64,000 nt of DNA from contig NZ_JAFDVD010000003.1 in assembly GCF_016887965.1 (NCBI RefSeq), positions 124,001-188,000 of the forward strand, given 5' to 3'. Within the stretch, counting starts at the first letter, position 1. Each line of letters starts with the position of its first letter. This document shows, piece after piece, positions 1 through 64,000 of the stretch. The stretch comes from Phycicoccus sonneratiae. Its GTDB lineage: Bacteria > Actinomycetota > Actinomycetes > Actinomycetales > Dermatophilaceae. Both the position numbers and the translations under genes were made by a program. The notes beneath the pieces are model-generated. The model was not told the origin of the DNA, searched no databases, and was given only the letters and a program-made list of their open reading frames with translations.

Positions 1-146
1 ACCGACCACCACTCGCCCGGCCCCGCCGGCGATGCGCTGTCGCTGTCCGCGCTGACCGCTCCCTCGACCCGCACCTCCTCGTGGCGGCGACCCCGGTGGT
101 CGCGCCCTCCCCGAACGCACCCCGATCCCCCACCGAAGGACCTCCC

Positions 147-632
147 GTGACCGTCATCGCCCGACCCCGGACCCTCCCGACCACGCACGTCGCCGGGCCG
201 CTCGCCACCGCGCGCCGGCTCGCCGCCGACGACACCCTCTGGCGCCCGCACCTCGACTTCGACCCCGTGAGCCGCTACTACCGACGCCTCCTCGCGACCG
301 GCGAGCACGAGGCCTGGCTGCTCACCTGGCTCCCCGGGCAGGGCACGCCGTGGCACGACCACGGCGGCAGCGCCGGCGCCTTCGTCGTCCTCCAGGGCGC
401 ACTCGTCGAGCGCACCGCACGGCACGGGCTGGTCCGCGGCCCACGGCGCATCCACGGCCGCGGCGCCACCCACGCGTTCGGGCCGGAGTACGTCCACCGC
501 GTGACCAACGAGGGCTCCGACCCCGCGGTCTCGCTGCACGTGTACGCCCCGCGGCTGGCCTCGATGACCGACTACGAGGAGGATGACGGCGTGCTCGCGC
601 CCACCCTCGTCCGGACGGCGGAGGCCTGGTGA
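147..632 (+). CDS. cysteine dioxygenase family protein (cupin)
   Basis: A 161-residue single-domain cupin that should oxidise cysteine (or a related thiol) to the sulfinate using non-haem iron and O2 in the cytoplasm. The PWHDHGG segment gives His70 and His72, and His117 lies in EYVHRV; together they form the 3-His iron site of thiol dioxygenases. The reading frame is open from at least 81, but GTG at 147 has GAAGGA 8 nt upstream and removes a low-complexity Pro/Ser/Ala leader, so it is the preferred start. It overlaps the rhodanese gene by 4 nt (GTGA), so the two probably act together in sulfur amino-acid catabolism. Substrate choice between cysteine and 3-mercaptopropionate cannot be settled from the sequence. 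Confidence 0.85.
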   Translation: MTVIARPRTLPTTHVAGPLATARRLAADDTLWRPHLDFDPVSRYYRRLLATGEHEAWLLTWLPGQGTPWHDHGGSAGAFVVLQGALVERTARHGLVRGPRRIHGRGATHAFGPEYVHRVTNEGSDPAVSLHVYAPRLASMTDYEEDDGVLAPTLVRTAEAW

Positions 633-1030
633 CCAGCCGGGTCGACCTCCTCCTGTCAGCGGCCCGGGCCCGCCTCGACCGGCTGTCCCCGGAGCAGGCG
701 GCCGCCGAGATCCGTTCCGGGGCAGCGGTTCTCGTCGACATCCGGCCCGCCGCCCAGCGTGCGGAGCAGGGCGAGCCCGACGGCGCGCTCGTCGTCGAGC
801 GCAACGTCCTCGAGTGGCGCTTCGACCCGACGAACGACGCCGCCCTGCCGATCGCCGCGGACGACCTGCGCGTCGTCGTCATCTGCCAGGAGGGCTACAC
901 GTCCTCGCTCGCGGCCGCGGCGCTGCGCGACGTCGGCGTGCACCGGGCGACCGACGTCGACGGCGGGTTCGCCGCCTGGCGCGCGGCCGGGCTCCCGACG
1001 ACCCCGGGCCGGGCGGTCAGCCCCCGCTGA
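629..1030 (+). CDS. rhodanese-like domain protein
   Basis: A 133-residue single rhodanese domain expected to carry sulfur as a persulfide on a catalytic cysteine. Cys87 in the loop CQEGYTS is the active-site residue, and the LVDIRP strand and the C-terminal GGFAAWRAAGLP are typical of the family. Translation starts at GTG 629 inside the stop codon of the dioxygenase gene, so the genes are co-translated. The 3' end overlaps the convergent acetyltransferase gene by 14 nt. The physiological sulfur acceptor is not visible. Confidence 0.85.
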   Translation: MTSRVDLLLSAARARLDRLSPEQAAAEIRSGAAVLVDIRPAAQRAEQGEPDGALVVERNVLEWRFDPTNDAALPIAADDLRVVVICQEGYTSSLAAAALRDVGVHRATDVDGGFAAWRAAGLPTTPGRAVSPR

Positions 1031-1574
1031 CCGGCCGGAGCGCGGCGAGCAGCACCATGTCGCACCACGCGCCGCCGATCCGGTGGTGGTCGCGCAGCAG
1101 GCCCTCGCAGACGTAGCCGGCCCGCTCGGCCGTGCGGAGGGAGGCCACGTTCCACGGCTCCACGTACAGCTCGACCCGGTGCGCGACCTCGAGGGTCCAC
1201 GCGAACGCGGTCAGGGCCCGGAGCGCGTCCCCCGCCAGGCCGTGACCGCGGCGGCCCGGGGCGATGGTGTACCCACCCCGGAACCGGCCGTGGCCGAGGT
1301 CGTCGACCCACAGACCCGCGGTGCCGACGGCGGCGGAGTCGTCGGTGAGGGCCACGCAGAAGCTGAAGCCGCGCCCCTCGGCGAGCCGTCCGTGCTGGCG
1401 CCCGATGTAGGCCAGCGCCGCCGCCTCGTCCGCGTCGGCGGGCAGCGTCGAGATCCGCGGGACGTACGGGTCGGTCGCGAGGTCGAGCACCATCGGGAGG
1501 TCGGTGTCCCGGAACGCCCGCAGGCGCACGCGGCCGGCCACCGGGTCGGTGGCCGGCCAGCGCAGCGGCGTCAC
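1017..1574 (-). CDS. GNAT family N-acetyltransferase (RimJ/RimL-like)
   Basis: A 185-residue protein with the GNAT fold. The acetyl-CoA pyrophosphate loop is [11 protein letters not shown], followed by the helix and the [20 protein letters not shown] strand-helix typical of RimJ/RimL-type enzymes that acetylate protein N-termini or small amines. The GTG start at 1574 overlaps the ileS stop codon (GTGA), which shows it is the second gene of the T-box-controlled ileS transcript. The frame stays open further upstream inside ileS, but that part is a shadow of the synthetase. The substrate is unknown. Confidence 0.8.
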
Positions 1575-4500
1575 CGGCGGGTGACCCGCACGTGGGCCTG
1601 GTGGCCGTCGCCGACCGTGACGACCGAGACCCGCTCGCCGTCCGGCGCGAGGAGCGGCTCGACCTGCGCGGCGAGGGTCTCCGCCGCGACGAGGTCGCCG
1701 TGCGCCTCGACCGCGGCCTCGACCTCGGCGTCGCCGGAGACCTCGAGGTGGATGCGGTCGGAGACCTCGAGCCCGGCGTCCTTGCGGGCCTGCTGCACCG
1801 CGCGGACGAGGTCGCGGGCGATGCCCTCGCGGGCCAGCGCGGGGGTGACCTCGGTGTCGAGGACGACGAAGCCGCCGCCGGGGAGCATGGCGGTGGCCAG
1901 CGAGCCACCGCTGCCGCCCTCGACGACCGTCTCGAGCGAGTACTCGCCCTCGACGAGCGCCAGCCCGCCGGCCGTCACCGTGCCGTCCTCGGCCACCGAC
2001 CAGTCGCCGGACTTCGAGCCCTTGATGGCGGTCTGCACGTCGCGGCCGAGGCGCGGCCCGGCCGCGCGCGCGTTGACCGTGAGCCGCTGGCTGATGCCGA
2101 AGTCGGACTCGTGCGCCTCGGCGACGTCGAGGACGGTGACGCCCTTGACGTTGAGCTCGTCGCGGACGATCCCGGTGAACGGCTCGAAGCCCGCGGGGTC
2201 GGCCGTCACGACGGTCAGCTCGCGCAGCGGCAGGCGCACCCGCAGCCCCTCGGCCTTGCGGAGGGAGGACCCCGTGGAGCACACGGCCCGCACCTGGTCC
2301 ATCGCCGCGACGAGGGCGTCGTCGGCCGGCAGGTCGTCGGCGGAGGGCCAGTCGGCGAGGTGGACGGACCGGCCGCCGGTGAGCCCCCGCCAGACCTCCT
2401 CGGTGAGCAGCGGCAGAAGGGGCGCGGCGACGCGGGTCAGCACCTCGAGCGCCGTGTAGAGGGTGTCGAAGGCCGCCTGGGCCGCTGAGGAGTCACCGGA
2501 GCCGGTGTCCCAGAACCGCTCCCGCGACCGGCGGATGTACCAGTTGGTGAGCCCGTCGACGAAGCCGCGCACCGACTCGCACGCGCCGGGCACGTCGTAG
2601 GCGTCCATCTGGGTCGTCACCGTGCCGACGAGGTCGTGCAGCTTCGCGAGCACGTAGCGGTCGAGCGGGTCCGTGGACGCCGTGGACCAGCGCGCCTCGT
2701 ACCCGGCCCCGCCGTTCGCCGCGTTGGCGTACAGCGAGAAGAAGTACCAGCAGTTCCAGAGCGGCAGGATGACCTGGCGCACGCCCTCGCGGATGCCCTC
2801 CTCGGTGACGACGAGGTTGCCGCCACGCAGGATCGGGCTGGCCATGAGGAACCAGCGCATCGCGTCGGCGCCGTCGCGGTCGAAGACCTCGCGCACGTCG
2901 GGGTAGTTGCGCAGCGACTTCGACATCTTCTGCCCGTCGTTGCCGAGGACGATGCCGTGGCTGATGCACGACGAGAACGCCGGCCGGTCGAAGATGGCGG
3001 TCGCGAGGATGTGCAGCGTGTAGAACCAGCCGCGGGTCTGGCCGATGTACTCGACGATGAAGTCGGCCGGGAAGTGCGCGTCCTCGCTCTCCGTGCCGGC
3101 GAACCAGTCGGCGTTCTCGAACGGGTAGTGCACCTGCGCGTAGGACATCGAGCCGGAGTCGAACCAGACGTCGAGGACGTCGCTGACGCGGCGCATCGTC
3201 GAGCGGCCGGTGGGGTCGTCGGGGTTGGGGCGGGTCAGCTCGTCGACGAAGGGCCGGTGCAGGTCGGGGTTGCCCTCGCGGTCGCGCGGGAGGTCGCCGA
3301 AGTCGGCCTCCATCTGCTCGAACGAGCCGTAGACGTCGACGCGCGGGTACGCGGGGTCGTCGGACTTCCACACGGGAACCGGGCTGCCCCAGAAGCGGTT
3401 CCGCGTGATCGACCAGTCGCGGGCATTCTCGACCCACTTGCCGAACTGGCCGTCCTTGACGTGCTCGGGCACCCAGGTGATCTGCTGGTTGAGCTCGGCC
3501 ATCCGGTCCTTGAACGCGGTGACCTCGACGAACCAGGACTCGACGCCCTTGTAGATGAGGGGCTCGCGGCAGCGCCAGCAGTGCGGGTAGCTGTGGTCGT
3601 AGGACTCGCGGCGTAGCAGCACCGTCCCGGGCGACACCGACCCGGTCGGCCCCTCGCCGCGGGTGGCCGCCCGGAGGTGGTCGATGACGAGCGCGTTGGC
3701 GTCGAAGACCTGGACGCCCTCGTAGTCGGTGACGGGCGCGGTGAACCGGCCGTCCTTGCCGACCGGCATGACCGCCTCGATGCCCTCGCGGTCGGTGACC
3801 TCCTTGTCGACCTCGCCGAAGGCGCCGGCCGTGTGCACGACGCCCGTGCCGTCGGTGGTGGTCACGGCGTCGTCGGCGGCGACGATGCGGAACGCGTTCT
3901 CGTGGCCGGCGTAGTACGAGAAGGGCGGGGTGTAGGTGCGCCCGACGAGCTCGGACCCCTTGTAGCGCCCGACGACCGCGAACTCGCCCTCGGCGGAGGC
4001 CAGCTCGCGCTTGTGGGCCTCCAGCCGCGCCTCGGCGAGGACGTAGCGCGCGGTGCGTTCCGTGCCCGGCACCGGGGCCTCGACGACGACGTAGTCGATG
4101 TCGGAGCCGACCATCGCCGCGAGGTTGCTCGGCAGCGTCCACGGCGTCGTCGTCCAGACGAGGAGGTGCGCGCCGTCGAGCACCGGGTCGGTGCCGGTGT
4201 CGTCGAGCAGGTAGCCGACGGTGACCGACGGGTCCTGCCGGTTCTGGTAGACCTCGTCGTCCATCCGCAGCTCGTGGTTGGACAGCGGCGTCTCGTCGTT
4301 CCAGCAGTAGGGCAGCACGCGGAAGCCCTCGTAGACGTACCCCTTGTCGTACAGGGACTTGAAGGCCCAGATGACCGACTCCATGTAGTCGGCGTTCATC
4401 GTGCGGTAGTCGTTGTCGAAGTCGACCCAGCGGGCCTGCCGGGTGACGTACTCGCGCCACTCGCCCGTGTACTTCATCACCGAGTCGCGGCAGGCGGCGT

Positions 4501-4903
4501 TGAACTTCTCGATGCCGAGCTCGAGGATCTCGTCGGTGGTCTTGATGCCGTTGAGGCGCATCGCCTCCAGCTCGGCGGGCAGGCCGTGGGTGTCCCAGCC
4601 GAAGCGGCGCTCGACGCGGCGGCCGCGCATCGTCTGGTACCGGGGCACGACGTCCTTGACGTAGCCGGTCAGCAGGTGGCCGTAGTGCGGCAGGCCGTTG
4701 GCGAAGGGCGGGCCGTCGTAGAAGACGAACTCGTTCTCGCCGCGCTCGCCGGGGTCGCGCTGGTCGATCGAGGCCTGGAACGTGCCGTCGGCCGCCCAGT
4801 GCGAGAGCACCGCCTCCTCGACCTCGGGGAGGCGGGGGCTCGCGGGGACGCCGAAGGCCGCACCGGTGTGGTCGCCGGTGGTGGACACCCTGGGGTAGGT
4901 CAT
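1571..4903 (-). CDS. ileS: isoleucine--tRNA ligase
   Basis: Class I aminoacyl-tRNA synthetase of 1110 residues that charges tRNA-Ile. The HIGH box is HYGH at residues 73-76, KMSKS is near residue 660, and a large CP1 editing domain lies between them. The opening [16 protein letters not shown] and the length fit the eukaryote-like (type 2) IleRS common in Actinobacteria rather than the shorter E. coli type; this class is known to be less sensitive to mupirocin, but resistance here is only inferred. ATG 4903 has GCAGGAG at a good distance; the frame remains open into the leader, which is the T-box RNA. The gene is followed by an overlapping GNAT gene. Confidence 0.97.
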
Positions 4904-4912
4904 GGCGGTGCT

Positions 4913-5124
4913 GCTCCTGCGGGTCGTCGACTCGTTCCTCACGAGGACGACGGGCCCGGCCGCTCGCCGGGCACCTCCGCGGTACCACCTCGCTTGCCGC
5001 CCCGGAGGACGACCGCTCTTGCACCAGGTCGTGACGTGACCCCGACGTCCGGTTCTACTGGGGCCACCCGGGGGCGGCCCGTTCTTCCGGAGGCTCGCCG
5101 CTGATGACGGCTCGAACGCCTGTG
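4913..5124 (-). promoter_or_regulatory. T-box riboswitch, isoleucine type, upstream of ileS
   Basis: The minus-strand leader of ileS carries the T-box core AGGTGGTACCGCGG at 4990-4977. Its UGGU can pair with the ACCA end of uncharged tRNA-Ile. An AUC isoleucine specifier lies at 5105-5103 within UCAUCAGCGGCGAGC, the layout of ultrashort stem I T-boxes described in Actinobacteria. Downstream, CCUCG at 4945-4941 region can pair either with GCGAGG before the T-box core (antisequestrator) or inside the hairpin 4951-4923. The ribosome binding site AGGAG (4918-4914) follows directly and no U-tract is seen, so translational control is inferred. A possible -10 element TAGACT lies at 5136-5131. Confidence 0.9.
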
Positions 5125-5188
5125 CCCGGGAGTCTACCGGGGCGGACGCGCGGTTCCGACCGGGTTCCCGAGGAGGTAGCATCGCGGC

Positions 5189-5312
5189 GTCGCCCGTGAC
5201 GGGCGGCACCCACACGCACCTGTCTGGGGGAAGCCGGTCCGAGTCCGGCACTGTCCCGCAGCCGTAGGTCACCCGCGAGGGTGGCGAGTCGGAATGCCCA
5301 TCAGGCGCGAGC
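5189..5312 (+). promoter_or_regulatory. cobalamin (AdoCbl-type) riboswitch
   Basis: The conserved core GGGGGAAGCCGGTCCGAG, CCGGCACTGTCCCGCAGCC (the B12 box region and pseudoknot receptor), and then GAGTCGGAATGCCC at about 5285-5298, match the consensus of cobalamin riboswitches in order and spacing. The outer limits are approximate. An 8-bp perfect hairpin (GGTTCGGG, loop CGTCGT, CCCGAACC) at 5369-5390 sits directly before the ribosome binding site AGGAAGG and ATG 5406. There is no U-tract, so B12 probably blocks translation of the downstream operon. A weak promoter with -10 TAGCAT at 5177-5182 could start this RNA. Confidence 0.9.
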
Positions 5313-5405
5313 GGCTCCATCAACCCGTCGAGGAACGCGGGGCGGAGCCCGAGTGCCGGGGTTCCGGTGGTTCGGGCGTCGTCCCGAACCGCTCAGGAAG
5401 GCCCC

Positions 5406-6950
5406 ATGTCCCCCACCACGCTCCGCCCCGGCGCCCGCGCGCTCGGTGCCCTGCTCACGGCCGTCGTGCTCGTGGGCGCCCCCTCGGCCGCTCTCGCCGA
5501 CGACGCCACGCCGACGCCCACCGCGAGCGGCTCCCCCTCCCCGAGCGCCACCGACGCCTCGACGCCCACCCCGAGCGCGACGCCCACGCAGACCCCCGGC
5601 GACGAGCCGACCCCCTCGGCCACCGTCACGCCGGCGCCCACCGCGACCGCCCCGGCCCCCGCCCGCCCGGCGACGACGGCCCCCGTGCGGGCCCAGGTGC
5701 TCCCGGGTCCGGCCGAGCCCGAGACCCAGGCGGCCTCGGACTTCATCGCCCGCACCCTCGCGCAGTACGGCGACCACTACGTGTACCCCGACGGGGCGGG
5801 CGCCCTCGACCCCTCGGGCTACCCGGACCACGGCAACACGATCGACGCGATGATCGCGCTCACCGCCGCCGGGGCCCACCCCGACCAGGTCGCGCGCTCG
5901 CTCGCGTGGCTCGAGTCCACCGTCGGCTCGTACACCGGCGCCGACTTCGGCGCGTCCTACGTGGGCGCGACGGCCAAGGCGCTCATCGGAGTCGTCGTGG
6001 CCGGGGGCGACCCCCGGGACGTCGACGGCACGGACCTCGTCGCCCAGCTGGAGGCCCTGCGCACCCCGACCGGGCGGTTCAGCGACACCGGCGGGGACGA
6101 CTACACGATCACCCTGACCCAGGCCCTGGCGCTGCTCGCCCTCGACCGCGCGGGTCGGCCGGTCACCACCCCGTCGATCGAGCTCCTCCTCGACCAGCAG
6201 TGCGGTGACGGCGGGTTCCGCAGCGCCATCGGTGGTACGACCTGCGTCAGCGACCCCGACGCCACCGCCTTCGCGGCCCAGGCCCTCCTCTCGCTCGACG
6301 ACACCCTCCTCTGCTGGGGCGACGTCGACGGCACCCGGGCGGCGGCCGCGGCCGGTGCCGAGCGGGCCCTCGACCACCTGGCCGCGGCGCAGGACGCGTC
6401 GGGCGGCCTCGAGAGTGCCGACGGCATCCTCAGCGCGAACACCGCGGGCGTCGCCGGCCAGGCCTTCCTCGCCGACGGACGGAGCGCGGAGGCTGCCGAC
6501 GCGGCGGCCTTCGTCGCCACGCTCCAGTACGGACCCACCGCGCCCGCGGCGCTGCGCGGCGGGATCGCCAAGTCCGACGGCGACCGCTCGACGACCGTTC
6601 CGGCCGACACTGACCTGCGCGCGACGCCGCAGGCCGCCCTGCTGCTGGCCGGTGGCGACCTCCTCGACACCCTCGCGGAGGGCTCCGAGCCCGCACCGCC
6701 CGCGACCGTCTGCCCGGCGCAGCCGACGAGCACGCCGACGACCACCCCCACGTCGGGCACGGACCCGAGCACGACCGCGCCGGCCGGCGACGGCGGCTCG
6801 ACCCCGAGCACGCCCGTCGCGGCCGCCCCGGCGGGGGCGCTGGCCCAGACCGGCACCGACCCGCTGCTGCCGGTGCTCCTCGGGTTCGCGCTCGTGCTGC
6901 TCGGCGCCGTCGCGGTCGTGGCCTCCCGACGCCGGGGGGCGCACGCCTGA
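5406..6950 (+). CDS. exported prenyltransferase/squalene-oxidase-repeat protein, transcobalamin alpha-domain-like, LAxTG-anchored
   Basis: A 514-residue exported protein. It has a signal peptide (cleavage near ALA-DD, residue 34), a Thr/Pro/Ser-rich spacer to about residue 105, an alpha/alpha-toroid of repeated helical pairs (GNTIDAMIAL, AKALIGVVVAGG, TQALALLALDRAG, CGDGGFRS) to about residue 430, a second Thr/Ser/Pro spacer, and a C-terminal LAQTG motif followed by a hydrophobic segment and SRRRGAHA. LAxTG is the recognition signal of class E sortases, so the protein is probably cell-wall linked. Animal intrinsic factor and transcobalamin have an alpha/alpha barrel as their N-terminal half. 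Being first after a B12 riboswitch and next to a DUF4430 gene, it is inferred to bind cobalamins. ATG 5406 follows AGGAAGG. Confidence 0.8.
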   Translation: MSPTTLRPGARALGALLTAVVLVGAPSAALADDATPTPTASGSPSPSATDASTPTPSATPTQTPGDEPTPSATVTPAPTATAPAPARPATTAPVRAQVLPGPAEPETQAASDFIARTLAQYGDHYVYPDGAGALDPSGYPDHGNTIDAMIALTAAGAHPDQVARSLAWLESTVGSYTGADFGASYVGATAKALIGVVVAGGDPRDVDGTDLVAQLEALRTPTGRFSDTGGDDYTITLTQALALLALDRAGRPVTTPSIELLLDQQCGDGGFRSAIGGTTCVSDPDATAFAAQALLSLDDTLLCWGDVDGTRAAAAAGAERALDHLAAAQDASGGLESADGILSANTAGVAGQAFLADGRSAEAADAAAFVATLQYGPTAPAALRGGIAKSDGDRSTTVPADTDLRATPQAALLLAGGDLLDTLAEGSEPAPPATVCPAQPTSTPTTTPTSGTDPSTTAPAGDGGSTPSTPVAAAPAGALAQTGTDPLLPVLLGFALVLLGAVAVVASRRRGAHA

Positions 6951-7792
6951 TGCGCCGCCTCCTCGCCCGTCTCTGCGGTGCCGTCGCGGCGCTGGGCCTG
7001 GCCGGTGCCGGGCTCGCCGTCGTGGCGGCCCCGGCCCAGGCAGCGGCCTGCTCGGGGTCCACCGGCGTCACGGTCGTCATCGACACCGGCTCGTCGTCGA
7101 GCACGTCGTGCGCCTCGAGCGGCGGCACCGCCATGGCGGTGCTGAAGTCCGTGGCCACGGTCGTCAGCCCCCAACAGTTCCCCGGCTCGGTCGTCTGCCG
7201 CATCAACGGCACACCGGCGAGCGACCCGTGCGTCCGGATGCCCCCGGCCTCGGCCTACTGGGGGTTCTTCCACGCCCCCCGCGGCGGGTCGTGGACCTAC
7301 AGCAGCACGGGCGTCGCCTCGTACACGCCGGCCGCGGGCACGGTCATCGGCTTCCGGTTCGGCTCCGGCCAGCAGCCGCGCACCGCGCCGCCGGCCACGG
7401 CCTCGAGCCCGGCCCCGAAGCCGACGACGAAGCCCAAGCCGACCCCGACTCCCGCTCCGAAGAAGCCCACGGCCAAGCCGCGGCCGACCGGTGCCGGCGC
7501 GACGGCCGGTTCGTCGGGCGCCACTGCCGCGCGCCCGGGCGCCACCGGCGCCGCGCCGTCGGGCAGTGCGTCGCCGTCCGCCCCGGCCGGCGCGTCCCCG
7601 AGCCCCTCCTCGACGCTCGCCCCCACCGGGTCGCCGTCCGCGACCCCCGGCGACGGCACGACGACGCTCGCCTCGGAGCCGACGTCCACCGAGGCCCGGG
7701 GGTCCGGCGCCGGCACGCTGCTCGCCGGAGGTGCCCTCGTGCTGCTCGTCGCCGGTGGTGCGGGCGTCGCCGCCTGGCGCCGTCGCGGCTGA
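6950..7792 (+). CDS. exported DUF4430 (transcobalamin C-terminal-like) protein, membrane-anchored
   Basis: A 280-residue protein with a signal peptide (cleavage after AQA, about residue 31) and one beta-rich domain (about 33-145). The domain contains WGFFHAPRGGSWTYSSTG and YTPAAGTVIGFRFG, the pattern of DUF4430, the beta-domain that closes over cobalamin in transcobalamin and intrinsic factor. Four cysteines at the start and middle of the domain could form disulfides. A long Pro/Lys then Ala/Ser/Pro linker leads to a C-terminal transmembrane helix and WRRRG. The ATG overlaps the stop of the preceding gene by 1 nt (TGATG). It is inferred to be the partner lid of the upstream alpha-domain protein. 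Confidence 0.8.
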   Translation: MRRLLARLCGAVAALGLAGAGLAVVAAPAQAAACSGSTGVTVVIDTGSSSSTSCASSGGTAMAVLKSVATVVSPQQFPGSVVCRINGTPASDPCVRMPPASAYWGFFHAPRGGSWTYSSTGVASYTPAAGTVIGFRFGSGQQPRTAPPATASSPAPKPTTKPKPTPTPAPKKPTAKPRPTGAGATAGSSGATAARPGATGAAPSGSASPSAPAGASPSPSSTLAPTGSPSATPGDGTTTLASEPTSTEARGSGAGTLLAGGALVLLVAGGAGVAAWRRRG

Positions 7793-7813
7793 CCCGGCTG
7801 GGATGATGCCCCG

Positions 7814-8932
7814 GTGACCCGTCCGCTCCCCCGTGCCGTCCACCCGGCGGCGTGGTGGGGCTGGGCGGTCGGGCTCGCCGTGGCCGTCAGCACGACGACC
7901 AACCCGCTCCTGCTGCTGCTCGCCCTGGCCGTCACGTCGCTCGTCGTCGCCGCCCGCCGGGGGTCCTCCCCGTGGGCGCGGGCCTTCCGGCTCTACCTCT
8001 GGCTCGGGATGGCGATCGTCGCCGTCCGGCTCGTGCTCCACGTCCTCGTGGGGCTCAAGGTCGGCTCGACGCTGCTCCTGCCGCTGCCCGAGGCGAGGTT
8101 GCCGTCGTGGGCGGCGGGCATCCAGCTCGGTGGCGACGTGTACCTCGAGGGGCTGCTGGGGGCGGCGCTGCTCGGCCTGCGGCTGGCCGTCATCATCGCC
8201 TGCATCGGCGCGGCGAACGCGCTGGCCAACCCCAAGCGCCTGCTGCGGAGCCTGCCGAGCGCGCTCCACGAGGTCGGGGCCGCCGTCGTCGTGTCGGTGT
8301 CCGTGGCGCCGCAGCTCGCCGAGTCGGTGCAGCGGGTCCGCCGGGCCCGTCAGCTGCGCGGCGACGGCGGGCGCGGGCTGCGGGCCGTGCGACGCATCGC
8401 CCTCCCGGTCCTCGAGGACACCCTCGAGCGCTCGCTGCTGCTCGCGGCGGCGATGGACTCGCGCGGGTACGGGCGGTCCGGCGCGGCGCCGGAGCGCGAA
8501 CGGAGGCTCACCGGGGCGGTCGTGCTCGTCGGGCTGCTCGCCTGCGCCATCGGCCTCTACGGCGTCCTCGACGCCACCACGCCGGCCCTCCTCGGCACGC
8601 CGACCCTCGTCGTCGGGCTCGCGCTGTCGGCGCTCGGCCTGTGGCTCGGGGGCCGGCACGTGCGCACGACGACGTACCGGCCCGACCCGTGGCGCGGCGC
8701 GGAGTGGCTGACCCTCGGCTCCGGGGTCCTCGCGGCCGCCGCCACGACCGTCGTGGCCCGGACCGCCCCGGACGCCCTCGCCATGCCGCTCGACCCGCTC
8801 GGCGTGCCGGCCCTGCCGCTGGTCGCCGTCGCCGGGCTCCTCGTCGCGGCGCTGCCGGCCGTCCTCACCCCGGAGCCGCCGCGCCCGGCGCCCCGGGTCG
8901 TCGTGCGCGGGGCCGTGGGGGTGGCGGCGTGA
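7814..8932 (+). CDS. ecfT: ECF transporter transmembrane component EcfT (CbiQ family)
   Basis: A 372-residue membrane protein with several hydrophobic segments and the two coupling helices of EcfT. The first Ala-Arg-Gly-type motif lies in VRRARQLRGDGG and the second is AMDSRGYGRSG; these contact the ATPases. It should form the scaffold that links the two ATPase domains to a substrate-binding S component. It starts 21 nt after the DUF4430 gene and ends overlapping the ATPase gene (GTGA). The family also includes cobalt transporter CbiQ, but no CbiM or CbiN gene is present, whereas a separate S component is. Confidence 0.88.
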   Translation: MTRPLPRAVHPAAWWGWAVGLAVAVSTTTNPLLLLLALAVTSLVVAARRGSSPWARAFRLYLWLGMAIVAVRLVLHVLVGLKVGSTLLLPLPEARLPSWAAGIQLGGDVYLEGLLGAALLGLRLAVIIACIGAANALANPKRLLRSLPSALHEVGAAVVVSVSVAPQLAESVQRVRRARQLRGDGGRGLRAVRRIALPVLEDTLERSLLLAAAMDSRGYGRSGAAPERERRLTGAVVLVGLLACAIGLYGVLDATTPALLGTPTLVVGLALSALGLWLGGRHVRTTTYRPDPWRGAEWLTLGSGVLAAAATTVVARTAPDALAMPLDPLGVPALPLVAVAGLLVAALPAVLTPEPPRPAPRVVVRGAVGVAA

Positions 8933-10701
8933 GCGAGCACGCGGTCGTCCTCGAGTCGGTGTCGGTCGTGCCGGCCGGTGCCGAGGGTCCCGTCCTGCGC
9001 GACGTCGACCTCGTCGTCGAGGAGGGCGAGCTCGCGCTCGTCGTCGGACGCACCGGGTCGGGCAAGTCGACCCTGCTCGGCGCGATGTGCGGGCGGGTCC
9101 CGCACTTCACGGGCGGGACGCTGCACGGCCGCGTGCTCGTCCACGGCCGCGACACGCGTGAGCACCGCCCCCGCGACCTCGCCGACCTCGTCGGGGTCGT
9201 CGGGCAGGACCCGCTCGCCGGCTTCGTCACCGACACGGTCGAGGAGGAGCTGGCCTACGGGATGGAGCAGCTCGGCCTGCCAGCCGCGACGATGCGCAAG
9301 CGGGTCGAGGAGACGCTCGACGTCCTCGGCATCCCCGAGCTGCGTGGCGCCGCCCTGCGCGAGCTGTCCGGTGGGCAGCAGCAGCGGGTGGCCATCGGGT
9401 CCGTGCTCACCGCCCACCCGCGGGTCATCCTCCTCGACGAGCCGACCTCGGCCCTCGACCCCACCGGCGCCGAGGAGGTGCTCGCGACGATCACGCGGCT
9501 CGTGCACGACCTCGCCGTCACCGTCGTCGTCGCCGAGCACCGCGTCGAGCGGGTGCTGCACTACGCCGACCGGGTCGTCCACGTGGCGGTCGACGGCACG
9601 GTCACGGTGGGGGCGCCGGCCGGGGTCATGGCGACGAGCGACATCGCGCCGCCGGTCGTCGAGCTCGGCCGCTGGGCCGGATGGACGCCGCTGCCGCTGT
9701 CGGTGCGCGACGCCCGGCGGGCCGCCCGGGGGCTGCGCGAGCGGCTGGCCACCACCTCCGGGTCCGGGCCCGACGACGTGCCGGGCCCGGACGGCGCGCG
9801 CGACCCGTCCAACAATCGACACATTCGTCGAAAGATGGACGACCCCCACCCCACCGAACCGTCCAACAATCGACACATTCGTCGAAAGATGTCGACGGCC
9901 ACGTCCGCGCCGTCGGTCGTGCCGGTGCTGCAGGCGTCCGGGGTCGTCGTCCGGCACCCCGGCGACGTCGTCGCGGTGGCCGGGGTCGACCTCGACCTGC
10001 ACGCCGGCGAGGTCACCGCGCTCATGGGGCGCAACGGGTCCGGCAAGTCCTCGTTGCTCTGGGCCCTCCAGGGCAGCGGCGCGACCGCGGCCGGTCGGGT
10101 GCGGGTCGGTGGCCCGACCACGCCGGCCGTCGACCCCGCCGCCCTCGACCCCGTCGAGCGCCGGGCCCGCGTCGGCCTGGTGCCGCAGAGCGCCACCGAC
10201 CTGCTCTACCTCGACTCCGTCGGCGCCGAGTGCGCCCAGGCCGACCACGAGAGCACCGTCCCGGCCGGCACCTGCGCGGCGCTGCTCGCCCGCCTCGCGC
10301 CCGGCGTCCCTGCCGACCGGCACCCCCGCGACCTCTCCGAGGGTCAGAAGCTCGCCCTCGTCCTCGCCGTCCAGCTGACCGCGGACCCGCCCGTGCTCCT
10401 CCTCGACGAGCCGACGCGCGGGCTCGACCCCTCCGCCAAGGCCGTGCTCGCCACGACGTTGCGCGACCTCGCCGCGCGCGGCCGGTCGGTCGCCGTCGCC
10501 ACGCACGACGTCGAGTTCGTCGCCGAGTGCGCCGACCGGGTCGTCGTCATGGCCGCCGGTGAGGTGGTCGCCGACGGCCCGACCGCCGAGGTCGTCGTCT
10601 CCTCGCCCGCCTTCGCGCCCCAGGTCGCCAAGGTCCTGGCGCCGGGACCGTGGCTGACCGTCGACGACGTCCGGTCCGCCGCCCCGGGGGTGGCACCGTG
10701 A
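8929..10701 (+). CDS. ecfA: fused double ATPase of an ECF transporter (EcfA-EcfA')
   Basis: A 590-residue protein with two ABC ATPase domains. Domain 1 (about 1-285) has Walker A GRTGSGKST, signature LSGGQQQR, Walker B VILLDEPTSALD and switch His in AEHRVE. Domain 2 (about 330-570) has GRNGSGKSS, a divergent signature LSEGQKLAL, VLLLDEPTRGLD and THDVEF. The linker (about residues 293-321) encodes the peptide SNNRHIRRKM twice, from an in-frame tandem copy of a 33-bp DNA element with AT-richer, rare codons (AAT, CGA, ATT, AAG) unlike the rest of the gene. GTG 8929 overlaps the ecfT stop. It powers the transporter encoded on both sides. Confidence 0.92.
   Translation: MSEHAVVLESVSVVPAGAEGPVLRDVDLVVEEGELALVVGRTGSGKSTLLGAMCGRVPHFTGGTLHGRVLVHGRDTREHRPRDLADLVGVVGQDPLAGFVTDTVEEELAYGMEQLGLPAATMRKRVEETLDVLGIPELRGAALRELSGGQQQRVAIGSVLTAHPRVILLDEPTSALDPTGAEEVLATITRLVHDLAVTVVVAEHRVERVLHYADRVVHVAVDGTVTVGAPAGVMATSDIAPPVVELGRWAGWTPLPLSVRDARRAARGLRERLATTSGSGPDDVPGPDGARDPSNNRHIRRKMDDPHPTEPSNNRHIRRKMSTATSAPSVVPVLQASGVVVRHPGDVVAVAGVDLDLHAGEVTALMGRNGSGKSSLLWALQGSGATAAGRVRVGGPTTPAVDPAALDPVERRARVGLVPQSATDLLYLDSVGAECAQADHESTVPAGTCAALLARLAPGVPADRHPRDLSEGQKLALVLAVQLTADPPVLLLDEPTRGLDPSAKAVLATTLRDLAARGRSVAVATHDVEFVAECADRVVVMAAGEVVADGPTAEVVVSSPAFAPQVAKVLAPGPWLTVDDVRSAAPGVAP
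9805..9837 (+). repeat. palindromic element family C, copy 1 (inside ecfA)
   Basis: 33-bp direct repeat unit whose second copy starts 54 bp downstream. From 9807 to 9840 this copy is a symmetric interrupted palindrome: GTCCA, 4 nt, TCGAC, 6-nt loop, GTCGA, 4 nt, TGGAC. It is translated in frame as part of the linker between the two ATPase domains. Confidence 0.9.
9859..9891 (+). repeat. palindromic element family C, copy 2 (inside ecfA)
   Basis: Exact second copy of the 33-bp unit, same orientation and same reading frame (54 bp = 18 codons after copy 1). The inner TCGAC/GTCGA arms are intact, but the outer TGGAC arm is replaced by TGTCG where normal coding sequence resumes. Confidence 0.9.
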
Positions 10702-11579
10702 CGGCCGCGGCACCCGCGCGGCGCACCGCCGCCGTGGCGCTCCGGCCGCGGTCGGCGGCGGCCGTGGCCCTCGTCAGCGTCGCGGGGCTCGTCGCGTTCG
10801 GCTGGCCGCTGCTCGTCACCCCGGGGTCCGGCCTGGCGCACTCGACCGACGCCCCCCTCGTCCTCGCCCTCGTCCTGCCGCTGCTGCTCGCCGTCGTCCT
10901 CGCCGAGGTCGCCGAGGGCGGGATGGACGTCAAGGCCGTCGCGATGCTCGGGGTCCTCTCGGCGGTCGGCGCGGCGCTGCGCCCGCTCGGTGCCGGCACG
11001 GCCGGGCTCGAGACGGTCTTCTTCCTCCTCGTGCTCGGGGGGCGCGTCTTCGGAGCGGGGTTCGGCTTCGTGCAGGGCGCCGTCACCCTCTTCGCGTCCG
11101 CGCTCATCACCGGCGGCGTGGGGCCGTGGCTGCCCTTCCAGATGCTCGGGGCGGCGTGGGTCGGCTGGGGCGCCGGCCTCCTGCCGCGCGCGTCCGGGCG
11201 CCGCGAGGTGGCGATGCTCGCCGCGTACGGCGCCTTCGCCGGCCTCGCCTACGGGGCGCTGCTCAACCTCTCGTTCTGGCCGTTCTCGACCGGTCTGGCG
11301 GGCGAGCTGTCCTTCGTCGCCGGCGCCCCGCTGCTGGAGAACCTCCACCGCTTCCTCGTCTTCAGCCTCGCGACGAGCCTCGGATGGGACCTCGGCCGCG
11401 CGGTGACCAACGTCGTGCTCGTCACCCTCACCGCCCGACCGGTCCTCGGGGCCCTGCGCCGCGCCTCCCGCCGGGCCGCGTTCGGCGCCCCGGTGGCCTT
11501 CGCGGACGCCGCAGGTCAGGGCCGGTCGGCGCGCCCGGGGCAAGCCACACCGGAGGGCTTGGCACAATCGCCCCCATGA
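10698..11579 (+). CDS. ECF transporter S component (predicted cobalamin-specific)
   Basis: A 293-residue polytopic membrane protein with about eight hydrophobic segments, e.g. AVALVSVAGLVAFGWPLL, LVLALVLPLLLAVVLAEVA and VAMLAAYGAFAGLAYGALL. The central FGAGFGFVQGAVTLFASALITGGVGPWLPFQMLG is typical of the larger S components found next to EcfT/EcfA in Actinobacteria. It should bind the vitamin and topple in the membrane to deliver it. B12 as substrate is inferred from the riboswitch and the transcobalamin-like neighbours, not from a recognised binding motif. GTG 10698 overlaps the ecfA stop, and the 3' end overlaps the next ATG (ATGA). Confidence 0.8.
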   Translation: MTAAAPARRTAAVALRPRSAAAVALVSVAGLVAFGWPLLVTPGSGLAHSTDAPLVLALVLPLLLAVVLAEVAEGGMDVKAVAMLGVLSAVGAALRPLGAGTAGLETVFFLLVLGGRVFGAGFGFVQGAVTLFASALITGGVGPWLPFQMLGAAWVGWGAGLLPRASGRREVAMLAAYGAFAGLAYGALLNLSFWPFSTGLAGELSFVAGAPLLENLHRFLVFSLATSLGWDLGRAVTNVVLVTLTARPVLGALRRASRRAAFGAPVAFADAAGQGRSARPGQATPEGLAQSPP

Positions 11580-12115
11580 ACCCCCTCGAGCTGGACCGCG
11601 ACCCCGCCTGGCTGAGCCGCGAGGAGCTCGACTCGGCGCGCGAGAAGCTCCCGATCCTCTACGTCGACGCCGTGCCGGTGCGCGTCGACGAGCGGGGCGA
11701 GGTCTCGGCCCTCGGGGTGCTGCTGCGCCTCGACGGGGAGGGCCGGGTCTGCCGCGAGCTCGTGTCCGGCCGGGTGCTGCACCACGAGCGCGTGCGCGAT
11801 GCGCTGCTGCGGCACATCGAGAAGGACCTCGGGCCGGTGGCCCTCCCCCGCATCCCGGCCTCGCCGCAGCCGTTCACGGTCGCCGAGTACTTCCCGACGC
11901 CCGGCGTCACGCCCTTCCACGACCCGCGCCAGCACGCGGTCTCGCTCGCCTACGTGGTGCCGGTCGCCGGCGACTGCGCCCCTCAGAACGACGCCCTCGA
12001 CCTCACCTGGCTGACGCCGAGCCAGGCGCTCGACCCCGGCATCCAGGCCGAGATGGAACGCGGCCACGGCGTGCTGCTCCGCCAGGCGCTGGCCCACCTC
12101 GGCCACTCCGTCTGA
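11576..12115 (+). CDS. NUDIX hydrolase family protein (DUF4916)
   Basis: A 179-residue cytoplasmic protein matching the actinobacterial DUF4916/NUDIX family by the segments PILYVDAVPVRVDE, HHERVRDALLRHIEKDLGPVALPRIP, TVAEYFPTPGVTPFHDPRQHAVSLAYVVPV and ALDLTWLTP. No canonical complete NUDIX box is seen, so hydrolase activity is uncertain. ATG 11576 overlaps the S-component stop (ATGA), placing it at the end of the B12-regulated operon; whether it has a role in B12 use is unknown. A 79-bp palindrome follows 13 nt after the stop. Confidence 0.8.
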   Translation: MNPLELDRDPAWLSREELDSAREKLPILYVDAVPVRVDERGEVSALGVLLRLDGEGRVCRELVSGRVLHHERVRDALLRHIEKDLGPVALPRIPASPQPFTVAEYFPTPGVTPFHDPRQHAVSLAYVVPVAGDCAPQNDALDLTWLTPSQALDPGIQAEMERGHGVLLRQALAHLGHSV

Positions 12116-12128
12116 CCCGCCCGCTCTT

Positions 12129-12207
12129 CCCCGACCTTGTGGGGGCACATCCGGTGAAACGCCGCAGAAACCGGGTGTCTGGCGGACGGCGGCCCACAAG
12201 GTCGGGG
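12129..12207. repeat. 79-bp palindromic element family A, copy 1
   Basis: Intergenic element with perfect 15-bp terminal inverted repeats (CCCCGACCTTGTGGG and its complement) and inner inverted repeats around GCAGAAACCGGGTGT. A second copy of identical length lies at 12742-12820 on the other side of the VOC gene, in the same orientation. It could act as a transcription terminator for the B12 operon. Confidence 0.9.
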
Positions 12208-12255
12208 TGAGGCACCCCGTTGACGGCCGAGGTCCACCGGACGACAGTGGCCGAC

Positions 12256-12732
12256 ATGCCGGAGTTCTCGGGTCTGAACCACGTCTCGCTCAGCGTCACC
12301 GACCTCGATGCCAGCCAGCGCTTCTACACCGAGGTGCTCGGGTTCCGCCGCATCCTTGACGTCGGGTACGCCCGCATCTGCATCCACCAGCGCACAAGGT
12401 TCGTGCTCGCCCTGGTCCACCACGCCGAGGGCACGGGTGGCCGGTTCAGCGAGCTGGCCACCGGGCTGGACCACCTCGGTCTGGCCGCGCGGGACCGCGA
12501 CGAGGTCGTCGAGTGGGAGGCCCGGCTCGAGGCAGCGGGTGTGCCCCACAGCCCGATCCAGGACATGCCGCTCGGGTACCACCTGAACTTCCGCGACCCC
12601 GACGGCATCGCGCTCGAGCTGCAGGCCCCCACCGCCCAGTACGCCGCCGTACTCGCCGACGTCGCGGCCCAAGAGGTGTCCGACGAGGAGGTCGCCGCCC
12701 TCGCGGCACGACTGCTCGGACCACCCGCCTGA
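12256..12732 (+). CDS. VOC family protein (glyoxalase/dioxygenase superfamily)
   Basis: A 158-residue single-chain VOC protein with two beta-alpha-beta-beta-beta modules. The first begins FSGLNHVSLSVTDLDASQRFYTEVLGF and the second is TGLDHLGLAARD, ending FRDPDGIALELQAPT. Metal ligands are likely His of NHVSL, His of LDHLGL and Glu of ALELQ. The reaction cannot be predicted (glyoxalase, bleomycin-type binding or dioxygenase). The start is uncertain: ATG 12256 is chosen, GTG 12247 and TTG 12220 are in frame and none has a clear ribosome binding site. The gene is bracketed by the two family A palindromes. Confidence 0.75.
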   Translation: MPEFSGLNHVSLSVTDLDASQRFYTEVLGFRRILDVGYARICIHQRTRFVLALVHHAEGTGGRFSELATGLDHLGLAARDRDEVVEWEARLEAAGVPHSPIQDMPLGYHLNFRDPDGIALELQAPTAQYAAVLADVAAQEVSDEEVAALAARLLGPPA

Positions 12733-12741
12733 CCCCCGCGT

Positions 12742-12820
12742 CCCCGACCTTGTGGGGGCAGGTCCGCTGAATCGGCGCAGAAACCGGGTGTCCGGCGGAC
12801 GGCGCCCCACAAAGTCGGGG
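12742..12820. repeat. 79-bp palindromic element family A, copy 2
   Basis: Same length and orientation as copy 1, with terminal arms differing at one base (CTTG against AAAG) and the core GCAGAAACCGGGTGT conserved. It lies between the convergent VOC and acyltransferase genes and nearly touches the acyltransferase stop codon, so it may serve both as terminator. Confidence 0.9.
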
Positions 12821-12821
12821 G

Positions 12822-13574
12822 TCAGCCGGTGAACTTGTCCCGGGTGCGCTGCATGTCCGAGGCGTCGGCCTCGTGCGACTGCTCCGGGGTCGGCGCCGTG
12901 CCGCCGAGGCGGGCCGGCACGTACCGCAGCTCGTCGCCGGACAGGGTCGGGTAGGCCGCCTGCTGCGCGTCGAGCTGGGCCTGCATCGCCGCCTTGACCC
13001 GCGCCGTGGCCTCCTCGACGTTCTCCCGCCGGCCGATCTCCAGCGGCTCGCCGACGGTGATCGAGATCGGGATGTTGGCCCGGCCCATCCGCTTCGGGAG
13101 GTCCTTGGTCCACACCCGCTGCCCACCCCAGATCGTCACCGGCAGCACCGGCACCCCGGCGACCTGGGCCATCTTCACGGCCCCGGGCTTGAACTCCTTG
13201 AGCTCGAAGGAGCGCGACATCGTCGCCTCGGGGAAGACCCCGACGATCTCGCCGTCCTTGAGCGCCCGCACGGCGTCCTTGAACGCCTGCCCGCCCTGGT
13301 GCCGGTCGACGGGGATGTGGTGCATCCCGCGCATCAGGGGCCCCGAGACCCGGTGCGCGAAGATCGACTTCTTGGCCATGAACCGCACGTAGCGGCGGTG
13401 CGGCCAGGCCGGCAGCCCGGCGTACATGAAGTCGAGGTAGGACGTGTGGTTGATCGCCATGACGGCGCCGCCGACCCGCGGCACGTGCTCCTCGCCGGTG
13501 ATCCTCAGGCGCGCACCCTGGAGGAAGAACAGCGTCTTCGCCGCGTGGATGACGGGCCGGTACACGGGCTCCAT
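12822..13574 (-). CDS. lysophospholipid acyltransferase family protein (PlsC-like)
   Basis: A 250-residue acyltransferase expected to transfer fatty acid to a lysophospholipid such as 1-acylglycerol-3-phosphate at the membrane. The catalytic HX4D box is NHTSYLD, and the FPEATMSR block binds the glycerophosphate. PVTIWGGQRVW and an N-terminal hydrophobic stretch (AAKTLFFLQGARL) are also typical. The C-terminal 40 residues are charged and probably disordered. The ATG at 13574 starts 15 nt after the eccC stop on the same strand, so co-transcription with eccC is possible. Confidence 0.85.
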   Translation of the reverse strand: MEPVYRPVIHAAKTLFFLQGARLRITGEEHVPRVGGAVMAINHTSYLDFMYAGLPAWPHRRYVRFMAKKSIFAHRVSGPLMRGMHHIPVDRHQGGQAFKDAVRALKDGEIVGVFPEATMSRSFELKEFKPGAVKMAQVAGVPVLPVTIWGGQRVWTKDLPKRMGRANIPISITVGEPLEIGRRENVEEATARVKAAMQAQLDAQQAAYPTLSGDELRYVPARLGGTAPTPEQSHEADASDMQRTRDKFTG

Positions 13575-13588
13575 GCCCGCAGCCTAGG

Positions 13589-16500
13589 TCAGTCGTGCCG
13601 CGGCGGCTGCCACGCGGTCTGGAAGACCTGGTCGCCGAGGTCGCGCGAGACGATGCGGGCCCGCCCGGGTGGCTGGACCGAGGCCTTGACCCGGCCGATG
13701 AGCATCCCCTCGTCGGCGCTGCCGGACAGGAGGATGCCCGGCGACCCGAGGTCGCGGACCGACTGGAGCACGGGCTCGAAGAGCGCCCGCGACGCACCGC
13801 CGGTGCGCCGGGTGAGGACGAGGTGCAGGCCGACGTCACCGGCCTGGGCGAGCATCGGCACGAGGGGACGCAGCGGCGAACCGGAGGACGTGACGACGAG
13901 GTCGTAGTCGTCGACGAGGAAGTACACCTCGGCCCCGGACCACCACGAACGCGCCCGCAGCTGCTCGGGCGTGACGTCGGGGCCGGGCAGGCGGCTGCGG
14001 AGGAAGTCGGCGATGCCCTCGACCGCGGCGACGGTCTGCTCCTCGGTGGTCAGGTACTCGCCGACGTGCGCCTCGGGGAGCTCGCCGAGCAGGCCGCGAC
14101 GGTAGTCGACGACGAAGAGCTTGGCCTGCTCCGGGGTGTGGAGCCGGGCGACCTCGTGGGCGACGGTGCGCAGGAACGCGGTCTTGCCGCTGTCGCCGTC
14201 GCCGAGCAGGTAGAGGTGCGGCTCCTCGGTGAGGTCGAGGCCGATCGGGGCGAGGTTGGCCTCGTCGACACCGAGCAGCAGCCGCCGGTCGTCGGGCCCC
14301 GCGAGCGCGCGGACCTCGTCGAGGGTGATCTGCTCGGGCAGCAGGCGCAGCTTCGGGCCGCGAGGCCCCTGCCACGCCGCGTTGACGCGCGTCACGAGGT
14401 CCTCGACGCCGTCGCCGAGGTCGTCGACGCTGCCGCGGTCGTCGATGCGCGGGACGGCACCGAGGAAGTGGTGCTTGGTCATCGTCAGGCCGCGGCCGGG
14501 GCGCCCCTTCGGGACGTTCGCCGCGACCTTGCGGTCGACCTCGGAGTCGGTGGGGTCGCCGAGCCGCAGCTCGACGCGGGTGCCGAGGACGTCACGGATC
14601 TGGTTGCGGAAGTCCATCCAGCGCGAGGTCGTGACGACGAGGTGGACGCCGAAGGTCAGGCCGCGACCGGCGAGCTCGGTGATCTGCGCCTCGAGCTCGT
14701 CGAACTCGGCGCGCACCGTGGGCCAGCCGTCGACGACGAGGAAGACGTCGCCGTAGCCGTCGTCGGCCCGGCCCTCGGCCCGGCGCCGCCGGTAGGTCTC
14801 GATGGAGTCGATGCCCTGGGTGCGGAAGTAGGACTCGCGGGCGTCGACGATGCCGCGGATCTCGGCGACGAGGCGGCGCACGACCTCGGGCTCGCTGCGG
14901 TTGGCCACGCCGGCCACGTGCGCCAGCTTGGCGAGCGGCGTGAACGTGCCGCCGCCGAAGTCGAGGACGTAGACCTGGCTCTCGAGCGGCGTGGTCGTCA
15001 GGGCGATCGCGGCGACGACGGTGCGCGCGAAGGTCGAGCGTCCCGAGCGCGGACCGCCGACCACGGCGACGTGGCCGGCCGCCCCGCCGAGCCGCAGCAC
15101 GTAGAGCTCGCGGCGCTGCTCGAGCGGGCGGTCGACGATGCCGACCGGCAGCACGTAGTCGCCCCGGTCGCGCCACGAGCGGCTGACCAGCCCGAGCTCG
15201 GGGTCGGCGACGAGGTCGCGGAAGAGCTGGTCCATCGAGTGCGGGACGTCGAGCGGCGGCAGCCAGACCTGGTGTGCCGGACGCCCCTTGCCCTTCATGC
15301 GCGAGACCGCGATGTCGAAGACCGCGCGCTCCTCGGGCGCCTCCGTGGCCGCGACCTCGACCGGCTCGACGCTCCCCCGGCGTCCACCGGTGACGGGCGC
15401 GAGCGTGAACGGGAGGATCTCGGTGGACGTGCTCGGGGCGCCGCTCTCGGCGGCCGCCCGGCGACGGCGGCCCTTCGGCGGCCCCGAGACGTAGGCGGCC
15501 TTGAACTTCGTCAGCGTCGTCTGGTCGGGCTTGAGGTAGCCCAGCCCCGGCACCGGCGGCAGCTCGTAGGCGTCGGGGACGCCGATGACCGTGCGCGACT
15601 CGCCGGCCGAGAAGGTCCGCAGGCCGATGCGGTACGACAGGTGCGACTCGAGGCCGCGCAGGCGCCCCTCCTCGAGGCGCTGCGAGGAGAGCAGCAGGTG
15701 CATCGAGAGCGAGCGGCCGAGGCGGCCGATGGCGACGAACAGGTCGGCGAACTCGGGCTTGGCCGCGAGCAGCTCGGAGAACTCGTCGGCGACGATGAGC
15801 AGCGCCGGCAGCGGCTCGAGGTCGGCGCCGCCCGCGCGGGCCCGCTCGTAGTCGGTGACGTTGGCGAAGTTGCCGGCCGAGCGGAGCAGCTCCTGGCGGC
15901 GGGTCATCTCGCCCTGGAGGGCGTCCTGCATGCGCTCGACGAGGGTGAGCTCCTGGCCGAGGTTGGTGATGACGGCCGAGACGTGCGGCATGTCGGCCAT
16001 CCCGGCGAACGTCGCACCACCCTTGAAGTCGACGAGGACGAAGTTCAGCGCCTCCGGCGAGTGGGTCATCGCGAGCGCGAGCACGAGGGTGCGCAGCAGC
16101 TCGGACTTGCCGGAGCCGGTGGCGCCGATGACGAGGCCGTGCGGCCCCATGCCCTGCTGGGCCGACTCCTTGATGTCGAGGGCGACCGGCAGGCCCTTCT
16201 CGTCGACGCCGATCGGCACGCGCAGGCGGTCGCGCTGGAGCCGGGCCCGCCACGCGGACTCGGTGTCGAAGTCGCGGACGTCGCCGGTGCCGAGCAGGTC
16301 GACGAGCTCGGTGGAGGCGGTGAGGGCGTCGCGGACCTCGGGCTCGTCGGCGGCGAACCGCGGCGCGAGCCGGCGGGCGGCGGCCTCGGCGCGGGTGGTG
16401 GAGACCTGGTCGGCGACGCCGTGGGCCACCCCGCGCGCGAGGCTGATGATCTCGAGCGGTGCGGTGCCGGCGCGGGGCCCACCCTCGGTCCGCGCCCCGA

Positions 16501-17569
16501 CGGCGAGTCGCAGCGTGGTCGGCGAGTCGAGCTCGCCCCACTGCTCGGGCAGGTCGAGGACGGTGACCCCGAGGACGCCGTCGGCGGTGACGACCGGGTT
16601 GCCCGGCGGCACGTGGCCGCCGTCGACGACGAGGAGCACGTGCGGCAGCGACGGGCGGTCGGTGGGGCCGAAGCGGGGCCGCTCGACGATCTCCTGGGGC
16701 AGCAGCGGCAGCAGGTCGTGGACCGACTCGCCGACGAGGCGCACCGGCCCGACGGCGTCGTGCTCGCGCGGGCTGAGGGCGTGCGGGAGCCACTTGAGCC
16801 ACTCCCACTCGGCGCGCGCCTCGCGGGAGACGAGGGCCGCGACGACGAGGTCCTCGGGCCCGTGCTGCATCGCCGCCTGGAGGACGACGGAGCGGGCCAG
16901 CGAGCGCGCGGGGTCGGCGTCGCCGGTGACCTCGACGTGCGGCCAGGCCCGCAGCGCGACCGAGGCCGGCAGGCCCGGCTGGACGCGGTGCGTGGAGAGC
17001 AGGCGGTGCAGCCCCGAGGCCGCGACCGGGTCGAGCTGGGCGAGCGGGGCGGTCTCGGGGGCCTCGAGCTCGAGGCAGAGCGGCTGGGCGGTCGTGCCCA
17101 TCCGGACCTGGAGGAAGTCGACGTCGGAGGGCTGGCGCTCCCAGACCCGGCTGCCCTCGGCGGCGATGACGGGGAGGGCACCGGGGTCCGGGTAGTCCCA
17201 GAGGGCGGCCTCGCGCTGGCGGGCGGCGGCGTCGCGGATGGTCTCGCGGACCTCGGCGAGGTAGGCGAGGTACTCGCGCCGGGCGGCGATGACGCCGGCC
17301 CCGTGCTGCTGGCGCTGGCGCACGCCGCTGACCGCGACGAACCCGACGCTGGCGACGAGGAACATCCCGGCCGTGAACCAGGCCCGGGCGCCGTTCTGGG
17401 AGAGCGCGACGAAGCCGATGGACCCGAGCGACCCGAGCATCGGCACGGCCTGCATGAGCAGGCCGCTCGCCCCCTCGGACGGGGTGATCTCCGGGGGTGG
17501 CTGGAGCGCGATCCGCCCGGTGGGCACCTCCGGTGCCTTCTCGCGGGCGCCGCGCGCGGCCACCGTCAT
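13589..17569 (-). CDS. eccC: type VII secretion ATPase EccC (EccCa-EccCb fused)
   Basis: The 1326-residue motor of an ESX-type secretion system. After a cytoplasmic N-terminus come two transmembrane helices (about 38-85), a DUF-type stalk and three FtsK/SpoIIIE-like ATPase domains. Domain 1 has an intact Walker A, GATGSGKSELL (about 480), with VDFKGGATF and VADEFSEL. Domain 2 has GGPRSGRST (about 840), with Arg in place of the Walker Lys. Domain 3 has GDGDSGKTAF (about 1126). Domain 1 is the expected hydrolysing site; domain 3 in known EccC proteins binds the export signal of Esx substrates. ATG 17569 follows GGGGACGGG; the frame upstream is non-coding. It diverges from an eccD-like gene with 112 nt between. 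Confidence 0.93.
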   Translation of the reverse strand: MTVAARGAREKAPEVPTGRIALQPPPEITPSEGASGLLMQAVPMLGSLGSIGFVALSQNGARAWFTAGMFLVASVGFVAVSGVRQRQQHGAGVIAARREYLAYLAEVRETIRDAAARQREAALWDYPDPGALPVIAAEGSRVWERQPSDVDFLQVRMGTTAQPLCLELEAPETAPLAQLDPVAASGLHRLLSTHRVQPGLPASVALRAWPHVEVTGDADPARSLARSVVLQAAMQHGPEDLVVAALVSREARAEWEWLKWLPHALSPREHDAVGPVRLVGESVHDLLPLLPQEIVERPRFGPTDRPSLPHVLLVVDGGHVPPGNPVVTADGVLGVTVLDLPEQWGELDSPTTLRLAVGARTEGGPRAGTAPLEIISLARGVAHGVADQVSTTRAEAAARRLAPRFAADEPEVRDALTASTELVDLLGTGDVRDFDTESAWRARLQRDRLRVPIGVDEKGLPVALDIKESAQQGMGPHGLVIGATGSGKSELLRTLVLALAMTHSPEALNFVLVDFKGGATFAGMADMPHVSAVITNLGQELTLVERMQDALQGEMTRRQELLRSAGNFANVTDYERARAGGADLEPLPALLIVADEFSELLAAKPEFADLFVAIGRLGRSLSMHLLLSSQRLEEGRLRGLESHLSYRIGLRTFSAGESRTVIGVPDAYELPPVPGLGYLKPDQTTLTKFKAAYVSGPPKGRRRRAAAESGAPSTSTEILPFTLAPVTGGRRGSVEPVEVAATEAPEERAVFDIAVSRMKGKGRPAHQVWLPPLDVPHSMDQLFRDLVADPELGLVSRSWRDRGDYVLPVGIVDRPLEQRRELYVLRLGGAAGHVAVVGGPRSGRSTFARTVVAAIALTTTPLESQVYVLDFGGGTFTPLAKLAHVAGVANRSEPEVVRRLVAEIRGIVDARESYFRTQGIDSIETYRRRRAEGRADDGYGDVFLVVDGWPTVRAEFDELEAQITELAGRGLTFGVHLVVTTSRWMDFRNQIRDVLGTRVELRLGDPTDSEVDRKVAANVPKGRPGRGLTMTKHHFLGAVPRIDDRGSVDDLGDGVEDLVTRVNAAWQGPRGPKLRLLPEQITLDEVRALAGPDDRRLLLGVDEANLAPIGLDLTEEPHLYLLGDGDSGKTAFLRTVAHEVARLHTPEQAKLFVVDYRRGLLGELPEAHVGEYLTTEEQTVAAVEGIADFLRSRLPGPDVTPEQLRARSWWSGAEVYFLVDDYDLVVTSSGSPLRPLVPMLAQAGDVGLHLVLTRRTGGASRALFEPVLQSVRDLGSPGILLSGSADEGMLIGRVKASVQPPGRARIVSRDLGDQVFQTAWQPPRHD

Positions 17570-17681
17570 TCCCGTCCCCTCCCGTGTCGTGCTGCCGGAC
17601 GGGCCCACGGTACCCGTGGATACTGTTCCTCGCGGGCAGTGGCCGCAGCTCGCGGCCACGACGACACGGGGAGGGACGACG

Positions 17682-19253
17682 GTGGAGCCGACGCACCAGC
17701 TGACGCTCGTCGCCGACGAGCGGCGCTACGACCTCGTCGTGCCCGTGGGCACCCGCGTCACCGAGGTGCTCGCGGTCCTCGGCATCTCCTCGAGCGCCGC
17801 CCCCAGCTCGGTGGCGACCGCGGCCGGACACGTCTACGGGCCCCAGGACCGCATCGGCGAGGAGCTGCCCACCGGCGCCGTCCTCACGGTGGTCCGCACG
17901 ACGACGCACCGGCTGCACCGCGAGGTGGTCAGCCTCGGCCGGTCCTCCGCGGCCCCCGGCGCACGAGCCGCCGGACCGTCGTGGGCCGGCGGGTCGCGCT
18001 CGGTGGCGGCCCCCGAGCGCCCGGCCGTCTCGCTCGTCGACGACTCCACCCGCCGCCGCGACGAGGTCGACGACGGCGAGGCCACCGTCAGCCGGGCCGC
18101 GCTGCACGCCGAGCGCCGCCGTCGTGGGCGTGGCCGCCGACCGCGCCGCCGCGGCCGCGGGCTCGACGCCGGTCCCGCCCTCGTCGTCGGCACCGCGCTC
18201 GTCAGCCTCGTCGCGGGCGTGCTCGCGCTCGCCGTGCCGGCGGGCGAGTCCACCGGGCTCCTCGGGTCCACCACCGCGCGCTGGGTGGCCTCGGGCCTGC
18301 TGCTCGCCGCCGCGGCCGCGGCCACGCTCCTCACGCCCCGGCACCGGGAGGGCGCCGGGCTGGTCCGCCTCGCGGGCGCCCCCGCGCTCGCCGCGGCGGC
18401 CGGCCTCGTCGCACCGCTCGCCGACTCGCCGTCACGGGTCGCGGTGTCGCTCACCGTCGCCGCCGCGCTCGGGGCGGTCGTCACGGCGCTCGCGTCCTCC
18501 GACGGCTCCCCCGCCGACCGGGCCGAGCGCACGGCCACGGCCTGCCTCGGCGGGGTCGCGGTGGTCCTCGCGCTCACCGTCCTCACGGGTCTGCCGCTGG
18601 CCGCCGCGGCCGCGGTGCTCGTCGGCCTCGCGCCGGTCGTCGTGCGCGCGCTGCCCAGTGCGAGCCTCGACGTCGACCCCACGCAGCTCCTCGACACCGA
18701 CCGGCTCTCGACCACGGTCTGGTCGGTCCGCGAGCGGCACGCGGCGCGCCGGCGCCGGGTCACCGCCCCCGACGTCCTCGACCGGGTGGCGCAGGCCCGC
18801 TCGGTCGTCTCGGTCGGCACCGCCTACCTCGCGCTGCTCGCCGCCGTCGGCGGCTGGGCGCTGGCCCTCACCCCGGCACTGTCCACCATCGCGCCGTGGG
18901 CCCGCTGGGCCGTGCTCGCCGGGGCCGCGGTGGCGCTCGGGTACCAGTCGCGCCACGTGCGCGACCGGCTGGCCCGCTACGCGATGCTCGCCGCCGCCGC
19001 CTCCCTCACGGTCGCCGGGTCGGTCGCCCTCGTCGACTGGGACGGCGACTGGCGCTGGCCGCTCGTCGGCGTCGGGGTCCTGCTCGGGGTCGTGGGGGTC
19101 GTCGCGGCCGTGGCCATCGCCGGCGGCTGGGCCTCGACCCGCCTGTCCCGCCTCGCCGACCGGCTCGAGTCGCTCGCGGTGGTGACCGCGCTGCCCCTCG
19201 GCGTGCTCGCCGCCGGAGCCGTGGAGACGCTGCGGCGCCTCACCTCGGGCTGA
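17682..19253 (+). CDS. eccD: EccD-like type VII secretion membrane protein (first copy)
   Basis: A 523-residue protein with a ubiquitin-like YukD-type N-terminal domain (about 1-85: QLTLVADERRYDLVVPVGTR through LPTGAVLTVVR), an Arg-rich cytoplasmic linker around residues 145-160 and about eleven transmembrane helices. This is the EccD plan; EccD dimers line the central raft of each ESX protomer. GTG 17682 follows GGGGAGGGA; the frame upstream is non-coding. It stands alone between eccC and the convergent esx operon. It is more divergent than the second copy at 23762, so its name rests on architecture. Confidence 0.78.
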   Translation: MEPTHQLTLVADERRYDLVVPVGTRVTEVLAVLGISSSAAPSSVATAAGHVYGPQDRIGEELPTGAVLTVVRTTTHRLHREVVSLGRSSAAPGARAAGPSWAGGSRSVAAPERPAVSLVDDSTRRRDEVDDGEATVSRAALHAERRRRGRGRRPRRRGRGLDAGPALVVGTALVSLVAGVLALAVPAGESTGLLGSTTARWVASGLLLAAAAAATLLTPRHREGAGLVRLAGAPALAAAAGLVAPLADSPSRVAVSLTVAAALGAVVTALASSDGSPADRAERTATACLGGVAVVLALTVLTGLPLAAAAAVLVGLAPVVVRALPSASLDVDPTQLLDTDRLSTTVWSVRERHAARRRRVTAPDVLDRVAQARSVVSVGTAYLALLAAVGGWALALTPALSTIAPWARWAVLAGAAVALGYQSRHVRDRLARYAMLAAAASLTVAGSVALVDWDGDWRWPLVGVGVLLGVVGVVAAVAIAGGWASTRLSRLADRLESLAVVTALPLGVLAAGAVETLRRLTSG

Positions 19254-19283
19254 GGCGAGACGCCGCACGCGTCGTCGGAGGGG

Positions 19284-20687
19284 TCAGCGCCACACGGGCG
19301 GCGTGGCGTCGTCCTCGCCCTCGAACCAGGTCTCCTCGTCCTCGTGGGTGAGGAAGTCGACGTCCTCCGGGCGGCCGTCCTTGTCCTTCTTCCCGCGCCC
19401 GCCCGCGCCGGACCCGGCGGCCACGCCGCCGCGCGCACCGCGCCCGTTCTCGCCGAGCTTGGGGACCCCGTAGCGCCCCGTCCCGCGGGCTCCCCGGACG
19501 CCGCCGGACCCCCGGCCACCCGAGCCGCGGCCCGCGGCACCGCCCTGGCCACCGGCCACGAGCCCGCTGCGTCCCGCTCCACCGGCCGCACCGGCCCGCC
19601 CCGCGGCACCGGCACCGCGGCCGGTCGCGCCGGAGGAGCCGCCGGCGAAGAGCGCGCCCTTGCCGGCTCCCCCGAGGGCGCCGGCGCCCATCTTGCCGAG
19701 CAGGCCCTTGCCGAGCATCGCGGCCCCGCCGGCGAGCACGCCGCCGCCGACCGCACCGGCACCGGTCCCGCCGCCGATGCCGCCGGCACCACCGGAGGAC
19801 CCACCGGGCCCCGTGCCCGCCCAGTCGACGCTGCCGGGGGTGCCGGGCGTCACCGTGCCGGTCGTCTCGCCGTCGAGGTCCACCCCGGGATCGGGGTCGA
19901 CGGGGTCGACGATGACGGGCGGGTCGACCTCCGGGGGGATGTACCCGGTGCAGATCACGTAGTCCGTGGGGCCGGTGGTCGGGGGCTCGGTCGGGGTGGT
20001 GCCCCACGTGCCGCCACCGGTGGGTGCGACGTACCCGCCACCGGACGGGGTGCCGCCGGTCGGGTAGTTGCCCCCACCGCCCCCACCGCCGCCACCGGAC
20101 GGGTCGATGGTCACCGCGTCCTGCTGCGCCGCGACGGGCATCTGCTTGGCCGCCGTCGCGATGTTGCCGTCGAACGCCGAGAGGACCTGGCCGGCGGCCT
20201 GCTCGCGCTGCTCCCGCTTGCCGGCGACGGCCGCGTCGTACGACGCCTGGTCGAAGCGCGTGCCGTCGGGGATGTGCGGGATGGGGTGCTCGTACGACGA
20301 GCGGTCGACGGAGGTCGAGATCGAGCGCACCTGGCCGGAGTAGGCCGTCCGTGCGGTGTCGGCGGCCTCGGCGGCCAGCTCGAGGCCCTTCTTGACGTCG
20401 GTGATCTCCCCGGCCCGCTGGTCGAGCTGCTTGGCGAGGGTCCGGAGCGTCCCGAAGGCGCTCTCGGCGGCCGGGCCGCTCCACGGCTGGTCGGCGTTCT
20501 GGAGCTTGCGGATGACGTCGCGGACCTCGCTGGCGAGCCCGGTGACCGTGTCGGCCGTGTTCTTCCAGTCGTCGGCGGTCATCCGCACCAGCCCGGACGA
20601 GAAGCCGTAGATGTCGTAGAGGCGGCGCTCGTTCGGTCCGGCGTCGGCCGGCAGCGGCGGGTTGACGGGTCCCTCGTCGGGTCTCAT
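19284..20687 (-). CDS. long WXG-domain, glycine-rich type VII secretion-associated protein
   Basis: A 467-residue protein not assigned to a named family. Residues 1-170 are helical with a WxG turn (Trp69-Ser-Gly71 in QPWSGPAAES), as in WXG/PPE-type substrates. Residues 190-300 are Gly/Pro/Thr-rich. Residues 310-440 are an extreme Gly/Ala/Arg region including a hydrophobic Gly-zipper (GGGVLAGGAAMLGKGLLGKM). The tail is acidic and ends EDDATPPVWR. It starts at ATG 20687 after GGGGAGGA and overlaps the mycosin stop (ATGA), so it is made with the secretion genes. It may be a large secreted substrate or a surface component. Confidence 0.75.
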   Translation of the reverse strand: MRPDEGPVNPPLPADAGPNERRLYDIYGFSSGLVRMTADDWKNTADTVTGLASEVRDVIRKLQNADQPWSGPAAESAFGTLRTLAKQLDQRAGEITDVKKGLELAAEAADTARTAYSGQVRSISTSVDRSSYEHPIPHIPDGTRFDQASYDAAVAGKREQREQAAGQVLSAFDGNIATAAKQMPVAAQQDAVTIDPSGGGGGGGGGNYPTGGTPSGGGYVAPTGGGTWGTTPTEPPTTGPTDYVICTGYIPPEVDPPVIVDPVDPDPGVDLDGETTGTVTPGTPGSVDWAGTGPGGSSGGAGGIGGGTGAGAVGGGVLAGGAAMLGKGLLGKMGAGALGGAGKGALFAGGSSGATGRGAGAAGRAGAAGGAGRSGLVAGGQGGAAGRGSGGRGSGGVRGARGTGRYGVPKLGENGRGARGGVAAGSGAGGRGKKDKDGRPEDVDFLTHEDEETWFEGEDDATPPVWR

Positions 20688-22171
20688 CGGTGGATCCTCC
20701 CCTCGGCGCCTGGGGCGCCCTGGCTCGTGGAGCTGTCGGTGTCGGTGGGTGTGGTGCCGGGTGCGGCGGCCGCGGAGCCGGCACGGCGTCGGAGGACGAC
20801 GACGGCCGCCCCGGCGAGCAGGAGGAGCACGACGGCGACGCCGCCGAGCACCGGCAGCACCGAGCCGCCGGACTCGCCGGACTGCTCGGCCGGAGCGGCG
20901 GCGGACGGGGCCGTGCTCGAGGCGCTCGGGGACGGGCTCGCGCTCGGCGAGGCGGACGCGGCGGTGCCGGACGCGGCCGTGATCTCGGCCGCGGTCGGCG
21001 TGCTCGCGACCTCGTCGGTGACGAACGGGTTGGCGTCCGGCAGGCCGGTGGGGTCGGCGGCCGCGGCGTCGGCGGGGTCGAAGATGCCCCAGCCGTAGGT
21101 GCGGTTGGGGGCCGTGACCCGCGGGAGGTCGGTCCCGACCCGGCGGAACCACGTCTCGAACCCGCTGCCCTTCGCCCGCAGCCCGGTGTTCTGCTGGACG
21201 GCCTGGAGCACCTGGCCGGCCGTCGCGTCGGGGTGCGCCGACCAGACGGCCGCGATGCCGCCGCTGACCAGCGCCGTGGCGATGGAGGAGCCGGAGACGA
21301 TGCGGTCGCTGTGCCAGCCGCTCTCGTCGTACCGGCCGGCCATGATGTCCTCGCCGGGGGCCGCCAGCTGGACGAAGCCCTTGTCGCGCACGGCGAAGTC
21401 CGTGACCTTGCCGTCCTTGCCGAGCGGGTTGACGAGCAGCACGCCGTTGCCCAGCCCCGGCCACTGCGGGACGACGTCCTCGTTCGGGGTGCCGGCGACG
21501 ACGATCGCGCCCTCCCGGTAGGCGGTGAGCAGGCCGTCGACCATCGCCTGCGAGTAGCTGCTCACGAGACTGATGCTGATGACGTCGGCGCCGTCCTCGG
21601 CGGCCTGGCCGATGGCCTGGCCGATGGCGATCTTCTGCTCGTTGCCGTTCGACGAGAGGTCGATGCCGCACTCCTTGCCGTCGGGGTCGTCGGCCTTCGT
21701 GGCGTCGTACATCGCGGCGTAGTGGCGGATGGTGGCGTCGGGGGCGATGCCCCGGATCCCGCGCCCGCCCGGGCCCGTACCCCGGCCGGTGCCGGCGATG
21801 AGCGCCGCCATGCTCGTCGCGTGCTCGCCGGCGTGGTTCTTGGCCGTGGCCGAGCGCGGCCGGATCTTCCGGGGCGACGCGGGGTCGTTGCACAGGCTGG
21901 TGCTCGAGACCACCTTCCCGCGCAGCTCGGGCACGGTGGGGTCGATCGGGCCGTCGACGACGGCCACGGTGATGCCCTTGCCGGTCCCCTTCGCGTGGAG
22001 GTCGTCGACCCCCATCGCGCTCCACCACCACTCGCCCGCGCTCGGCTTCACCTCCGCCGGAGCCGCGACCGCCGACGTCCCGGCGGCCGACGCCGCGGGC
22101 ACGCCGGCGAGACCGCCGACCCCCGTGACGAGGGCCGCGGCGACGGCGACGGTGGCGGTCCGGCGCGGCAT
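20684..22171 (-). CDS. mycP: mycosin-type S8 serine protease of type VII secretion (first copy)
   Basis: A 495-residue subtilase with a signal peptide (cleavage near ASA-AG, residue 29), a catalytic domain to about 375, a low-complexity Pro/Ser/Ala linker and a C-terminal transmembrane helix (about 430-455), as in membrane-anchored mycosins. The catalytic residues are Asp of VAVVDGPID, His of EHATSMAALIAG and Ser of GSSIATALVSG; Asn in GTPNED is the oxyanion residue. Mycosins cap and stabilise the ESX complex in the periplasm. The ATG overlaps the preceding gene's stop by 1 nt. The window has a second mycosin at 26423. Confidence 0.9.
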   Translation of the reverse strand: MPRRTATVAVAAALVTGVGGLAGVPAASAAGTSAVAAPAEVKPSAGEWWWSAMGVDDLHAKGTGKGITVAVVDGPIDPTVPELRGKVVSSTSLCNDPASPRKIRPRSATAKNHAGEHATSMAALIAGTGRGTGPGGRGIRGIAPDATIRHYAAMYDATKADDPDGKECGIDLSSNGNEQKIAIGQAIGQAAEDGADVISISLVSSYSQAMVDGLLTAYREGAIVVAGTPNEDVVPQWPGLGNGVLLVNPLGKDGKVTDFAVRDKGFVQLAAPGEDIMAGRYDESGWHSDRIVSGSSIATALVSGGIAAVWSAHPDATAGQVLQAVQQNTGLRAKGSGFETWFRRVGTDLPRVTAPNRTYGWGIFDPADAAAADPTGLPDANPFVTDEVASTPTAAEITAASGTAASASPSASPSPSASSTAPSAAAPAEQSGESGGSVLPVLGGVAVVLLLLAGAAVVVLRRRAGSAAAAPGTTPTDTDSSTSQGAPGAEGRIHR

Positions 22172-22755
22172 CAGCCCACCTGCATCCCGGTGTCGTCGCC
22201 GCCGCTGCCGGGCTCGGAGGCCGGCTGGCCCGGGGTCGTCGCGTCGGTGGGCATCGTCCCGTCGGAACCGCCGTCGGCGGGGCCGTCGCCCTCGGGTGCG
22301 GGAGCGCCCTCGGCGAGGGTGACCTGGGCCTCGGACCCGGCCCGGCCCTCGTCGTCCTGGCTGGCCTGGGCGTTGTTCTGGGAGGCCGAGAAGTTGTCGC
22401 CGTCGTTCCAGCGCGCCTCGAGGGTCCGGAAGGCGTCGCCGGAGGCCTCGTCGCGGTCCTGGATCTCCTGGTGCGCCTGCGCGAGCGCCGTCGCGGCGGC
22501 GACGAGGTCCTCGCGGATGCCGCGCAGGGTCGCCTCGTAGATGTGCTGCGCCGCGGTGTAGACGCTCGCGAAGCTCTTGGCCGACGGGATGTCGCCGAAC
22601 GTCGTCTCGGTGGTCACCGAGTACTGCACGGTCTTCAGCGCGTCGTGCGTCGTGCCGGTCCAGTTCTGCTCGTAGTCCAGCCCGAGCGTCTGGAGGACGG
22701 ACGGGTACCGGATGGGCGCGGTGCCGCCCGCGCCGTCGTCGTCGATGCGTGGCAC
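22171..22755 (-). CDS. hypothetical type VII secretion-associated protein
   Basis: A 194-residue protein I do not recognise. Residues 30-130 are predicted helical, with a W-T-G turn (QNWTGTTHDAL) and a long amphipathic helix (AAQHIYEATLRGIREDLVAAATALAQAHQEI). The C-terminal 60 residues are acidic, Gly/Pro/Ser/Asp-rich and probably disordered. No signal peptide or membrane segment is seen. GTG 22755 has a strong AGGAGGAG site; the frame upstream is not conserved-looking. It lies between the esx pair and the mycosin, so it is probably a secretion partner or substrate. Confidence 0.7.
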   Translation of the reverse strand: MPRIDDDGAGGTAPIRYPSVLQTLGLDYEQNWTGTTHDALKTVQYSVTTETTFGDIPSAKSFASVYTAAQHIYEATLRGIREDLVAAATALAQAHQEIQDRDEASGDAFRTLEARWNDGDNFSASQNNAQASQDDEGRAGSEAQVTLAEGAPAPEGDGPADGGSDGTMPTDATTPGQPASEPGSGGDDTGMQVG

Positions 22756-22776
22756 GTTCTCTCCTCCTGCTTCCTC

Positions 22777-22862
22777 CCCGGGGCCTCGACGGGCCCCGGG
22801 ACTCCCCCGGTGACGCCGACCGTGCCGGCACCCGGTGGTCCCGGGCGCCGGCACGTCGGCGT
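22777..22862. terminator. double strong hairpin downstream of the esx pair
   Basis: Two stable stem-loops lie in tandem after the esx genes on the minus strand. One, 22813-22862, has a 16-bp stem with one bulge and a 17-nt loop. The other, 22777-22800, has a 9-bp perfect stem (CCCGGGGCC with its complement). Neither has a U-tract. They may cause partial termination or protect the esx mRNA 3' end, giving more Esx protein than downstream products. Confidence 0.6.
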
Positions 22863-22876
22863 GCGTGGTGGCTCGG

Positions 22877-23167
22877 TCAGCCCCACATGTTCGTGTTGCG
22901 CAGCTCGCCCGCGAGGTAGTCCTCCTTGGACGTGATGACGGCCTGGCGCACGTCCTGGAGCAGCATCTTGCACTCCTGGATCTGCTTCTCCCAGTCCGCC
23001 TGGGCCTGCGAGTACGCAGCGCGCGCCGAACCGTCCCACTGCTCGACGTACTTGCTGAGGTCGCTCTTCATGTCGCCGAGACGCGTCTCGATGGCCGTGA
23101 GGCCCTTCTGCATCTCGTCGACGAGCGTGTCGATGCCGGCGCCGCCGACCTTGATTCCGTCACCCAT
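22877..23167 (-). CDS. WXG100 family type VII secretion target (EsxA/EsxB-like)
   Basis: A 96-residue helical-hairpin protein with the WxG turn at Trp44-Asp-Gly46 and the C-terminal export signal YxxxE at Tyr84-Glu88 (YLAGE). These proteins pair as antiparallel dimers and are exported by the ESX system. It starts with ATG 23167 and lies 44 nt downstream of a second WXG100 gene, the likely dimer partner. Confidence 0.93.
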   Translation of the reverse strand: MGDGIKVGGAGIDTLVDEMQKGLTAIETRLGDMKSDLSKYVEQWDGSARAAYSQAQADWEKQIQECKMLLQDVRQAVITSKEDYLAGELRNTNMWG

Positions 23168-23211
23168 GGTGGTCGTCCCCTTCGTCTCTCGTCTGAGTTC
23201 TCGTCCGCGGC

Positions 23212-23529
23212 TCAGCCGTTGCCGAGCATGCTGCTGTACTTGCTGAGGTTCGAGGCCGACGCCTGGTCGTCGGCGTCGTACTGACGCTGCGTCCCGGTGA
23301 GGTTGGCCTCGAAGGTGTCGAGCACGTCGACGATGTCCTGCGTCTGGATCTTCCAGGCCTCGCTGACCTGCTGGAAGCTGGAGGCGCCCTGGCCCTCCCA
23401 GTGCGCCTTGACGGCCTCCATCTGCGTGCGGAGGTTGTTGACCTGCGTGCGCAGGTCGCCCCGTGCGACCGACACGATGTCGGCGCTGGCCTTGACGACG
23501 CCTGCGCCGGCCCTGAACTGGTCACCCAT
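23212..23529 (-). CDS. WXG100 family type VII secretion target (EsxA/EsxB-like)
   Basis: A 105-residue helical hairpin with WxG at Trp44-Glu-Gly46 and YxxxD at Tyr84-Asp88 (YDADD), the same residue numbers as in its partner gene. ATG 23529 has AAGGAAGGAC upstream; the frame continues upstream without coding character. It is the first gene of the minus-strand esx-led operon and diverges from eccD (second copy) across about 230 nt that must hold both promoters. Confidence 0.93.
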   Translation of the reverse strand: MGDQFRAGAGVVKASADIVSVARGDLRTQVNNLRTQMEAVKAHWEGQGASSFQQVSEAWKIQTQDIVDVLDTFEANLTGTQRQYDADDQASASNLSKYSSMLGNG

Positions 23530-23761
23530 GGTGTGTCCTTCCTTCGTGCGACGACGATCGTGTCGCGGTCGATTCCACTGTCCCCCTGAAGGGCTGGTGT
23601 CCTGCAGACGGGGACCGTCGCGGTCCCTCGTCCTGCCCTCGACACTACGGTGCCATGCCGAAAGGGTCGATGGGGAGAACTCCCCGAGACTCGCGCGTCT
23701 ATGCTCGGAGCCCGTCGGCCGGCACCGCCCGGGTGTGCCGCCGGAGGGGAGAGCCGTCATC

Positions 23762-25093
23762 GTGAGCCAGACCAGCGCCGCCGCGTCGCTCGTGCGCGTC
23801 TCCGTGTCGTCGGGGACCCGCCGCGCGGACCTCGGTGTGCCCGGGGGCATCCCGGTCGTCGAGATCGTCCCCGAGCTCGCCCGCGAGCTCGGCGTCCTCG
23901 ACACCGAGCAGGCCTCGCACGGCTACCGGCTCGTCGCCGGCGGGGGCGTCCTCGTCGACCCCGACCGTTCGCTCGCGGCGCAGGGCATCACCGACGGCAC
24001 GGTGCTCTCGCTCGAGGTCGTCGACCCCTCGACCGAGAAGGTCTACGACGACGTCGTCGAGGCCGTCGCCGACGTCGTCGAGACCCAGTTCGCGCCGTGG
24101 ACCGCCCGGCACAGCGCCGGCACGGCCGTCGGGGCGGCCACCGTCTTCTTCCTCTGCGCCGCCTGGGCGCTGTTCACCGCGCGCGACTCCGGCGCGCTCG
24201 TCGCGGCCGTCTCGCTCGCGGTCGCGCTGCTCCTCGTCGGGGCGGCCGCCGTGCTCCACACCCGGGCCCAGACCGGCGGCGCGCTCGCCCTCGGCCTCAC
24301 CTCGCTCGCCTACGCGGCGACCGCCGGCAGCGCCCTCGTCCCCGGTGACCCGCTGTGGGGCCGCGGCCTGCTGTGGGTCGGCGCCTGCGTCGCGGTCCTC
24401 GGGCTCATCGCGGCCCTCGCGGTCGGGCGGCACCGCCTCGTGCTCGCCGCGGGCGCCGTCGTCGGGATCGCGGTCACCGGGGTCGGCGTCGCCGCCGGGG
24501 TGTTCGGCGCCTCGATGACCTCGACCTGCGCCGTCACCTTCGTCCTCGCCGTCGTCCTCGGCAACGTCCTGCCGTGGCTCGGGCTCTCCTCGAGCCGGCT
24601 CTCGACGCACGCCCCTCGCACCGAGGCCGAGATCGAGGCCGAGGTGCCCGAGGTCGACCGCGAGCGGGTGCGCTCGCTCGTCGGCCGCGGCCACGACGTC
24701 ATGGTCTCGGTGGCCCTGGCCTCCGGCGGCGTGATGCTCGTCGTCGTCCCCCAGCTCGCGGCCTCGGGCCTGCCGGGCACGCTGCTCGTCGTCGTCGGCA
24801 GCGTCGCGGTCCTCCTGCGGACCCGCCACAGCCGCACCCGCACCTCCGTCGTGCTCGCGATGGCCACCGGCGTCCTCGGCCTGGCGCTCGCGGCGGTCGT
24901 CGCCGCCCTGGCCCACCCGTCGTGGCGGCCCGCGCTCGCGGTCGTCCTCGGGGCGGCCGGGGCCGTCGTCGTCACCCTCGCCGTCCTCGCGCCGCGGACC
25001 CGGGTGCGCCTCGGCCGGATCGCGGACGCCCTCGACGGGCTCGTGCTCGTCGCCCTCCTGCCGCTCGGTGCCGCGACCGTGGGGATCCTCTGA
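23762..25093 (+). CDS. eccD: type VII secretion integral membrane protein EccD (second copy)
   Basis: A 443-residue protein with an N-terminal ubiquitin-like domain (about 1-85: SLVRVSVSSGTRRADLGVPG through ITDGTVLSLEVVDP) and about eleven transmembrane helices separated by short loops, one charged loop (TEAEIEAEVPEVDRERV) in the middle. This is the usual EccD plan. GTG 23762 follows GGAGGGGAGAG at 8-9 nt. It is the first gene of the eccD-eccB-mycP operon, with only 1 nt between its stop and the eccB start. Confidence 0.9.
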   Translation: MSQTSAAASLVRVSVSSGTRRADLGVPGGIPVVEIVPELARELGVLDTEQASHGYRLVAGGGVLVDPDRSLAAQGITDGTVLSLEVVDPSTEKVYDDVVEAVADVVETQFAPWTARHSAGTAVGAATVFFLCAAWALFTARDSGALVAAVSLAVALLLVGAAAVLHTRAQTGGALALGLTSLAYAATAGSALVPGDPLWGRGLLWVGACVAVLGLIAALAVGRHRLVLAAGAVVGIAVTGVGVAAGVFGASMTSTCAVTFVLAVVLGNVLPWLGLSSSRLSTHAPRTEAEIEAEVPEVDRERVRSLVGRGHDVMVSVALASGGVMLVVVPQLAASGLPGTLLVVVGSVAVLLRTRHSRTRTSVVLAMATGVLGLALAAVVAALAHPSWRPALAVVLGAAGAVVVTLAVLAPRTRVRLGRIADALDGLVLVALLPLGAATVGIL

Positions 25094-25094
25094 C

Positions 25095-26426
25095 GTGGCG
25101 ACCAAGAAGGACCTCGTCGAGGCCCAGTCGTTCAGCAAGCGACGCCTCACCACCGCGTTCGTCAGCGGCGCCCCGGGCGGCCGCGAGGTCGAGCCGGACC
25201 GGCCGCTGCGCGCCGTCGTCGGCGGCCTCGCCCTCACGGTCGTGCTGGTGCTCGGCAGCCTGGCCTTCGGCTGGCTGCGCTCCTCGCTCCCCGACGACTG
25301 GGGCAACGACCGCCTCGTCATCGCCGAGGACAGCGGGGCGCGCTACGTCGCGATCAAGGAGCGGCTGCACCCGGTCGTCAACACGACGAGCGCGCGGCTG
25401 CTCATCCCCGCCGACCGGTTCAAGGTCCTCGCGGTGCCCGACGAGGAGCTCGCCGACATCAAGCGCGGCGCCACCCTCGGCATCCTCGGCGCCCCCGACT
25501 CCCTGACCACCCGCGACCGGCTCGTCAACACCGGCTGGATCTCGTGCCTCGGTGCAGGGCAACAGGTCTCGACGGCCATCGGGGCCAACGCCTCGGCACG
25601 GCCCGCCGGCTCGGCGGCCGTGCTCGTCCGCTCCGGCGACGCCACCTTCGTCATCGGCAACGGGATGCGCTACCCGGTGGCGCCGCGCGACCTCAGCGCG
25701 GTCTCTGTCGCGCTGCGGCTCGACGGCCGCCCGGCCCTCGCCGCGCCGGCGGCCTGGCTCAACCTGTTCCCCGAGGGCACCCCGTTGACCCCGCTGCGCG
25801 TCGACGACCTCGGCAAGCCGCTGTCGGGCCTCCCGAGCGGCGCCACCGTCGGCTCGGTGCTGCGGATCACGAGCGACGGCCGGCACTACCTCGTCACGCC
25901 CCGCGGCACCCTCGAGCCGCTGCCCGACGTGGCGCTCGCGATGTACCGGCTCGGGTCGGGTGCCTCCGGGCAGGACGTGCCCGCGACGTCGGCCCAGATC
26001 GGCCGGCTCCAGGTCGAGCAGCCCCGCACCGCGCCGTCCGACTGGCCCGACCGCCTGCCCACGGTCCTCGAGACAACGCCGTGCGCCACCCTGACCGCCG
26101 CGGCCGGCACCGCCCCGGTCGTCACCCTCGGCACGGTGACGAAGGACCCGCCGGCCGACCAGCGCGGTCGCACCGTCGTCGACACCGGCTCCGGCGCCCT
26201 CGTCCGGGCGGTGTCCGGTGCGGTGCTCGGCAAGGGACCCGTGCTCGCGGTCGACCAGACCGCCACCGCCTACGCCATCGACGGTGCCGACGCCGAGGTC
26301 CTCGCGCGCCTCGGGTACGCCGCCGACGACGTCGTGCCCGTCCCCGTCGCGTGGACCGAGCTCTTCCGCTCCGGCCCGTCACTGGGGACCGCGGCCGCGC
26401 GCACCGTCGTCTCCGGCACCTCATGA
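25095..26426 (+). CDS. eccB: type VII secretion protein EccB
   Basis: A 443-residue bitopic protein: a short cytoplasmic N-terminus with the EccB-typical KKDLVEAQSFSKRRLTTAFVSG, one transmembrane helix (about 43-66) and a large periplasmic part with repeated R-domains (e.g. VVNTTSARLLI, WISCLGAGQ paired with a later Cys, LPDVALAMYRLG, VLAVDQTATAYAIDG). EccB projects into the periplasm and, with mycosin, shapes the pore. GTG 25095 begins just after the eccD stop, and the end overlaps the mycosin ATG (ATGA). Confidence 0.93.
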   Translation: MATKKDLVEAQSFSKRRLTTAFVSGAPGGREVEPDRPLRAVVGGLALTVVLVLGSLAFGWLRSSLPDDWGNDRLVIAEDSGARYVAIKERLHPVVNTTSARLLIPADRFKVLAVPDEELADIKRGATLGILGAPDSLTTRDRLVNTGWISCLGAGQQVSTAIGANASARPAGSAAVLVRSGDATFVIGNGMRYPVAPRDLSAVSVALRLDGRPALAAPAAWLNLFPEGTPLTPLRVDDLGKPLSGLPSGATVGSVLRITSDGRHYLVTPRGTLEPLPDVALAMYRLGSGASGQDVPATSAQIGRLQVEQPRTAPSDWPDRLPTVLETTPCATLTAAAGTAPVVTLGTVTKDPPADQRGRTVVDTGSGALVRAVSGAVLGKGPVLAVDQTATAYAIDGADAEVLARLGYAADDVVPVPVAWTELFRSGPSLGTAAARTVVSGTS

Positions 26427-27667
26427 CCCGCGGGGTCGGGGCGGGGGCGCTCGTCGTCCCGGTGCTCGTCGCCGGGATGCTCGCCGTCCCCGGGTCGCCG
26501 GCGTCGGCCGCGCCCGCGGGCTCGGCCGCGGCGGCGGCCGTCCCCTCGGCGGCCGAGCCGTGCGAGGAGGGGCGCACCCAGTGGGTCACCGACACCCCGC
26601 CGGCGCTCAACCGCTTCGCGGCCCAGCGCGCGTGGGCGCTGACGCGCGGCCAGGGCGTCACGGTGGCCGTCGTCGACAGCGGGGTCGCGCGCAACCAGCA
26701 CTTCCCGTCGGGCACGGTCCTCGACGGCCGCAGCTTCGTCGGGGGCTCGCCCCGCACCGACGGCCGGCTGCACGGCACCGCGGTGGCCGGGATCATCGCC
26801 GCCCGCAGCCTCGCACCGACGTCGGGCGTCGAGGGGCTGGCGCCGCGGGCCCGCATCCTGCCGGTCAAGGTCGTCCCGGACGAGTCCGACCGCGAGGAGG
26901 GCCCCGACACCGATGCCGGCACGCTGGCCGCCGGCATCCGCTGGGCCGCCGACCAGGGCGCGAAGGTCGTCAACGTTTCGCTGAGCACGGGGCGCGACGA
27001 CGCCGCGCTGCGGTCGGCCGTCGCGCACGCCCGGTCGCGGGGCGCGCTCGTCGTCGCGTCGGCGGGCAACACGACCACCCAGGCGCCGGTGCGGGCACCC
27101 CGCTACCCCGCCGCCTACCCGGGGGTGCTCGGCGTGGCCGCCACCGACGACGCCGACACCGTCGCGAAGGGCTCGGTCCCGGGGAGCCACGTCGACGTCG
27201 CCGCGCCCGGCGTCCAGGTGCTCACGACGTTCGGGGCCTGGGGCGACTGCTACCTCGGTGACGAGTCGGGGTCCACGAGCTACGCCACCGCCTACGTCAG
27301 CGCGGCGGCCGCCCTCGTGGCCCAGCGCTTCCCCGCCGAGGGCCCGGACCGCTGGGCCCACCGGCTCGAGGTCACCGCCGCGCGCGACCGGCGCGACGCC
27401 CGCGACGACGCGGTCGGCTGGGGCGTGGTCCAGCCGGTCGAGGCCCTCACCGCGGTCCTCGACGACGCGATGGCCGGCCCGCTGCTGCCCGGCGCCTCCC
27501 CCCGTCCCACCGAGGAGGCGCCGAACCGCACGCTCGCGATCCCCCTCGTCGTCGACCCGCGGGCGGCCGACCGGCGCCAGGTGCTCTGGGTCGCGGTCGG
27601 CGGCACCTCCGCGCTCCTCGGTCTGGCCCTGCTGCGGCTGGCCCGGCGCCGCCGTCGCCCGGCCTGA
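26423..27667 (+). CDS. mycP: mycosin-type S8 serine protease of type VII secretion (second copy)
   Basis: A 414-residue subtilase with a signal peptide (cleavage near ASA-AP, about residue 29), the propeptide-like QWVTDTPPALNRFAAQRAW of mycosins, catalytic Asp in VAVVDSGV, His in RLHGTAVAGIIAA, oxyanion Asn in SAGNTTT and Ser in GSTSYATAYVSA. A C-terminal transmembrane helix is followed by ARRRRRPA. It overlaps eccB by 4 nt, so this is the mycosin co-produced with the membrane core. valS follows 43 nt downstream. Confidence 0.92.
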   Translation: MTRGVGAGALVVPVLVAGMLAVPGSPASAAPAGSAAAAAVPSAAEPCEEGRTQWVTDTPPALNRFAAQRAWALTRGQGVTVAVVDSGVARNQHFPSGTVLDGRSFVGGSPRTDGRLHGTAVAGIIAARSLAPTSGVEGLAPRARILPVKVVPDESDREEGPDTDAGTLAAGIRWAADQGAKVVNVSLSTGRDDAALRSAVAHARSRGALVVASAGNTTTQAPVRAPRYPAAYPGVLGVAATDDADTVAKGSVPGSHVDVAAPGVQVLTTFGAWGDCYLGDESGSTSYATAYVSAAAALVAQRFPAEGPDRWAHRLEVTAARDRRDARDDAVGWGVVQPVEALTAVLDDAMAGPLLPGASPRPTEEAPNRTLAIPLVVDPRAADRRQVLWVAVGGTSALLGLALLRLARRRRRPA

Positions 27668-27710
27668 ACCCGGGTGAGGGCGCCCTTGCCCGTCTGGGAG
27701 GATGTGCGCC

Positions 27711-30341
27711 ATGACCGAGCACGCCTCCACCACCGCCTCCGCCATCCCGGACCGGCCGTCCCTCGACGGCCTGGAGGAGAAGTGGGGCGCGGTATGGCAG
27801 GAGCAGGGCACCTACGCCTTCGACCGCGAGGCCGCCCTCGCCGGTGACCGCTCGCAGGTCTTCTCCATCGACACCCCGCCGCCGACCGCCAGCGGGTCGC
27901 TGCACATGGGGCACGTCTTCAGCTACACCCACACCGACTGCATGGCCCGCTACAAGCGGATGTCCGGCTTCAACGTCTTCTACCCGATCGGGTGGGACGA
28001 CAACGGCCTGCCCACCGAGAAGCGCGTGCAGAACTACTACGGCGTGCGCGGCGACGCCACCCTGCACCACGACCCCGACTTCGAGCCGCCGTTCCGCGGG
28101 GACGCCAAGAGCACGAAGGCCGCCGACGAGCTGCCCATCTCGCGGCAGAACTTCATCGAGCTCTGCGACGAGCTGACCGTCAAGGACGAGGAGGCCTTCG
28201 AGTCCCTCTTCCGCCGCATCGGGCACAGCTACGACTGGTCCATCGGCTACCGCACCATCGACGACCACTCGCGGGCCACCTCGCAGCAGGCCTTCCTGCG
28301 CAACGTCCGGCGGGGCGAGGCGTACCAGTCCGAGGCGCCCGGCCTCTGGGACGTCACCTTCCAGACCGCCGTCGCCCAGGCCGAGCTCGAGGCGCGCGAC
28401 TACCCCGGCGCGTACCACCGGGTCGCGTTCCACGGCGCCGACGGGCCGGTGCACATCGAGACGACGCGCCCCGAGCTCATCCCCAGCTGCGTGGCCCTCA
28501 TCGCGCACCCGGACGACGAGCGCTACCAGCCGCTGTTCGGGTCCACCGTCCGCACCCCGCTGTTCGGCGTCGAGGTGCCGGTCGTGGCCCACCCCGCCGC
28601 CGAGATGGACAAGGGCGCCGGCATCGCGATGTGCTGCACCTTCGGCGACCTCACCGACGTGCTCTGGTGGCGCGAGCTGCGGCTGCCGACCCGCTCGGTC
28701 ATCACCCGCAGCGGCCGGCTCCAGACCGAGCTCCCCGAGTGGCTCGAGGGGTCGGCCGGCGAGGCGCTCTGGGCCGAGGGACTCGCGGGGAAGACGGCGT
28801 TCTCGGCGCGGGAGGCGGTCGTCGCCGCCCTGCGCGAGTCCGGCGACCTCGACGGCGAGCCGAAGCCCACCCAGCGCAAGGCCAACTTCTACGAGCGCGG
28901 CGAGAAGCCCCTCGAGATCGTCACCACCCGCCAGTGGTACATCCGCAACGGCGGCCGCGAGGCCGACCTCAACGCCGCGCTCATCGCCCGCGGCGAGGAG
29001 ATCGACTTCCACCCGGCGTTCATGCGCAGCCGCTACGCCAACTGGGTGCAGGGCCTCAACGGCGACTGGCTCGTCTCGCGCCAGCGCTTCTTCGGCGTCC
29101 CGATCCCGGTCTGGTACCCCGTCGACGCCGACGGCGAGCCCGACCACGACCACCCGATCCTCCCCGACGAGGCCGAGCTGCCCGTCGACCCGGCGGCCAA
29201 CCCGCCGGCCGGGTACACCGAGGACCAGCGCGGCGTGCCGGGCGGGTTCGTCGGCGACCCCGACATCCTCGACACCTGGGCCACCTCGTCGCTCAGCCCG
29301 CAGATCGCGGCGGGGTGGCGCGGCCGTGACGGCGTCGACCCGGACCCGTTGTTCGAGAAGGTGTTCCCGATGGACGTCCGCCCGCAGGCGCACGACATCA
29401 TCCGCACCTGGCTCTTCGCGACGGTCGTGCGGGCGCACTTCGAGCACGGCTCGGTGCCGTGGACGAACGCCGCCATCTCCGGCTGGATCCTCGACCCCGA
29501 CCGCAAGAAGATGAGCAAGTCCAAGGGCAACGTCGTCACGCCCGAGGACCTGCTCAAGGAGCACTCGGCCGACGCCGTGCGCTACTGGGCGGCCAGCGGG
29601 CGCCTCGGCACCGACGCCGCGTACGACGTCGGGCAGATCAAGGTCGGCCGGCGCCTCGCCATCAAGGTCCTCAACGCGAGCAAGTTCGCGCTGTCCTTCG
29701 GCGCGGTCTCCGGGGACCTCGCCGCCCAGGTCACCGACCCGCTCGACCTCTCGGTGCTCGCGGCGCTGCGCGAGGTCGTCGACAAGGCGACCGCCGGCTT
29801 CGAGGCCTGGGACCACACCCGGGCGCTCGAGGCCACCGAGTCGTTCTTCTGGACCTTCTGCGACGACTACCTCGAGCTCGTCAAGGACCGCGCGTACGGC
29901 TCGCGCGGGGACGCGGGTGCCGCGTCCGCGCGGGCGACGCTGCGCATCGTCCTCGACGTCGTGCTGCGCCTCCTCGCCCCGGTGCTGCCGTTCGTCACCG
30001 AGGAGGTCTGGAGCTGGACCCACGACTCCGGGTCGGTGCACCGCGCCCCGTGGCCGACCCTCGACGAGGTGCCCGCCGGCGGGGACCCCGCCGTGCTCGC
30101 GGCCGTCGGGTCCGCGCTGGCCGCCGTCCGGAAGGCCAAGTCCGAGGCCAAGGTCGGGATGCGCGCCGAGGTTCCGGTGGCCACGCTCGTCGGGCCCGCC
30201 GGCCTGCTCGAGCACGTGCGCACCGGTGAGGCCGACCTGCGCGCCGCCGGCCGGCTCACCGGCTCGCTCGACTACGCCGAGGGCGAGGAGGTCGCCACCC
30301 GCGACCTCGAGCTCGTCCCCGTCGCCAAGCCCACCGCCTGA
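27711..30341 (+). CDS. valS: valine--tRNA ligase
   Basis: Class I synthetase of 876 residues that charges tRNA-Val in the cytoplasm. HIGH is HMGH at 65-68 (SGSLHMGHVFSYTHTD), KMSKS begins near residue 600 (KKMSKSKGN), the editing domain lies between them, and the anticodon-binding helical domain follows. ATG 27711 has GGGAGG 9 nt upstream; an in-frame ATG at 27702 is too close to that site. No T-box is seen in its short leader, unlike ileS. The gene ends beside a pair of family B palindromes. Confidence 0.97.
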   Translation: MTEHASTTASAIPDRPSLDGLEEKWGAVWQEQGTYAFDREAALAGDRSQVFSIDTPPPTASGSLHMGHVFSYTHTDCMARYKRMSGFNVFYPIGWDDNGLPTEKRVQNYYGVRGDATLHHDPDFEPPFRGDAKSTKAADELPISRQNFIELCDELTVKDEEAFESLFRRIGHSYDWSIGYRTIDDHSRATSQQAFLRNVRRGEAYQSEAPGLWDVTFQTAVAQAELEARDYPGAYHRVAFHGADGPVHIETTRPELIPSCVALIAHPDDERYQPLFGSTVRTPLFGVEVPVVAHPAAEMDKGAGIAMCCTFGDLTDVLWWRELRLPTRSVITRSGRLQTELPEWLEGSAGEALWAEGLAGKTAFSAREAVVAALRESGDLDGEPKPTQRKANFYERGEKPLEIVTTRQWYIRNGGREADLNAALIARGEEIDFHPAFMRSRYANWVQGLNGDWLVSRQRFFGVPIPVWYPVDADGEPDHDHPILPDEAELPVDPAANPPAGYTEDQRGVPGGFVGDPDILDTWATSSLSPQIAAGWRGRDGVDPDPLFEKVFPMDVRPQAHDIIRTWLFATVVRAHFEHGSVPWTNAAISGWILDPDRKKMSKSKGNVVTPEDLLKEHSADAVRYWAASGRLGTDAAYDVGQIKVGRRLAIKVLNASKFALSFGAVSGDLAAQVTDPLDLSVLAALREVVDKATAGFEAWDHTRALEATESFFWTFCDDYLELVKDRAYGSRGDAGAASARATLRIVLDVVLRLLAPVLPFVTEEVWSWTHDSGSVHRAPWPTLDEVPAGGDPAVLAAVGSALAAVRKAKSEAKVGMRAEVPVATLVGPAGLLEHVRTGEADLRAAGRLTGSLDYAEGEEVATRDLELVPVAKPTA

Positions 30342-30350
30342 GGCCCCCTC

Positions 30351-30397
30351 GGTCGAGGTGAAACCCGACCTCCAGACGGTCGCGTATCACCTCGACC
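30351..30397. repeat. 47-bp palindromic element family B, copy 1
   Basis: Ends GGTCGAGGTGA and TCACCTCGACC are perfect inverted repeats (11 bp, extendable to 14 with one mismatch), with an inner CGACC/GGTCG stem. It lies between the convergent valS and 30478 genes and could terminate both. Confidence 0.9.
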
Positions 30398-30414
30398 CAG
30401 CACGACGCCTGCTC

Positions 30415-30461
30415 GGTCGAGGTGAAACCCGACCCGCATCCGGTCGCGTATCACCTCGACC
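30415..30461. repeat. 47-bp palindromic element family B, copy 2
   Basis: Same length and orientation as copy 1, starting 64 bp after it. The arms are identical; only the loop region differs (CTCCAGAC against CCGCATCC). Confidence 0.9.
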
Positions 30462-30477
30462 CGGCGGGGGCCGTGCC

Positions 30478-30951
30478 TCAGCGCAGCGGTGAGCGCCAGC
30501 GGAGGCGGACGCGGTCGAGCCCGTGCTGCTCGGGCCCGGCGTCGAGCCGCCCGGCGCGCACCGCGGCGACGAGGTCGTCGGTGACCCCGACGAGCGCGGC
30601 GCGGTCACGGACGCCGACCCAGGCCACCGTCCCCCCGACCTCCTCCTCCGGGGTGAAGCGGTCGACCTGCACCCAGGCCCGCGCCCCCGGCGGGAAGCGC
30701 AGGGCCCAGACGGCGGCCCCGACGACGAGCCCGAGGAGGACGACGAGCCGGCCGTACCCCCACGGCGCCAGGAGGGCGAGCGGCCCGGCCGCCCACCACC
30801 CGACGAAGCCCCCGACGAGGGCGTGCCGGACGACGTGCCGGCGGTCGGAGCGGACGGAGTACTGCCCCACCGGCGAGGTGACGACGACCCGCCCCAGCTC
30901 CTCGACGAGCTGGAACGCGCGTCCGGGTGCGGTGTCCTCGGGGAGCGGCAT
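30478..30951 (-). CDS. hypothetical membrane protein
   Basis: A 157-residue protein I do not recognise. Two adjacent transmembrane helices (about 45-66 and 69-87) sit between an N-terminal soluble part (GRAFQLVEELGRVVVTSPVGQYSVRSDRRH) and a C-terminal soluble part rich in Arg, Val and Asp. The pattern resembles small membrane proteins with a PH-like or sensor tail, but no motif decides. It begins 6 nt after the stop of the C39-like peptidase gene, so the two are one unit. Confidence 0.65.
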   Translation of the reverse strand: MPLPEDTAPGRAFQLVEELGRVVVTSPVGQYSVRSDRRHVVRHALVGGFVGWWAAGPLALLAPWGYGRLVVLLGLVVGAAVWALRFPPGARAWVQVDRFTPEEEVGGTVAWVGVRDRAALVGVTDDLVAAVRAGRLDAGPEQHGLDRVRLRWRSPLR

Positions 30952-30957
30952 CGCGGC

Positions 30958-31641
30958 TCAGGCCGGCGCGGGACCGAGGCTGGGGGCGGTCTGGCGAGCC
31001 TCGACACGGCGAAGACCGGTGGGGCGCACCGCGACCCACGGCACGTCCCAGCCGGACAGCCGCAGCCGGTGCTGCACGACGGTGTCGCGGCGCAGGTGGT
31101 CGACCCGGCCGGTACCGGGGTCGTAGACGTCGAGGGTGCGGTCGCCGTCGCCGGGCAGGACGAGGACGACGTGCCTCGGCAGGCGGGCGCTGCCGATGTA
31201 GAGGAGGGCCGGCTCGCCGTCGGCGACCACCTGGACGAGGGTGTCGAACGCCTCGACCAGCCCGTACTCGTCCTCCCCTCGCAGGACGTCGAGCCGGTAG
31301 GTCGTGCCGAGCCGCGAGGCCCCGAACTCGAGCTCGCGGCGGGCGCCCCAGGGCGGGGTGCCGAGCGCCCGCGGCCAGGGGAGGTTGAGGCGCCGCCCGC
31401 CGGCGAACACCCCGTTCGTGCGGCGCATGACGACCCGCTCGTACGCGGCGAAGCGCTCGCCCTCGCTGGCCCCCTCGGGTGCCCCCGGCAGCTGCGGCTG
31501 CCCCGTTCGGACCCAGCCGGCGAACACGGGGTCGACGAGCATGCGGGCGACGGTGAGGCACGCGGAACCGCACGTCACCGGGGACTGCTGCACGGGACCG
31601 GTGTCCCCCGCCCGGAGCCGGAACGTCGTCGCCACGGCCAC
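30958..31641 (-). CDS. C39-like papain-fold cysteine peptidase-domain protein
   Basis: A 227-residue protein resembling peptidase C39-like domains: PVQQSPVTCGSAC supplies a candidate catalytic Cys24, PRHVVLVLPG the His and LDVYDPGTG the Asp. There is no signal peptide and no ABC transporter part. GTG 31641 is chosen because GGGAGGGG is 5 nt upstream; GTG 31635 is also possible. It shares a transcript with the downstream two-helix membrane protein and diverges from the DUF4129 operon. Target and activity are unknown. Confidence 0.65.
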   Translation of the reverse strand: MAVATTFRLRAGDTGPVQQSPVTCGSACLTVARMLVDPVFAGWVRTGQPQLPGAPEGASEGERFAAYERVVMRRTNGVFAGGRRLNLPWPRALGTPPWGARRELEFGASRLGTTYRLDVLRGEDEYGLVEAFDTLVQVVADGEPALLYIGSARLPRHVVLVLPGDGDRTLDVYDPGTGRVDHLRRDTVVQHRLRLSGWDVPWVAVRPTGLRRVEARQTAPSLGPAPA

Positions 31642-31724
31642 ATCGTCCCCTCCCGGGCCCCCATCGCCAAGGACGATGTGCTTGGGTGTGTCTCGTGGGG
31701 GACACACGAGGAAGGGTCATCGGC

Positions 31725-32432
31725 GTGCGCGGCAACCGGGTCGGGTTCGCGGTGGGTGCCGCGCTCACCGCGCTGCTCGCCGTGTGGGCCAGCGCCGTCC
31801 CCGACGTCCCGCGGGTCTTCGGCCCCGCGTTCTCCGGCCCCGTCCGGGTCCTCGGGGTCGACGACGAGGTGGGGCGGCCCACCTCCGAGGTCGAGGCCCC
31901 GCCGTTCCGCTCCGCGTCGATCGACGGCGACACCATGGGCTCGGTCGTCGGCTGGACGGCCGTCGCGCTCGTCGTCCTCGTCCTGCTCTTCGTCCTCGCC
32001 ATGGTGCTGCGCGAGCTCCTCAGGATGCACGAGAGCCGCGCGGTCGAGGCCGACGACCACACCGGTCCCGACCTCGCGCGCGTGCGGGTGGCCCTCACCA
32101 CCGACGCCGGCGAGCGCCTCGCGGTGCTCGGCCGGGGGACGCCCGCCGAGGGCATCGTCGCCGCCTGGGACCGGCTCGAGGACTCCCTGCGCGACGCCGG
32201 GGTCCCCCTGCCGGTGTCGCGCACCTCCACCGAGACCGCGGTCGGCGTCCTACGCCGCTTCGCCGTCGACGAGGCGACGCTGCAGACCCTCGCCGCGCTG
32301 TACCGCGAGGCCGCGTGGTCGCTGCACCCCCTCACCGAGACCGACCGCGAGGCGGCCGAGGCCGCCCTCGGCCGCCTCGACGCCGACCTGCGCACCGTCA
32401 CGTCCGGGCACCCGGAGCCGGCCGGTGCGTGA
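31725..32432 (+). CDS. DUF4129 domain membrane protein
   Basis: A 235-residue protein: an N-terminal membrane segment (about 8-25), an extracytoplasmic stretch, a second transmembrane helix (about 75-100) and a cytoplasmic DUF4129 domain with AWDRLEDSLRDAGVPLP and LYREAAWS near the end. DUF4129 proteins are regularly encoded with MoxR ATPases and DUF58 proteins, as here. GTG 31725 follows GAGGAAGGG at 8 nt. The 3' end overlaps the next gene by 8 nt. Confidence 0.82.
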   Translation: MRGNRVGFAVGAALTALLAVWASAVPDVPRVFGPAFSGPVRVLGVDDEVGRPTSEVEAPPFRSASIDGDTMGSVVGWTAVALVVLVLLFVLAMVLRELLRMHESRAVEADDHTGPDLARVRVALTTDAGERLAVLGRGTPAEGIVAAWDRLEDSLRDAGVPLPVSRTSTETAVGVLRRFAVDEATLQTLAALYREAAWSLHPLTETDREAAEAALGRLDADLRTVTSGHPEPAGA

Positions 32433-32892
32433 ACCCCTGTCGCGACGCCGCCGCCTCGCGCTGTTCGCCGGGCTCGCCGCGGTGCTCCTCGCGCTCACCC
32501 TGGCCCGCGGCCTCGTCGTCCTCGCGGCCGCCGCGAGCATCGCCCTCGTCGTCTGCGCGGTCGGTGCGGTGCTGCCGCTCCAGCGCGACGACGGCGTCGA
32601 CTGGGACTGGCTCCCGCGCCGCGCCGACGAGGTGCCGCCGGAGCCGGGCATCGGGGCGCTGCGCCGGCTCCTCGCCCCGAACCCGAAGGACACCACCGCG
32701 CCCGCCCAGCTCCACGAGCTCCTGCGGACCCTCGCCGAGGAACGCCACGGTGGTGCGGCCGGGCGCCCCGACGGTCCGCTCGCCCGCTACCTCGCGAGCC
32801 CGCCGCGCCGACTGACCCTCGCCGAGGCCGAGGACGTCCTCGCCGACCTCGAGACCTCCCGCAGCCCGTACCCGACGAAGGAGACCGCATGA
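32425..32892 (+). CDS. hypothetical membrane protein of the MoxR operon
   Basis: A 155-residue protein with a basic start (VREPLSRRRRLA), two close transmembrane helices (about 13-45) and a cytoplasmic C-terminal part that ends LAEAEDVLADLETSRSPYP. I do not recognise a family. It overlaps the DUF4129 gene by 8 nt and the moxR gene by 4 nt (ATGA), so it is translated with them. It may be a membrane partner of the MoxR complex. Confidence 0.75.
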   Translation: MREPLSRRRRLALFAGLAAVLLALTLARGLVVLAAAASIALVVCAVGAVLPLQRDDGVDWDWLPRRADEVPPEPGIGALRRLLAPNPKDTTAPAQLHELLRTLAEERHGGAAGRPDGPLARYLASPPRRLTLAEAEDVLADLETSRSPYPTKETA

Positions 32893-33854
32893 CCGACCTC
32901 GCCACCACCCACCGCCGCGCCGTCGCCGTCCTCGACGAGGTCGACACGGTCGTCGTCGGCAAGCGAGCGGCCACCGAAGTCGTCGTCGCCGCGGTGCTCG
33001 CGGGCGGTCACGTGCTCCTCGAGGACTACCCCGGGCTCGGCAAGACGCTCGCGGCGCGCACCCTCGCCCAGGCCCTGGGGCTGGACTTCACCCGGGCCCA
33101 GTTCACCCCGGACCTGCTGCCCTCCGACCTCACCGGCAGCTTCGTCTACGACCAGGGCGAGCGGCGCTTCGAGTTCCGCAAGGGTCCGGTCTTCACCGGC
33201 CTGCTCCTCGCCGACGAGATCAACCGCACCCCGCCGAAGACCCAGGCCGCGCTGCTCGAGGCGATGCAGGAGGGTCAGGTCACCGTCGAGGGCCAGACCT
33301 TCGCCCTCCCCCGGCCCTTCCACGTGCTCGCCACCGCCAACCCGGTCGAGTACGAGGGCACCTACCCGCTGCCGGAGGCCCAGCTCGACCGCTTCCTCGT
33401 CCGCGTCGCGTTCGGCTACCCCGACCCCGAGGAGGAGTGGCAGGTCCTCGGCCGTCGCCTCGAGCGGCGCCAGGAGGCGCAGGAGGCCCGCCGGGTCGTC
33501 GACGCCGCCGAGCTGCTCGAGCTGCAGGCCTCGCTCGAGGACGTCACCGTCTCCCCCGAGGTCGGCCGCTACTGCGTCGCCCTGGCCCGCGCCACGCGCG
33601 AGCACGAGCACGTCCTCATGGGGTCCTCGCCGCGCGGCTCGCTCGGCCTCATGCTCGTCGCCCGGGGGCTGGCCGTCGTCCGCGGCCGCGACTACGTCGC
33701 CCCCGACGACGTCAAGGCGGTCGCCCCGGCGGTCCTCGAGCACCGCGTCGTCGTCCGCCCCGAGCTGTGGATGGGCGAGGTCACGTCGCGCACGGTCGTC
33801 GAGGACGTCCTGCGCACCGTCCGCACCCCGCGGTCGATGGCCCGTCCCGCGTGA
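32889..33854 (+). CDS. MoxR family AAA+ ATPase
   Basis: A 321-residue AAA+ chaperone-like ATPase. Walker A is EDYPGLGKT (residues 45-53) and Walker B is LLLADEINR, followed by TPPKTQAALLEAMQEGQVT, sensor 1 in HVLATANPVEYEGTYPLPEAQLDRF and the lid domain. MoxR proteins act in assembly or activation of protein complexes, usually with DUF58/VWA-type partners, one of which is encoded immediately downstream with a 4-nt overlap. Confidence 0.95.
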   Translation: MTDLATTHRRAVAVLDEVDTVVVGKRAATEVVVAAVLAGGHVLLEDYPGLGKTLAARTLAQALGLDFTRAQFTPDLLPSDLTGSFVYDQGERRFEFRKGPVFTGLLLADEINRTPPKTQAALLEAMQEGQVTVEGQTFALPRPFHVLATANPVEYEGTYPLPEAQLDRFLVRVAFGYPDPEEEWQVLGRRLERRQEAQEARRVVDAAELLELQASLEDVTVSPEVGRYCVALARATREHEHVLMGSSPRGSLGLMLVARGLAVVRGRDYVAPDDVKAVAPAVLEHRVVVRPELWMGEVTSRTVVEDVLRTVRTPRSMARPA

Positions 33855-35200
33855 CCGGCGGGTGGCGACCCACCCGGGCCCTCGGGCGCGCCCTCGGCGT
33901 GGGTCTGCTCGTGCTCGTCGGCGCCGTCGCGCTCGGCCGCGGTGACCTCGCCGTCCTCGGTGTCCCGCTGCTCGGCGCCGCGGTGTGGCCGCTCGTCACC
34001 CGGCCGACCCGCGCGCCGGGTGTCACGACGTCGGTCGACCCCCTCGTCGTGGCGGAGGGCGAGCGCTTCACGTGGCGGGTCGACGTCGAGCCCGTCGAGG
34101 GGCTGCGCGACGTCGTCGCCCACCTGCCCGCCGACCGCTGGGGTCGCTCGACCCCGCGCCACGGTCACGTCGCCGCGTCGGCGGACGGCGCGTCCCGGGG
34201 CGAGCTCGTCCCCCTCGGCATCGACGTCGAGGCGGTGCGCTGGGGCGCCCGCCGGCTCGGCCCCGCCCAGCTCGCCGCGTTCGGTGACCTCGCCGGCGTC
34301 GTCTGGGTCTCGCCCGCGCAGCCCGAGGCCGTCGTCACCGCCGTCCCGCGACCAGGGCGCTTCAGCTCGCGCGCCGGGCTGCCGCACCCGTCCGGCCTCG
34401 TCGGCCAGCACCGGTCGAACCGGCAGGGGTCGGGCACCGAGCTCGCCGACCTGCGTCCGTTCCGCACCGGTGACCGGCTCCGGCGGATCAGCTGGCCGGT
34501 GTCGCTGCGCACCGGGCAGCTCCACGTGACGACGACCCACGCCGACCAGGACGCGGAGGTCCGCCTCGTCGTCGACGCCCTGCGCGACGTCGGGCTCCCC
34601 GACCTCGAGCGCGAGCGCCGCTCGAGCCTCGACACGGCGGTCGACGCGGCCGGGGCCCTCGCCGCCCACTACCTCTCGACCGGCGACCGGGTCGGACTCT
34701 CCGTCCTCGGCGGCGGCCGGGCGGTCGACGTGCCCGCGGTCGGCGGCCACCACCAGCTGACCCGGCTGCTCCTCGCGCTCGGGCGCGCCGAGCCGACGAC
34801 GGGCTCCCTCGTCGAGGAACGGGCCCTGCGCGCCCAGCTGCGCCGGTCGGTCCCCCCGGGCGCGGTCGTCGTCCTGCTGTCGGCCCTCGTCTCCGCCGAG
34901 CCCCTCGCGCACGCCGTCCGCCTGGCGCGCAGCGGCCACGTCGTCATCGTCGTCGACACCCTGCCGCCGCACCTGGCCACCGCCGCGGCCGAGCCCGACG
35001 ACGTCGTCGCGGCGACCGGCATCGAGGACCCCCGGCTGGCCGGGCTCACCTGGCGGCTGCGCCTGCTCGAGCGCGAGCGGGAGGCCCGCCGGTGCGCGCA
35101 GGCGGGCGTCCCCGTCGTCGCCTGGAGCGGGGACGGCTCGCTCGACTCCGTGCTCCGCGGCATCGGCCGGCGACCCCGCACGGCAGGGGCGGCCCGATGA
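33851..35200 (+). CDS. DUF58 domain membrane protein
   Basis: A 449-residue protein with two N-terminal transmembrane helices (about 13-50), a beta-rich region, the DUF58 core (GSGTELADLRPFRTGDRLRRISWPVSLRTGQLHV) and a VWA-like C-terminal half. GTG 33851 overlaps the moxR stop (GTGA). The order DUF4129-hypothetical-MoxR-DUF58 is a conserved membrane-complex operon, but its function in Actinobacteria is not established. Confidence 0.9.
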   Translation: MTGGWRPTRALGRALGVGLLVLVGAVALGRGDLAVLGVPLLGAAVWPLVTRPTRAPGVTTSVDPLVVAEGERFTWRVDVEPVEGLRDVVAHLPADRWGRSTPRHGHVAASADGASRGELVPLGIDVEAVRWGARRLGPAQLAAFGDLAGVVWVSPAQPEAVVTAVPRPGRFSSRAGLPHPSGLVGQHRSNRQGSGTELADLRPFRTGDRLRRISWPVSLRTGQLHVTTTHADQDAEVRLVVDALRDVGLPDLERERRSSLDTAVDAAGALAAHYLSTGDRVGLSVLGGGRAVDVPAVGGHHQLTRLLLALGRAEPTTGSLVEERALRAQLRRSVPPGAVVVLLSALVSAEPLAHAVRLARSGHVVIVVDTLPPHLATAAAEPDDVVAATGIEDPRLAGLTWRLRLLEREREARRCAQAGVPVVAWSGDGSLDSVLRGIGRRPRTAGAAR

Positions 35201-35718
35201 CCCCCGCCCGGCGCTGGCGGCCGCTCGCCGCGCTCGTCGTCGTCCTCGCCGACGTCGTCCTCCTGCTGCTCACCGCGCTGCCGCTCCCGCTGACCGCGGC
35301 CCTGCTCGCCGTGCCCGTCGCGCTCGTCACCGGGTGGGCGCTGCGCCGGCCGGGACGCTGGGGGGCGAGCGTGCTCGTCCTCCTCCAGGCGCTCCTCGTC
35401 CTCGTCTCCGGCGGCCGGCCCACCGACGTCGGGGGCTGGGCGGCGGCGGCCGTGGCGGCCGTCCTCGTCCTCGCGACCCACCTGGCCCTCGCGCTGCTCG
35501 CGGCCTTCCCGCCCGGTGCGGCGCTCCCGGCCGCGACCCGGCGCCGCTGGGCCGCCCAGGCAGGGGTGCTCGCGGCGGCCGGGGGTGCGGTGGCGCTCCT
35601 CGGGACGCTGGCGACGAGCACACCGTCGGCGTGGGGCCTGGCGCTCGTCACGCTGGCGCTGGCCGCCCTCGCGGGGACCGCGGCCCTCGTGTGGCGGACG
35701 ACGAGCCGGCGGGCCTGA
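35197..35718 (+). CDS. hypothetical four- to five-helix membrane protein
   Basis: A 173-residue, almost wholly hydrophobic protein with four or five transmembrane helices and basic loop residues (ALRRPGRWG, TRRRWAAQ). It starts at ATG 35197, overlapping the DUF58 gene by 4 nt, and closes the MoxR operon. No family is recognised. Confidence 0.75.
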   Translation: MTPARRWRPLAALVVVLADVVLLLLTALPLPLTAALLAVPVALVTGWALRRPGRWGASVLVLLQALLVLVSGGRPTDVGGWAAAAVAAVLVLATHLALALLAAFPPGAALPAATRRRWAAQAGVLAAAGGAVALLGTLATSTPSAWGLALVTLALAALAGTAALVWRTTSRRA

Positions 35719-35734
35719 GCGCCTCGACCGGCGT

Positions 35735-35753
35735 CGGCCCCCGAGGGGGGCCG
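35735..35753. terminator. bidirectional hairpin terminator
   Basis: An 8-bp perfect G/C stem (CGGCCCCC, loop GAG, GGGGGCCG) lies between the convergent MoxR operon and clpX, 17 nt after one stop and 8 nt from the other. It has no long U-tract. Confidence 0.6.
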
Positions 35754-35760
35754 GGTGGGA

Positions 35761-37047
<1,287 letters not shown>

Positions 37048-37148
37048 GGACATGTCCTCCACTCGGCTCCGACAACGGGCCCGACGCTACCTGCCGGGCC
37101 GTCCTGTCGCACCCATTGAAGCCCCCAGCCGCCCGGCGCGTCGCGCCG

Positions 37149-37166
37149 GTTCGCTCACAGCGCAAC
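37149..37166 (-). promoter_or_regulatory. ClgR-like operator upstream of clpX
   Basis: Contains CGCTCACAGCG (37152-37162), which fits the CGCYNANRGCG core of the published ClgR consensus; the flanks fit less well. The site is about 110 nt before the clpX start. The same core with one base changed occurs before clpP1. Confidence 0.5.
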
Positions 37167-37197
37167 ACGGCCCGCACGCGTCGGCCGGGGTCGGCGC

Positions 37198-37932
37198 TCA
37201 GCCGGGCAGCCGGGCTCCCGGGGCCGCCACGCGCACGAGGAGGGCCGCGACCCGCAGCTGCTCGCGGGTCGGCCGCACGACGTGACCCGCGGCCGTCAGC
37301 GCGACGTGCCCGACGACCTCCTCCCCGCGGCGGGCGCAGACCACCGCGACCCGGTCGGTCGGCAGCCCGGAGCGCCGGGGGTCGGCGGTGCCGCCCGCGA
37401 GCGCCAACGAGCCGTCGGGCAGGACGAGGGCGTCCCGGCGGTCGGGGGGCCCGGCGTGCCAGCGGGCCCGCTCCGCCCCGACGACCTCACCCACGGCGCG
37501 GGCGAGGGCCTCGCCACGGGCCGGGCCGGAGGTGTCCTCGGGGAGGTCGAGCAGCGCGGCGACCCCGGAGAGGTACCCCTCGCGCCGGGCCGAGGCGGCC
37601 CGTTCGCGCCGAGCGCGGATCGCCAGCTCGCTGACGGCCAGGCCGACGAGCACGAGCGCGACCGCCAGCTCGACGTCCGACGGGTCGGCGATGGCCAGGC
37701 TGAGGTACGGGGCGGTGAGGAAGACGTCGAAGGCGACGGCGGCGCTCAGCGCGGCGAGCACGCCGGAGAGCCGGTCCCCCGCCGCCGCGACGGCGACGAC
37801 GACGAGGACGAGGACGAGCGCCGCCGGCGCCTGGTCGACCGTCCCCCGCGCGAGCCCGAGCAGGGCGGCGACGGCGAACGGCCCACCGACGGCGGCGGCG
37901 TGGAGGAGGGTGAGGTCACGACGCGGCGGCAT
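37198..37932 (-). CDS. DUF4118 domain membrane protein (KdpD-like sensor module without kinase)
   Basis: A 244-residue protein with four transmembrane helices (about 12-105) in the DUF4118 arrangement of the KdpD potassium sensor (GVLAALSAAVAFDVFLTAPYLSLAI), followed by a soluble GAF-like part to the C-terminus. No histidine kinase, Usp or KdpD nucleotide domain is present. Three tandem 11-bp repeats of a response-regulator type lie 45-77 nt upstream. It may be a stand-alone sensor or a remnant of a Kdp-type system. Confidence 0.75.
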   Translation of the reverse strand: MPPRRDLTLLHAAAVGGPFAVAALLGLARGTVDQAPAALVLVLVVVAVAAAGDRLSGVLAALSAAVAFDVFLTAPYLSLAIADPSDVELAVALVLVGLAVSELAIRARRERAASARREGYLSGVAALLDLPEDTSGPARGEALARAVGEVVGAERARWHAGPPDRRDALVLPDGSLALAGGTADPRRSGLPTDRVAVVCARRGEEVVGHVALTAAGHVVRPTREQLRVAALLVRVAAPGARLPG

Positions 37933-37976
37933 GCCTCCAGACCAGCATCGGCGCGGTCCGGACGCGTCGGGACGAC

Positions 37977-38009
37977 GCCACCTTGACGGCGTCCTGACGC
38001 GATCCTGAC
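37977..38009 (-). promoter_or_regulatory. three tandem 11-bp direct repeats, OmpR/KdpE-type operator
   Basis: On the minus strand the units GTCAGGATCGC, GTCAGGACGCC and GTCAAGGTGGC follow without gaps. An 11-bp period of GTCA(G/A)G is the usual layout for OmpR/PhoB-family response regulators binding on one DNA face. The array sits just upstream of the DUF4118 gene. Confidence 0.55.
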
Positions 38010-38016
38010 GCCGCCC

Positions 38017-40143
38017 TCAGCGCACCCAGGTGCGAGCCGTCGGAGCGGGACCGGTGGCCGCCTTCGGGCCCGCGACGTCCGGGGCCGCGGCCTTCCCGGC
38101 GGCTCGCAGGCTCGTGGGCGTCGACGGCTCGGGGACCCCCGCGAGCGTGTCCGGGGACGGCGGGAACAGCTCGAAGCTCCCGGTGACGTCCATGACCGCC
38201 TCGAGCGAGCCCGCCGCGTTGTGCAGCCGGAACCCGTTGCCGGTGTCGAGGCCCGGCCACGCCGAGTTCGCGCGCGTGGCCCCCTTCATGAGGTTGAGGT
38301 TGCTCGCCGCGGGACGCGGTCCGGCGTCCCACGCCGTGAGGTAGGTGTTGACCGACGGGGCGACCCCGGTGAGGTTCCCGACGAGGCTCCAGGTGTCGCG
38401 GCCCGCGACCGTGGCCGGGGCCTGCACCCGGCCCACGGTGTTGGTGCCGATGGACGCGAGCCCGAGGTCGGTCCGGGTGTCGACGACCCGGGTCGGCGTG
38501 AGCGGCCGGAAGCGGAAGCCGTCCTCGGGGGCGGGCCCGACACCCCCGGCGTAGAAGCCCACGACGTCGACGACCACGTGCGTCGAGGCGCTGCCGGTGT
38601 TGGCGACCCAGAGGCTCGGTCGGGTCCCCGGGTGGCTCTCGACGGGCACGACGGCCATGTTCGCGCTCGTCAGCCCCTTGGTGTAGTTGAGGGTCGAGGT
38701 CCCGGGAGGCCCGTACTGCGGCTCGAACGTCGTCGCGCTGAGGTACCCCGTCCCGGTCGTCCCCGTGGAGGTGACGTTGACGACGACCGCCGTCACCGAG
38801 TCGTTCCACGCGGCGCCGTAGTCCGGACGCAGCCCGAAGTACTCGTTCGGCCCGAGCCGCTCCTTCCACGCGGTGCGCGAGTCGAAGATGCGGGTCGGCT
38901 CGTGCGGGTAGAAGTCGCTGCCCGAGATCGGCGAGGTCCTGTCCTTGGCGTACACGCCCACGAGGTCGGCGACCAGGTTCACCGACCCGCCGGCGTTGTA
39001 GAACGTCACGGCGCCGCCCGCGCCCAGCGGCACCGTCACGAGGTTGGCCCCGGTCCAGCCGGCCGGGAAGTTGATGCTCGACGCGGTGGGCCGGGTACTG
39101 CCGGCCGGGTAGGCGGTGACGTAGCCCGGCCGTGTCGACCCGGTGACGGTGAGGTTGAGCACCGCCGCACCGGCCCCGGTGGCGGGGACGTTCGTGCGCC
39201 CGGCGACCTTGAGGGTCACCGACTGGCCGGCACCGACCGCCCCCTTGCGCACCCCGGTGCCCTTCCGGGTGTCCATCACCCGGCCGGTCATCGGCGCGAA
39301 GCGGCCCCGCGGGGAGTCGTAGACGGTGGAGTAGCTGAGGGTCGTCGTGCTCGTCGTGCCGTCGGCCATCCGCAGGTACAGCGGCCGGGCGCCGCGGCCC
39401 CACTCCGCCGACTGCGGGGCCGGCATGAGCGTGAGCGAGCAGGACGTCCCGCCGGTGAGCGGGGTGCCGGTGCACGAGTCGGTGCCGTGCCGGACGACGA
39501 AGTCCTGGAGGGTGTCGCCCGGCCCGAACTCGACGGCGTCGACCGTGGACCGCTCGGTGCCGTGACCGGTGACGACGAGCTGCTCGGTGCGGTTGGTCTC
39601 GCCCCGCAGGACCGTGTCCCACCAGATCGAGGTCCGGACGTCGACGCCCCCGTACGGGACGGTGGAGTTGAACCGGACCTGCCCGGACGGCGCCCCCTGG
39701 CAGTCCCCCGTCCAGTCGAGGGCGGCGGCGGTCGGGACGCCGTCGGCGTCGAGGGTCATCTCCCGGACGGTCACCTCGCCCTCGACGACGCACCAGCCCC
39801 ACTCACCGTCGGAGAGCCACAGGCTCAGCGGCCCCCCGCTCGACAGCGGGTGCGTGCCCGAGGTCGGCAGCGGCGTGGCCTCCATCTCGGTGAAGAAGTG
39901 CGCGCCGCCGCCGTTGCTGCCGTCGGCGTGGGTCGAGGTGACGTACAGCGACCCGGCCGAGGCCTGGGTGTCCATCGTCGCGTTGCTCGCGTCCTCCACC
40001 CAGGCGTTGCGGTTGCCCCCACCGGCGGAGGTGAAGGCGGTCGCCGCCCCCTCCGCGGCCCCGGCGCTCGGTGCCACCCCGACGAACCCTGCTCCGGTCA
40101 ACGCCACCACGACGGCGACGACCCACCCACGACGACGAGCCAC
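38017..40143 (-). CDS. large secreted protein with three beta-sandwich repeat modules
   Basis: A 708-residue exported protein with a signal peptide (cleavage near AGA-AE, about residue 30) and no anchor visible. After a unique N-terminal half come three modules of about 130 residues, opening GRVMDTR (about 287), TRIFDSR (about 420) and TRVVDTR (about 555), each ending with a strand such as NLVADLVGVYA, VVVDVVGFYA or AVMDVTGSF. Such modules are frequent in actinobacterial surface and wall-hydrolase proteins; their ligand is unknown to me. GTG 40143 is chosen because AAGGAGG lies 8 nt upstream. It interrupts the normal clpP2-clpX neighbourhood. Confidence 0.75.
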   Translation of the reverse strand: MARRRGWVVAVVVALTGAGFVGVAPSAGAAEGAATAFTSAGGGNRNAWVEDASNATMDTQASAGSLYVTSTHADGSNGGGAHFFTEMEATPLPTSGTHPLSSGGPLSLWLSDGEWGWCVVEGEVTVREMTLDADGVPTAAALDWTGDCQGAPSGQVRFNSTVPYGGVDVRTSIWWDTVLRGETNRTEQLVVTGHGTERSTVDAVEFGPGDTLQDFVVRHGTDSCTGTPLTGGTSCSLTLMPAPQSAEWGRGARPLYLRMADGTTSTTTLSYSTVYDSPRGRFAPMTGRVMDTRKGTGVRKGAVGAGQSVTLKVAGRTNVPATGAGAAVLNLTVTGSTRPGYVTAYPAGSTRPTASSINFPAGWTGANLVTVPLGAGGAVTFYNAGGSVNLVADLVGVYAKDRTSPISGSDFYPHEPTRIFDSRTAWKERLGPNEYFGLRPDYGAAWNDSVTAVVVNVTSTGTTGTGYLSATTFEPQYGPPGTSTLNYTKGLTSANMAVVPVESHPGTRPSLWVANTGSASTHVVVDVVGFYAGGVGPAPEDGFRFRPLTPTRVVDTRTDLGLASIGTNTVGRVQAPATVAGRDTWSLVGNLTGVAPSVNTYLTAWDAGPRPAASNLNLMKGATRANSAWPGLDTGNGFRLHNAAGSLEAVMDVTGSFELFPPSPDTLAGVPEPSTPTSLRAAGKAAAPDVAGPKAATGPAPTARTWVR

Positions 40144-40279
40144 GACGGCCCCCTCCTTGCTCGGCAACGAGCGGAGCCTACGGTCGGCCCGGCTGAGACG
40201 AGCGGAGGTTTGCGAGAACTCGCAACGCCACGGACGGACCGCTCGATCCCGGTGCCTCCCACCGTCCCCCGGACGCGCC

Positions 40280-40312
40280 GACGCCGCCCGGTCGCGGGGA
40301 CCGGGCGGCGTC
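40280..40312 (-). terminator. hairpin terminator after clpP2
   Basis: A 14-bp perfect stem (GACGCCGCCCGGTC with its complement, 5-nt loop) 28 nt beyond the clpP2 stop ends the clpP1-clpP2 unit and separates it from the secreted-protein gene. Confidence 0.7.
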
Positions 40313-40339
40313 GTCGGTGGTGCTGCGGAGGAGGGTCCG

Positions 40340-40984
40340 TCAACTGGAGGCCTTGCGCGAGGCGAGGACCTCGTCGATGAGCCCGTACTCCTTGGCGGCC
40401 TCGGCCGAGAGGATCTTGTCGCGCTCGATGTCCTTGCGGACCAGCTCGACGTCGCGACCGGTGTGCTGCGCGATGGTCTCCTCGAGCCACTCGCGCATCC
40501 GGATGATCTCGTTGGCGTGGATCTCGAGGTCGGAGGCCATGCCCCCGGTGCCCTCGATGGCCGGCTGGTGGATGAGCACCCGGCTGTTCGGCAGCGCGAA
40601 CCGCTTGCCCGTGGCGCCGGCGCCGAGGAGCACCGCCGCGGCGGAGGCGGCCTGCCCGATGACGAAGGTCTGCACGTCGGGGCGGATGTACTGCATCGTG
40701 TCGTAGATGGCCGTCATCGCCGTGAACGAGCCGCCGGGGCTGTTGATGTACATGAGGATGTCGCGGTCGGGGTCCTGGGACTCGAGCACGATGAGCTGGG
40801 CGATGACGTCGTCGGCGGAGGCGTCGTCGACCTGCACCCCGAGGAAGATGATGCGGTCCTCGAAGAGCTTGGTGTACGGGTCGAGGCGCTTCATGCCGTA
40901 CGAGGTGCGCTCCTCGAACTGCGGCAGGATGTAGCGGCTCTGCGGGCCGGGCACGCGGAGGCGGCCGGTGATGTCTGCGTTCAT
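40340..40984 (-). CDS. clpP: ATP-dependent Clp protease proteolytic subunit (ClpP2)
   Basis: A 214-residue serine protease subunit with the triad Ser114 (GQAASAAAV), His139 (VLIHQP) and Asp189 (IERDK). In Actinobacteria two different ClpP rings form the active complex with ClpX or ClpC. ATG 40984 lies 27 nt downstream of the clpP1 stop, so the two subunits are made from one transcript. Confidence 0.96.
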
Positions 40985-41011
40985 GTCTCTCTCTCGCGTC
41001 GTCTCGGCCGG

Positions 41012-41638
41012 TCAGTCCGCGGTCACCGGGTTGTCGGCGTGCCGCCCGGCCATGTCGGCCTTGGTGATGACGTGGTCGACGAACCCGTACTCCTTGGCCT
41101 CGGCCGCGGTGAACCAGCGGTCGCGGTCGGAGTCGGCCTCGATCTGCTCCTTGCTCTGGCCGGTGTGCTCGGCGATGAGCTCGGCCATCTGCTTCTTGAT
41201 GTGGAGCAGCTGCTCGGCCTGGATCTTGATGTCGGAGGCCGTGCCGCCGATGCCGCCCGAGGGCTGGTGCATCATCACGCGGGCGTGCGGCGTGGCGTAC
41301 CGCTTGCCCGGCGTGCCGGCGGAGAGGAGGAACTGGCCCATCGAGGCCGCCATCCCCATCGCGACCGTCGCGACGTCGTTGGGCACCCACTGCATGGTGT
41401 CGAAGATCGCCATGCCGGCGGTCACCGAGCCACCCGGGCTGTTGATGTACAGCCAGATGTCCTTCTCGGGGTCCTCGGCCGCGAGCAGGAGCATCTGCGC
41501 GCAGATGGCGTTCGCGTTGTCGTCGCGGACGTCGGAGCCGAGGAAGATGATCCGCTCCTTGAGGAGACGGTTGTAGATGGTGTCGTCGAGGCCGGCCTTC
41601 TGGCCCTCGCCCGCGGCGACGATCTCGCTGCTGGTCAC
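41012..41638 (-). CDS. clpP: ATP-dependent Clp protease proteolytic subunit (ClpP1)
   Basis: A 208-residue partner subunit with Ser99 (GMAASMGQ), His124 (VMMHQP) and Asp173 (DRDRW). GTG 41638 has GAGGAGC at 8 nt; the frame upstream is non-coding. It heads the clpP1-clpP2 operon. A likely -10 TAGGGT lies at 41685-41680 and a ClgR-like box about 95 nt upstream of the start. Confidence 0.96.
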
Positions 41639-41724
41639 GCTGGGTTGCTCCTCGCTCGTGGGGGCTGGTCCTGTCAGTGACCCTAACGCCCGGGTCCCCC
41701 GCCGCACTCCACCACCGGGCCCGT

Positions 41725-41742
41725 GTTCGCCGTGAGCGTAGG
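41725..41742 (-). promoter_or_regulatory. ClgR-like operator upstream of clpP1
   Basis: On the minus strand CCTACGCTCACGGCGAAC matches the published ClgR consensus WNNWCGCYNANRGCGWWS at every position but the first. It is centred about 95 nt before the clpP1 start. ClgR activates clpP genes in Corynebacterium, Streptomyces and Mycobacterium. Confidence 0.6.
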
Positions 41743-41797
41743 CGGGGACGAGGGCGGGCCCGCGCGCTGCGCGGGCCCGCCCCGGGTTCCCCTCCCG

Positions 41798-43060
41798 TCA
41801 GCCCAGCGGGCTGCCGGCAGCGGGGTCGGGGGTCCGCGCCGCACCGGCGGGGCGGCCGTCCGGCTCGCGCACGGAGGTGACGACGGACAGCGCGAGGATC
41901 GCCAGCGCCCCGACGACGAGCAACGCGTGCAGCACGCCGACGTGGTCGCCGAGGAAGCCGAGGAGCGGCGGGCCGGCGATGAAGGCGACGTACCCGATCG
42001 TCGCGACGACCGACATCCGGGCCGCCGCCCGCTGCGGGTCGTCGGCCGAGGCGCTCATCCCGACCGGGAAGCCGAGGGCGGCGCCGACGCCCCACACGGC
42101 GGCACCGGCGAAGGCCAGCCAGTCCGCGCCGAAGACGACGAGGAGCGCGCCGACGACGGCGAGGCCGAAGCTGACCCGCAGGACCGGCTCCCGTCCGTGG
42201 CGGTCGAGGAGGCGGGTGCCGAGCAGCCGGCCGACCGTCATGAAGGTGAGGAAGGTGGCGAAGCCGAGGACACCGGCCCAGGTCGGGAGCTCGTGACCCT
42301 CGACGAAGGCGACGGCGAGCCAGTCGTTGGCCGTGCCCTCGGTGAACGCGGCGGCGAGCACGACGACGCCGATGAGGAGGGTGCGCGGCTCGAGCCACGC
42401 GGAGCGCCGGCGCTCACCGGTGGCGGACTCCGCGGCCTCCTCCTCCGCCTCGACGCCGCGCGGCAGGAAGCGCGGCAGCGCCCACGCGGCCCCGGCGACC
42501 GTGACGAGCACGGCTCCGCCGAAGTGCAGGAGCAGCGGCACGTGGGCGGCCGACATCCCGGCCCCCACGAGGGCGGACAGGACGGTGCCGCCGGAGAACG
42601 CGGCGTGGAAGTGCGGCATGACCGAGGACCCCAGCTCGCGCTCGACGGCGGCGCCCTCGAGGTTCATCGAGACGTCCCAGAGACCGACGCCGAGGCCGAC
42701 GAGGAAGAGCCCGACCATCACGAGGTAGCGCGAGCCGTGCGCGTCGACGACCGCGCCGGTGGCGAGCAGGCCGACGAGCGAGACGACGGCACCGAGCCCC
42801 ACGGTGCGCGACGCGCCGAGCCTCCCGCTGACCCGGCCGGCGAGCGGGAGGCCGGTGACCGAGCCGACGCTCGCGGCGAGCAGCGTGGCGCCGAGCTCGC
42901 CGGCGCTGAGGCCGAGCGCGACCTTGGTGTCGGCGATGCGGGCCGCCCACGAGGCGAAGACCAGCCCGGCGAGGGCGAAGACGACGAAGACGGCGGTGCG
43001 CGCGGTCCTCACCCGGGGGAGGTCGAGGGTGGGGGCGGCGGCGGACATGGCGGTGGTCAC
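41798..43060 (-). CDS. MFS transporter
   Basis: A 420-residue 12-helix major facilitator resembling the YbjJ/FucP-like group (AARIADTKVALGLSAGELGATLLAASVGSVTGLPLAGRVSGRLG; central loop ATGERRRSAWLEP). The substrate is unknown; exchange of a sugar or small metabolite is likely given its divergent LacI-type regulator. GTG 43060 is chosen over ATG 43048 because of a weak GAGAG site close by. The tandem operator lies only 30 nt upstream, so the gene is almost certainly controlled by that regulator. Confidence 0.85.
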   Translation of the reverse strand: MTTAMSAAAPTLDLPRVRTARTAVFVVFALAGLVFASWAARIADTKVALGLSAGELGATLLAASVGSVTGLPLAGRVSGRLGASRTVGLGAVVSLVGLLATGAVVDAHGSRYLVMVGLFLVGLGVGLWDVSMNLEGAAVERELGSSVMPHFHAAFSGGTVLSALVGAGMSAAHVPLLLHFGGAVLVTVAGAAWALPRFLPRGVEAEEEAAESATGERRRSAWLEPRTLLIGVVVLAAAFTEGTANDWLAVAFVEGHELPTWAGVLGFATFLTFMTVGRLLGTRLLDRHGREPVLRVSFGLAVVGALLVVFGADWLAFAGAAVWGVGAALGFPVGMSASADDPQRAAARMSVVATIGYVAFIAGPPLLGFLGDHVGVLHALLVVGALAILALSVVTSVREPDGRPAGAARTPDPAAGSPLG

Positions 43061-43090
43061 GGTTCTCTCGGGGCGGGTCGGGGTGTGCGG

Positions 43091-43118
43091 TCGAATCGAT
43101 TCGATCGAATCGATTCGA
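43091..43118. promoter_or_regulatory. tandem perfect operator between the MFS and LacI genes
   Basis: Two directly adjacent copies of the 14-bp perfect palindrome TCGAATCGATTCGA (43091-43104 and 43105-43118); the whole 28 bp is itself a palindrome. The sequence is AT-rich against the surroundings and typical of LacI-family operators with a central CG. It lies between the two divergent starts. Confidence 0.9.
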
Positions 43119-43163
43119 TATTCTCTGTCCCGTGACCCGTCCCCGTCAAGCCGGCCGGCCGCG

Positions 43164-44231
43164 ATGAGCGGCCCGACCCGCCGTCCCACCCTGCGCGACG
43201 TCGCGGGGCGCGCCGGCGTCTCGACCTCGACGGCCTCCCTCGTCTTCAGCGGCAAGGGACCGGTCGCGCCCGCCACCGCCGACCGGGTGCGCGCCGCGGC
43301 CGCCGAGCTCGGTTTCTCCGGTCCGGACCCCCTCGCGACCTCGCTGCGCCAGGGCCGCGTCGGCACCGTCGCGGTCGTCGTCGAGGCCCCGCTGCGCGAG
43401 GCCTTCCGCGACCCCTTCGCGCTCGCCGTCCTCGACGGCCTCGCCGACGAGCTCGAGGCCGCGGACCGCACGATGCTCCTCGTCGCCCAGCCGGCCGACG
43501 ACCCCGTCCGCGCCGTCGCCCAGCTCTCGAGCCAGGCCGTCGACGCCGGCGTCTTCCCCCTCTGCGGCATCCGGGACAACCCGGTCGTCGAGCACCTCGC
43601 GGGGCGCGGCGTCCCGCTCGTCGGCAGCGGCTCGCCCGACGGTCCGGGGATGGCCCACGTCCGCACGGACGAGGAGGCGGCCATCGGGCTCACGACACAG
43701 CACGTGCTGGGGCTCGGGCACACCCGCGTCGCGCACGTCTCGATGAACCTCGGCCTGCGCTCCCCCACGCGAGCGGCCCGCCCGGACGACCTCGAGGCGG
43801 CCCTCTACCTCGACGCCGCCGGCCGGCTGCGCGGCTTCCGGGCGCTGGCCGGGGACGCCGCGCCCGTCGCCGTCGCGGCGGACCTCACCGTCGGGTCCGG
43901 GGAGGAAGCGGGCCGGCTGCTCCTCGACGTCCCGGCGGACCGCCGGCCCACGGCCGTCGTCTGCCAGTCGGACCTGCTGGCGGCCGGCGTCGTCCGCGCC
44001 GCGTGGGCGCTGGGGCTGCGGGTGCCGCAGGACGTCTCGGTCACGGGCTTCGACGGGGTCGACCTGCCGTGGCTCGACGCGACGCTGACGACGGTGCTCC
44101 AGCCCGGCGTCGAGAAGGGCCGCGCGCTGGGCCGGCTCGTGCGGCGGGCCCTCGAGGGCGAGCCGGTGGCCGACGTCGGGTTCCCCGTCTCGCTCCGGGT
44201 CGGGACGACGACCGCTCCCCCGCCGGCCTGA
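43164..44231 (+). CDS. LacI family transcriptional regulator
   Basis: A 355-residue repressor-type protein. The N-terminal helix-turn-helix and hinge are TLRDVAGRAGVSTSTASLVFSGKG...ATADRVRAAAAELGF, and the periplasmic-binding-protein-like effector domain follows from about residue 65 to the end (VVCQSDLLAAGVVRAAWALG, VSVTGFDGVDLPW). ATG 43164 lies 46 nt after the tandem operator. It should repress the divergent MFS gene and itself until it binds an unknown sugar-like effector. Confidence 0.93.
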   Translation: MSGPTRRPTLRDVAGRAGVSTSTASLVFSGKGPVAPATADRVRAAAAELGFSGPDPLATSLRQGRVGTVAVVVEAPLREAFRDPFALAVLDGLADELEAADRTMLLVAQPADDPVRAVAQLSSQAVDAGVFPLCGIRDNPVVEHLAGRGVPLVGSGSPDGPGMAHVRTDEEAAIGLTTQHVLGLGHTRVAHVSMNLGLRSPTRAARPDDLEAALYLDAAGRLRGFRALAGDAAPVAVAADLTVGSGEEAGRLLLDVPADRRPTAVVCQSDLLAAGVVRAAWALGLRVPQDVSVTGFDGVDLPWLDATLTTVLQPGVEKGRALGRLVRRALEGEPVADVGFPVSLRVGTTTAPPPA

Positions 44232-44255
44232 GCCCGCCCGGCTCCACCACGCGAG

Positions 44256-44284
44256 GACGCCGTGCCCCGGTGGGGCACGGCGTC
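44256..44284. terminator. bidirectional hairpin terminator
   Basis: A 13-bp perfect stem (GACGCCGTGCCCC, loop GGT, GGGGCACGGCGTC) exactly between the convergent lacI-type gene and tig. Confidence 0.75.
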
Positions 44285-44303
44285 GTCGGTGGAGCGGGAG
44301 GCG

Positions 44304-45656
44304 TCAGGCCTTCGCGGGCTCCTCGGCGGCGGCCTCGGGGGCCTCGTCCACCGGGGTGTCGGCGGCGTCGTCGGCCGGCGCCTCCTCGGCGTCCGGGACG
44401 AGGGCGTCGAGGTCGACGGCGTTGCCGCTGGCGTCGGTGACGGCCGCGTCGTCGAGGACGGCCGCGAGCGCCTTGCGGCGGGCGACCTCCTGGACCATCG
44501 AGGGGATCTGGCCCTGCTGGTCGATGGCCTGGGCGAACTGGTTCGGGTCCATGCCGTACTGCTGGGCGCTCATCACGAGGTACTCGATGAGCTCGGGCTG
44601 CTCGACCTTGACCTCGAGCTTCTCGGCGATGGCGTCGAGGAGGAACTGGGCCTTGAGCGCCTTGCGGGTGGACTCGCCGACCTCGTCACGGTGCTCGTCG
44701 TCCTCGAGGCGGTTCTCGCCCTCGAGGTGCGAGTGCACCTCGGCCTCGACGACGCCCTCCGGCACGGGGACCTCGACGGTCTCGAGGAGGTGCTCGAGGA
44801 CCTTGTCGCGGGCCTGGATGCCCTGCTCGTAGCGCGCGGCCTGCTCGGCCTGCGACACGACGTCGGCGCGCAGCTCGTCGAGGGTGTCGAACTGGGAGGC
44901 GAGCTGGGCGAACTCGTCGTCGAGCTCGGGGAGCTCGCGGACCTTGACCGACTGGACGGTGACGGTGCAGTCGGCGTCGCGGCCCTCGTGGTCGCCCCCG
45001 GCGAGCGGAGCGGTGAACTCCTTGGTCTCGCCGGCGCTCATGCCGACGAGCGCGTCGTCCATGCCCTCGAGCATGTTCTTGCTGCCGACCTCGTAGGAGA
45101 CGCCGGTGACGGAGTCGATCTCCTCGCCGTCGATGCTCGCCGAGAGGTCGATCGAGACGTGGTCACCGTCCTCGACGGCCCGCTCGACGCCGACGAGGGT
45201 GCCGAAGCGCTCGCGCAGGGCGGTCATCCGCTCCTCGACGTCGTCGTCGGACACCGCGACGTCGTCGACGGTGACGGCGATGCCGGTGAGCTCGGGGAGC
45301 TCGATGGTCGGGCGCACGTCGGTCTCGACGGTGAAGGTGAAGTCCTGGCCGTCCTCGAGCGGCACGGCGGTGACGTCGACCTCGGGCTGGCCGATGGCGC
45401 GCACCTCCTCGGCCTCGGCGGCCTCGGCGAAGAACTTCGGCAGGGCCTCGTTGACGGCCTCCTGGATGACGGCGCCGCGGCCGACGCGCTGGTCGATGAT
45501 CCGCGACGGGACCTTGCCCTTGCGGAAGCCGGGGACCTGGATCTGCGAGCCGATGGTCTTGTAGGCGTCGTCGAGCATGGGCTTCAGCTCGTCGAACGGG
45601 ACCTCGACGGTCAGCTTGACCCGGGTCGGGCTGAGGGTCTCGACGGCACTCTTCAC
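44304..45656 (-). CDS. tig: trigger factor, ribosome-associated chaperone
   Basis: A 450-residue chaperone and prolyl isomerase. The ribosome-docking signature is GFRKGKVP in the N-terminal domain, the FKBP-type domain lies around residues 160-240, and a helical C-terminal domain is followed by an acidic Ala/Glu/Asp tail of about 35 residues. GTG 45656 is chosen because AGGTGGA is 9 nt upstream and the product then begins like other actinobacterial trigger factors; GTG 45665 is in frame but too close. It is on the same strand as clpP1 but separated from it by the MFS/LacI pair. Confidence 0.96.
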   Translation of the reverse strand: MKSAVETLSPTRVKLTVEVPFDELKPMLDDAYKTIGSQIQVPGFRKGKVPSRIIDQRVGRGAVIQEAVNEALPKFFAEAAEAEEVRAIGQPEVDVTAVPLEDGQDFTFTVETDVRPTIELPELTGIAVTVDDVAVSDDDVEERMTALRERFGTLVGVERAVEDGDHVSIDLSASIDGEEIDSVTGVSYEVGSKNMLEGMDDALVGMSAGETKEFTAPLAGGDHEGRDADCTVTVQSVKVRELPELDDEFAQLASQFDTLDELRADVVSQAEQAARYEQGIQARDKVLEHLLETVEVPVPEGVVEAEVHSHLEGENRLEDDEHRDEVGESTRKALKAQFLLDAIAEKLEVKVEQPELIEYLVMSAQQYGMDPNQFAQAIDQQGQIPSMVQEVARRKALAAVLDDAAVTDASGNAVDLDALVPDAEEAPADDAADTPVDEAPEAAAEEPAKA

Positions 45657-45854
45657 TTCGGGCACTCCACCTGGGGTGTCGGGTTCACGGTCTCGCGTCG
45701 TCGGGCCGGTGGGCCGGCCGCTCCGGGGTGCGCGCCGGGGCGCGGCGCCCGGGACGACGCCAAAGGCCCATGCTAGCGGCCCGGCGCGGGGGCTCCGAAT
45801 CGACACCGGGTGCGGTGCCGACGCGACCGCTGCCCGCTCGGGCAGACTGGCGCG

Positions 45855-46829
45855 GTGCTGTCGCTGCGCGTCACCGTCCCCACCTCGCTGAGCGAGGAGG
45901 TGCTCGCCGTCCTCGAGGCCGACGACTACGTCACCGGCCTCGCCGTGCTGCGCGGCGCCTCCCTCAAGCCCCCGGGCGACGTCGTCACCGCCGACATCGC
46001 GCGCGAGGGTGCCAACCCCGTGCTCGAGGCGCTGCGCGCGCTCGGCGTGCACGAGGAGGGGACCATCCGGGTCGAGCCGGTGACGACGTGGGTCTCGCGC
46101 TCGGGCCTCGACGCCGAACGGCGGGCCCCGGGCGCCAGCGCCGACGCGGTCGTCTGGACCGAGGTCGGCAACCGCGCCTACGAGGACTCCGAGCTCAACT
46201 GGACGTACCTGTCCTTCATGGTCCTCGCGACCCTCATCGCCGGCGTCGCCATCGTCCTCGACTCCCCCATCCTCGTCATCGGCGCGATGGTCCTCGGCCC
46301 CGAGTTCGGGCCCGTGGCCGCGATCGGGCTGGCGCTCGTGCGCCGCAAGGGGCACCTGCTGGGCCTCGCGGTGCGCACGCTGCTGCTCGGCTTCGTCGTC
46401 GGGATGGCGGCGACGTTCCTCGCGGGCCTCGTCGGGCGCTGGCTCGGCTGGGTCACCTACGCCGACATCGTCGGCGACCGCCCGGCGACGGCGTTCATCT
46501 ACACGCCCGACCGGTGGAGCTTCGTCGTCGCGGTCATCGCCGCGGCGGCCGGGGTGCTGTCGCTGACCTCGGCCCGCACCGGCGGGCTGTCGGGGGTGTT
46601 CATCTCGGTGACGACGGTGCCCGCGGCGGGCAACGTGGCGCTCGGGGCGGCCTTCGGGGCGTGGCACGAGGTGGCCGGGTCGCTGGCCCAGCTCGGGCTC
46701 AACCTCACGGGGATGGCCGTCGCCGGCTGGCTGACGCTGTCGCTGCAGCAGGCGGTGTGGTCGCGGGTGCCCGCCCGACGGCGGACGCTCGTGCGGGGGC
46801 GGCCGGTGCTCGGCCGGCCCGAGGACTGA
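45855..46829 (+). CDS. DUF389 domain membrane protein
   Basis: A 324-residue protein with a soluble N-terminal domain (about 1-110) and a six-helix DUF389 membrane domain beginning WTYLSFMVLATLIAGVAIVLDSPILVIGAMVLGPEFGPVAAI, the family signature. Function is not established for this family. GTG 45855 is chosen from the frame and conserved start; no strong ribosome binding site is visible. It diverges from tig. Confidence 0.85.
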   Translation: MLSLRVTVPTSLSEEVLAVLEADDYVTGLAVLRGASLKPPGDVVTADIAREGANPVLEALRALGVHEEGTIRVEPVTTWVSRSGLDAERRAPGASADAVVWTEVGNRAYEDSELNWTYLSFMVLATLIAGVAIVLDSPILVIGAMVLGPEFGPVAAIGLALVRRKGHLLGLAVRTLLLGFVVGMAATFLAGLVGRWLGWVTYADIVGDRPATAFIYTPDRWSFVVAVIAAAAGVLSLTSARTGGLSGVFISVTTVPAAGNVALGAAFGAWHEVAGSLAQLGLNLTGMAVAGWLTLSLQQAVWSRVPARRRTLVRGRPVLGRPED

Positions 46830-46866
46830 CCGGGCCGGCCCGGGTGTCCGAGCCGGCTCGGCCGGG

Positions 46867-46940
46867 TGGAGCGGGCGACGGGAATCGAACCCGCGTAGCC
46901 AGTTTGGAAGACTGGGGCTCTACCATTGAGCTACGCCCGC
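46867..46940 (-). tRNA. tRNA-Gly (UCC anticodon)
   Basis: A complete cloverleaf on the minus strand: acceptor GCGGGCG with CGCCCGC, D-arm GCTC-AATGGTA-GAGC, anticodon stem CCAGT/ACTGG around CTTCCAA (UCC), T-arm GCGGG-TTCGATT-CCCGT, discriminator T and an encoded CCA. Confidence 0.97.
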
Positions 46941-47040
46941 GCACCTCGTCGGCGTGCACCGCGAGGGCAGCGATAGCCTAGGGCCCGCGCTCGCGGGATC
47001 CGAAATCACACGACATCTGCTCGGTGGGTCCGGCGTGCCG

Positions 47041-47114
47041 CGGGGTATGGCGCAGGTTGGTAGCGCGTCCGCTTTGGGAGCGGAAGGCCGCCGGTTCAAA
47101 TCCGGCTACCCCGA
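47041..47114 (+). tRNA. tRNA-Pro (UGG anticodon)
   Basis: A complete cloverleaf: acceptor CGGGGTA with TACCCCG, D-arm GCGC-AGGTTGGTA-GCGC, anticodon stem TCCGC/GCGGA around TTTGGGA (UGG), T-arm GCCGG-TTCAAAT-CCGGC, discriminator A. CCA is not encoded. Confidence 0.97.
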
Positions 47115-47122
47115 CACGACGA

Positions 47123-47151
47123 CAGGCCGATGCGCTCCGCGCTTCGGCCTG
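47123..47151 (+). terminator. hairpin after tRNA-Pro
   Basis: CAGGCCGA pairs with TCGGCCTG, with an inner GCGC/GCGC stem, 8 nt beyond the tRNA. It probably ends or processes the tRNA transcript. No gene was found from here to 47329. Confidence 0.55.
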
Positions 47152-47267
47152 TGGCGTGTCGGGGGCCGGATGCCGGGAGCCGGAGGGGGCACCGCGACGG
47201 AGGAGCGGAGGCCCCGACGGCGGCGTCCGGCTACCCCCACGACCGGGGATCGAGCCTCCTCGCGCGG

Positions 47268-47293
47268 GTCGAGCCTCCTCCAGGGGGCTCGAC
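47268..47293 (-). terminator. hairpin downstream of trmB
   Basis: An 8-bp perfect stem (GTCGAGCC and GGCTCGAC, 10-nt loop) lies 37 nt beyond the trmB stop. Part of it, TCGAGCCTCCTC, is also directly repeated at 47250-47261 and 47269-47280. Confidence 0.5.
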
Positions 47294-47329
47294 GAGCGGG
47301 AGGCGGCTCGGATGCGACGCCGGCGGGCG

Positions 47330-48010
47330 TCAGCCGCGCAGCGTGCAGCGGAACTCGGAGACCGAGCGCCCGTGCCGCAGCCCCTTGGCCTCGAAGCCGT
47401 CGTCCGGGCGCCAGGCCGGCCGCTCCCCCTCGACGACGTCGAAGCCGCCGAAGGCCGCCAGCTGCTCGCGGCAGTGCTGCGCGTACGCGTCGATGTCGGT
47501 GGCGACGAGCAGCACGCCGCCGGGCGCCAGCCGCGACGCGACGAGCGAGAGCGTGTGCTGCTGGACGAACCGCCGCTTGGCGTGCTTCGTCTTGGGCCAG
47601 GGGTCGGGGAAGAAGAGGTGCACCGCCGCCAGCGACCCGGGCGCGACCCGCTCGGTGAGCAGCGGCAGCGCGTCGCCGGGGTGCACCCAGAGGTTCGCGA
47701 CGCCCGCCGCGTCGGCGGCGGCGAGCATCCGCGCGATCCCCGGCACGTGGACGTCGACGGCGACGACGTCGGCCTCGGGGTGCGCCGCGGCGTAGGCGAT
47801 GGCCGCGGCGCCGTGGCCGGAGCCGATCTCGACGACGACCGGGCCGCTGCGCCCGAACGCCTCGGCCGGCACGAGCGGACCCTCCGGGAGTGCCCGCCCG
47901 GGCAGGAGCGTCGCCATCCGCTCGTCGGTCAGCGGGCTGTTCCGCCAGCGCGGCGTGAAGGTGCGGACGCCCTCGCGGGGCGTGTGGTCGAGGACCGGGC
48001 CGGGTGCCAC
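47330..48010 (-). CDS. trmB: tRNA (guanine(46)-N7)-methyltransferase
   Basis: A 226-residue SAM-dependent methyltransferase that modifies G46 in tRNA variable loops. VVVEIGSGHGAAAIAYA is the SAM-binding motif I, VVAVDVH motif II, and HLFFPDPWPKTKHAKRRFVQ is the TrmB signature with the catalytic and tRNA-binding residues. GTG 48010 is used; the nearest purine-rich site (AAAGG) is rather far. It lies close to two tRNA genes but on the opposite strand from tRNA-Pro. Confidence 0.95.
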   Translation of the reverse strand: MAPGPVLDHTPREGVRTFTPRWRNSPLTDERMATLLPGRALPEGPLVPAEAFGRSGPVVVEIGSGHGAAAIAYAAAHPEADVVAVDVHVPGIARMLAAADAAGVANLWVHPGDALPLLTERVAPGSLAAVHLFFPDPWPKTKHAKRRFVQQHTLSLVASRLAPGGVLLVATDIDAYAQHCREQLAAFGGFDVVEGERPAWRPDDGFEAKGLRHGRSVSEFRCTLRG

Positions 48011-48036
48011 GGGTGCTGCCTTTCGGGTCGGGGTGC

Positions 48037-49149
48037 TCAGGCGCGCCGGACGGCGAGGGCGGCCCGGTCGTCATCCTCCCCCGAACGGGCCGACTGGCAC
48101 ACATCGCGCGCCACGTCGCCGTCCCGGAGCACCGACATCGCGGCGACGCCGAGCATCCGGTCGATGCCGTCGGTGAGGTCGCGGTCGCGGGCCTCGACGA
48201 CGCCGTCGGAGTAGACGAGCAGCGCGTCGCCCCGCTCGAGCCGCCCGGACTGGCGCGGGAAGCTGACGCCCGGGACGACACCGAGGATGGGGCCGCGGCC
48301 GCCGTCGAGCAGGCTCCAGCGGGCCCGCCCCGAGGTGTAGACCGCCGGCGCGGGGTGGCCGGCGCTCGCCACGGAGTACAGCCCCGAGCGCAGGTCGAGC
48401 TCGACGTGGACGGCGGTCGCGAAGCCCTCGGCCCAGCCCTGGCGCACGAGGTAGTCGTTGGCCGCCCGGAGGAAGTCGACCGGTGGCACCGCCCCGAGCA
48501 GGCCGCCGAGGGCCCCGGAGAGCAGCAGCGACCGGGTGCCGGCCGCGGTGCCCTTGCCGCTGACGTCGACGAGGGCGACCTCGAGGCGCTCGCCGCCGTC
48601 CTCGAGGTGCGCGAGGACGAAGTCGCCGGAGAAGCGGTCGCCGTGCGCCGAGAGGATGCACGAGGTCGCCGTCCAGCCGGCCGGCATCGGCGGGACGCGG
48701 CCGGACTCGACGATCCGGTCGCGCAGCTCGGCGAACATCCGGTCACCGCCGAGGCCCCGCGTGCCGATCTGGGCGCGGGAGCGGGCGATGAGCACCGCCT
48801 GCCACATCACGAGGAGGACGGCGACGAACACCCCGACCACGCGCTGCGGCGAGATCATCGAGACCGGGCCCCACGCGAGGACGACGGCCGCCGTCGCCCC
48901 GAGGACGATCGCCAGCCGGCGCGGCTCGAGGACGAGGCCGGAGACGACGAGGAGCGGGAAGACGAGGGAGATCGGGACGATGTCGGACCAGATCACGACC
49001 CCCGCGCCGAGGACGACGACCCCGACGACGAGCACGACGACGAGGTAGCGGCCCTGGTCGGCACCGGCGTAGCGGCTGGGGAGCACGCGGCGGCGGGTGC
49101 CGCCGGAGCCGGCGCGGTCCGCCCCGGACCACCCGGCGCCTGATGCCAT
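48037..49149 (-). CDS. membrane-bound PP2C/SpoIIE-type serine phosphatase
   Basis: A 370-residue protein with four or five transmembrane helices (about 35-125) and a cytoplasmic SpoIIE-like phosphatase domain (about 150-365). The domain carries metal-binding Asp residues in GDRFSGDFV, VDVSGKGTAAG and LLVYSDGVVEARD. Such enzymes typically dephosphorylate anti-sigma antagonists in partner-switching stress responses; no partner gene is present here. It ends 26 nt before the trmB start on the same strand. Confidence 0.87.
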   Translation of the reverse strand: MASGAGWSGADRAGSGGTRRRVLPSRYAGADQGRYLVVVLVVGVVVLGAGVVIWSDIVPISLVFPLLVVSGLVLEPRRLAIVLGATAAVVLAWGPVSMISPQRVVGVFVAVLLVMWQAVLIARSRAQIGTRGLGGDRMFAELRDRIVESGRVPPMPAGWTATSCILSAHGDRFSGDFVLAHLEDGGERLEVALVDVSGKGTAAGTRSLLLSGALGGLLGAVPPVDFLRAANDYLVRQGWAEGFATAVHVELDLRSGLYSVASAGHPAPAVYTSGRARWSLLDGGRGPILGVVPGVSFPRQSGRLERGDALLVYSDGVVEARDRDLTDGIDRMLGVAAMSVLRDGDVARDVCQSARSGEDDDRAALAVRRA

Positions 49150-49275
49150 GCCCAGCCTCCTGCGACGTCGTCGGCGGTCGTCACAGTAGTGGCAACGGAT
49201 CGTGCGCCGCCAGAGATCCGTCGAGCCCGCGGCCCGGCCCGGGCGGGCGCCCTCCGGGGGTCCGCCGGGCGGGTG

Positions 49276-49746
49276 TCAGGGAGCGGCGGGCAGGGTGCCG
49301 TCGGCCTCGTAGGCCTCGATCATCCGGAGCCGCCGGACGTGCCGCTCCTCGCCCGAGAACGGCGTCGCGAGGAAGGCCCGCACCATCGAGCGCGCGACCT
49401 CGGGGTCGGTGACCCGGCCGCCGATCGAGAGGACACGGGCGTCGTTGTGCTCGCGGGCCAACCGGGCCAGCTCGTCGGTCCAGCAGAGCGCGGCCCGCAC
49501 GCCGCGGACCTTGTTCGCGGCCATCTGCTCGCCGTTGCCCGAGCCACCGAGCACGACCCCCAGCGACGCCGGGTCGGCGGCGACGGCCTCGGCCGCGCGC
49601 AGGACGAACACGGGGTAGTCGTCCTGGGCGTCGTACGCGTGCGGACCGTGGTTGGTCACGTCGTGCCCCTCGGCCTCGAGGAAGGCGACGAGGTCGGTGA
49701 GCATCTCGAAGGCGGCGTGGTCGGCGCCGACGTGCACGCGGGTCAT
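49276..49746 (-). CDS. rpiB: ribose-5-phosphate isomerase B
   Basis: A 156-residue LacAB/RpiB-family enzyme interconverting ribose-5-phosphate and ribulose-5-phosphate in the pentose phosphate pathway. GADHAAFEM is the phosphate-binding start, GGSGNGEQMAANKVRGVRAA the active-site loop of the actinobacterial RpiB type, and HNDARVLSIGGR the conserved later block. Its ATG lies 1 nt after the stop of the upstream oxidoreductase gene, so they form an operon. Confidence 0.92.
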   Translation of the reverse strand: MTRVHVGADHAAFEMLTDLVAFLEAEGHDVTNHGPHAYDAQDDYPVFVLRAAEAVAADPASLGVVLGGSGNGEQMAANKVRGVRAALCWTDELARLAREHNDARVLSIGGRVTDPEVARSMVRAFLATPFSGEERHVRRLRMIEAYEADGTLPAAP

Positions 49747-49747
49747 C

Positions 49748-50386
49748 TCAGCCCTCGGTGTCGAAGATCGGGCCCTGGGTCCGCGAGCGCTTCAGCTCGT
49801 AGAAGCCGGGGGTGCGGGCGAGCAGGAGGCAGCCGTCCCAGAGCAGCCCCGCCGCCTCGCCCTTCGGCGCGGGCGTGACCACGGGACCGAAGAACGCGAC
49901 GCCGTCGACGGCGACCACGGGCGTGCCGACGTCGTCGCCGACGAGGTCGATGGCCCGCTGGTGGCTGGCGCGCAGCTCGTCGTCGTGCTCGTCCGAGCGG
50001 GCGGCCTCGGCGAGCTCGGCCGGGAGGTCGAGGTCGGCCAGCGCACCGGCGATCGCGGTGTCGTAGTCCTCCTCGCGGTGGTGGATGTGCTTGCCGAGCG
50101 CGTCGTAGAGCGGCTTGACGATGTCGTCGCCGAGCGTGTGCCGGGCGGCGACGACGACGCGCACCGGGCCCCAGCCGGCGTCCATCAGCTCGCGGTACTT
50201 CTCCGGGAGGTCCTCGCGGCCCTCGTTGAGGACCGACAGGCTCATGACCGACCAGGTGACGTCGACGTCGCGGACCTGCTGCACGTGGCCCATCCAGCGG
50301 GAGGTCATCCAGGCCCAGGGGCAGAGGGGGTCGAACCAGAACTCGGCGGCGGCGCGGCCGGTGGCGGGGGTGGTCTCGGTGCTCAC
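49748..50386 (-). CDS. DsbA-fold oxidoreductase, Rv2466c (mycothiol-dependent nitroreductase) family, single active-site Cys
   Basis: A 212-residue thioredoxin/DsbA-fold protein very similar in layout to mycobacterial Rv2466c (AEFWFDPLCPWAWMTSRW, VMSLSVLNEGREDLPEKYRE, GTPVVAVDGVAFFGPV, FYELKRSRT). The usual active-site pair Cys-Pro-Trp-Cys is Cys-Pro-Trp-Ala here, so the resolving cysteine is missing. Mycothiol dependence is known for the family and inferred for this copy. GTG 50386 is chosen because GGCAGGA lies 8 nt upstream; the in-frame ATG 50395 abuts that site. Confidence 0.87.
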   Translation of the reverse strand: MSTETTPATGRAAAEFWFDPLCPWAWMTSRWMGHVQQVRDVDVTWSVMSLSVLNEGREDLPEKYRELMDAGWGPVRVVVAARHTLGDDIVKPLYDALGKHIHHREEDYDTAIAGALADLDLPAELAEAARSDEHDDELRASHQRAIDLVGDDVGTPVVAVDGVAFFGPVVTPAPKGEAAGLLWDGCLLLARTPGFYELKRSRTQGPIFDTEG

Positions 50387-50501
50387 CCGCGCCATCCTGC
50401 CACCGCCCCCCGGGCCCCGGGCGCGGGGCCGCCCGCGTGACAGGATGGACCGGTGCGCCCGACCGGCGCCCACCCCTCGCACCGCACCGTCAGGAGACCC
50501 T

Positions 50502-53054
50502 GTGCCCGGCACGAACCTCACCCGCGACGAGGCCGCGGCGCGCGCCGCCCTCGTCACCGTCGACACCCACGACGTCGTCCTCGACGTGACGCGCGGCCCG
50601 GAGACGTTCGCGACGACGAGCACCATCCGCTTCACCTGCAGCACGCCCGGCGCCGAGACCTTCCTCGACTTCGTCGGCGCCTCGGTCGAGCAGGTCACGG
50701 TCAACGGCACCGACCTCGACGCCGCGGCGTCGTTCTCCGACAGCCGGATCCGGCTCACCGGCCTGGCGGCCGACAACGAGGTCGTCGTGCGCGCCACCGG
50801 TCGGTTCACCAACACCGGCGAGGGCCTGCACCGCTTCGTCGACCCCGTCGACGACGAGGTCTACCTCTACACGCAGTTCGAGGTGCCGGACAGCCGCCGG
50901 ATGTACCCGGTCTTCGAGCAGCCCGACCTCAAGGCCGCGTTCGCGTTCACGGTCACCGCCCCCGCCCACTGGCAGGTGGTGTCGAACTCCCCCACGCCCG
51001 AGCCGTCGCCGGCCGGCGAGGGCAGCGCGACGTGGGCCTTCGAGCGCACCCCGCGCATCTCGAGCTACATCACCGCGATGGTCGCCGGGCCCTACGACGT
51101 CGTCCGCGACTCGGTGTCGACGCGCGGGGGCGAGGTCCCCCTCGGCATCTTCTGCCGGAAGTCGCTCACGCCGTACCTCGACGCCGACAACCTCTTCGCG
51201 CTGACGAAGAAGGGCTTCGCGTTCTTCGAGGAGGAGTTCGACTGCGCGTACCCCTTCGCGAAGTACGACCAGCTGTTCACGCCGGAGTACAACGCCGGCG
51301 CGATGGAGAACGCCGGCTGCGTCACCATCGCCGAGATCTACGTCTTCCGGTCCAAGGTCACCGAGGCCCTCGTCGAGCGGCGCGCGCTCACCGTGCTCCA
51401 CGAGCTCGCCCACATGTGGTTCGGCGACCTCGTGACGATGCGCTGGTGGAACGACCTGTGGCTCAACGAGTCCTTCGCCGAGTGGGCCTCCACCACGTGC
51501 CAGGCCGAGGCCACCGAGTGGACCGACGCGTGGACCACGTTCGGCACCTACGAGAAGGACTGGGCCTACCGCCAGGACCAGCTCTCGACGACGCACCCGA
51601 TCGTCGCCGAGATCGCCGACCTGCGCGACGTCGAGGTCAACTTCGACGGCATCACCTACGCCAAGGGCGCCTCGGTGCTCAAGCAGCTCGTCGCCTACGT
51701 CGGTCGCGACGCCTTCCGCGAGGGCCTGCGCACGTACTTCCGCAAGCACAAGTGGGGCAACACGACCCTCGACGACCTGCTCGTCGAGCTCGAGGCCACC
51801 TCCGGGCGCGACCTGCGCACCTGGTCGCAACTCTGGCTCGAGACCGCCGGCGTCAACACGCTGCGCCCGGTCGTCGAGGTCGACGACCGCGGCCTCGTCA
51901 CCTCGGCGGTCATCGAGCAGACCCACGCCGAGGGGTACGCCACGCTGCGTCCGCACCGGCTCGGGGTCGGCCTCTACGAGGTCCGCGACGGCGCGCTGCA
52001 CCGCACCGACCTGCTCGAGGTCGACGTCGACGGCGAGCGCACCGAGGTGCCCGCCCTCGTCGGCCGCGAGCAGCCGGACCTGCTGCTCGTCAACGACGAC
52101 GACCTCGCCTACGCCAAGATCCGCCTCGACGAGCGCTCGCTCGCGACCGCGCTGGCCCACCCGCGGGGCTTCACCTCCTCGCTCCCCCGTGCCCTCGTCC
52201 TCGCCTCCGCCTGGGACATGACGCGTGACGCCGAGATGGGCGCCCGCTCGTTCGCCCACCTCGTGCTCGCCAGCCTGCCGGGCGAGTCCGACTCCACCCT
52301 GCTGCGCACGCTCATCCTCCAGCTGCGCACGGCTGTGCTCGCGTACACCGCTCCGGCACATCGCGACTCGACCCGCGCCGCCACCCGAGACCGCCTCTGG
52401 GAGATCGCCCGCGACGCCGAGCCGGGCAGCGACGCCCAGCTGCAGCTCGTCACCGCCGCCGCCGGGATGACGACCGCCGGCGACGACCCGTCGACGCTGC
52501 GCGGCCTGCTCGACGGCACCGAGGTGCTCGAGGGCCTCGACGTCGACTTCGAGATGCGCTGGACCCTGCTGACGGCGCTGGCCGCCGCGGGCGCGGCCAC
52601 CGAGGACGAGATCGACGCCGAGCGGGCCCGGGAGGACACCGCCACCGGCCGCGAGCGCGCGGCGAAGGCGCTCGCCTCCGTCCCGACCGCCGAGGCCAAG
52701 GAGCGGGCGTGGCGCGAGGCGGTCGAGGAGACCGGCAAGCCGAACGCCGTCGTCGACGCCATCGGGCTCGGGTTCGCCCGTGGCGCAACGCCTCCCGAGC
52801 TGCTGCGCCCCTTCGTCGAGCGCTACGTCACGATGCTCGACACGGTCGAGGACAAGGGCTCGCACGCCCTCGTCGAGGGCATCGTCCTCGGCTTCTACCC
52901 CTTCCCCGTCGTCGATGCCGGCCTGCTCGAGGCCACCCAGGCCTGGCTCGACGCCAACCCCGACCGCCCTGCCGCGCTGCGCCGCCTCGTCGCCGAGAAC
53001 CGCGACCCGGTGGCGCGCGCGCTCGCCGCCCAGGAGCGCGATGCCCGTGACTGA
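50502..53054 (+). CDS. pepN: aminopeptidase N (M1 family)
   Basis: An 850-residue zinc aminopeptidase that removes N-terminal residues from peptides in the cytoplasm. The zinc site is HELAHMWFGD (His300, His304) with Glu323 in NESFAE, the substrate-binding GAMEN motif is in AGAMENAG, and the C-terminal helical domain (ERAP1-like) is complete. GTG 50502 follows CAGGAGA. It overlaps the MscS gene by 14 nt, which continues the transcript. Confidence 0.95.
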   Translation: MPGTNLTRDEAAARAALVTVDTHDVVLDVTRGPETFATTSTIRFTCSTPGAETFLDFVGASVEQVTVNGTDLDAAASFSDSRIRLTGLAADNEVVVRATGRFTNTGEGLHRFVDPVDDEVYLYTQFEVPDSRRMYPVFEQPDLKAAFAFTVTAPAHWQVVSNSPTPEPSPAGEGSATWAFERTPRISSYITAMVAGPYDVVRDSVSTRGGEVPLGIFCRKSLTPYLDADNLFALTKKGFAFFEEEFDCAYPFAKYDQLFTPEYNAGAMENAGCVTIAEIYVFRSKVTEALVERRALTVLHELAHMWFGDLVTMRWWNDLWLNESFAEWASTTCQAEATEWTDAWTTFGTYEKDWAYRQDQLSTTHPIVAEIADLRDVEVNFDGITYAKGASVLKQLVAYVGRDAFREGLRTYFRKHKWGNTTLDDLLVELEATSGRDLRTWSQLWLETAGVNTLRPVVEVDDRGLVTSAVIEQTHAEGYATLRPHRLGVGLYEVRDGALHRTDLLEVDVDGERTEVPALVGREQPDLLLVNDDDLAYAKIRLDERSLATALAHPRGFTSSLPRALVLASAWDMTRDAEMGARSFAHLVLASLPGESDSTLLRTLILQLRTAVLAYTAPAHRDSTRAATRDRLWEIARDAEPGSDAQLQLVTAAAGMTTAGDDPSTLRGLLDGTEVLEGLDVDFEMRWTLLTALAAAGAATEDEIDAERAREDTATGRERAAKALASVPTAEAKERAWREAVEETGKPNAVVDAIGLGFARGATPPELLRPFVERYVTMLDTVEDKGSHALVEGIVLGFYPFPVVDAGLLEATQAWLDANPDRPAALRRLVAENRDPVARALAAQERDARD

Positions 53055-53994
53055 CGCCCTCCCCGCCCTCGACCTCTCGCTGCTCGACGCCGACGTCCTC
53101 GGTGACTACTGGACGCAGGCGCAGAAGTGGCTCCTGACGAGCGGGGTCAAGGTCCTCGTCGTCCTCCTGCTCGGGGCGCTCGCCCGGTGGGCGCTGCACC
53201 GGTTCATCGGCCGGGTCGTCACGACGATGACCTCGCGCACGGCGGCCCGCATCGCGACGAGCGGCGGCGCCGGCCGGGTGCTGGCCACCGCCACGGGCCT
53301 GGCCAACGAGCGGCACCGCCAGCGGGTCGAGACGATGGGTTCGCTGCTGCGGAGCATCTCGACCTTCGTCGTCGGCCTCGTCACGGTCCTCACGGTGATG
53401 GCCGCCGTCGGGCTGCCGCTCGGGCCGCTGCTCGCCTCGGCCGGCGTCGGGGGCGTGGCCCTCGGCTTCGGCGCCCAGAGCCTCGTCAAGGACTTCCTCT
53501 CGGGCATCTTCATGATCTTCGAGGACCAGTACGGTGTCGGTGACGTCATCGACACCGGCGAGGCGATCGGCACCGTCGAGGAGGTCACCCTCCGGGTCAC
53601 GCGGCTGCGTGACGCCGACGGCATCACCTGGTACGTCCGGAACGGCGAGGTGGTCCGCATCGGGAACCGGTCCCAGGGCTACTCCGCGGCCTGGGTGGAC
53701 ATGCCGGTCTCCTACCGCGAGCCGGTCGACCGCGTGCTGGCCGTCGTCCGCGAGACCGCCGAGGCCTTCGGCACCGACCCGGAGTGGGAGCCCAAGATCG
53801 TCGAGCCGCCGACCGTGCTCGGCGTCGACGCCATCACGGGGCAGACCGTCACCGTGCGGGTGCTCGTCAAGTGCCTGCCCGGCGAGAACTTCGGCGTCCA
53901 GCGCGAGCTGCGGCTGCGGCTCAAGGACGCCCTCGACGCGGCGGGCATCCAGGGGCCGCCGCTGCCGCCGTTCGCCGGAGGGACGCACCCGTGA
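53041..53994 (+). CDS. mechanosensitive ion channel (MscS family)
   Basis: A 317-residue channel with an N-terminal helix (about 35-53), further transmembrane helices (about 103-125) and the pore helix region GPLLASAGVGGVALGFGAQSLVKDFLSGIFMIFEDQYGVGDVI, the MscS signature, followed by the cytoplasmic beta and alpha/beta domains (VRNGEVVRIGNRSQGYSAAWVD). It opens under membrane tension to release solutes. ATG 53041 follows CAGGAG, and the 3' end overlaps the globin gene (GTGA). Confidence 0.92.
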   Translation: MPVTDALPALDLSLLDADVLGDYWTQAQKWLLTSGVKVLVVLLLGALARWALHRFIGRVVTTMTSRTAARIATSGGAGRVLATATGLANERHRQRVETMGSLLRSISTFVVGLVTVLTVMAAVGLPLGPLLASAGVGGVALGFGAQSLVKDFLSGIFMIFEDQYGVGDVIDTGEAIGTVEEVTLRVTRLRDADGITWYVRNGEVVRIGNRSQGYSAAWVDMPVSYREPVDRVLAVVRETAEAFGTDPEWEPKIVEPPTVLGVDAITGQTVTVRVLVKCLPGENFGVQRELRLRLKDALDAAGIQGPPLPPFAGGTHP

Positions 53995-54389
53995 GCCTGT
54001 ACGAGGAGGTCGGTGGCGCACCGACGTTCGAGCGGCTCGTCGCCGCGTTCTACGAGGGCGTCGCCGCCGACGAGGCGCTGCGGGCGCTCTACCCGGAGGA
54101 GGACCTCGCGCCGGCCGAGCGCCGCCTGCGGATGTTCCTCACCCAGTACTTCGGCGGCCCGACCGACTACAGCCAGGAGCGCGGACACCCCCGGCTGCGG
54201 ATGCGCCACGCGCCGTTCCCGGTGACGCTCGACATGCGCGACCGGTGGATGCGGCACATGCTCGACGCCGTCGAGCGGGCCGGCATCCCCGAGCCGCAGG
54301 CCGAGCAGATGCGCGACTACTTCCTGCGTGCCGCGCACATGCTCGTCAACACCGACGACGGGCACGGGCACCCCCCGCTCACCCCGTGA
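53991..54389 (+). CDS. glbO: truncated haemoglobin, group II (GlbO-like)
   Basis: A 132-residue 2-on-2 globin. Tyr21 is at the B10 position, His73 in RMRHAPFPV is the proximal haem ligand (F8), Trp86 in RDRWMRHM is the G8 tryptophan that marks group II, and YFGGP precedes the E-F region. Group II globins bind O2 tightly and are linked to oxygen handling or peroxide chemistry. It overlaps the MscS gene by 4 nt. Confidence 0.93.
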   Translation: MSLYEEVGGAPTFERLVAAFYEGVAADEALRALYPEEDLAPAERRLRMFLTQYFGGPTDYSQERGHPRLRMRHAPFPVTLDMRDRWMRHMLDAVERAGIPEPQAEQMRDYFLRAAHMLVNTDDGHGHPPLTP

Positions 54390-54434
54390 ACTCGCCCCGC
54401 GTCTGATTTCGCCGCGGCCACCCGATGCGGAAGC

Positions 54435-56243
54435 ATGGGTCGGGTGACCCAGGACACCACGCCGACCCCGACCGCACCCGGCACCACCGTCCACCCCGCC
54501 GACTCCCCCGGCGCCCCGTGGTGGCACGACGCCGTCATCTACCAGGTGTACCCCCGCTCGTGGGCCGACGCCGACGGCGACGGCATCGGCGACCTCCCGG
54601 GCATCACCGCGCGCCTGCCCTACCTGCGCGACCTCGGCGTGGATGCGTTGTGGCTCAGCCCGTTCTACGTCTCCCCGATGAACGACGCGGGCTACGACGT
54701 CGCCGACTACCGCGACGTCGACCCGCGCTTCGGCACCCTCGCGGACGCCGACACCCTCATCACGACCGCCCACGACCTCGGGCTCAAGGTCGTCGTCGAC
54801 CTCGTGCCCAACCACACGAGCAGCGAGCACGCGTGGTTCCGGGCCGCCCTCGCCGCGGGCCCCGGCAGCCCCGAGCGCGACCGCTACGTCTTCCGGGACG
54901 GCAAGGGCCCGGACGGCGACGAGCCGCCGAACAACTGGCCCTCGGTCTTCGGCGGGCGCGGCTGGTCGCGGGTCACCGAGGCCGACGGCACCCCCGGCCA
55001 GTGGTACCTCCACATCTTCGACGTCACCCAGCCCGACCTGAACTGGGACAACCCCGAGGTCCGCGAGGAGCTCGAGTCGGTCCTGCGCTTCTGGTGCGAC
55101 CGGGGGGTCGACGGCTTCCGCGTCGACGTCGCCCACGGCCTCGTCAAGAAGGAGGGCCTGCCCGACTGGCACGGCCGGATGGGCGTCTTCGACGAGGTCG
55201 ACGCCGACGGAGGCCCGCTCGGCGTCGGTCACGACGCGCCCACGCTCGAGGGGCACGACGGCGCGCCCGTCCTCGACCACAACGCCACCGGCAACGCCCC
55301 GATGTGGGACCAGGACGGCGTCCACGAGATCTACCGGGCGTGGCGCAAGGTCCTCGACTCCTACGGCGAGCCCGACCGCATCCTCTGCGCCGAGGCGTGG
55401 GTCAAGCCCGAGACCCGGCTGGCCCGATACGTGCGCGGCGACGAGATGCACCAGGCCTTCAACTTCGACTTCCTCGACACGCACTGGGACGCCGCCGCCC
55501 TCACGGCGGTCGTCGAGTCCTCGCTGCGCTCCAACGATGCGGTCGGCGCCCCGACGACCTGGGTGCTCTCCAACCACGACGTCGTGCGGCACGCCACCCG
55601 GTTCGGGCTCGACCAGGACCAGCCGCGCACCAACGGCATCCGCGCCACCGACCCGCAGCCCGACGCCGCCCTCGGGCTGCGCCGCGCCCGCGCCGCCACC
55701 GCGCTGATGCTCGCCCTGCCCGGCGGGGCCTACCTCTACCAGGGCGAGGAGCTCGGCCTGCCCGAGCACACGACGATGCCCGACGACGTCCGCCAGGACC
55801 CCACGTACCTGCGCACCGACGGCGAGATCGCCGGGCGCGACGGCTGCCGCGTGCCGGTGCCGTGGGTCAAGGACGCGCCGAGCCTCGGCTTCGGCCCCGG
55901 CGACTCGCCGTGGCTGCCGCAGCCGGAGGCCTACGCCGACCTCGCCGTCGACCAGCAGGAGGGGGTCGAGGGCTCGACCCTCGAGCTCTACCGCACGCTG
56001 CTCTCGCTGCGCCGCTCGCTGCGCCTCGGCGCCCGGGCGCTGGCGTGGGACGCCCTCGCCGGTCCGCAGGTCGTCGCCTTCCGGGCGACCGCGGACGACG
56101 GTGACGAGCTCCTCGTCGTCACCAACACCGGCGGCGAGCCGGTCACCCTGCCCGCGGGCGAGGTGCTCGTCTCGTCGGCGCCGCTCGACGGCGGCCTGCT
56201 CCCCGGCGACACGACGGCCTGGGTGCGCCCCTCGGCGTCCTGA
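54435..56243 (+). CDS. alpha-glucosidase, GH13 family
   Basis: A 602-residue alpha-amylase-family enzyme of the oligo-1,6-/alpha-glucosidase group (WWHDAVIYQVYPRSWADADGDGIGDLPGI). Conserved GH13 blocks are VVVDLVPNHTS, GFRVDVAHG with the nucleophile Asp, a Glu acid/base in CAEAWV and LSNHD. It hydrolyses alpha-glucosidic links of maltose-type or isomaltose-type sugars; linkage preference cannot be read. ATG 54435 is used; GTG 54444 is also possible. No signal peptide, so it is cytoplasmic. The glycerophosphodiesterase starts 2 nt after the stop. Confidence 0.92.
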   Translation: MGRVTQDTTPTPTAPGTTVHPADSPGAPWWHDAVIYQVYPRSWADADGDGIGDLPGITARLPYLRDLGVDALWLSPFYVSPMNDAGYDVADYRDVDPRFGTLADADTLITTAHDLGLKVVVDLVPNHTSSEHAWFRAALAAGPGSPERDRYVFRDGKGPDGDEPPNNWPSVFGGRGWSRVTEADGTPGQWYLHIFDVTQPDLNWDNPEVREELESVLRFWCDRGVDGFRVDVAHGLVKKEGLPDWHGRMGVFDEVDADGGPLGVGHDAPTLEGHDGAPVLDHNATGNAPMWDQDGVHEIYRAWRKVLDSYGEPDRILCAEAWVKPETRLARYVRGDEMHQAFNFDFLDTHWDAAALTAVVESSLRSNDAVGAPTTWVLSNHDVVRHATRFGLDQDQPRTNGIRATDPQPDAALGLRRARAATALMLALPGGAYLYQGEELGLPEHTTMPDDVRQDPTYLRTDGEIAGRDGCRVPVPWVKDAPSLGFGPGDSPWLPQPEAYADLAVDQQEGVEGSTLELYRTLLSLRRSLRLGARALAWDALAGPQVVAFRATADDGDELLVVTNTGGEPVTLPAGEVLVSSAPLDGGLLPGDTTAWVRPSAS

Positions 56244-56245
56244 CC

Positions 56246-57064
56246 GTGCGCGCCGCCGACTTCGCGTACCTCTCGGCGCCGGGCCCGCTCGCGCTCGCCC
56301 ACCGCGGCGGGGCCAAGCTCGCCGAGAACGTCGGGCTCGAGAACACGCTCGTCGCCTTCGGTCGGGCCGTCGCGATGGGCTACCGGTACCTCGAGACCGA
56401 CGTCCACGCGACGAGCGACGGGCAGGTCGTCGCCTTCCACGACGTCGCCCTCGACCGCGTCACCGACGGCACCGGGCACATCGCCCGGCTGCCGTGGGCG
56501 CGGGTGCGTGAGGCCCGCGTCGGCGGCGTCGAGCCCGTCCCGCTGCTCGCCGACCTGCTCGAGGCGTTCCCGACGGCCCGGGTGAACATCGACGTCAAGG
56601 CCGACGACGCGCTGGCGCCGACGCTCGAGGTGATCCGCGCGCACGGGGCCACCGGGCGCGTGTGCATCGGGTCCTTCTCGCCGCGCCGGGTGCGGGCGGC
56701 CCGCCGGGCCCTCGGACCCGGCGTCGCGACGGCGGCCGGGCAGGTGGGGACCGCCCTGCTGCGCGTCTCCCCCGCGCTCGTGTCGCGCCTGCTGCACACC
56801 CCGGCGCCGGTCCTCCAGATCCCCGCCGAGCACCGCGTCGGCGGCCGCACCGTGACGCTCGTGACGCCCGGCCTCGTCCGGCGCGCGCACGGCCTCGGCA
56901 AGCAGGTCCACGTGTGGTTCCACGACTGGTCGCGCGAGGACGCCGACGAGTTCCACCGGCTGCTCGACCTCGGGGTCGACGGCCTCGTCGCCGACCGCAT
57001 CGACGTCCTGCGCGACGTGCTCGCCGAGCGGGGCCACCCCCTCACGCCCGGGTCGGAGGGCTAG
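56246..57064 (+). CDS. glycerophosphodiester phosphodiesterase
   Basis: A 272-residue GDPD TIM barrel that cleaves glycerophosphodiesters to glycerol-3-phosphate and an alcohol. LAHRGG and ENTLVAF carry the first catalytic His and the metal-binding Glu, YLETDVHATSDGQVVAFHD gives the metal-binding Glu/Asp and second His, and VNIDVKAD and VHVWFHD follow. GTG 56246 is 2 nt after the glucosidase stop. No signal peptide. Confidence 0.92.
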   Translation: MRAADFAYLSAPGPLALAHRGGAKLAENVGLENTLVAFGRAVAMGYRYLETDVHATSDGQVVAFHDVALDRVTDGTGHIARLPWARVREARVGGVEPVPLLADLLEAFPTARVNIDVKADDALAPTLEVIRAHGATGRVCIGSFSPRRVRAARRALGPGVATAAGQVGTALLRVSPALVSRLLHTPAPVLQIPAEHRVGGRTVTLVTPGLVRRAHGLGKQVHVWFHDWSREDADEFHRLLDLGVDGLVADRIDVLRDVLAERGHPLTPGSEG

Positions 57065-57074
57065 GGTGGCGGCG

Positions 57075-58460
57075 ATGCGGACCGACGCGACGGAGACGGC
57101 CGAGGGGCCCCTGAGCAGGCCGTACCTCGAGGTCACCCTCGCGGTCCTCGCGCTCGTGACGATCGTCGCCTTCGAGTCGATGGCCGTCTCCACCGCGATG
57201 CCCGCCGTGGCCCGCGAGCTCGACGCCGTCCGCTCCTACGGCTTCGCCTTCTCGGTGATGCTCACCGCCCAGCTGCTCGGCATCGTCCTCGCCGGCGTGT
57301 GGTCCGACCGCTCGGGCCCGCTGCCCGGCGCGGTCGTCGGGCAGGTCCTCCTCGCGGCCGGAGCGGCGACCTGCGGCTCGGCGACCCGCCTCGACGTCTT
57401 CCTCGTCGGGCGCGCCCTCACCGGGCTCGGCGGCGGGCTGCTCGTCGTCATGCTCTACGTCATCGCCGGCCGCGTGTACCCGGAGGGGATGCGACCCCGC
57501 CTCTTCACGTACATCTCCGCGGCGTGGGTCGTCCCCTCGCTCGCCGGGCCGCCGCTGTCGGCCTGGCTCACCGAGAACCTCTCGTGGCGCTGGGTGTTCT
57601 GGGGGGTCGTGGCGCCCGTCGTCGTCACGGTCTTCGCGCTCTCGCACGCGCAGCGGCGGGTCGACACCTCCGGGCTGCGCGAGGCGGTGTCCGGGCGTGA
57701 CCACCGCGCCCACGTGCGGGCCGCCTGGGCCGGGCTCGGTGTCGCGCTCGCGGCCGGGGCGCTCCAGTACGGCACCCACGAGCTCGTCTTCGCGTGGTCG
57801 CCCAAGACGGTCGTCGCGCTCGTCGGCCTCGCCGGGGTGGTGGCGGTGGCGCCGGTGCTCCTGCCGCGGGCGACCTGGGTCATGGGGGCCGGGCTGCCGA
57901 GCGTCATCCTCTCCCGGGCGCTGCTCTGCGCGGCGTTCTACGGCGGCATCACCTACGTCCCGCTCTTCCTCGCCGGCCAGCGCGGCGCGAGCCTCCAGGT
58001 GGCCGGTCTGGCGCTGGCCGTCGGCGCCGTGGGGTGGGCGGTCGGTGCCTGGTACCAGGGCCACGACGCGCTGCACCTGCCGCGGTACCGGCTCGTCGAG
58101 GTCGGCGGGCTGGTCCTGACCTTCGGGCTCATCTGGCTCTCGGTCGTCGCCTGGGCCAACCTGCCGGCCTGGCTGAGCGTGCTCGCGCTCCTGCTCGCCG
58201 GGCTGTCGATGGGCGCGGGGGTCACGACGACGACCATCCTCGCCCTCGAGCTGAGCCCGCTCGAGGAGCACGGCGAGGCGTCCTCGTCGATCCAGCTCGC
58301 CGACGTGCTCGGCAGCGTCCTCGGCATCGCCGGCGCCACCGCGGCCTTCGCGGCCGCGCACGACCCGGGGCAGGACAACGCCCTCTTCGGGGCGATCTTC
58401 CTCGGGCTGGCCCTCGTGGCCGCCGTCGTCGTCCCGGCGGGTCAGCGCATCAGGACGTGA
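57075..58460 (+). CDS. MFS transporter
   Basis: A 461-residue drug:H+ antiporter-type MFS protein with about 12 (possibly 14) helices. TM1 is LVTIVAFESMAVSTAMPAVARELD, motif A lies in GVWSDRSGPLPGAV and motif C-like GPPLSAWLTENLSWRWVFW is in TM5. Probably an exporter of unknown substrate. ATG 57075 is preferred over GTG 57066 because AGGGTGG is at a suitable distance. The last 19 nt overlap the convergent gene at 58442. Confidence 0.87.
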   Translation: MRTDATETAEGPLSRPYLEVTLAVLALVTIVAFESMAVSTAMPAVARELDAVRSYGFAFSVMLTAQLLGIVLAGVWSDRSGPLPGAVVGQVLLAAGAATCGSATRLDVFLVGRALTGLGGGLLVVMLYVIAGRVYPEGMRPRLFTYISAAWVVPSLAGPPLSAWLTENLSWRWVFWGVVAPVVVTVFALSHAQRRVDTSGLREAVSGRDHRAHVRAAWAGLGVALAAGALQYGTHELVFAWSPKTVVALVGLAGVVAVAPVLLPRATWVMGAGLPSVILSRALLCAAFYGGITYVPLFLAGQRGASLQVAGLALAVGAVGWAVGAWYQGHDALHLPRYRLVEVGGLVLTFGLIWLSVVAWANLPAWLSVLALLLAGLSMGAGVTTTTILALELSPLEEHGEASSSIQLADVLGSVLGIAGATAAFAAAHDPGQDNALFGAIFLGLALVAAVVVPAGQRIRT

Positions 58461-59062
58461 CCGCCGGCGCAGGTGAGGCGGGTCCAGCGGTTCGCGCGGA
58501 ACACCCGCACGGTGCTGCCCGGCGCGAGGAACCCGAGCGAGAACGCGGCGAAGGCCCCGCCGGCCCGGACGCCGCCGGCCGCCTCGCGGGCCCACACCCG
58601 GTCGCGGACGAACCCGGCCGCGGCACCGCGCTCGCGCACCGCCGCCCCGACCTCGACGAGGCCCGTGCGGGCCGAGTCGGCGAGCCCGTCGGCGGCGACC
58701 TCGCCGGCCGGCTCCCAGCCGGAGCGCGGCGGCGTGACCGCCGACCACGGCGCGAGCGCGCGGGTCGGCGGCAGCGAGAGGTCGCCGGTGCCGCCGTGGC
58801 GGGCGGTGCGGTCGGTGACCGCCCCGAGCGGGACGACGACGTCGCACGCGGCCGGCTCGGCGAGGGCGAAGGTCCGCAGCCCGAGGACCGTGCCCTCGGC
58901 GAGGATGCCGCTGCCCGGGAGCACGCCGACCCAGGCCGCGAGGACCTCCCCGGACGCCTGGAGGCGGATCGCCCCCTGCTCGTCGAGGGCGCGGGCGCGG
59001 GCGGCGTAGCGGCCGAGGTCGCCGAGCGCGGCGGCGTCGACGAGCCGGAGGACCTCGCTCAC
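58442..59062 (-). CDS. hypothetical protein
   Basis: A 206-residue cytoplasmic protein I do not recognise. It is Ala/Gly/Arg-rich and beta-containing, with GVLPGSGILAEGTVLGLRTFAL, DVVVPLGAVTDR and a C-terminal SLGFLAPGSTVRVFRANRWTRLTCAGGHVLM. No signal peptide or membrane helix is seen. GTG 59062 overlaps the thioesterase stop (GTGA), so it is translated with that gene. Its 3' end overlaps the convergent MFS gene. Confidence 0.75.
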   Translation of the reverse strand: MSEVLRLVDAAALGDLGRYAARARALDEQGAIRLQASGEVLAAWVGVLPGSGILAEGTVLGLRTFALAEPAACDVVVPLGAVTDRTARHGGTGDLSLPPTRALAPWSAVTPPRSGWEPAGEVAADGLADSARTGLVEVGAAVRERGAAAGFVRDRVWAREAAGGVRAGGAFAAFSLGFLAPGSTVRVFRANRWTRLTCAGGHVLMR

Positions 59063-59505
59063 CGGCCGGCCCGGCGGAAGGTGACGGGCTCGCCGACGTG
59101 GGCGGCGAGCGCCTCACGGGCCGCGGGCTCGAGGCGTCGCGGTCGGGCGCCGGCGAAGTCGTAGAGGGCCAGGCCGGTCTCGGCGACGGCGTAGGTGGCG
59201 TCGCCGACCGACGCCGGGTCGCGGACGACGTAGCCGAGGTCGAACCCCGCACCGTGCACCCGCGTGACCCACATGTCGACCTCGACCGGCTCGGGCCGGT
59301 AGGTGAGCGGGGCCCGGTACTCGATGACGTGCCGCGTGACGACGATGCCCTCGTCGAGCAGGGCCGGGCGGTCGGGGAACCACTCGCGGAAGCCGATGAC
59401 GCGGGCGTCCTCGAGGAGCCGGAGGTACTGCACGTTGTTGACGTGCCCGTAGGCGTCCATGTCGGACCAGCGCAGCGGGACGTCGACGACGTAGGGGTCG
59501 GCCAT
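59059..59505 (-). CDS. acyl-CoA thioesterase (4HBT hotdog family)
   Basis: A 148-residue hotdog-fold protein. The start VPLRWSDMDAYGHVNNVQYLRLLEDAR contains the catalytic Asp of the 4-hydroxybenzoyl-CoA thioesterase type, followed by VVTRHVIEYRAPLTYRPEPVEVDMWVTRV. It should release a fatty or aromatic acid from CoA. ATG 59505 is the start. It is the first gene of a two-gene unit with the hypothetical gene downstream and diverges from the serine hydrolase. Confidence 0.9.
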   Translation of the reverse strand: MADPYVVDVPLRWSDMDAYGHVNNVQYLRLLEDARVIGFREWFPDRPALLDEGIVVTRHVIEYRAPLTYRPEPVEVDMWVTRVHGAGFDLGYVVRDPASVGDATYAVAETGLALYDFAGARPRRLEPAAREALAAHVGEPVTFRRAGR

Positions 59506-59563
59506 GGGGCCATCCTCGCAGCCGCCACAGCGGACGCGCAGCGGGCGGTCCTAGGGTGACCCG

Positions 59564-60931
59564 GTGACGATCGCCGACCGCACCCGCACCCTGCTCGACC
59601 ACGCCCTCGCCGGCGCCCAGCGCGAGGGGCGGGTGCCGTCGGTCGCCGCCGGCCTCGTCCGCGGCGGGGAGCTCGTCTGGTCCGGGGCGGTCGGCACGCT
59701 CGACGGGCGCGCCGGCGGTCCCGCGGCCGACGACGACACGCAGTACCGGATGGGGTCGATCACGAAGACCTTCGTCGGCGTCTGCGTGCTGCGGCTGCGC
59801 GACGCCGGCCGCCTCGACCTCGCCGACCGTTTCGACGCGCACGTGCCGGGGTCCTCGCTCGGCGCCGTGACGGTCGAGCAGCTGCTGTCGCACTCCGGCG
59901 GGGTGCAGGCCGAGACCCACGGGCCGTGGTGGGAACGCACGCCGGGTGACGGCTGGGACGCGCTCGCCGGCGCCGGGGTCGCCACACCGGCCGGGCAGCG
60001 GTTCCGGGCCGGGCGCCGCTTCCACTACTCGAACGTCGGCTTCGCGGCCCTCGGGCGGCTGCTCGAGGTGGCGCACGGGACGGGATGGGCCGACGTCGTG
60101 CGCACCGAGCTGCTCGAGCCGCTGGGCATGACGCGGACGACGACGCGGCCGTCCGGGCGGGCCGCGCCGGGCCTGGCCGTCCACCCCTTCGCCGACGTGC
60201 TGCTGCCCGAGCCCGAGCACGACGGCGGGGCGATGGCGCCGGCCGGGCAGCTGTGGACCACCGTCCGCGACCTGTCGCGGTGGGCGGCCTTCCTCGGGGG
60301 TGACACGGCGGGGCTGCTGTCGACGGAGACCCTCGAGGAGATGTGCGAGCCGCACCACGTCGTCGACGAGGTCGGCCAGCCGTGGACCGGGGCGCACGGT
60401 CTCGGCTGGCAGGTGTGGAACGTCGACGGGGTCCGCTACGCCGGGCACGGCGGGTCGATGCCGGGCTTCCTCGCCGGGCTGCGGGTGCGCCTCGACGGGG
60501 GTGACGGGGTCGTCACGCTCGCCAACACGACCTCGACGACGGTGATGCGCGGGCTCGCCGACCGGCTGCTCGGGGTGCTGCACGACGAGGAGCCGGCGCC
60601 CGTCGAGCCGTGGGTGGCATCCGGGACCGCCGACCTGCTCGAGCTCGTCGGGACGTGGCACTGGGGTCCGTCGGTGACGACGGCCCGCTCGGTCGGCGAG
60701 CACCTCGTGCTCGGGGAGCCGGGGACGGCGCGCGGCTCGCGGTTCGCCCGGGTCGGGGAGGACGAGTGGGTCGGGCTCGACGGGTACAACACCGGGGAGC
60801 CGCTGCGGGTGGTGCGGCGGGCCGACGGGACGGTGTCGCACCTCGACCTCGCCTCGTTCCGGTTCACGCGCACGCCCTACGACCCCGCGGCCGACGTCCC
60901 CGGCGGCGTCGACGACCTCGGCTGGACCTGA
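59564..60931 (+). CDS. serine hydrolase (beta-lactamase/class C-like)
   Basis: A 455-residue penicillin-binding-protein-like hydrolase. The SxxK box is SITK (Ser65, Lys68), YSN follows in HYSNVGFAALG, and the third box is HGG in YAGHGGSMPGF. A C-terminal lipocalin-like domain (about 345-440, LVGTWHWGPS...) is present. No signal peptide is evident, so it is probably a cytoplasmic esterase/peptidase rather than a true beta-lactamase. GTG 59564 is used. Confidence 0.88.
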   Translation: MTIADRTRTLLDHALAGAQREGRVPSVAAGLVRGGELVWSGAVGTLDGRAGGPAADDDTQYRMGSITKTFVGVCVLRLRDAGRLDLADRFDAHVPGSSLGAVTVEQLLSHSGGVQAETHGPWWERTPGDGWDALAGAGVATPAGQRFRAGRRFHYSNVGFAALGRLLEVAHGTGWADVVRTELLEPLGMTRTTTRPSGRAAPGLAVHPFADVLLPEPEHDGGAMAPAGQLWTTVRDLSRWAAFLGGDTAGLLSTETLEEMCEPHHVVDEVGQPWTGAHGLGWQVWNVDGVRYAGHGGSMPGFLAGLRVRLDGGDGVVTLANTTSTTVMRGLADRLLGVLHDEEPAPVEPWVASGTADLLELVGTWHWGPSVTTARSVGEHLVLGEPGTARGSRFARVGEDEWVGLDGYNTGEPLRVVRRADGTVSHLDLASFRFTRTPYDPAADVPGGVDDLGWT

Positions 60932-60976
60932 GCCGCGCCCCTCGCCGCCCTCCCCTCCGACCGGCCGTCGCCCCAA

Positions 60977-61061
60977 CTTTCTCTCCGGCCTGCCGGAACC
61001 TTCAGTGACCTGCCGGTTGCAACCGGCACGTGGGTGAACTTTTCGGCATCCGGAGAGAAAG
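60977..61061. repeat. 85-bp complex palindromic element family D
   Basis: Outer arms CTTTCTCTCCGG and CCGGAGAGAAAG are a perfect 12-bp inverted repeat. Nested inside are TGCCG/CGGCA, TTCA/TGAA and a central perfect hairpin TGCCGGTT-GC-AACCGGCA. It is AT-richer than its surroundings. It lies between the serine hydrolase and recQ, immediately upstream of the recQ leader. Only one copy is seen in the window. Confidence 0.85.
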
Positions 61062-61140
61062 CTCTGCAGCGGCAGTGGGTGCCGGCCCCGTGGACGGCGG
61101 ACGACGCGGTGTCGGGCGCAGCGCCTACGGTGGAGCGACC

Positions 61141-63279
61141 ATGACGACACCCGCCGCGGCCCCCGCCCCCGCTCCGCCGACGCCCGCCCTCACCGAGCGC
61201 GCCCGCGAGGCGCTGCGCCGGCTGGTCGGCCGGCCGGACGCCGACTTCCGCGACGGCCAGCTCGAGGCGGTCTCGGCCCTCGTCGCCGACCGCTCGCGCG
61301 TCCTCGTCGTCCAGCGCACCGGGTGGGGCAAGTCGGCCGTCTACTTCGTCGCCACCGCGCTGCGCCGCGCCGAGGGCGCCGGGCCGACGGTCATCATCAG
61401 CCCCCTCCTCGCCCTGATGCGCGACCAGATCGCCGCGGCCGGTCGGGCCGGCATCCGCGCCGTGACGATGAACTCCGCCAACGCCCAGGACTGGGACGAG
61501 GTCCGCACGGCCCTGGCCGAGGACGCCGTCGACGTCCTCCTCGTCAGCCCGGAACGGCTCAACAACCCGCGCTTCCGCGACGAGCAGCTCCCCGACCTCG
61601 CCCGCCGCTGCGGCCTGCTCGTCGTCGACGAGGCGCACTGCGTCAGCGACTGGGGCCACGACTTCCGGCCCGACTACCGCCGCATCCGCGACCTGCTCGC
61701 CACCCTGCCGCCCGACGTCCCCGTGCTCGCCACGACGGCCACCGCCAACGCCCGGGTCGTCCACGACGTCGAGGAGCAGCTGGCCGTCGGGGGCCGGCCC
61801 GTGCTCACCGTGCGCGGCGGCCTCGCCCGCGACTCGCTGCGCCTCGGGGTGCTCCGCTCGATGTCCCCGGAGCAGCGGCTCGGCTGGCTGCTCGCCCACC
61901 TCGGTGAGCTGCCCGGCAGCGGCATCGTCTACGCGCTCACCGTCTCGGCCGCCGAGGACGTCGCCACCGCCCTGCGCGAGGCCGGCCACGCGGTCGCCTC
62001 CTACACCGGCCGCACCGACCCCGCCGACCGCGAACGGCTCGAGGAGGCGTTGCGGCACAACGAGGTCAAGGCCCTGGTGGCCACGTCGGCCCTCGGGATG
62101 GGCTTCGACAAGCCCGACCTCGGGTTCGTCGTCCACCTCGGCGCGCCGAACAGCCCGGTCGCGTACTACCAGCAGGTCGGGCGTGCCGGTCGCGCCACCG
62201 AGCGGGCCGACGTGCTCCTCCTCCCGGGCCCCGAGGACAGGGACATCTGGCAGTACTTCGCGAGCGTGTCGATGCCCCGCGAGGACCAGGCCGACGCCGT
62301 GCTCCGGGCCCTCGCCGAGGCCGGGCGGCCGCTGTCGACGGCCGCCCTCGAGACCGCGGTCGACGTCCGCCGCACCCGCCTCGAGCTGCTCCTCAAGGTC
62401 CTCGACGTCGACGGCGCCGTCCAGCGGGTCTCCGGCGGATGGACCGCCACCGGCGTGCCCTGGGACTACGACGCCGAGCGCTACGAACGGGTCGCCGCGG
62501 CCCGGCGCGACGAGCAGCAGCTGATGCTCGACTACGAACGCACCGACGCCTGCCGGATGGCCTTCCTCCAGGAGACCCTCGACGACGACACCGCCGTCCC
62601 CTGCGGTCGCTGCGACGGGTGCGCCGGGCCCTGGTACGCCACCGACGTCCCGGACACCGTCGTCGGTGCCGCGCGCGAGCGGCTCACCCGCGTCGGGGTC
62701 GACCTCGACCCGCGCGCCCAGTGGCCCACCGGGATGGAGCGCATCGGGGTGCCGGTCAAGGGGAAGATCCCGCCGGAGGAGGGACTGCTGCCCGGGCGGG
62801 CCCTGGCCCGCCTCTCGGACCTCGGGTGGGGGCAGCGGCTGCGCGAGGTGCTCCGTGAGGACGCGCCCGCTTCTCCTGAGCTGCTCCGCGCCTGCGTCCC
62901 GGTCCTCGCCGAGTGGGGCTGGGCCGAGCGACCCGTGGGCGTGGTCGCGGTGCCCTCGCGCCACCGCCCGCAGCTCGTCGGCTCGCTGGCGGCCGGGCTC
63001 GCCGAGATCGGGCGGCTGCGCCTCCTCGGCAGCCTCGACCTCGCCCACGACGGCCCCACCGGCGAGATGGGCGGCAACAGCGCCTACCGGCTCGCGGGGG
63101 TCTGGGAGCGGCTCGTCGTCGGACCCGACCTCGCCGCCGCGCTCGACGGCTGCCCCGGGCCGGTGCTCCTCGTCGACGACGTCGTCTCCTCCCGCTGGAC
63201 CCTCACCGTCGCCGGGCGCGCCCTGCGGCAGGCCGGCGCACCCGGGGTGCTGCCCTTCGCGCTCGCCGTCGACGGCTGA
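61141..63279 (+). CDS. recQ: RecQ family ATP-dependent DNA helicase with C-terminal phosphoribosyltransferase-like domain
   Basis: A 712-residue protein. The helicase core has VQRTGWGKSAVYF (Walker A, residues 61-65), DEAH at 163-166 in VVDEAHCVSDWGHDFRPDY, TTATAN, and motif VI YYQQVGRAGRA. The RecQ-type Cys4 zinc site lies around 470-492 (CRMAFLQ...PCGRCDGC). The last 110 residues look like a type I phosphoribosyltransferase with PRPP loop VLLVDDVVSSRWT (about 675-688). ATG 61141 is used; the upstream open frame is the palindromic leader. Likely role is DNA unwinding in repair; the nucleotide domain's role is unknown. Confidence 0.9.
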   Translation: MTTPAAAPAPAPPTPALTERAREALRRLVGRPDADFRDGQLEAVSALVADRSRVLVVQRTGWGKSAVYFVATALRRAEGAGPTVIISPLLALMRDQIAAAGRAGIRAVTMNSANAQDWDEVRTALAEDAVDVLLVSPERLNNPRFRDEQLPDLARRCGLLVVDEAHCVSDWGHDFRPDYRRIRDLLATLPPDVPVLATTATANARVVHDVEEQLAVGGRPVLTVRGGLARDSLRLGVLRSMSPEQRLGWLLAHLGELPGSGIVYALTVSAAEDVATALREAGHAVASYTGRTDPADRERLEEALRHNEVKALVATSALGMGFDKPDLGFVVHLGAPNSPVAYYQQVGRAGRATERADVLLLPGPEDRDIWQYFASVSMPREDQADAVLRALAEAGRPLSTAALETAVDVRRTRLELLLKVLDVDGAVQRVSGGWTATGVPWDYDAERYERVAAARRDEQQLMLDYERTDACRMAFLQETLDDDTAVPCGRCDGCAGPWYATDVPDTVVGAARERLTRVGVDLDPRAQWPTGMERIGVPVKGKIPPEEGLLPGRALARLSDLGWGQRLREVLREDAPASPELLRACVPVLAEWGWAERPVGVVAVPSRHRPQLVGSLAAGLAEIGRLRLLGSLDLAHDGPTGEMGGNSAYRLAGVWERLVVGPDLAAALDGCPGPVLLVDDVVSSRWTLTVAGRALRQAGAPGVLPFALAVDG

Positions 63280-63380
63280 GCGGTCGTCCGGTCGGGCACC
63301 GGGCTTCCTCCCGTCACCGGTCGGTGTCGTGGGCGCGGGTCGGGCCGTGCGGCCCGAGGGGTCACCGTGGTGTGCGACCG

Positions 63381-63415
63381 CTCTCGGTTGCTCCGGATCG
63401 TGAAGCAGCCGAGAG
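63381..63415. repeat. 35-bp palindromic element family E, copy 1
   Basis: Ends CTCTCGGTTGC and GCAGCCGAGAG pair with one mismatch. It lies in the 284-nt gap between recQ and the next MFS gene; apart from copies 1 and 2 of this element nothing else is seen in that gap. Confidence 0.85.
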
Positions 63416-63443
63416 TCTGCGCACCCCCTTCCACCCGCCGCCC

Positions 63444-63478
63444 CTCTCGGTTGCCCCCGGATACGACTCAACCGAGAG
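63444..63478. repeat. 35-bp palindromic element family E, copy 2
   Basis: Same length and orientation as copy 1, starting 63 bp after it. Arms CTCTCGGTTG and CAACCGAGAG are perfect, and the core CCGGAT is shared. Confidence 0.85.
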
Positions 63479-63563
63479 TCCCCGCAGCACCCCACCCTGA
63501 ACAGCGCCGGGCCATCCCGCCCCTCCGACACCGCCCGGCCACCGCACCACCTAGCGTGGCCGG

Positions 63564-64000
63564 GTGAGCCAGGAGATTGAGGAACGCGCCGACACCACCC
63601 GCGACGACGCTCCCGACCCCCGGCGCTGGCGCATCCTCGGCGTCACCCTGACCGTCGGCTTCATGGTGCTGCTCGACGTGACGATCGTGAACGTCGCGAT
63701 CCCCTCGATGCGCACCGGCCTCGACACGAGCGCGGGCAGCATCCAGTGGGTCGTCTCCGGGTACGCCCTGGCCCTCGGGCTGGTCCTCGTCAGCGGCGGC
63801 CGGCTCGGCGACGCGCACGGGCGGCGGAGGATGATGCTCATCGGCCTCACCGGCTTCGTGCTCGCTTCCGCTGCAGCCGGACTCGCGCCGCACGTCGCCG
63901 TCCTCGTCGGCGCCCGCCTCGTCCAGGGCGTGGCCGCGGGCCTGCTGACCCCGCAGAGCTCGGGGCTCATCCAGTCCCTGTTCCGCGGGCCGGAGCGGGG
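63564..64000 (+). CDS. MFS transporter, DHA2/EmrB-type, 5' part
   Basis: The first 145 codons of a drug:H+ antiporter-2 family exporter, cut by the window end. TM1 is VGFMVLLDVTIVNVAIPSM, with the D-x-T-I-V-N-V-A-I-P motif D1 typical of 14-helix exporters. SIQWVVSGYALALG, motif A in GGRLGDAHGRRRMM and RLVQGVAAGLLTPQS follow. The GTG at 63564 starts after the pair of family E palindromes; no strong ribosome binding site is seen. Substrate unknown. Confidence 0.9.
   Translation, partial: MSQEIEERADTTRDDAPDPRRWRILGVTLTVGFMVLLDVTIVNVAIPSMRTGLDTSAGSIQWVVSGYALALGLVLVSGGRLGDAHGRRRMMLIGLTGFVLASAAAGLAPHVAVLVGARLVQGVAAGLLTPQSSGLIQSLFRGPER

Follow-up and report, generated by a model that had tools for sequence, protein, structure and literature searches.

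A B12-riboswitch operon of Phycicoccus sonneratiae couples an ECF transporter to two exported proteins that may form a split transcobalamin-like binder

The window analyzed here is a stretch of 64,000 nucleotides of the Phycicoccus sonneratiae genome. On its forward strand, a cobalamin riboswitch aptamer (5190..5324, Rfam core 5227-5299) is followed by five coupled genes. They encode an alpha/alpha-toroid protein of 514 amino acids, designated 'P1' (5406..6950); a DUF4430-like beta protein of 280 amino acids, designated 'P2' (6950..7792); a CbiQ-like EcfT transmembrane component of 372 amino acids (7814..8932); a fused double EcfA ATPase of 590 amino acids (8929..10701); and an S component with a GTG start (10698..11579). 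P1 and P2 overlap by 1 nt, a gap of 21 nt separates P2 from EcfT, and 4-nt overlaps join EcfT to EcfA, EcfA to the S component, and the S component to the next gene, of DUF4916/NUDIX-like type (11576..12115), which lay inside the region covered by the initial annotation though it was not named there. That annotation had reported a tightly packed array of riboswitch, two exported proteins, EcfT, double EcfA and S component, which the coordinates and profile matches confirm. Since most of the examined related loci that contain P1 share this gene order, and since the whole host genome holds only two RF00174 matches (the second precedes an NrdA/NrdE-type gene), we conclude that the arrangement is not a matter of chance.

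EcfT matched Pfam CbiQ with 38.4 bits (cut-off 25). In the double EcfA, two ABC_tran stretches and TIGR01166 (cbiO) were above their cut-offs, and ECF_ATPase_1/2 were below theirs. The S component scored 24.1 bits against ECF_trnsprt (E = 4.1e-5), below the cut-off of 30.7; it is kept in relatives, with 53 to 88% identity across nine aligned sequences. No CbiM match was found for it in Pfam or NCBIfam, and its profile matched no PDB chain, hence no link to the characterized CbrT. The DUF4916 gene (284 bits with Pfam DUF4916) was present in 30 of the 100 loci examined. A PADLOC search gave no match.

The riboswitch was found with RF00174 (34.3 bits for a gathering score of 31.5), and was extended to 5190-5324, with 115 bits, by an operon-family model, R1, which was built from relatives of the operon and has the window among its 16 training sequences. 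Folding of the leader gave a z of -1.24, 25 of 200 shuffles folding as well or better. Out of 556 confirmed related loci, 80 were kept, and the 59 whose sequence reached 7 kb or more ahead of the S gene were counted, the other 21, which were truncated, being set aside. EcfT and EcfA were each present in 58 of these loci, P2 in 56 and P1 in 43. With R1, a riboswitch was found in 57 of the 59 operons: 55 by a distance rule, and two more, L123 and L126, in which it precedes a P1 located further along the operon. Independently of R1, RF00174 or AdoCbl exceeded the gathering score directly upstream in nine of the 14 loci scanned with Rfam.

P1/P2 units were also encountered away from the position upstream of EcfT, at 15 loci (a count that includes P1 behind the S gene in L090, L106, L107, L115, L117 and L127); ten of them have a riboswitch of their own and five do not. 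Thirteen of the 59 operons carry P2 without P1 upstream of EcfT. In three of these (L090, L107 and L127) P1 is located elsewhere in the locus, and a search of the genomes of the remaining ten found P1 elsewhere in six and no P1 in four, in which P2 may act alone. An RF00174 match precedes five of the six unlinked P1 matches by 156 to 265 nt; it exceeds the gathering score in three cases and falls slightly short of it in the other two. The initial annotation had asked whether the two genes always occur together with this riboswitch and EcfT; they do so nearly always, but not always, given the 13 operons in which P1 is missing from its usual place.

The host is a user of B12. Six PF02310 domains were above the cut-off in its genome, as were the NCBIfam models for MetH, methylmalonyl-CoA mutase, IcmF and the alpha subunit of lysine 5,6-aminomutase. 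CbiC had no match in this genome, compared to matches in seven of 14 control genomes. As B12 enzymes are present and a CbiC match is absent, the host probably imports B12. Taken with the riboswitches of the operons and of the unlinked P1 genes, this makes the link of the operon to B12, as initially proposed, a strong one.

Judged by eye, P1 and P2 both start with a signal-peptide-like stretch. P1 has a PT-rich linker and ends with LAQTG, a hydrophobic stretch and a basic tail, a putative wall or membrane anchor; TIGR01167 (LPXTG) scored 15.7 bits for a cut-off of 15.9, and among 57 reading frames of P1, 18 contain L[AP]xTG. In seven solitary P1 proteins there is a signal-like start but no C-terminal anchor. 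NCBIfam SCO2321_fam matched the P1 of the window with 59.6 bits (2.4e-16), short of its cut-off of 300 bits. Among 46 aligned toroids, the window included, Pfam SQHop_cyclase_C matched 32 and Prenyltrans 35 at E <= 1, and Cobalamin_bind matched five (best E 0.0087), the P1 of the window giving no match with it; the complement TED domain matched 15, more than Cobalamin_bind. Against the PDB, the P1 profile matched squalene-hopene cyclases at 1e-31 and also complement C4 chains, with no transcobalamin among the best 60 of 61 matches. A profile of its N-terminal half gave four PDB matches, the best being a TALE protein (0.0016), and none was a toroid or transcobalamin. Cobalamin_bind used as a bridge found nothing in 198 genomes of Actinomycetota, the control genomes being equally silent, and the single P1 sequence had no match in viral and genome contigs. 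Of the initial claim that P1 is the alpha half of a transcobalamin, the toroid class stands, but the sequence is much closer to squalene-hopene cyclases than to the transcobalamin alpha domain: as judged from profiles, the likeness of P1 is one of toroid class and is not specific to transcobalamin.

For P2 the connection is closer. Its domain, at about residues 31 to 147, has a conserved Cys and a YW..W motif, and its C-terminus consists of a hydrophobic stretch and a basic tail, without LPXTG. Pfam DUF4430 (PF14478) did not match the P2 of the window and matched only one of 52 aligned P2 domains (E 0.15). SCO2322_fam of NCBIfam was found in 51 of the 52, including that of the window, which reached 28.1 bits for a cut-off of 85. 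Comparison of profiles was more informative: hhalign aligned P2 with DUF4430 over 89 collinear columns with a score of 35.2 (best of 60 column-shuffled decoys, 16.7), and a second profile-profile run gave 42.1 (E 5.5e-7). The homology of P2 thus extends along the whole DUF4430 domain, in keeping with a place in the SLBB transcobalamin-like clade, which is broader than Pfam DUF4430. The P2 profile itself matched two antibody chains in the PDB and nothing else; the DUF4430 profile had eight PDB matches, two of which were chains of transcobalamin-1 (E 0.1) and transcobalamin-2 (E 0.72). The beta half of the initial proposal is upheld by these comparisons, the step from DUF4430 to the transcobalamins being weak. 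DUF4430 matches were found in 34 genomes, and at four of ten inspected DUF4430 loci a B12 riboswitch preceded the DUF4430 gene or the gene directly upstream.

That P1 and P2 belong together is borne out by relatives in which they are fused, in both orders. Eight apparent fusions were found, of which two (L054 and L086) might result from minor deletions or errors in sequencing. The clean cases are toroid-beta in L092, and beta-toroid in L067, L087, L097, L120 and L139; in all of the latter except L097, an additional, unfused P2 lies next to EcfT. In a Streptomyces-type lineage, the toroid and the beta domain are both circularly permuted relative to the window, and the pair of Streptomyces sp. 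SCUT-3 (L141) scored 512 bits with SCO2321_fam and 220 bits with SCO2322_fam. A midpoint-rooted tree of EcfS and EcfT suggests that the permuted forms group together near the root. Tandem toroids were also observed among the relatives.

We propose that the operon serves the import of cobalamin, or of another corrinoid, and that P1 and P2 most likely act together as a transcobalamin-like binder made in two separate halves. An ample supply of B12 would turn the operon off through the riboswitch. Under B12 scarcity, the cell would export P1, whose toroid would stay attached to the wall or membrane, and the membrane-anchored P2, with its DUF4430-type beta-grasp domain. The corrinoid would sit with one face against the toroid and the other capped by the beta domain, so that binding would take place at the P1-P2 interface; from the membrane-held beta half it would pass to the S component, for import powered by EcfT and the double EcfA. 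The initial reading of the pair as a split, transcobalamin-like capture device is therefore supported in part, by the B12 link, the beta half and the pairing of the halves, and less so by P1.

The main competitor of a joint binder, which we regard as unlikely, is a corrinoid transporter in which P2 alone delivers the ligand, P1 serving as a scaffold in the wall or scavenging on its own. P2 adjoins EcfT and is steadier than P1 (56 compared to 43 of the 59 loci), four genomes have P2 and no detected P1, and the solitary P1 proteins are apparently exported without an anchor. A P1 with an independent role fits less well with its fusion to P2 in both orders, with the B12 riboswitch that most unlinked P1 genes retain, or with the joint permutation of both domains in one lineage. 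As for the ligand, we infer that it is cobalamin. A precursor or analogue, such as cobinamide or other corrinoids, is decidedly less probable, although the present results fit cobalamin and precursors alike and BtuF binds both cobalamin and cobinamide (PMC5997447).

Two further explanations depart from corrinoid capture. Because EcfT and EcfA are CbiQ- and CbiO-like, the complex could, like CbiMNQO, supply B12 synthesis with imported cobalt, the exported proteins doing something else; cobalt transporters are often under B12 riboswitches. This is very improbable, as the S component has no CbiM match in Pfam or NCBIfam, and as a host without a CbiC match would gain little from cobalt for making corrin. 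The squalene-hopene cyclases and complement C4 chains that P1 matches in the PDB would fit a P1 that is a secreted enzyme resembling class II terpene cyclases, or an adhesin resembling thioester domains. Class II cyclases have the motif DxDD, however, and its last Asp is missing from all 46 toroids, which have A, S, G, T or V instead; moreover, P1 looks exported, B12 riboswitches precede its genes, and some relatives have it fused to P2. We give this role for P1 the least credit of all. The cobalt transporter and enzyme roles were accordingly judged unlikely.

B12 use is common among actinobacteria, and to our knowledge it is not settled how B12 passes their thick envelope. The operon supplies named, testable parts for its capture and import, and points to what the Streptomyces families SCO2321 and SCO2322 may do. 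As a natural series for the evolution of transcobalamin, its relatives offer halves encoded apart, halves fused in one order or the other, toroids in tandem, and a circular permutation shared by both domains. More tentatively, and with somewhat less than even confidence, the system might be viewed as a modular two-piece B12 clamp, in which toroid and cap would be exchangeable, under riboswitches of their own, and anchored or secreted, a freely diffusing toroid serving as a 'B12-phore' that would dock on the cap and transporter held in the membrane. If this is true, the paired permutation would show that closing on the ligand is independent of chain order.

Several known systems can be compared to this one. 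In Bacteroides, BtuB/BtuG capture B12 at the surface ahead of transport; the purpose is common, but the parts are unrelated, and the system described here has no outer membrane receptor. In Streptomyces sp. SCUT-3, members of SCO2321_fam and SCO2322_fam occupy the same place in front of EcfT, behind a B12 riboswitch, but both are circularly permuted relative to the P1 and P2 domains of the window. Animal transcobalamin, intrinsic factor and haptocorrin have a toroid followed by a beta domain in one protein, as does L092, and P2 is linked to their beta domain via DUF4430; the window, in contrast, has two proteins, apparently surface-anchored, and its P1 carries no transcobalamin-specific signal. 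ECF-CbrT of Lactobacillus delbrueckii is likewise an ECF-type B12 importer, but the S component of the window matches no PDB chain, and the account of CbrT, in the parts of that paper cited here, includes no toroid/beta-grasp pair (PMC5997447).

The closest precedent is that of Burroughs et al. (2007), who predicted that secreted toroid and transcobalamin-like beta-grasp proteins encoded beside CbiO/CbiQ are B12 scavengers (PMC1796856). Their SLBB (DUF4430) proteins resemble the present pair in being exported toroid and beta-grasp domains, fused in both orders, with CbiO/CbiQ neighbors, and in belonging to hosts usually short of B12 synthesis (PMC1796856). The clade, as described there, spans animals, low-GC Gram-positive bacteria (chiefly for the scavengers), planctomycetes and, less often, euryarchaea, and the authors argue that animals took the toroid and beta domains from Gram-positive bacteria (PMC1796856). 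The initial description of the device as built from animal-like domains is thus probably reversed, and the scavenging idea dates from 2007. Compared to that clade as set out in PMC1796856, the present system is found in Actinomycetota, its halves are usually on separate genes, and its P2 is below Pfam DUF4430 detection; the riboswitch survey, the unlinked secreted toroids and the paired circular permutation are further differences. The general idea has therefore been known since 2007 for other bacteria; we found no description in the literature of the two-piece version or its reshuffled relatives. On the strength of these comparisons, the system is an actinobacterial variant in which the predicted binder is split, the toroid is sometimes secreted alone, and both domains have undergone a paired circular permutation.

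The region reads as a single operon. A cobalamin riboswitch at 5227-5299, matching the Rfam model RF00174 above its gathering score, is followed by six genes. The first, P1 (5406-6950), encodes a predicted exported alpha/alpha-toroid protein whose only Pfam match, to Prenyltrans, is sub-threshold, and the second, P2 (6950-7792), a DUF4430-like beta protein, likewise predicted to be exported, with no Pfam match; against NCBIfam, the two proteins match the Streptomyces families SCO2321 and SCO2322, below cut-off. The parts of an ECF transporter come next, namely EcfT (7814-8932, Pfam CbiQ), a fused double EcfA (8929-10701, two stretches of ABC_tran) and an S component (10698-11579), which scores 24.1 bits in Pfam, below the cut-off of 30.7. 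The last gene, DUF4916/NUDIX-like (11576-12115), overlaps the S gene. Neighbouring genes overlap by 1 to 4 nt, the sole exception being a gap of 21 nt 5' of EcfT. The initial annotation of a riboswitch followed by coupled P1, P2, EcfT, EcfA and S genes is confirmed.

The DUF4916/NUDIX-like gene was present in 30 of 100 loci, with 87 to 98% identity across nine loci of the same genus. Two repeats were observed in this part of the window. An exact 33-bp direct repeat lies in frame in the double EcfA linker, in two copies (9805-9837 and 9859-9891), and the aligned relative L046 has about 42 codons fewer at this place. There are also two copies of an inverted repeat whose arms are CCGACCTTGTGGG-like, one 3' of the DUF4916 gene (12131-12205) and one 3' of the next gene (12744-12818).

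Among 39 related genomes, the window's own included, P1 was matched in 18 and P2 in 19, a few of these matches being weak or partial. The S-component alignment was then scanned against a genome collection holding one genome per species (84,980 species), and at least 556 relatives were confirmed. The best 80 of these relatives by score, rather than a random draw, were surveyed (loci L066-L145); the organisms named for them were actinobacteria, plus one 'uncultured bacterium'. The 21 loci with less than 7 kb 5' of the S gene were excluded. In the remaining 59 loci, where genes were counted 5' of EcfT, EcfT and the double EcfA were each found in 58, P2 in 56, and P1 in 43, each time with P2; 13 loci had P2 without P1, and three had neither. 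The order P1-P2-EcfT-EcfAA-S was kept in most loci having both P1 and P2.

Riboswitches were sought with a covariance model trained on 16 operon leaders, the window's among them, so that the training sequences match by construction. Over the window and the 80 loci together, 85 matches reached an E-value of 0.01 or lower. When a fixed distance rule is applied, a riboswitch precedes the first P1, P2 or EcfT gene in 55 of the 59 operons; L123 and L126 carry it 5' of a later P1, which brings the total to 57, and this model found none for the operons of L076 and L082. On whether P1 and P2 always accompany this riboswitch and EcfT, the survey answers that they nearly always do, with exceptions. With the Rfam models at gathering scores, RF00174 or AdoCbl was found directly 5' in nine of 14 loci scanned (L066, L097, L103, L134, L136, L137, L139, L141, L143) and in none of the other five (L076, L086, L090, L133, L138). 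An RF00174 search of 49 genomes placed a match before the operon or an operon P1 in at least 25 of 49 loci, a count made from hand-picked rows mapped via contig coordinates, including rows that score under the gathering threshold.

P1 and P2 constitute a predicted riboswitch regulon of their own. Fifteen loci carry P1 or P2 units located elsewhere than 5' of EcfT, and ten of these have their own riboswitch (L094, L097, L103, L106, L107, L109, L111, L115, L119, L124); there is none in L086, where the unit sits at a contig end, nor in L090, L117, L127 and L143. In six of the 15 the unit follows the S gene closely in the same orientation, with a riboswitch in L106, L107 and L115 and without one in L090, L117 and L127. 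A search for unlinked P1 covered 12 genomes, ten of them with P2 and no P1 in the locus: P1 was present in six of these ten, and none was found in the other four. For five of the six, an RF00174 match lies 156 to 265 nt 5' of the unlinked P1 match, over gathering in three genomes and just below it in two (29.1 and 30.3 bits).

A hydrophobic C-terminus, present in 35 of 45 operon P1 reading frames, is absent from the solitary P1 of seven loci (L094, L103, L106, L107, L109, L111, L119), and all seven begin with a signal-peptide-like stretch. Because of this combination some toroids look freely secreted, and these seven are perhaps secreted B12 scavengers. The P1 unit of L097 continues up to where the contig stops; L124 has two such units, of which one carries an anchor.

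Which toroid family P1 belongs to was approached by profile. Among 46 aligned toroids, at E<=1, Prenyltrans was matched by 35 and SQHop_cyclase_C by 32 (best 2.1e-8), the complement TED domain by 15 and Cobalamin_bind by five (best 0.0087). Against PDB, the best matches of the P1 profile were squalene-hopene cyclases (1.2e-31), and transcobalamin was not found among the best 60 of 61 rows; the N-terminal half alone gave nothing useful. These scores could be read as indicating a cyclase. At the position of the cyclase DxDD motif, however, the last Asp is absent in 46 of 46 toroids, so a cyclase identity is unlikely for P1. Shifted hhalign matches of P1 begin about 50 to 60 residues apart, a spacing that would fit about six hairpin repeats in 330 residues. 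By sequence, then, P1 is a predicted toroid that shares its broad class with the transcobalamin alpha domain, and the assignment goes no further.

In an alignment of 52 P2 domains, Cys is invariant at positions 24, 53 and 64 and Trp at 74 and 85, and Cys 4 is nearly so (numbered from residue 31 of the window's P2). Pfam DUF4430 matches one of the 52, at E 0.15. In a profile-profile comparison with 27 DUF4430 proteins of other Actinomycetota, P2 scored 35.2 over 89 collinear columns, against 16.7 for the best of 60 column-shuffled decoys and 10.8 for a reversed one; a second comparison, with 25 of the 27, gave 42.1 (E 5.5e-7). In PDB, the P2 profile retrieved two antibody chains only. The DUF4430 set retrieved eight rows, led by a putative metal-binding protein (2e-4) and a SUI1 homolog (0.0036), with transcobalamin-1 at E 0.1 and transcobalamin-2 at E 0.72. 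These comparisons indicate that P2 is a divergent DUF4430 domain, whose tie to the animal beta domain is one step removed.

Both domains share one reading frame in eight cases. The toroid precedes the beta domain in L092 (603 codons, short linker), L086, where an anchor-like stretch is kept between the halves, and L054, which lacks the last part of P1 and the first part of P2; since sequencing errors or small deletions could explain these last two, six fusions were counted as clean. The order is reversed in L067, L097 and L139, and in L087 and L120, which have an additional second toroid. A separate P2 adjoins EcfT besides the fusion in L067, L087, L120 and L139. Double toroids occupy 14 frames, for example in Amycolatopsis.

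A paired circular permutation was also encountered. The halves of the P1 profile are swapped, second half first, in L116, L130, L136, L137 and L141 (Streptomyces sp. SCUT-3), and those of P2 in the same five plus L142 and L065. P2 could be assessed in all seven and P1 in five, P1 of L142 being cut by the contig end and none being found in L065. With hhalign, permuted P1 aligned in two swapped blocks (208 and 104; shifted matches due to the internal repeats score 78 and 62), as did permuted P2 (85.5 and 43.6). Taken alone, the second half of the permuted P2 matched the first part of DUF4430 (33.2); the score of its first half there was not significant (10.8). P1 and P2 of L141 score 512 and 220 bits against SCO2321 and SCO2322 (cut-offs 300 and 85), P2 of L116 145 bits, over its cut-off, and P1 of L116 and L136 197 and 220 bits, below 300. 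By these scores the permuted proteins belong with the two Streptomyces families. L134 has the unpermuted order, yet its sequence is close to the permuted form. DUF4430 domains in general share the order seen in the window, so the permuted arrangement is probably the derived one.

Six B12-binding domains (PF02310) score over cut-off in the window's genome, which is 98.8% complete. In the stretches around these domains, MetH, methylmalonyl-CoA mutase, IcmF and lysine 5,6-aminomutase alpha exceed NCBIfam cut-offs, and further B12-enzyme-like proteins fall below them. CbiC had no match in this genome, the same search being positive in seven of 14 control genomes. The sole other RF00174 match lies 5' of a ribonucleotide reductase alpha gene (L200:5919-8705). 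More widely, DUF4430 was matched in 34 of 198 Actinomycetota genomes. At four of ten such loci (L178, L181, L184, L185), a cobalamin or AdoCbl-II riboswitch stands 5' of the DUF4430 gene or of the gene directly upstream; L182 has a divergent riboswitch beside the cluster, and the other five have none above gathering. In L178, an open frame of 1538 codons (4826-9446) starts at an AdoCbl-II riboswitch; it contains DUF4430 domains and a beta-propeller-like stretch, the latter below cut-off.

We consider it very probable that the operon serves corrinoid uptake, and reasonably likely that P1 and P2 act jointly as a transcobalamin-like binder; each further step is less so. The general idea is already known. 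Burroughs et al. 2007 (PMC1796856) define a transcobalamin-like beta-grasp clade, which they list for animals, low-GC Gram-positives, planctomycetes and, less often, euryarchaea. From bacteria they describe fusions of the beta-grasp domain to a toroid with either one first, proteins that are secreted and anchored, and operons that include CbiO/CbiQ; the hosts are usually deficient in making B12. Their proposal is that the proteins scavenge B12 and that the gene passed to animals. A Lacticaseibacillus protein is labelled 'Additional lipoprotein component of putative cobalamin ECF transporter' in PMC9963975. Searches of the open-access literature gave no recognisable account of split, actinobacterial or permuted forms. 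The features for which we found no earlier description are the split form in actinobacteria, the toroids that stand apart from the operon under a riboswitch of their own, and the permutation of both domains together.
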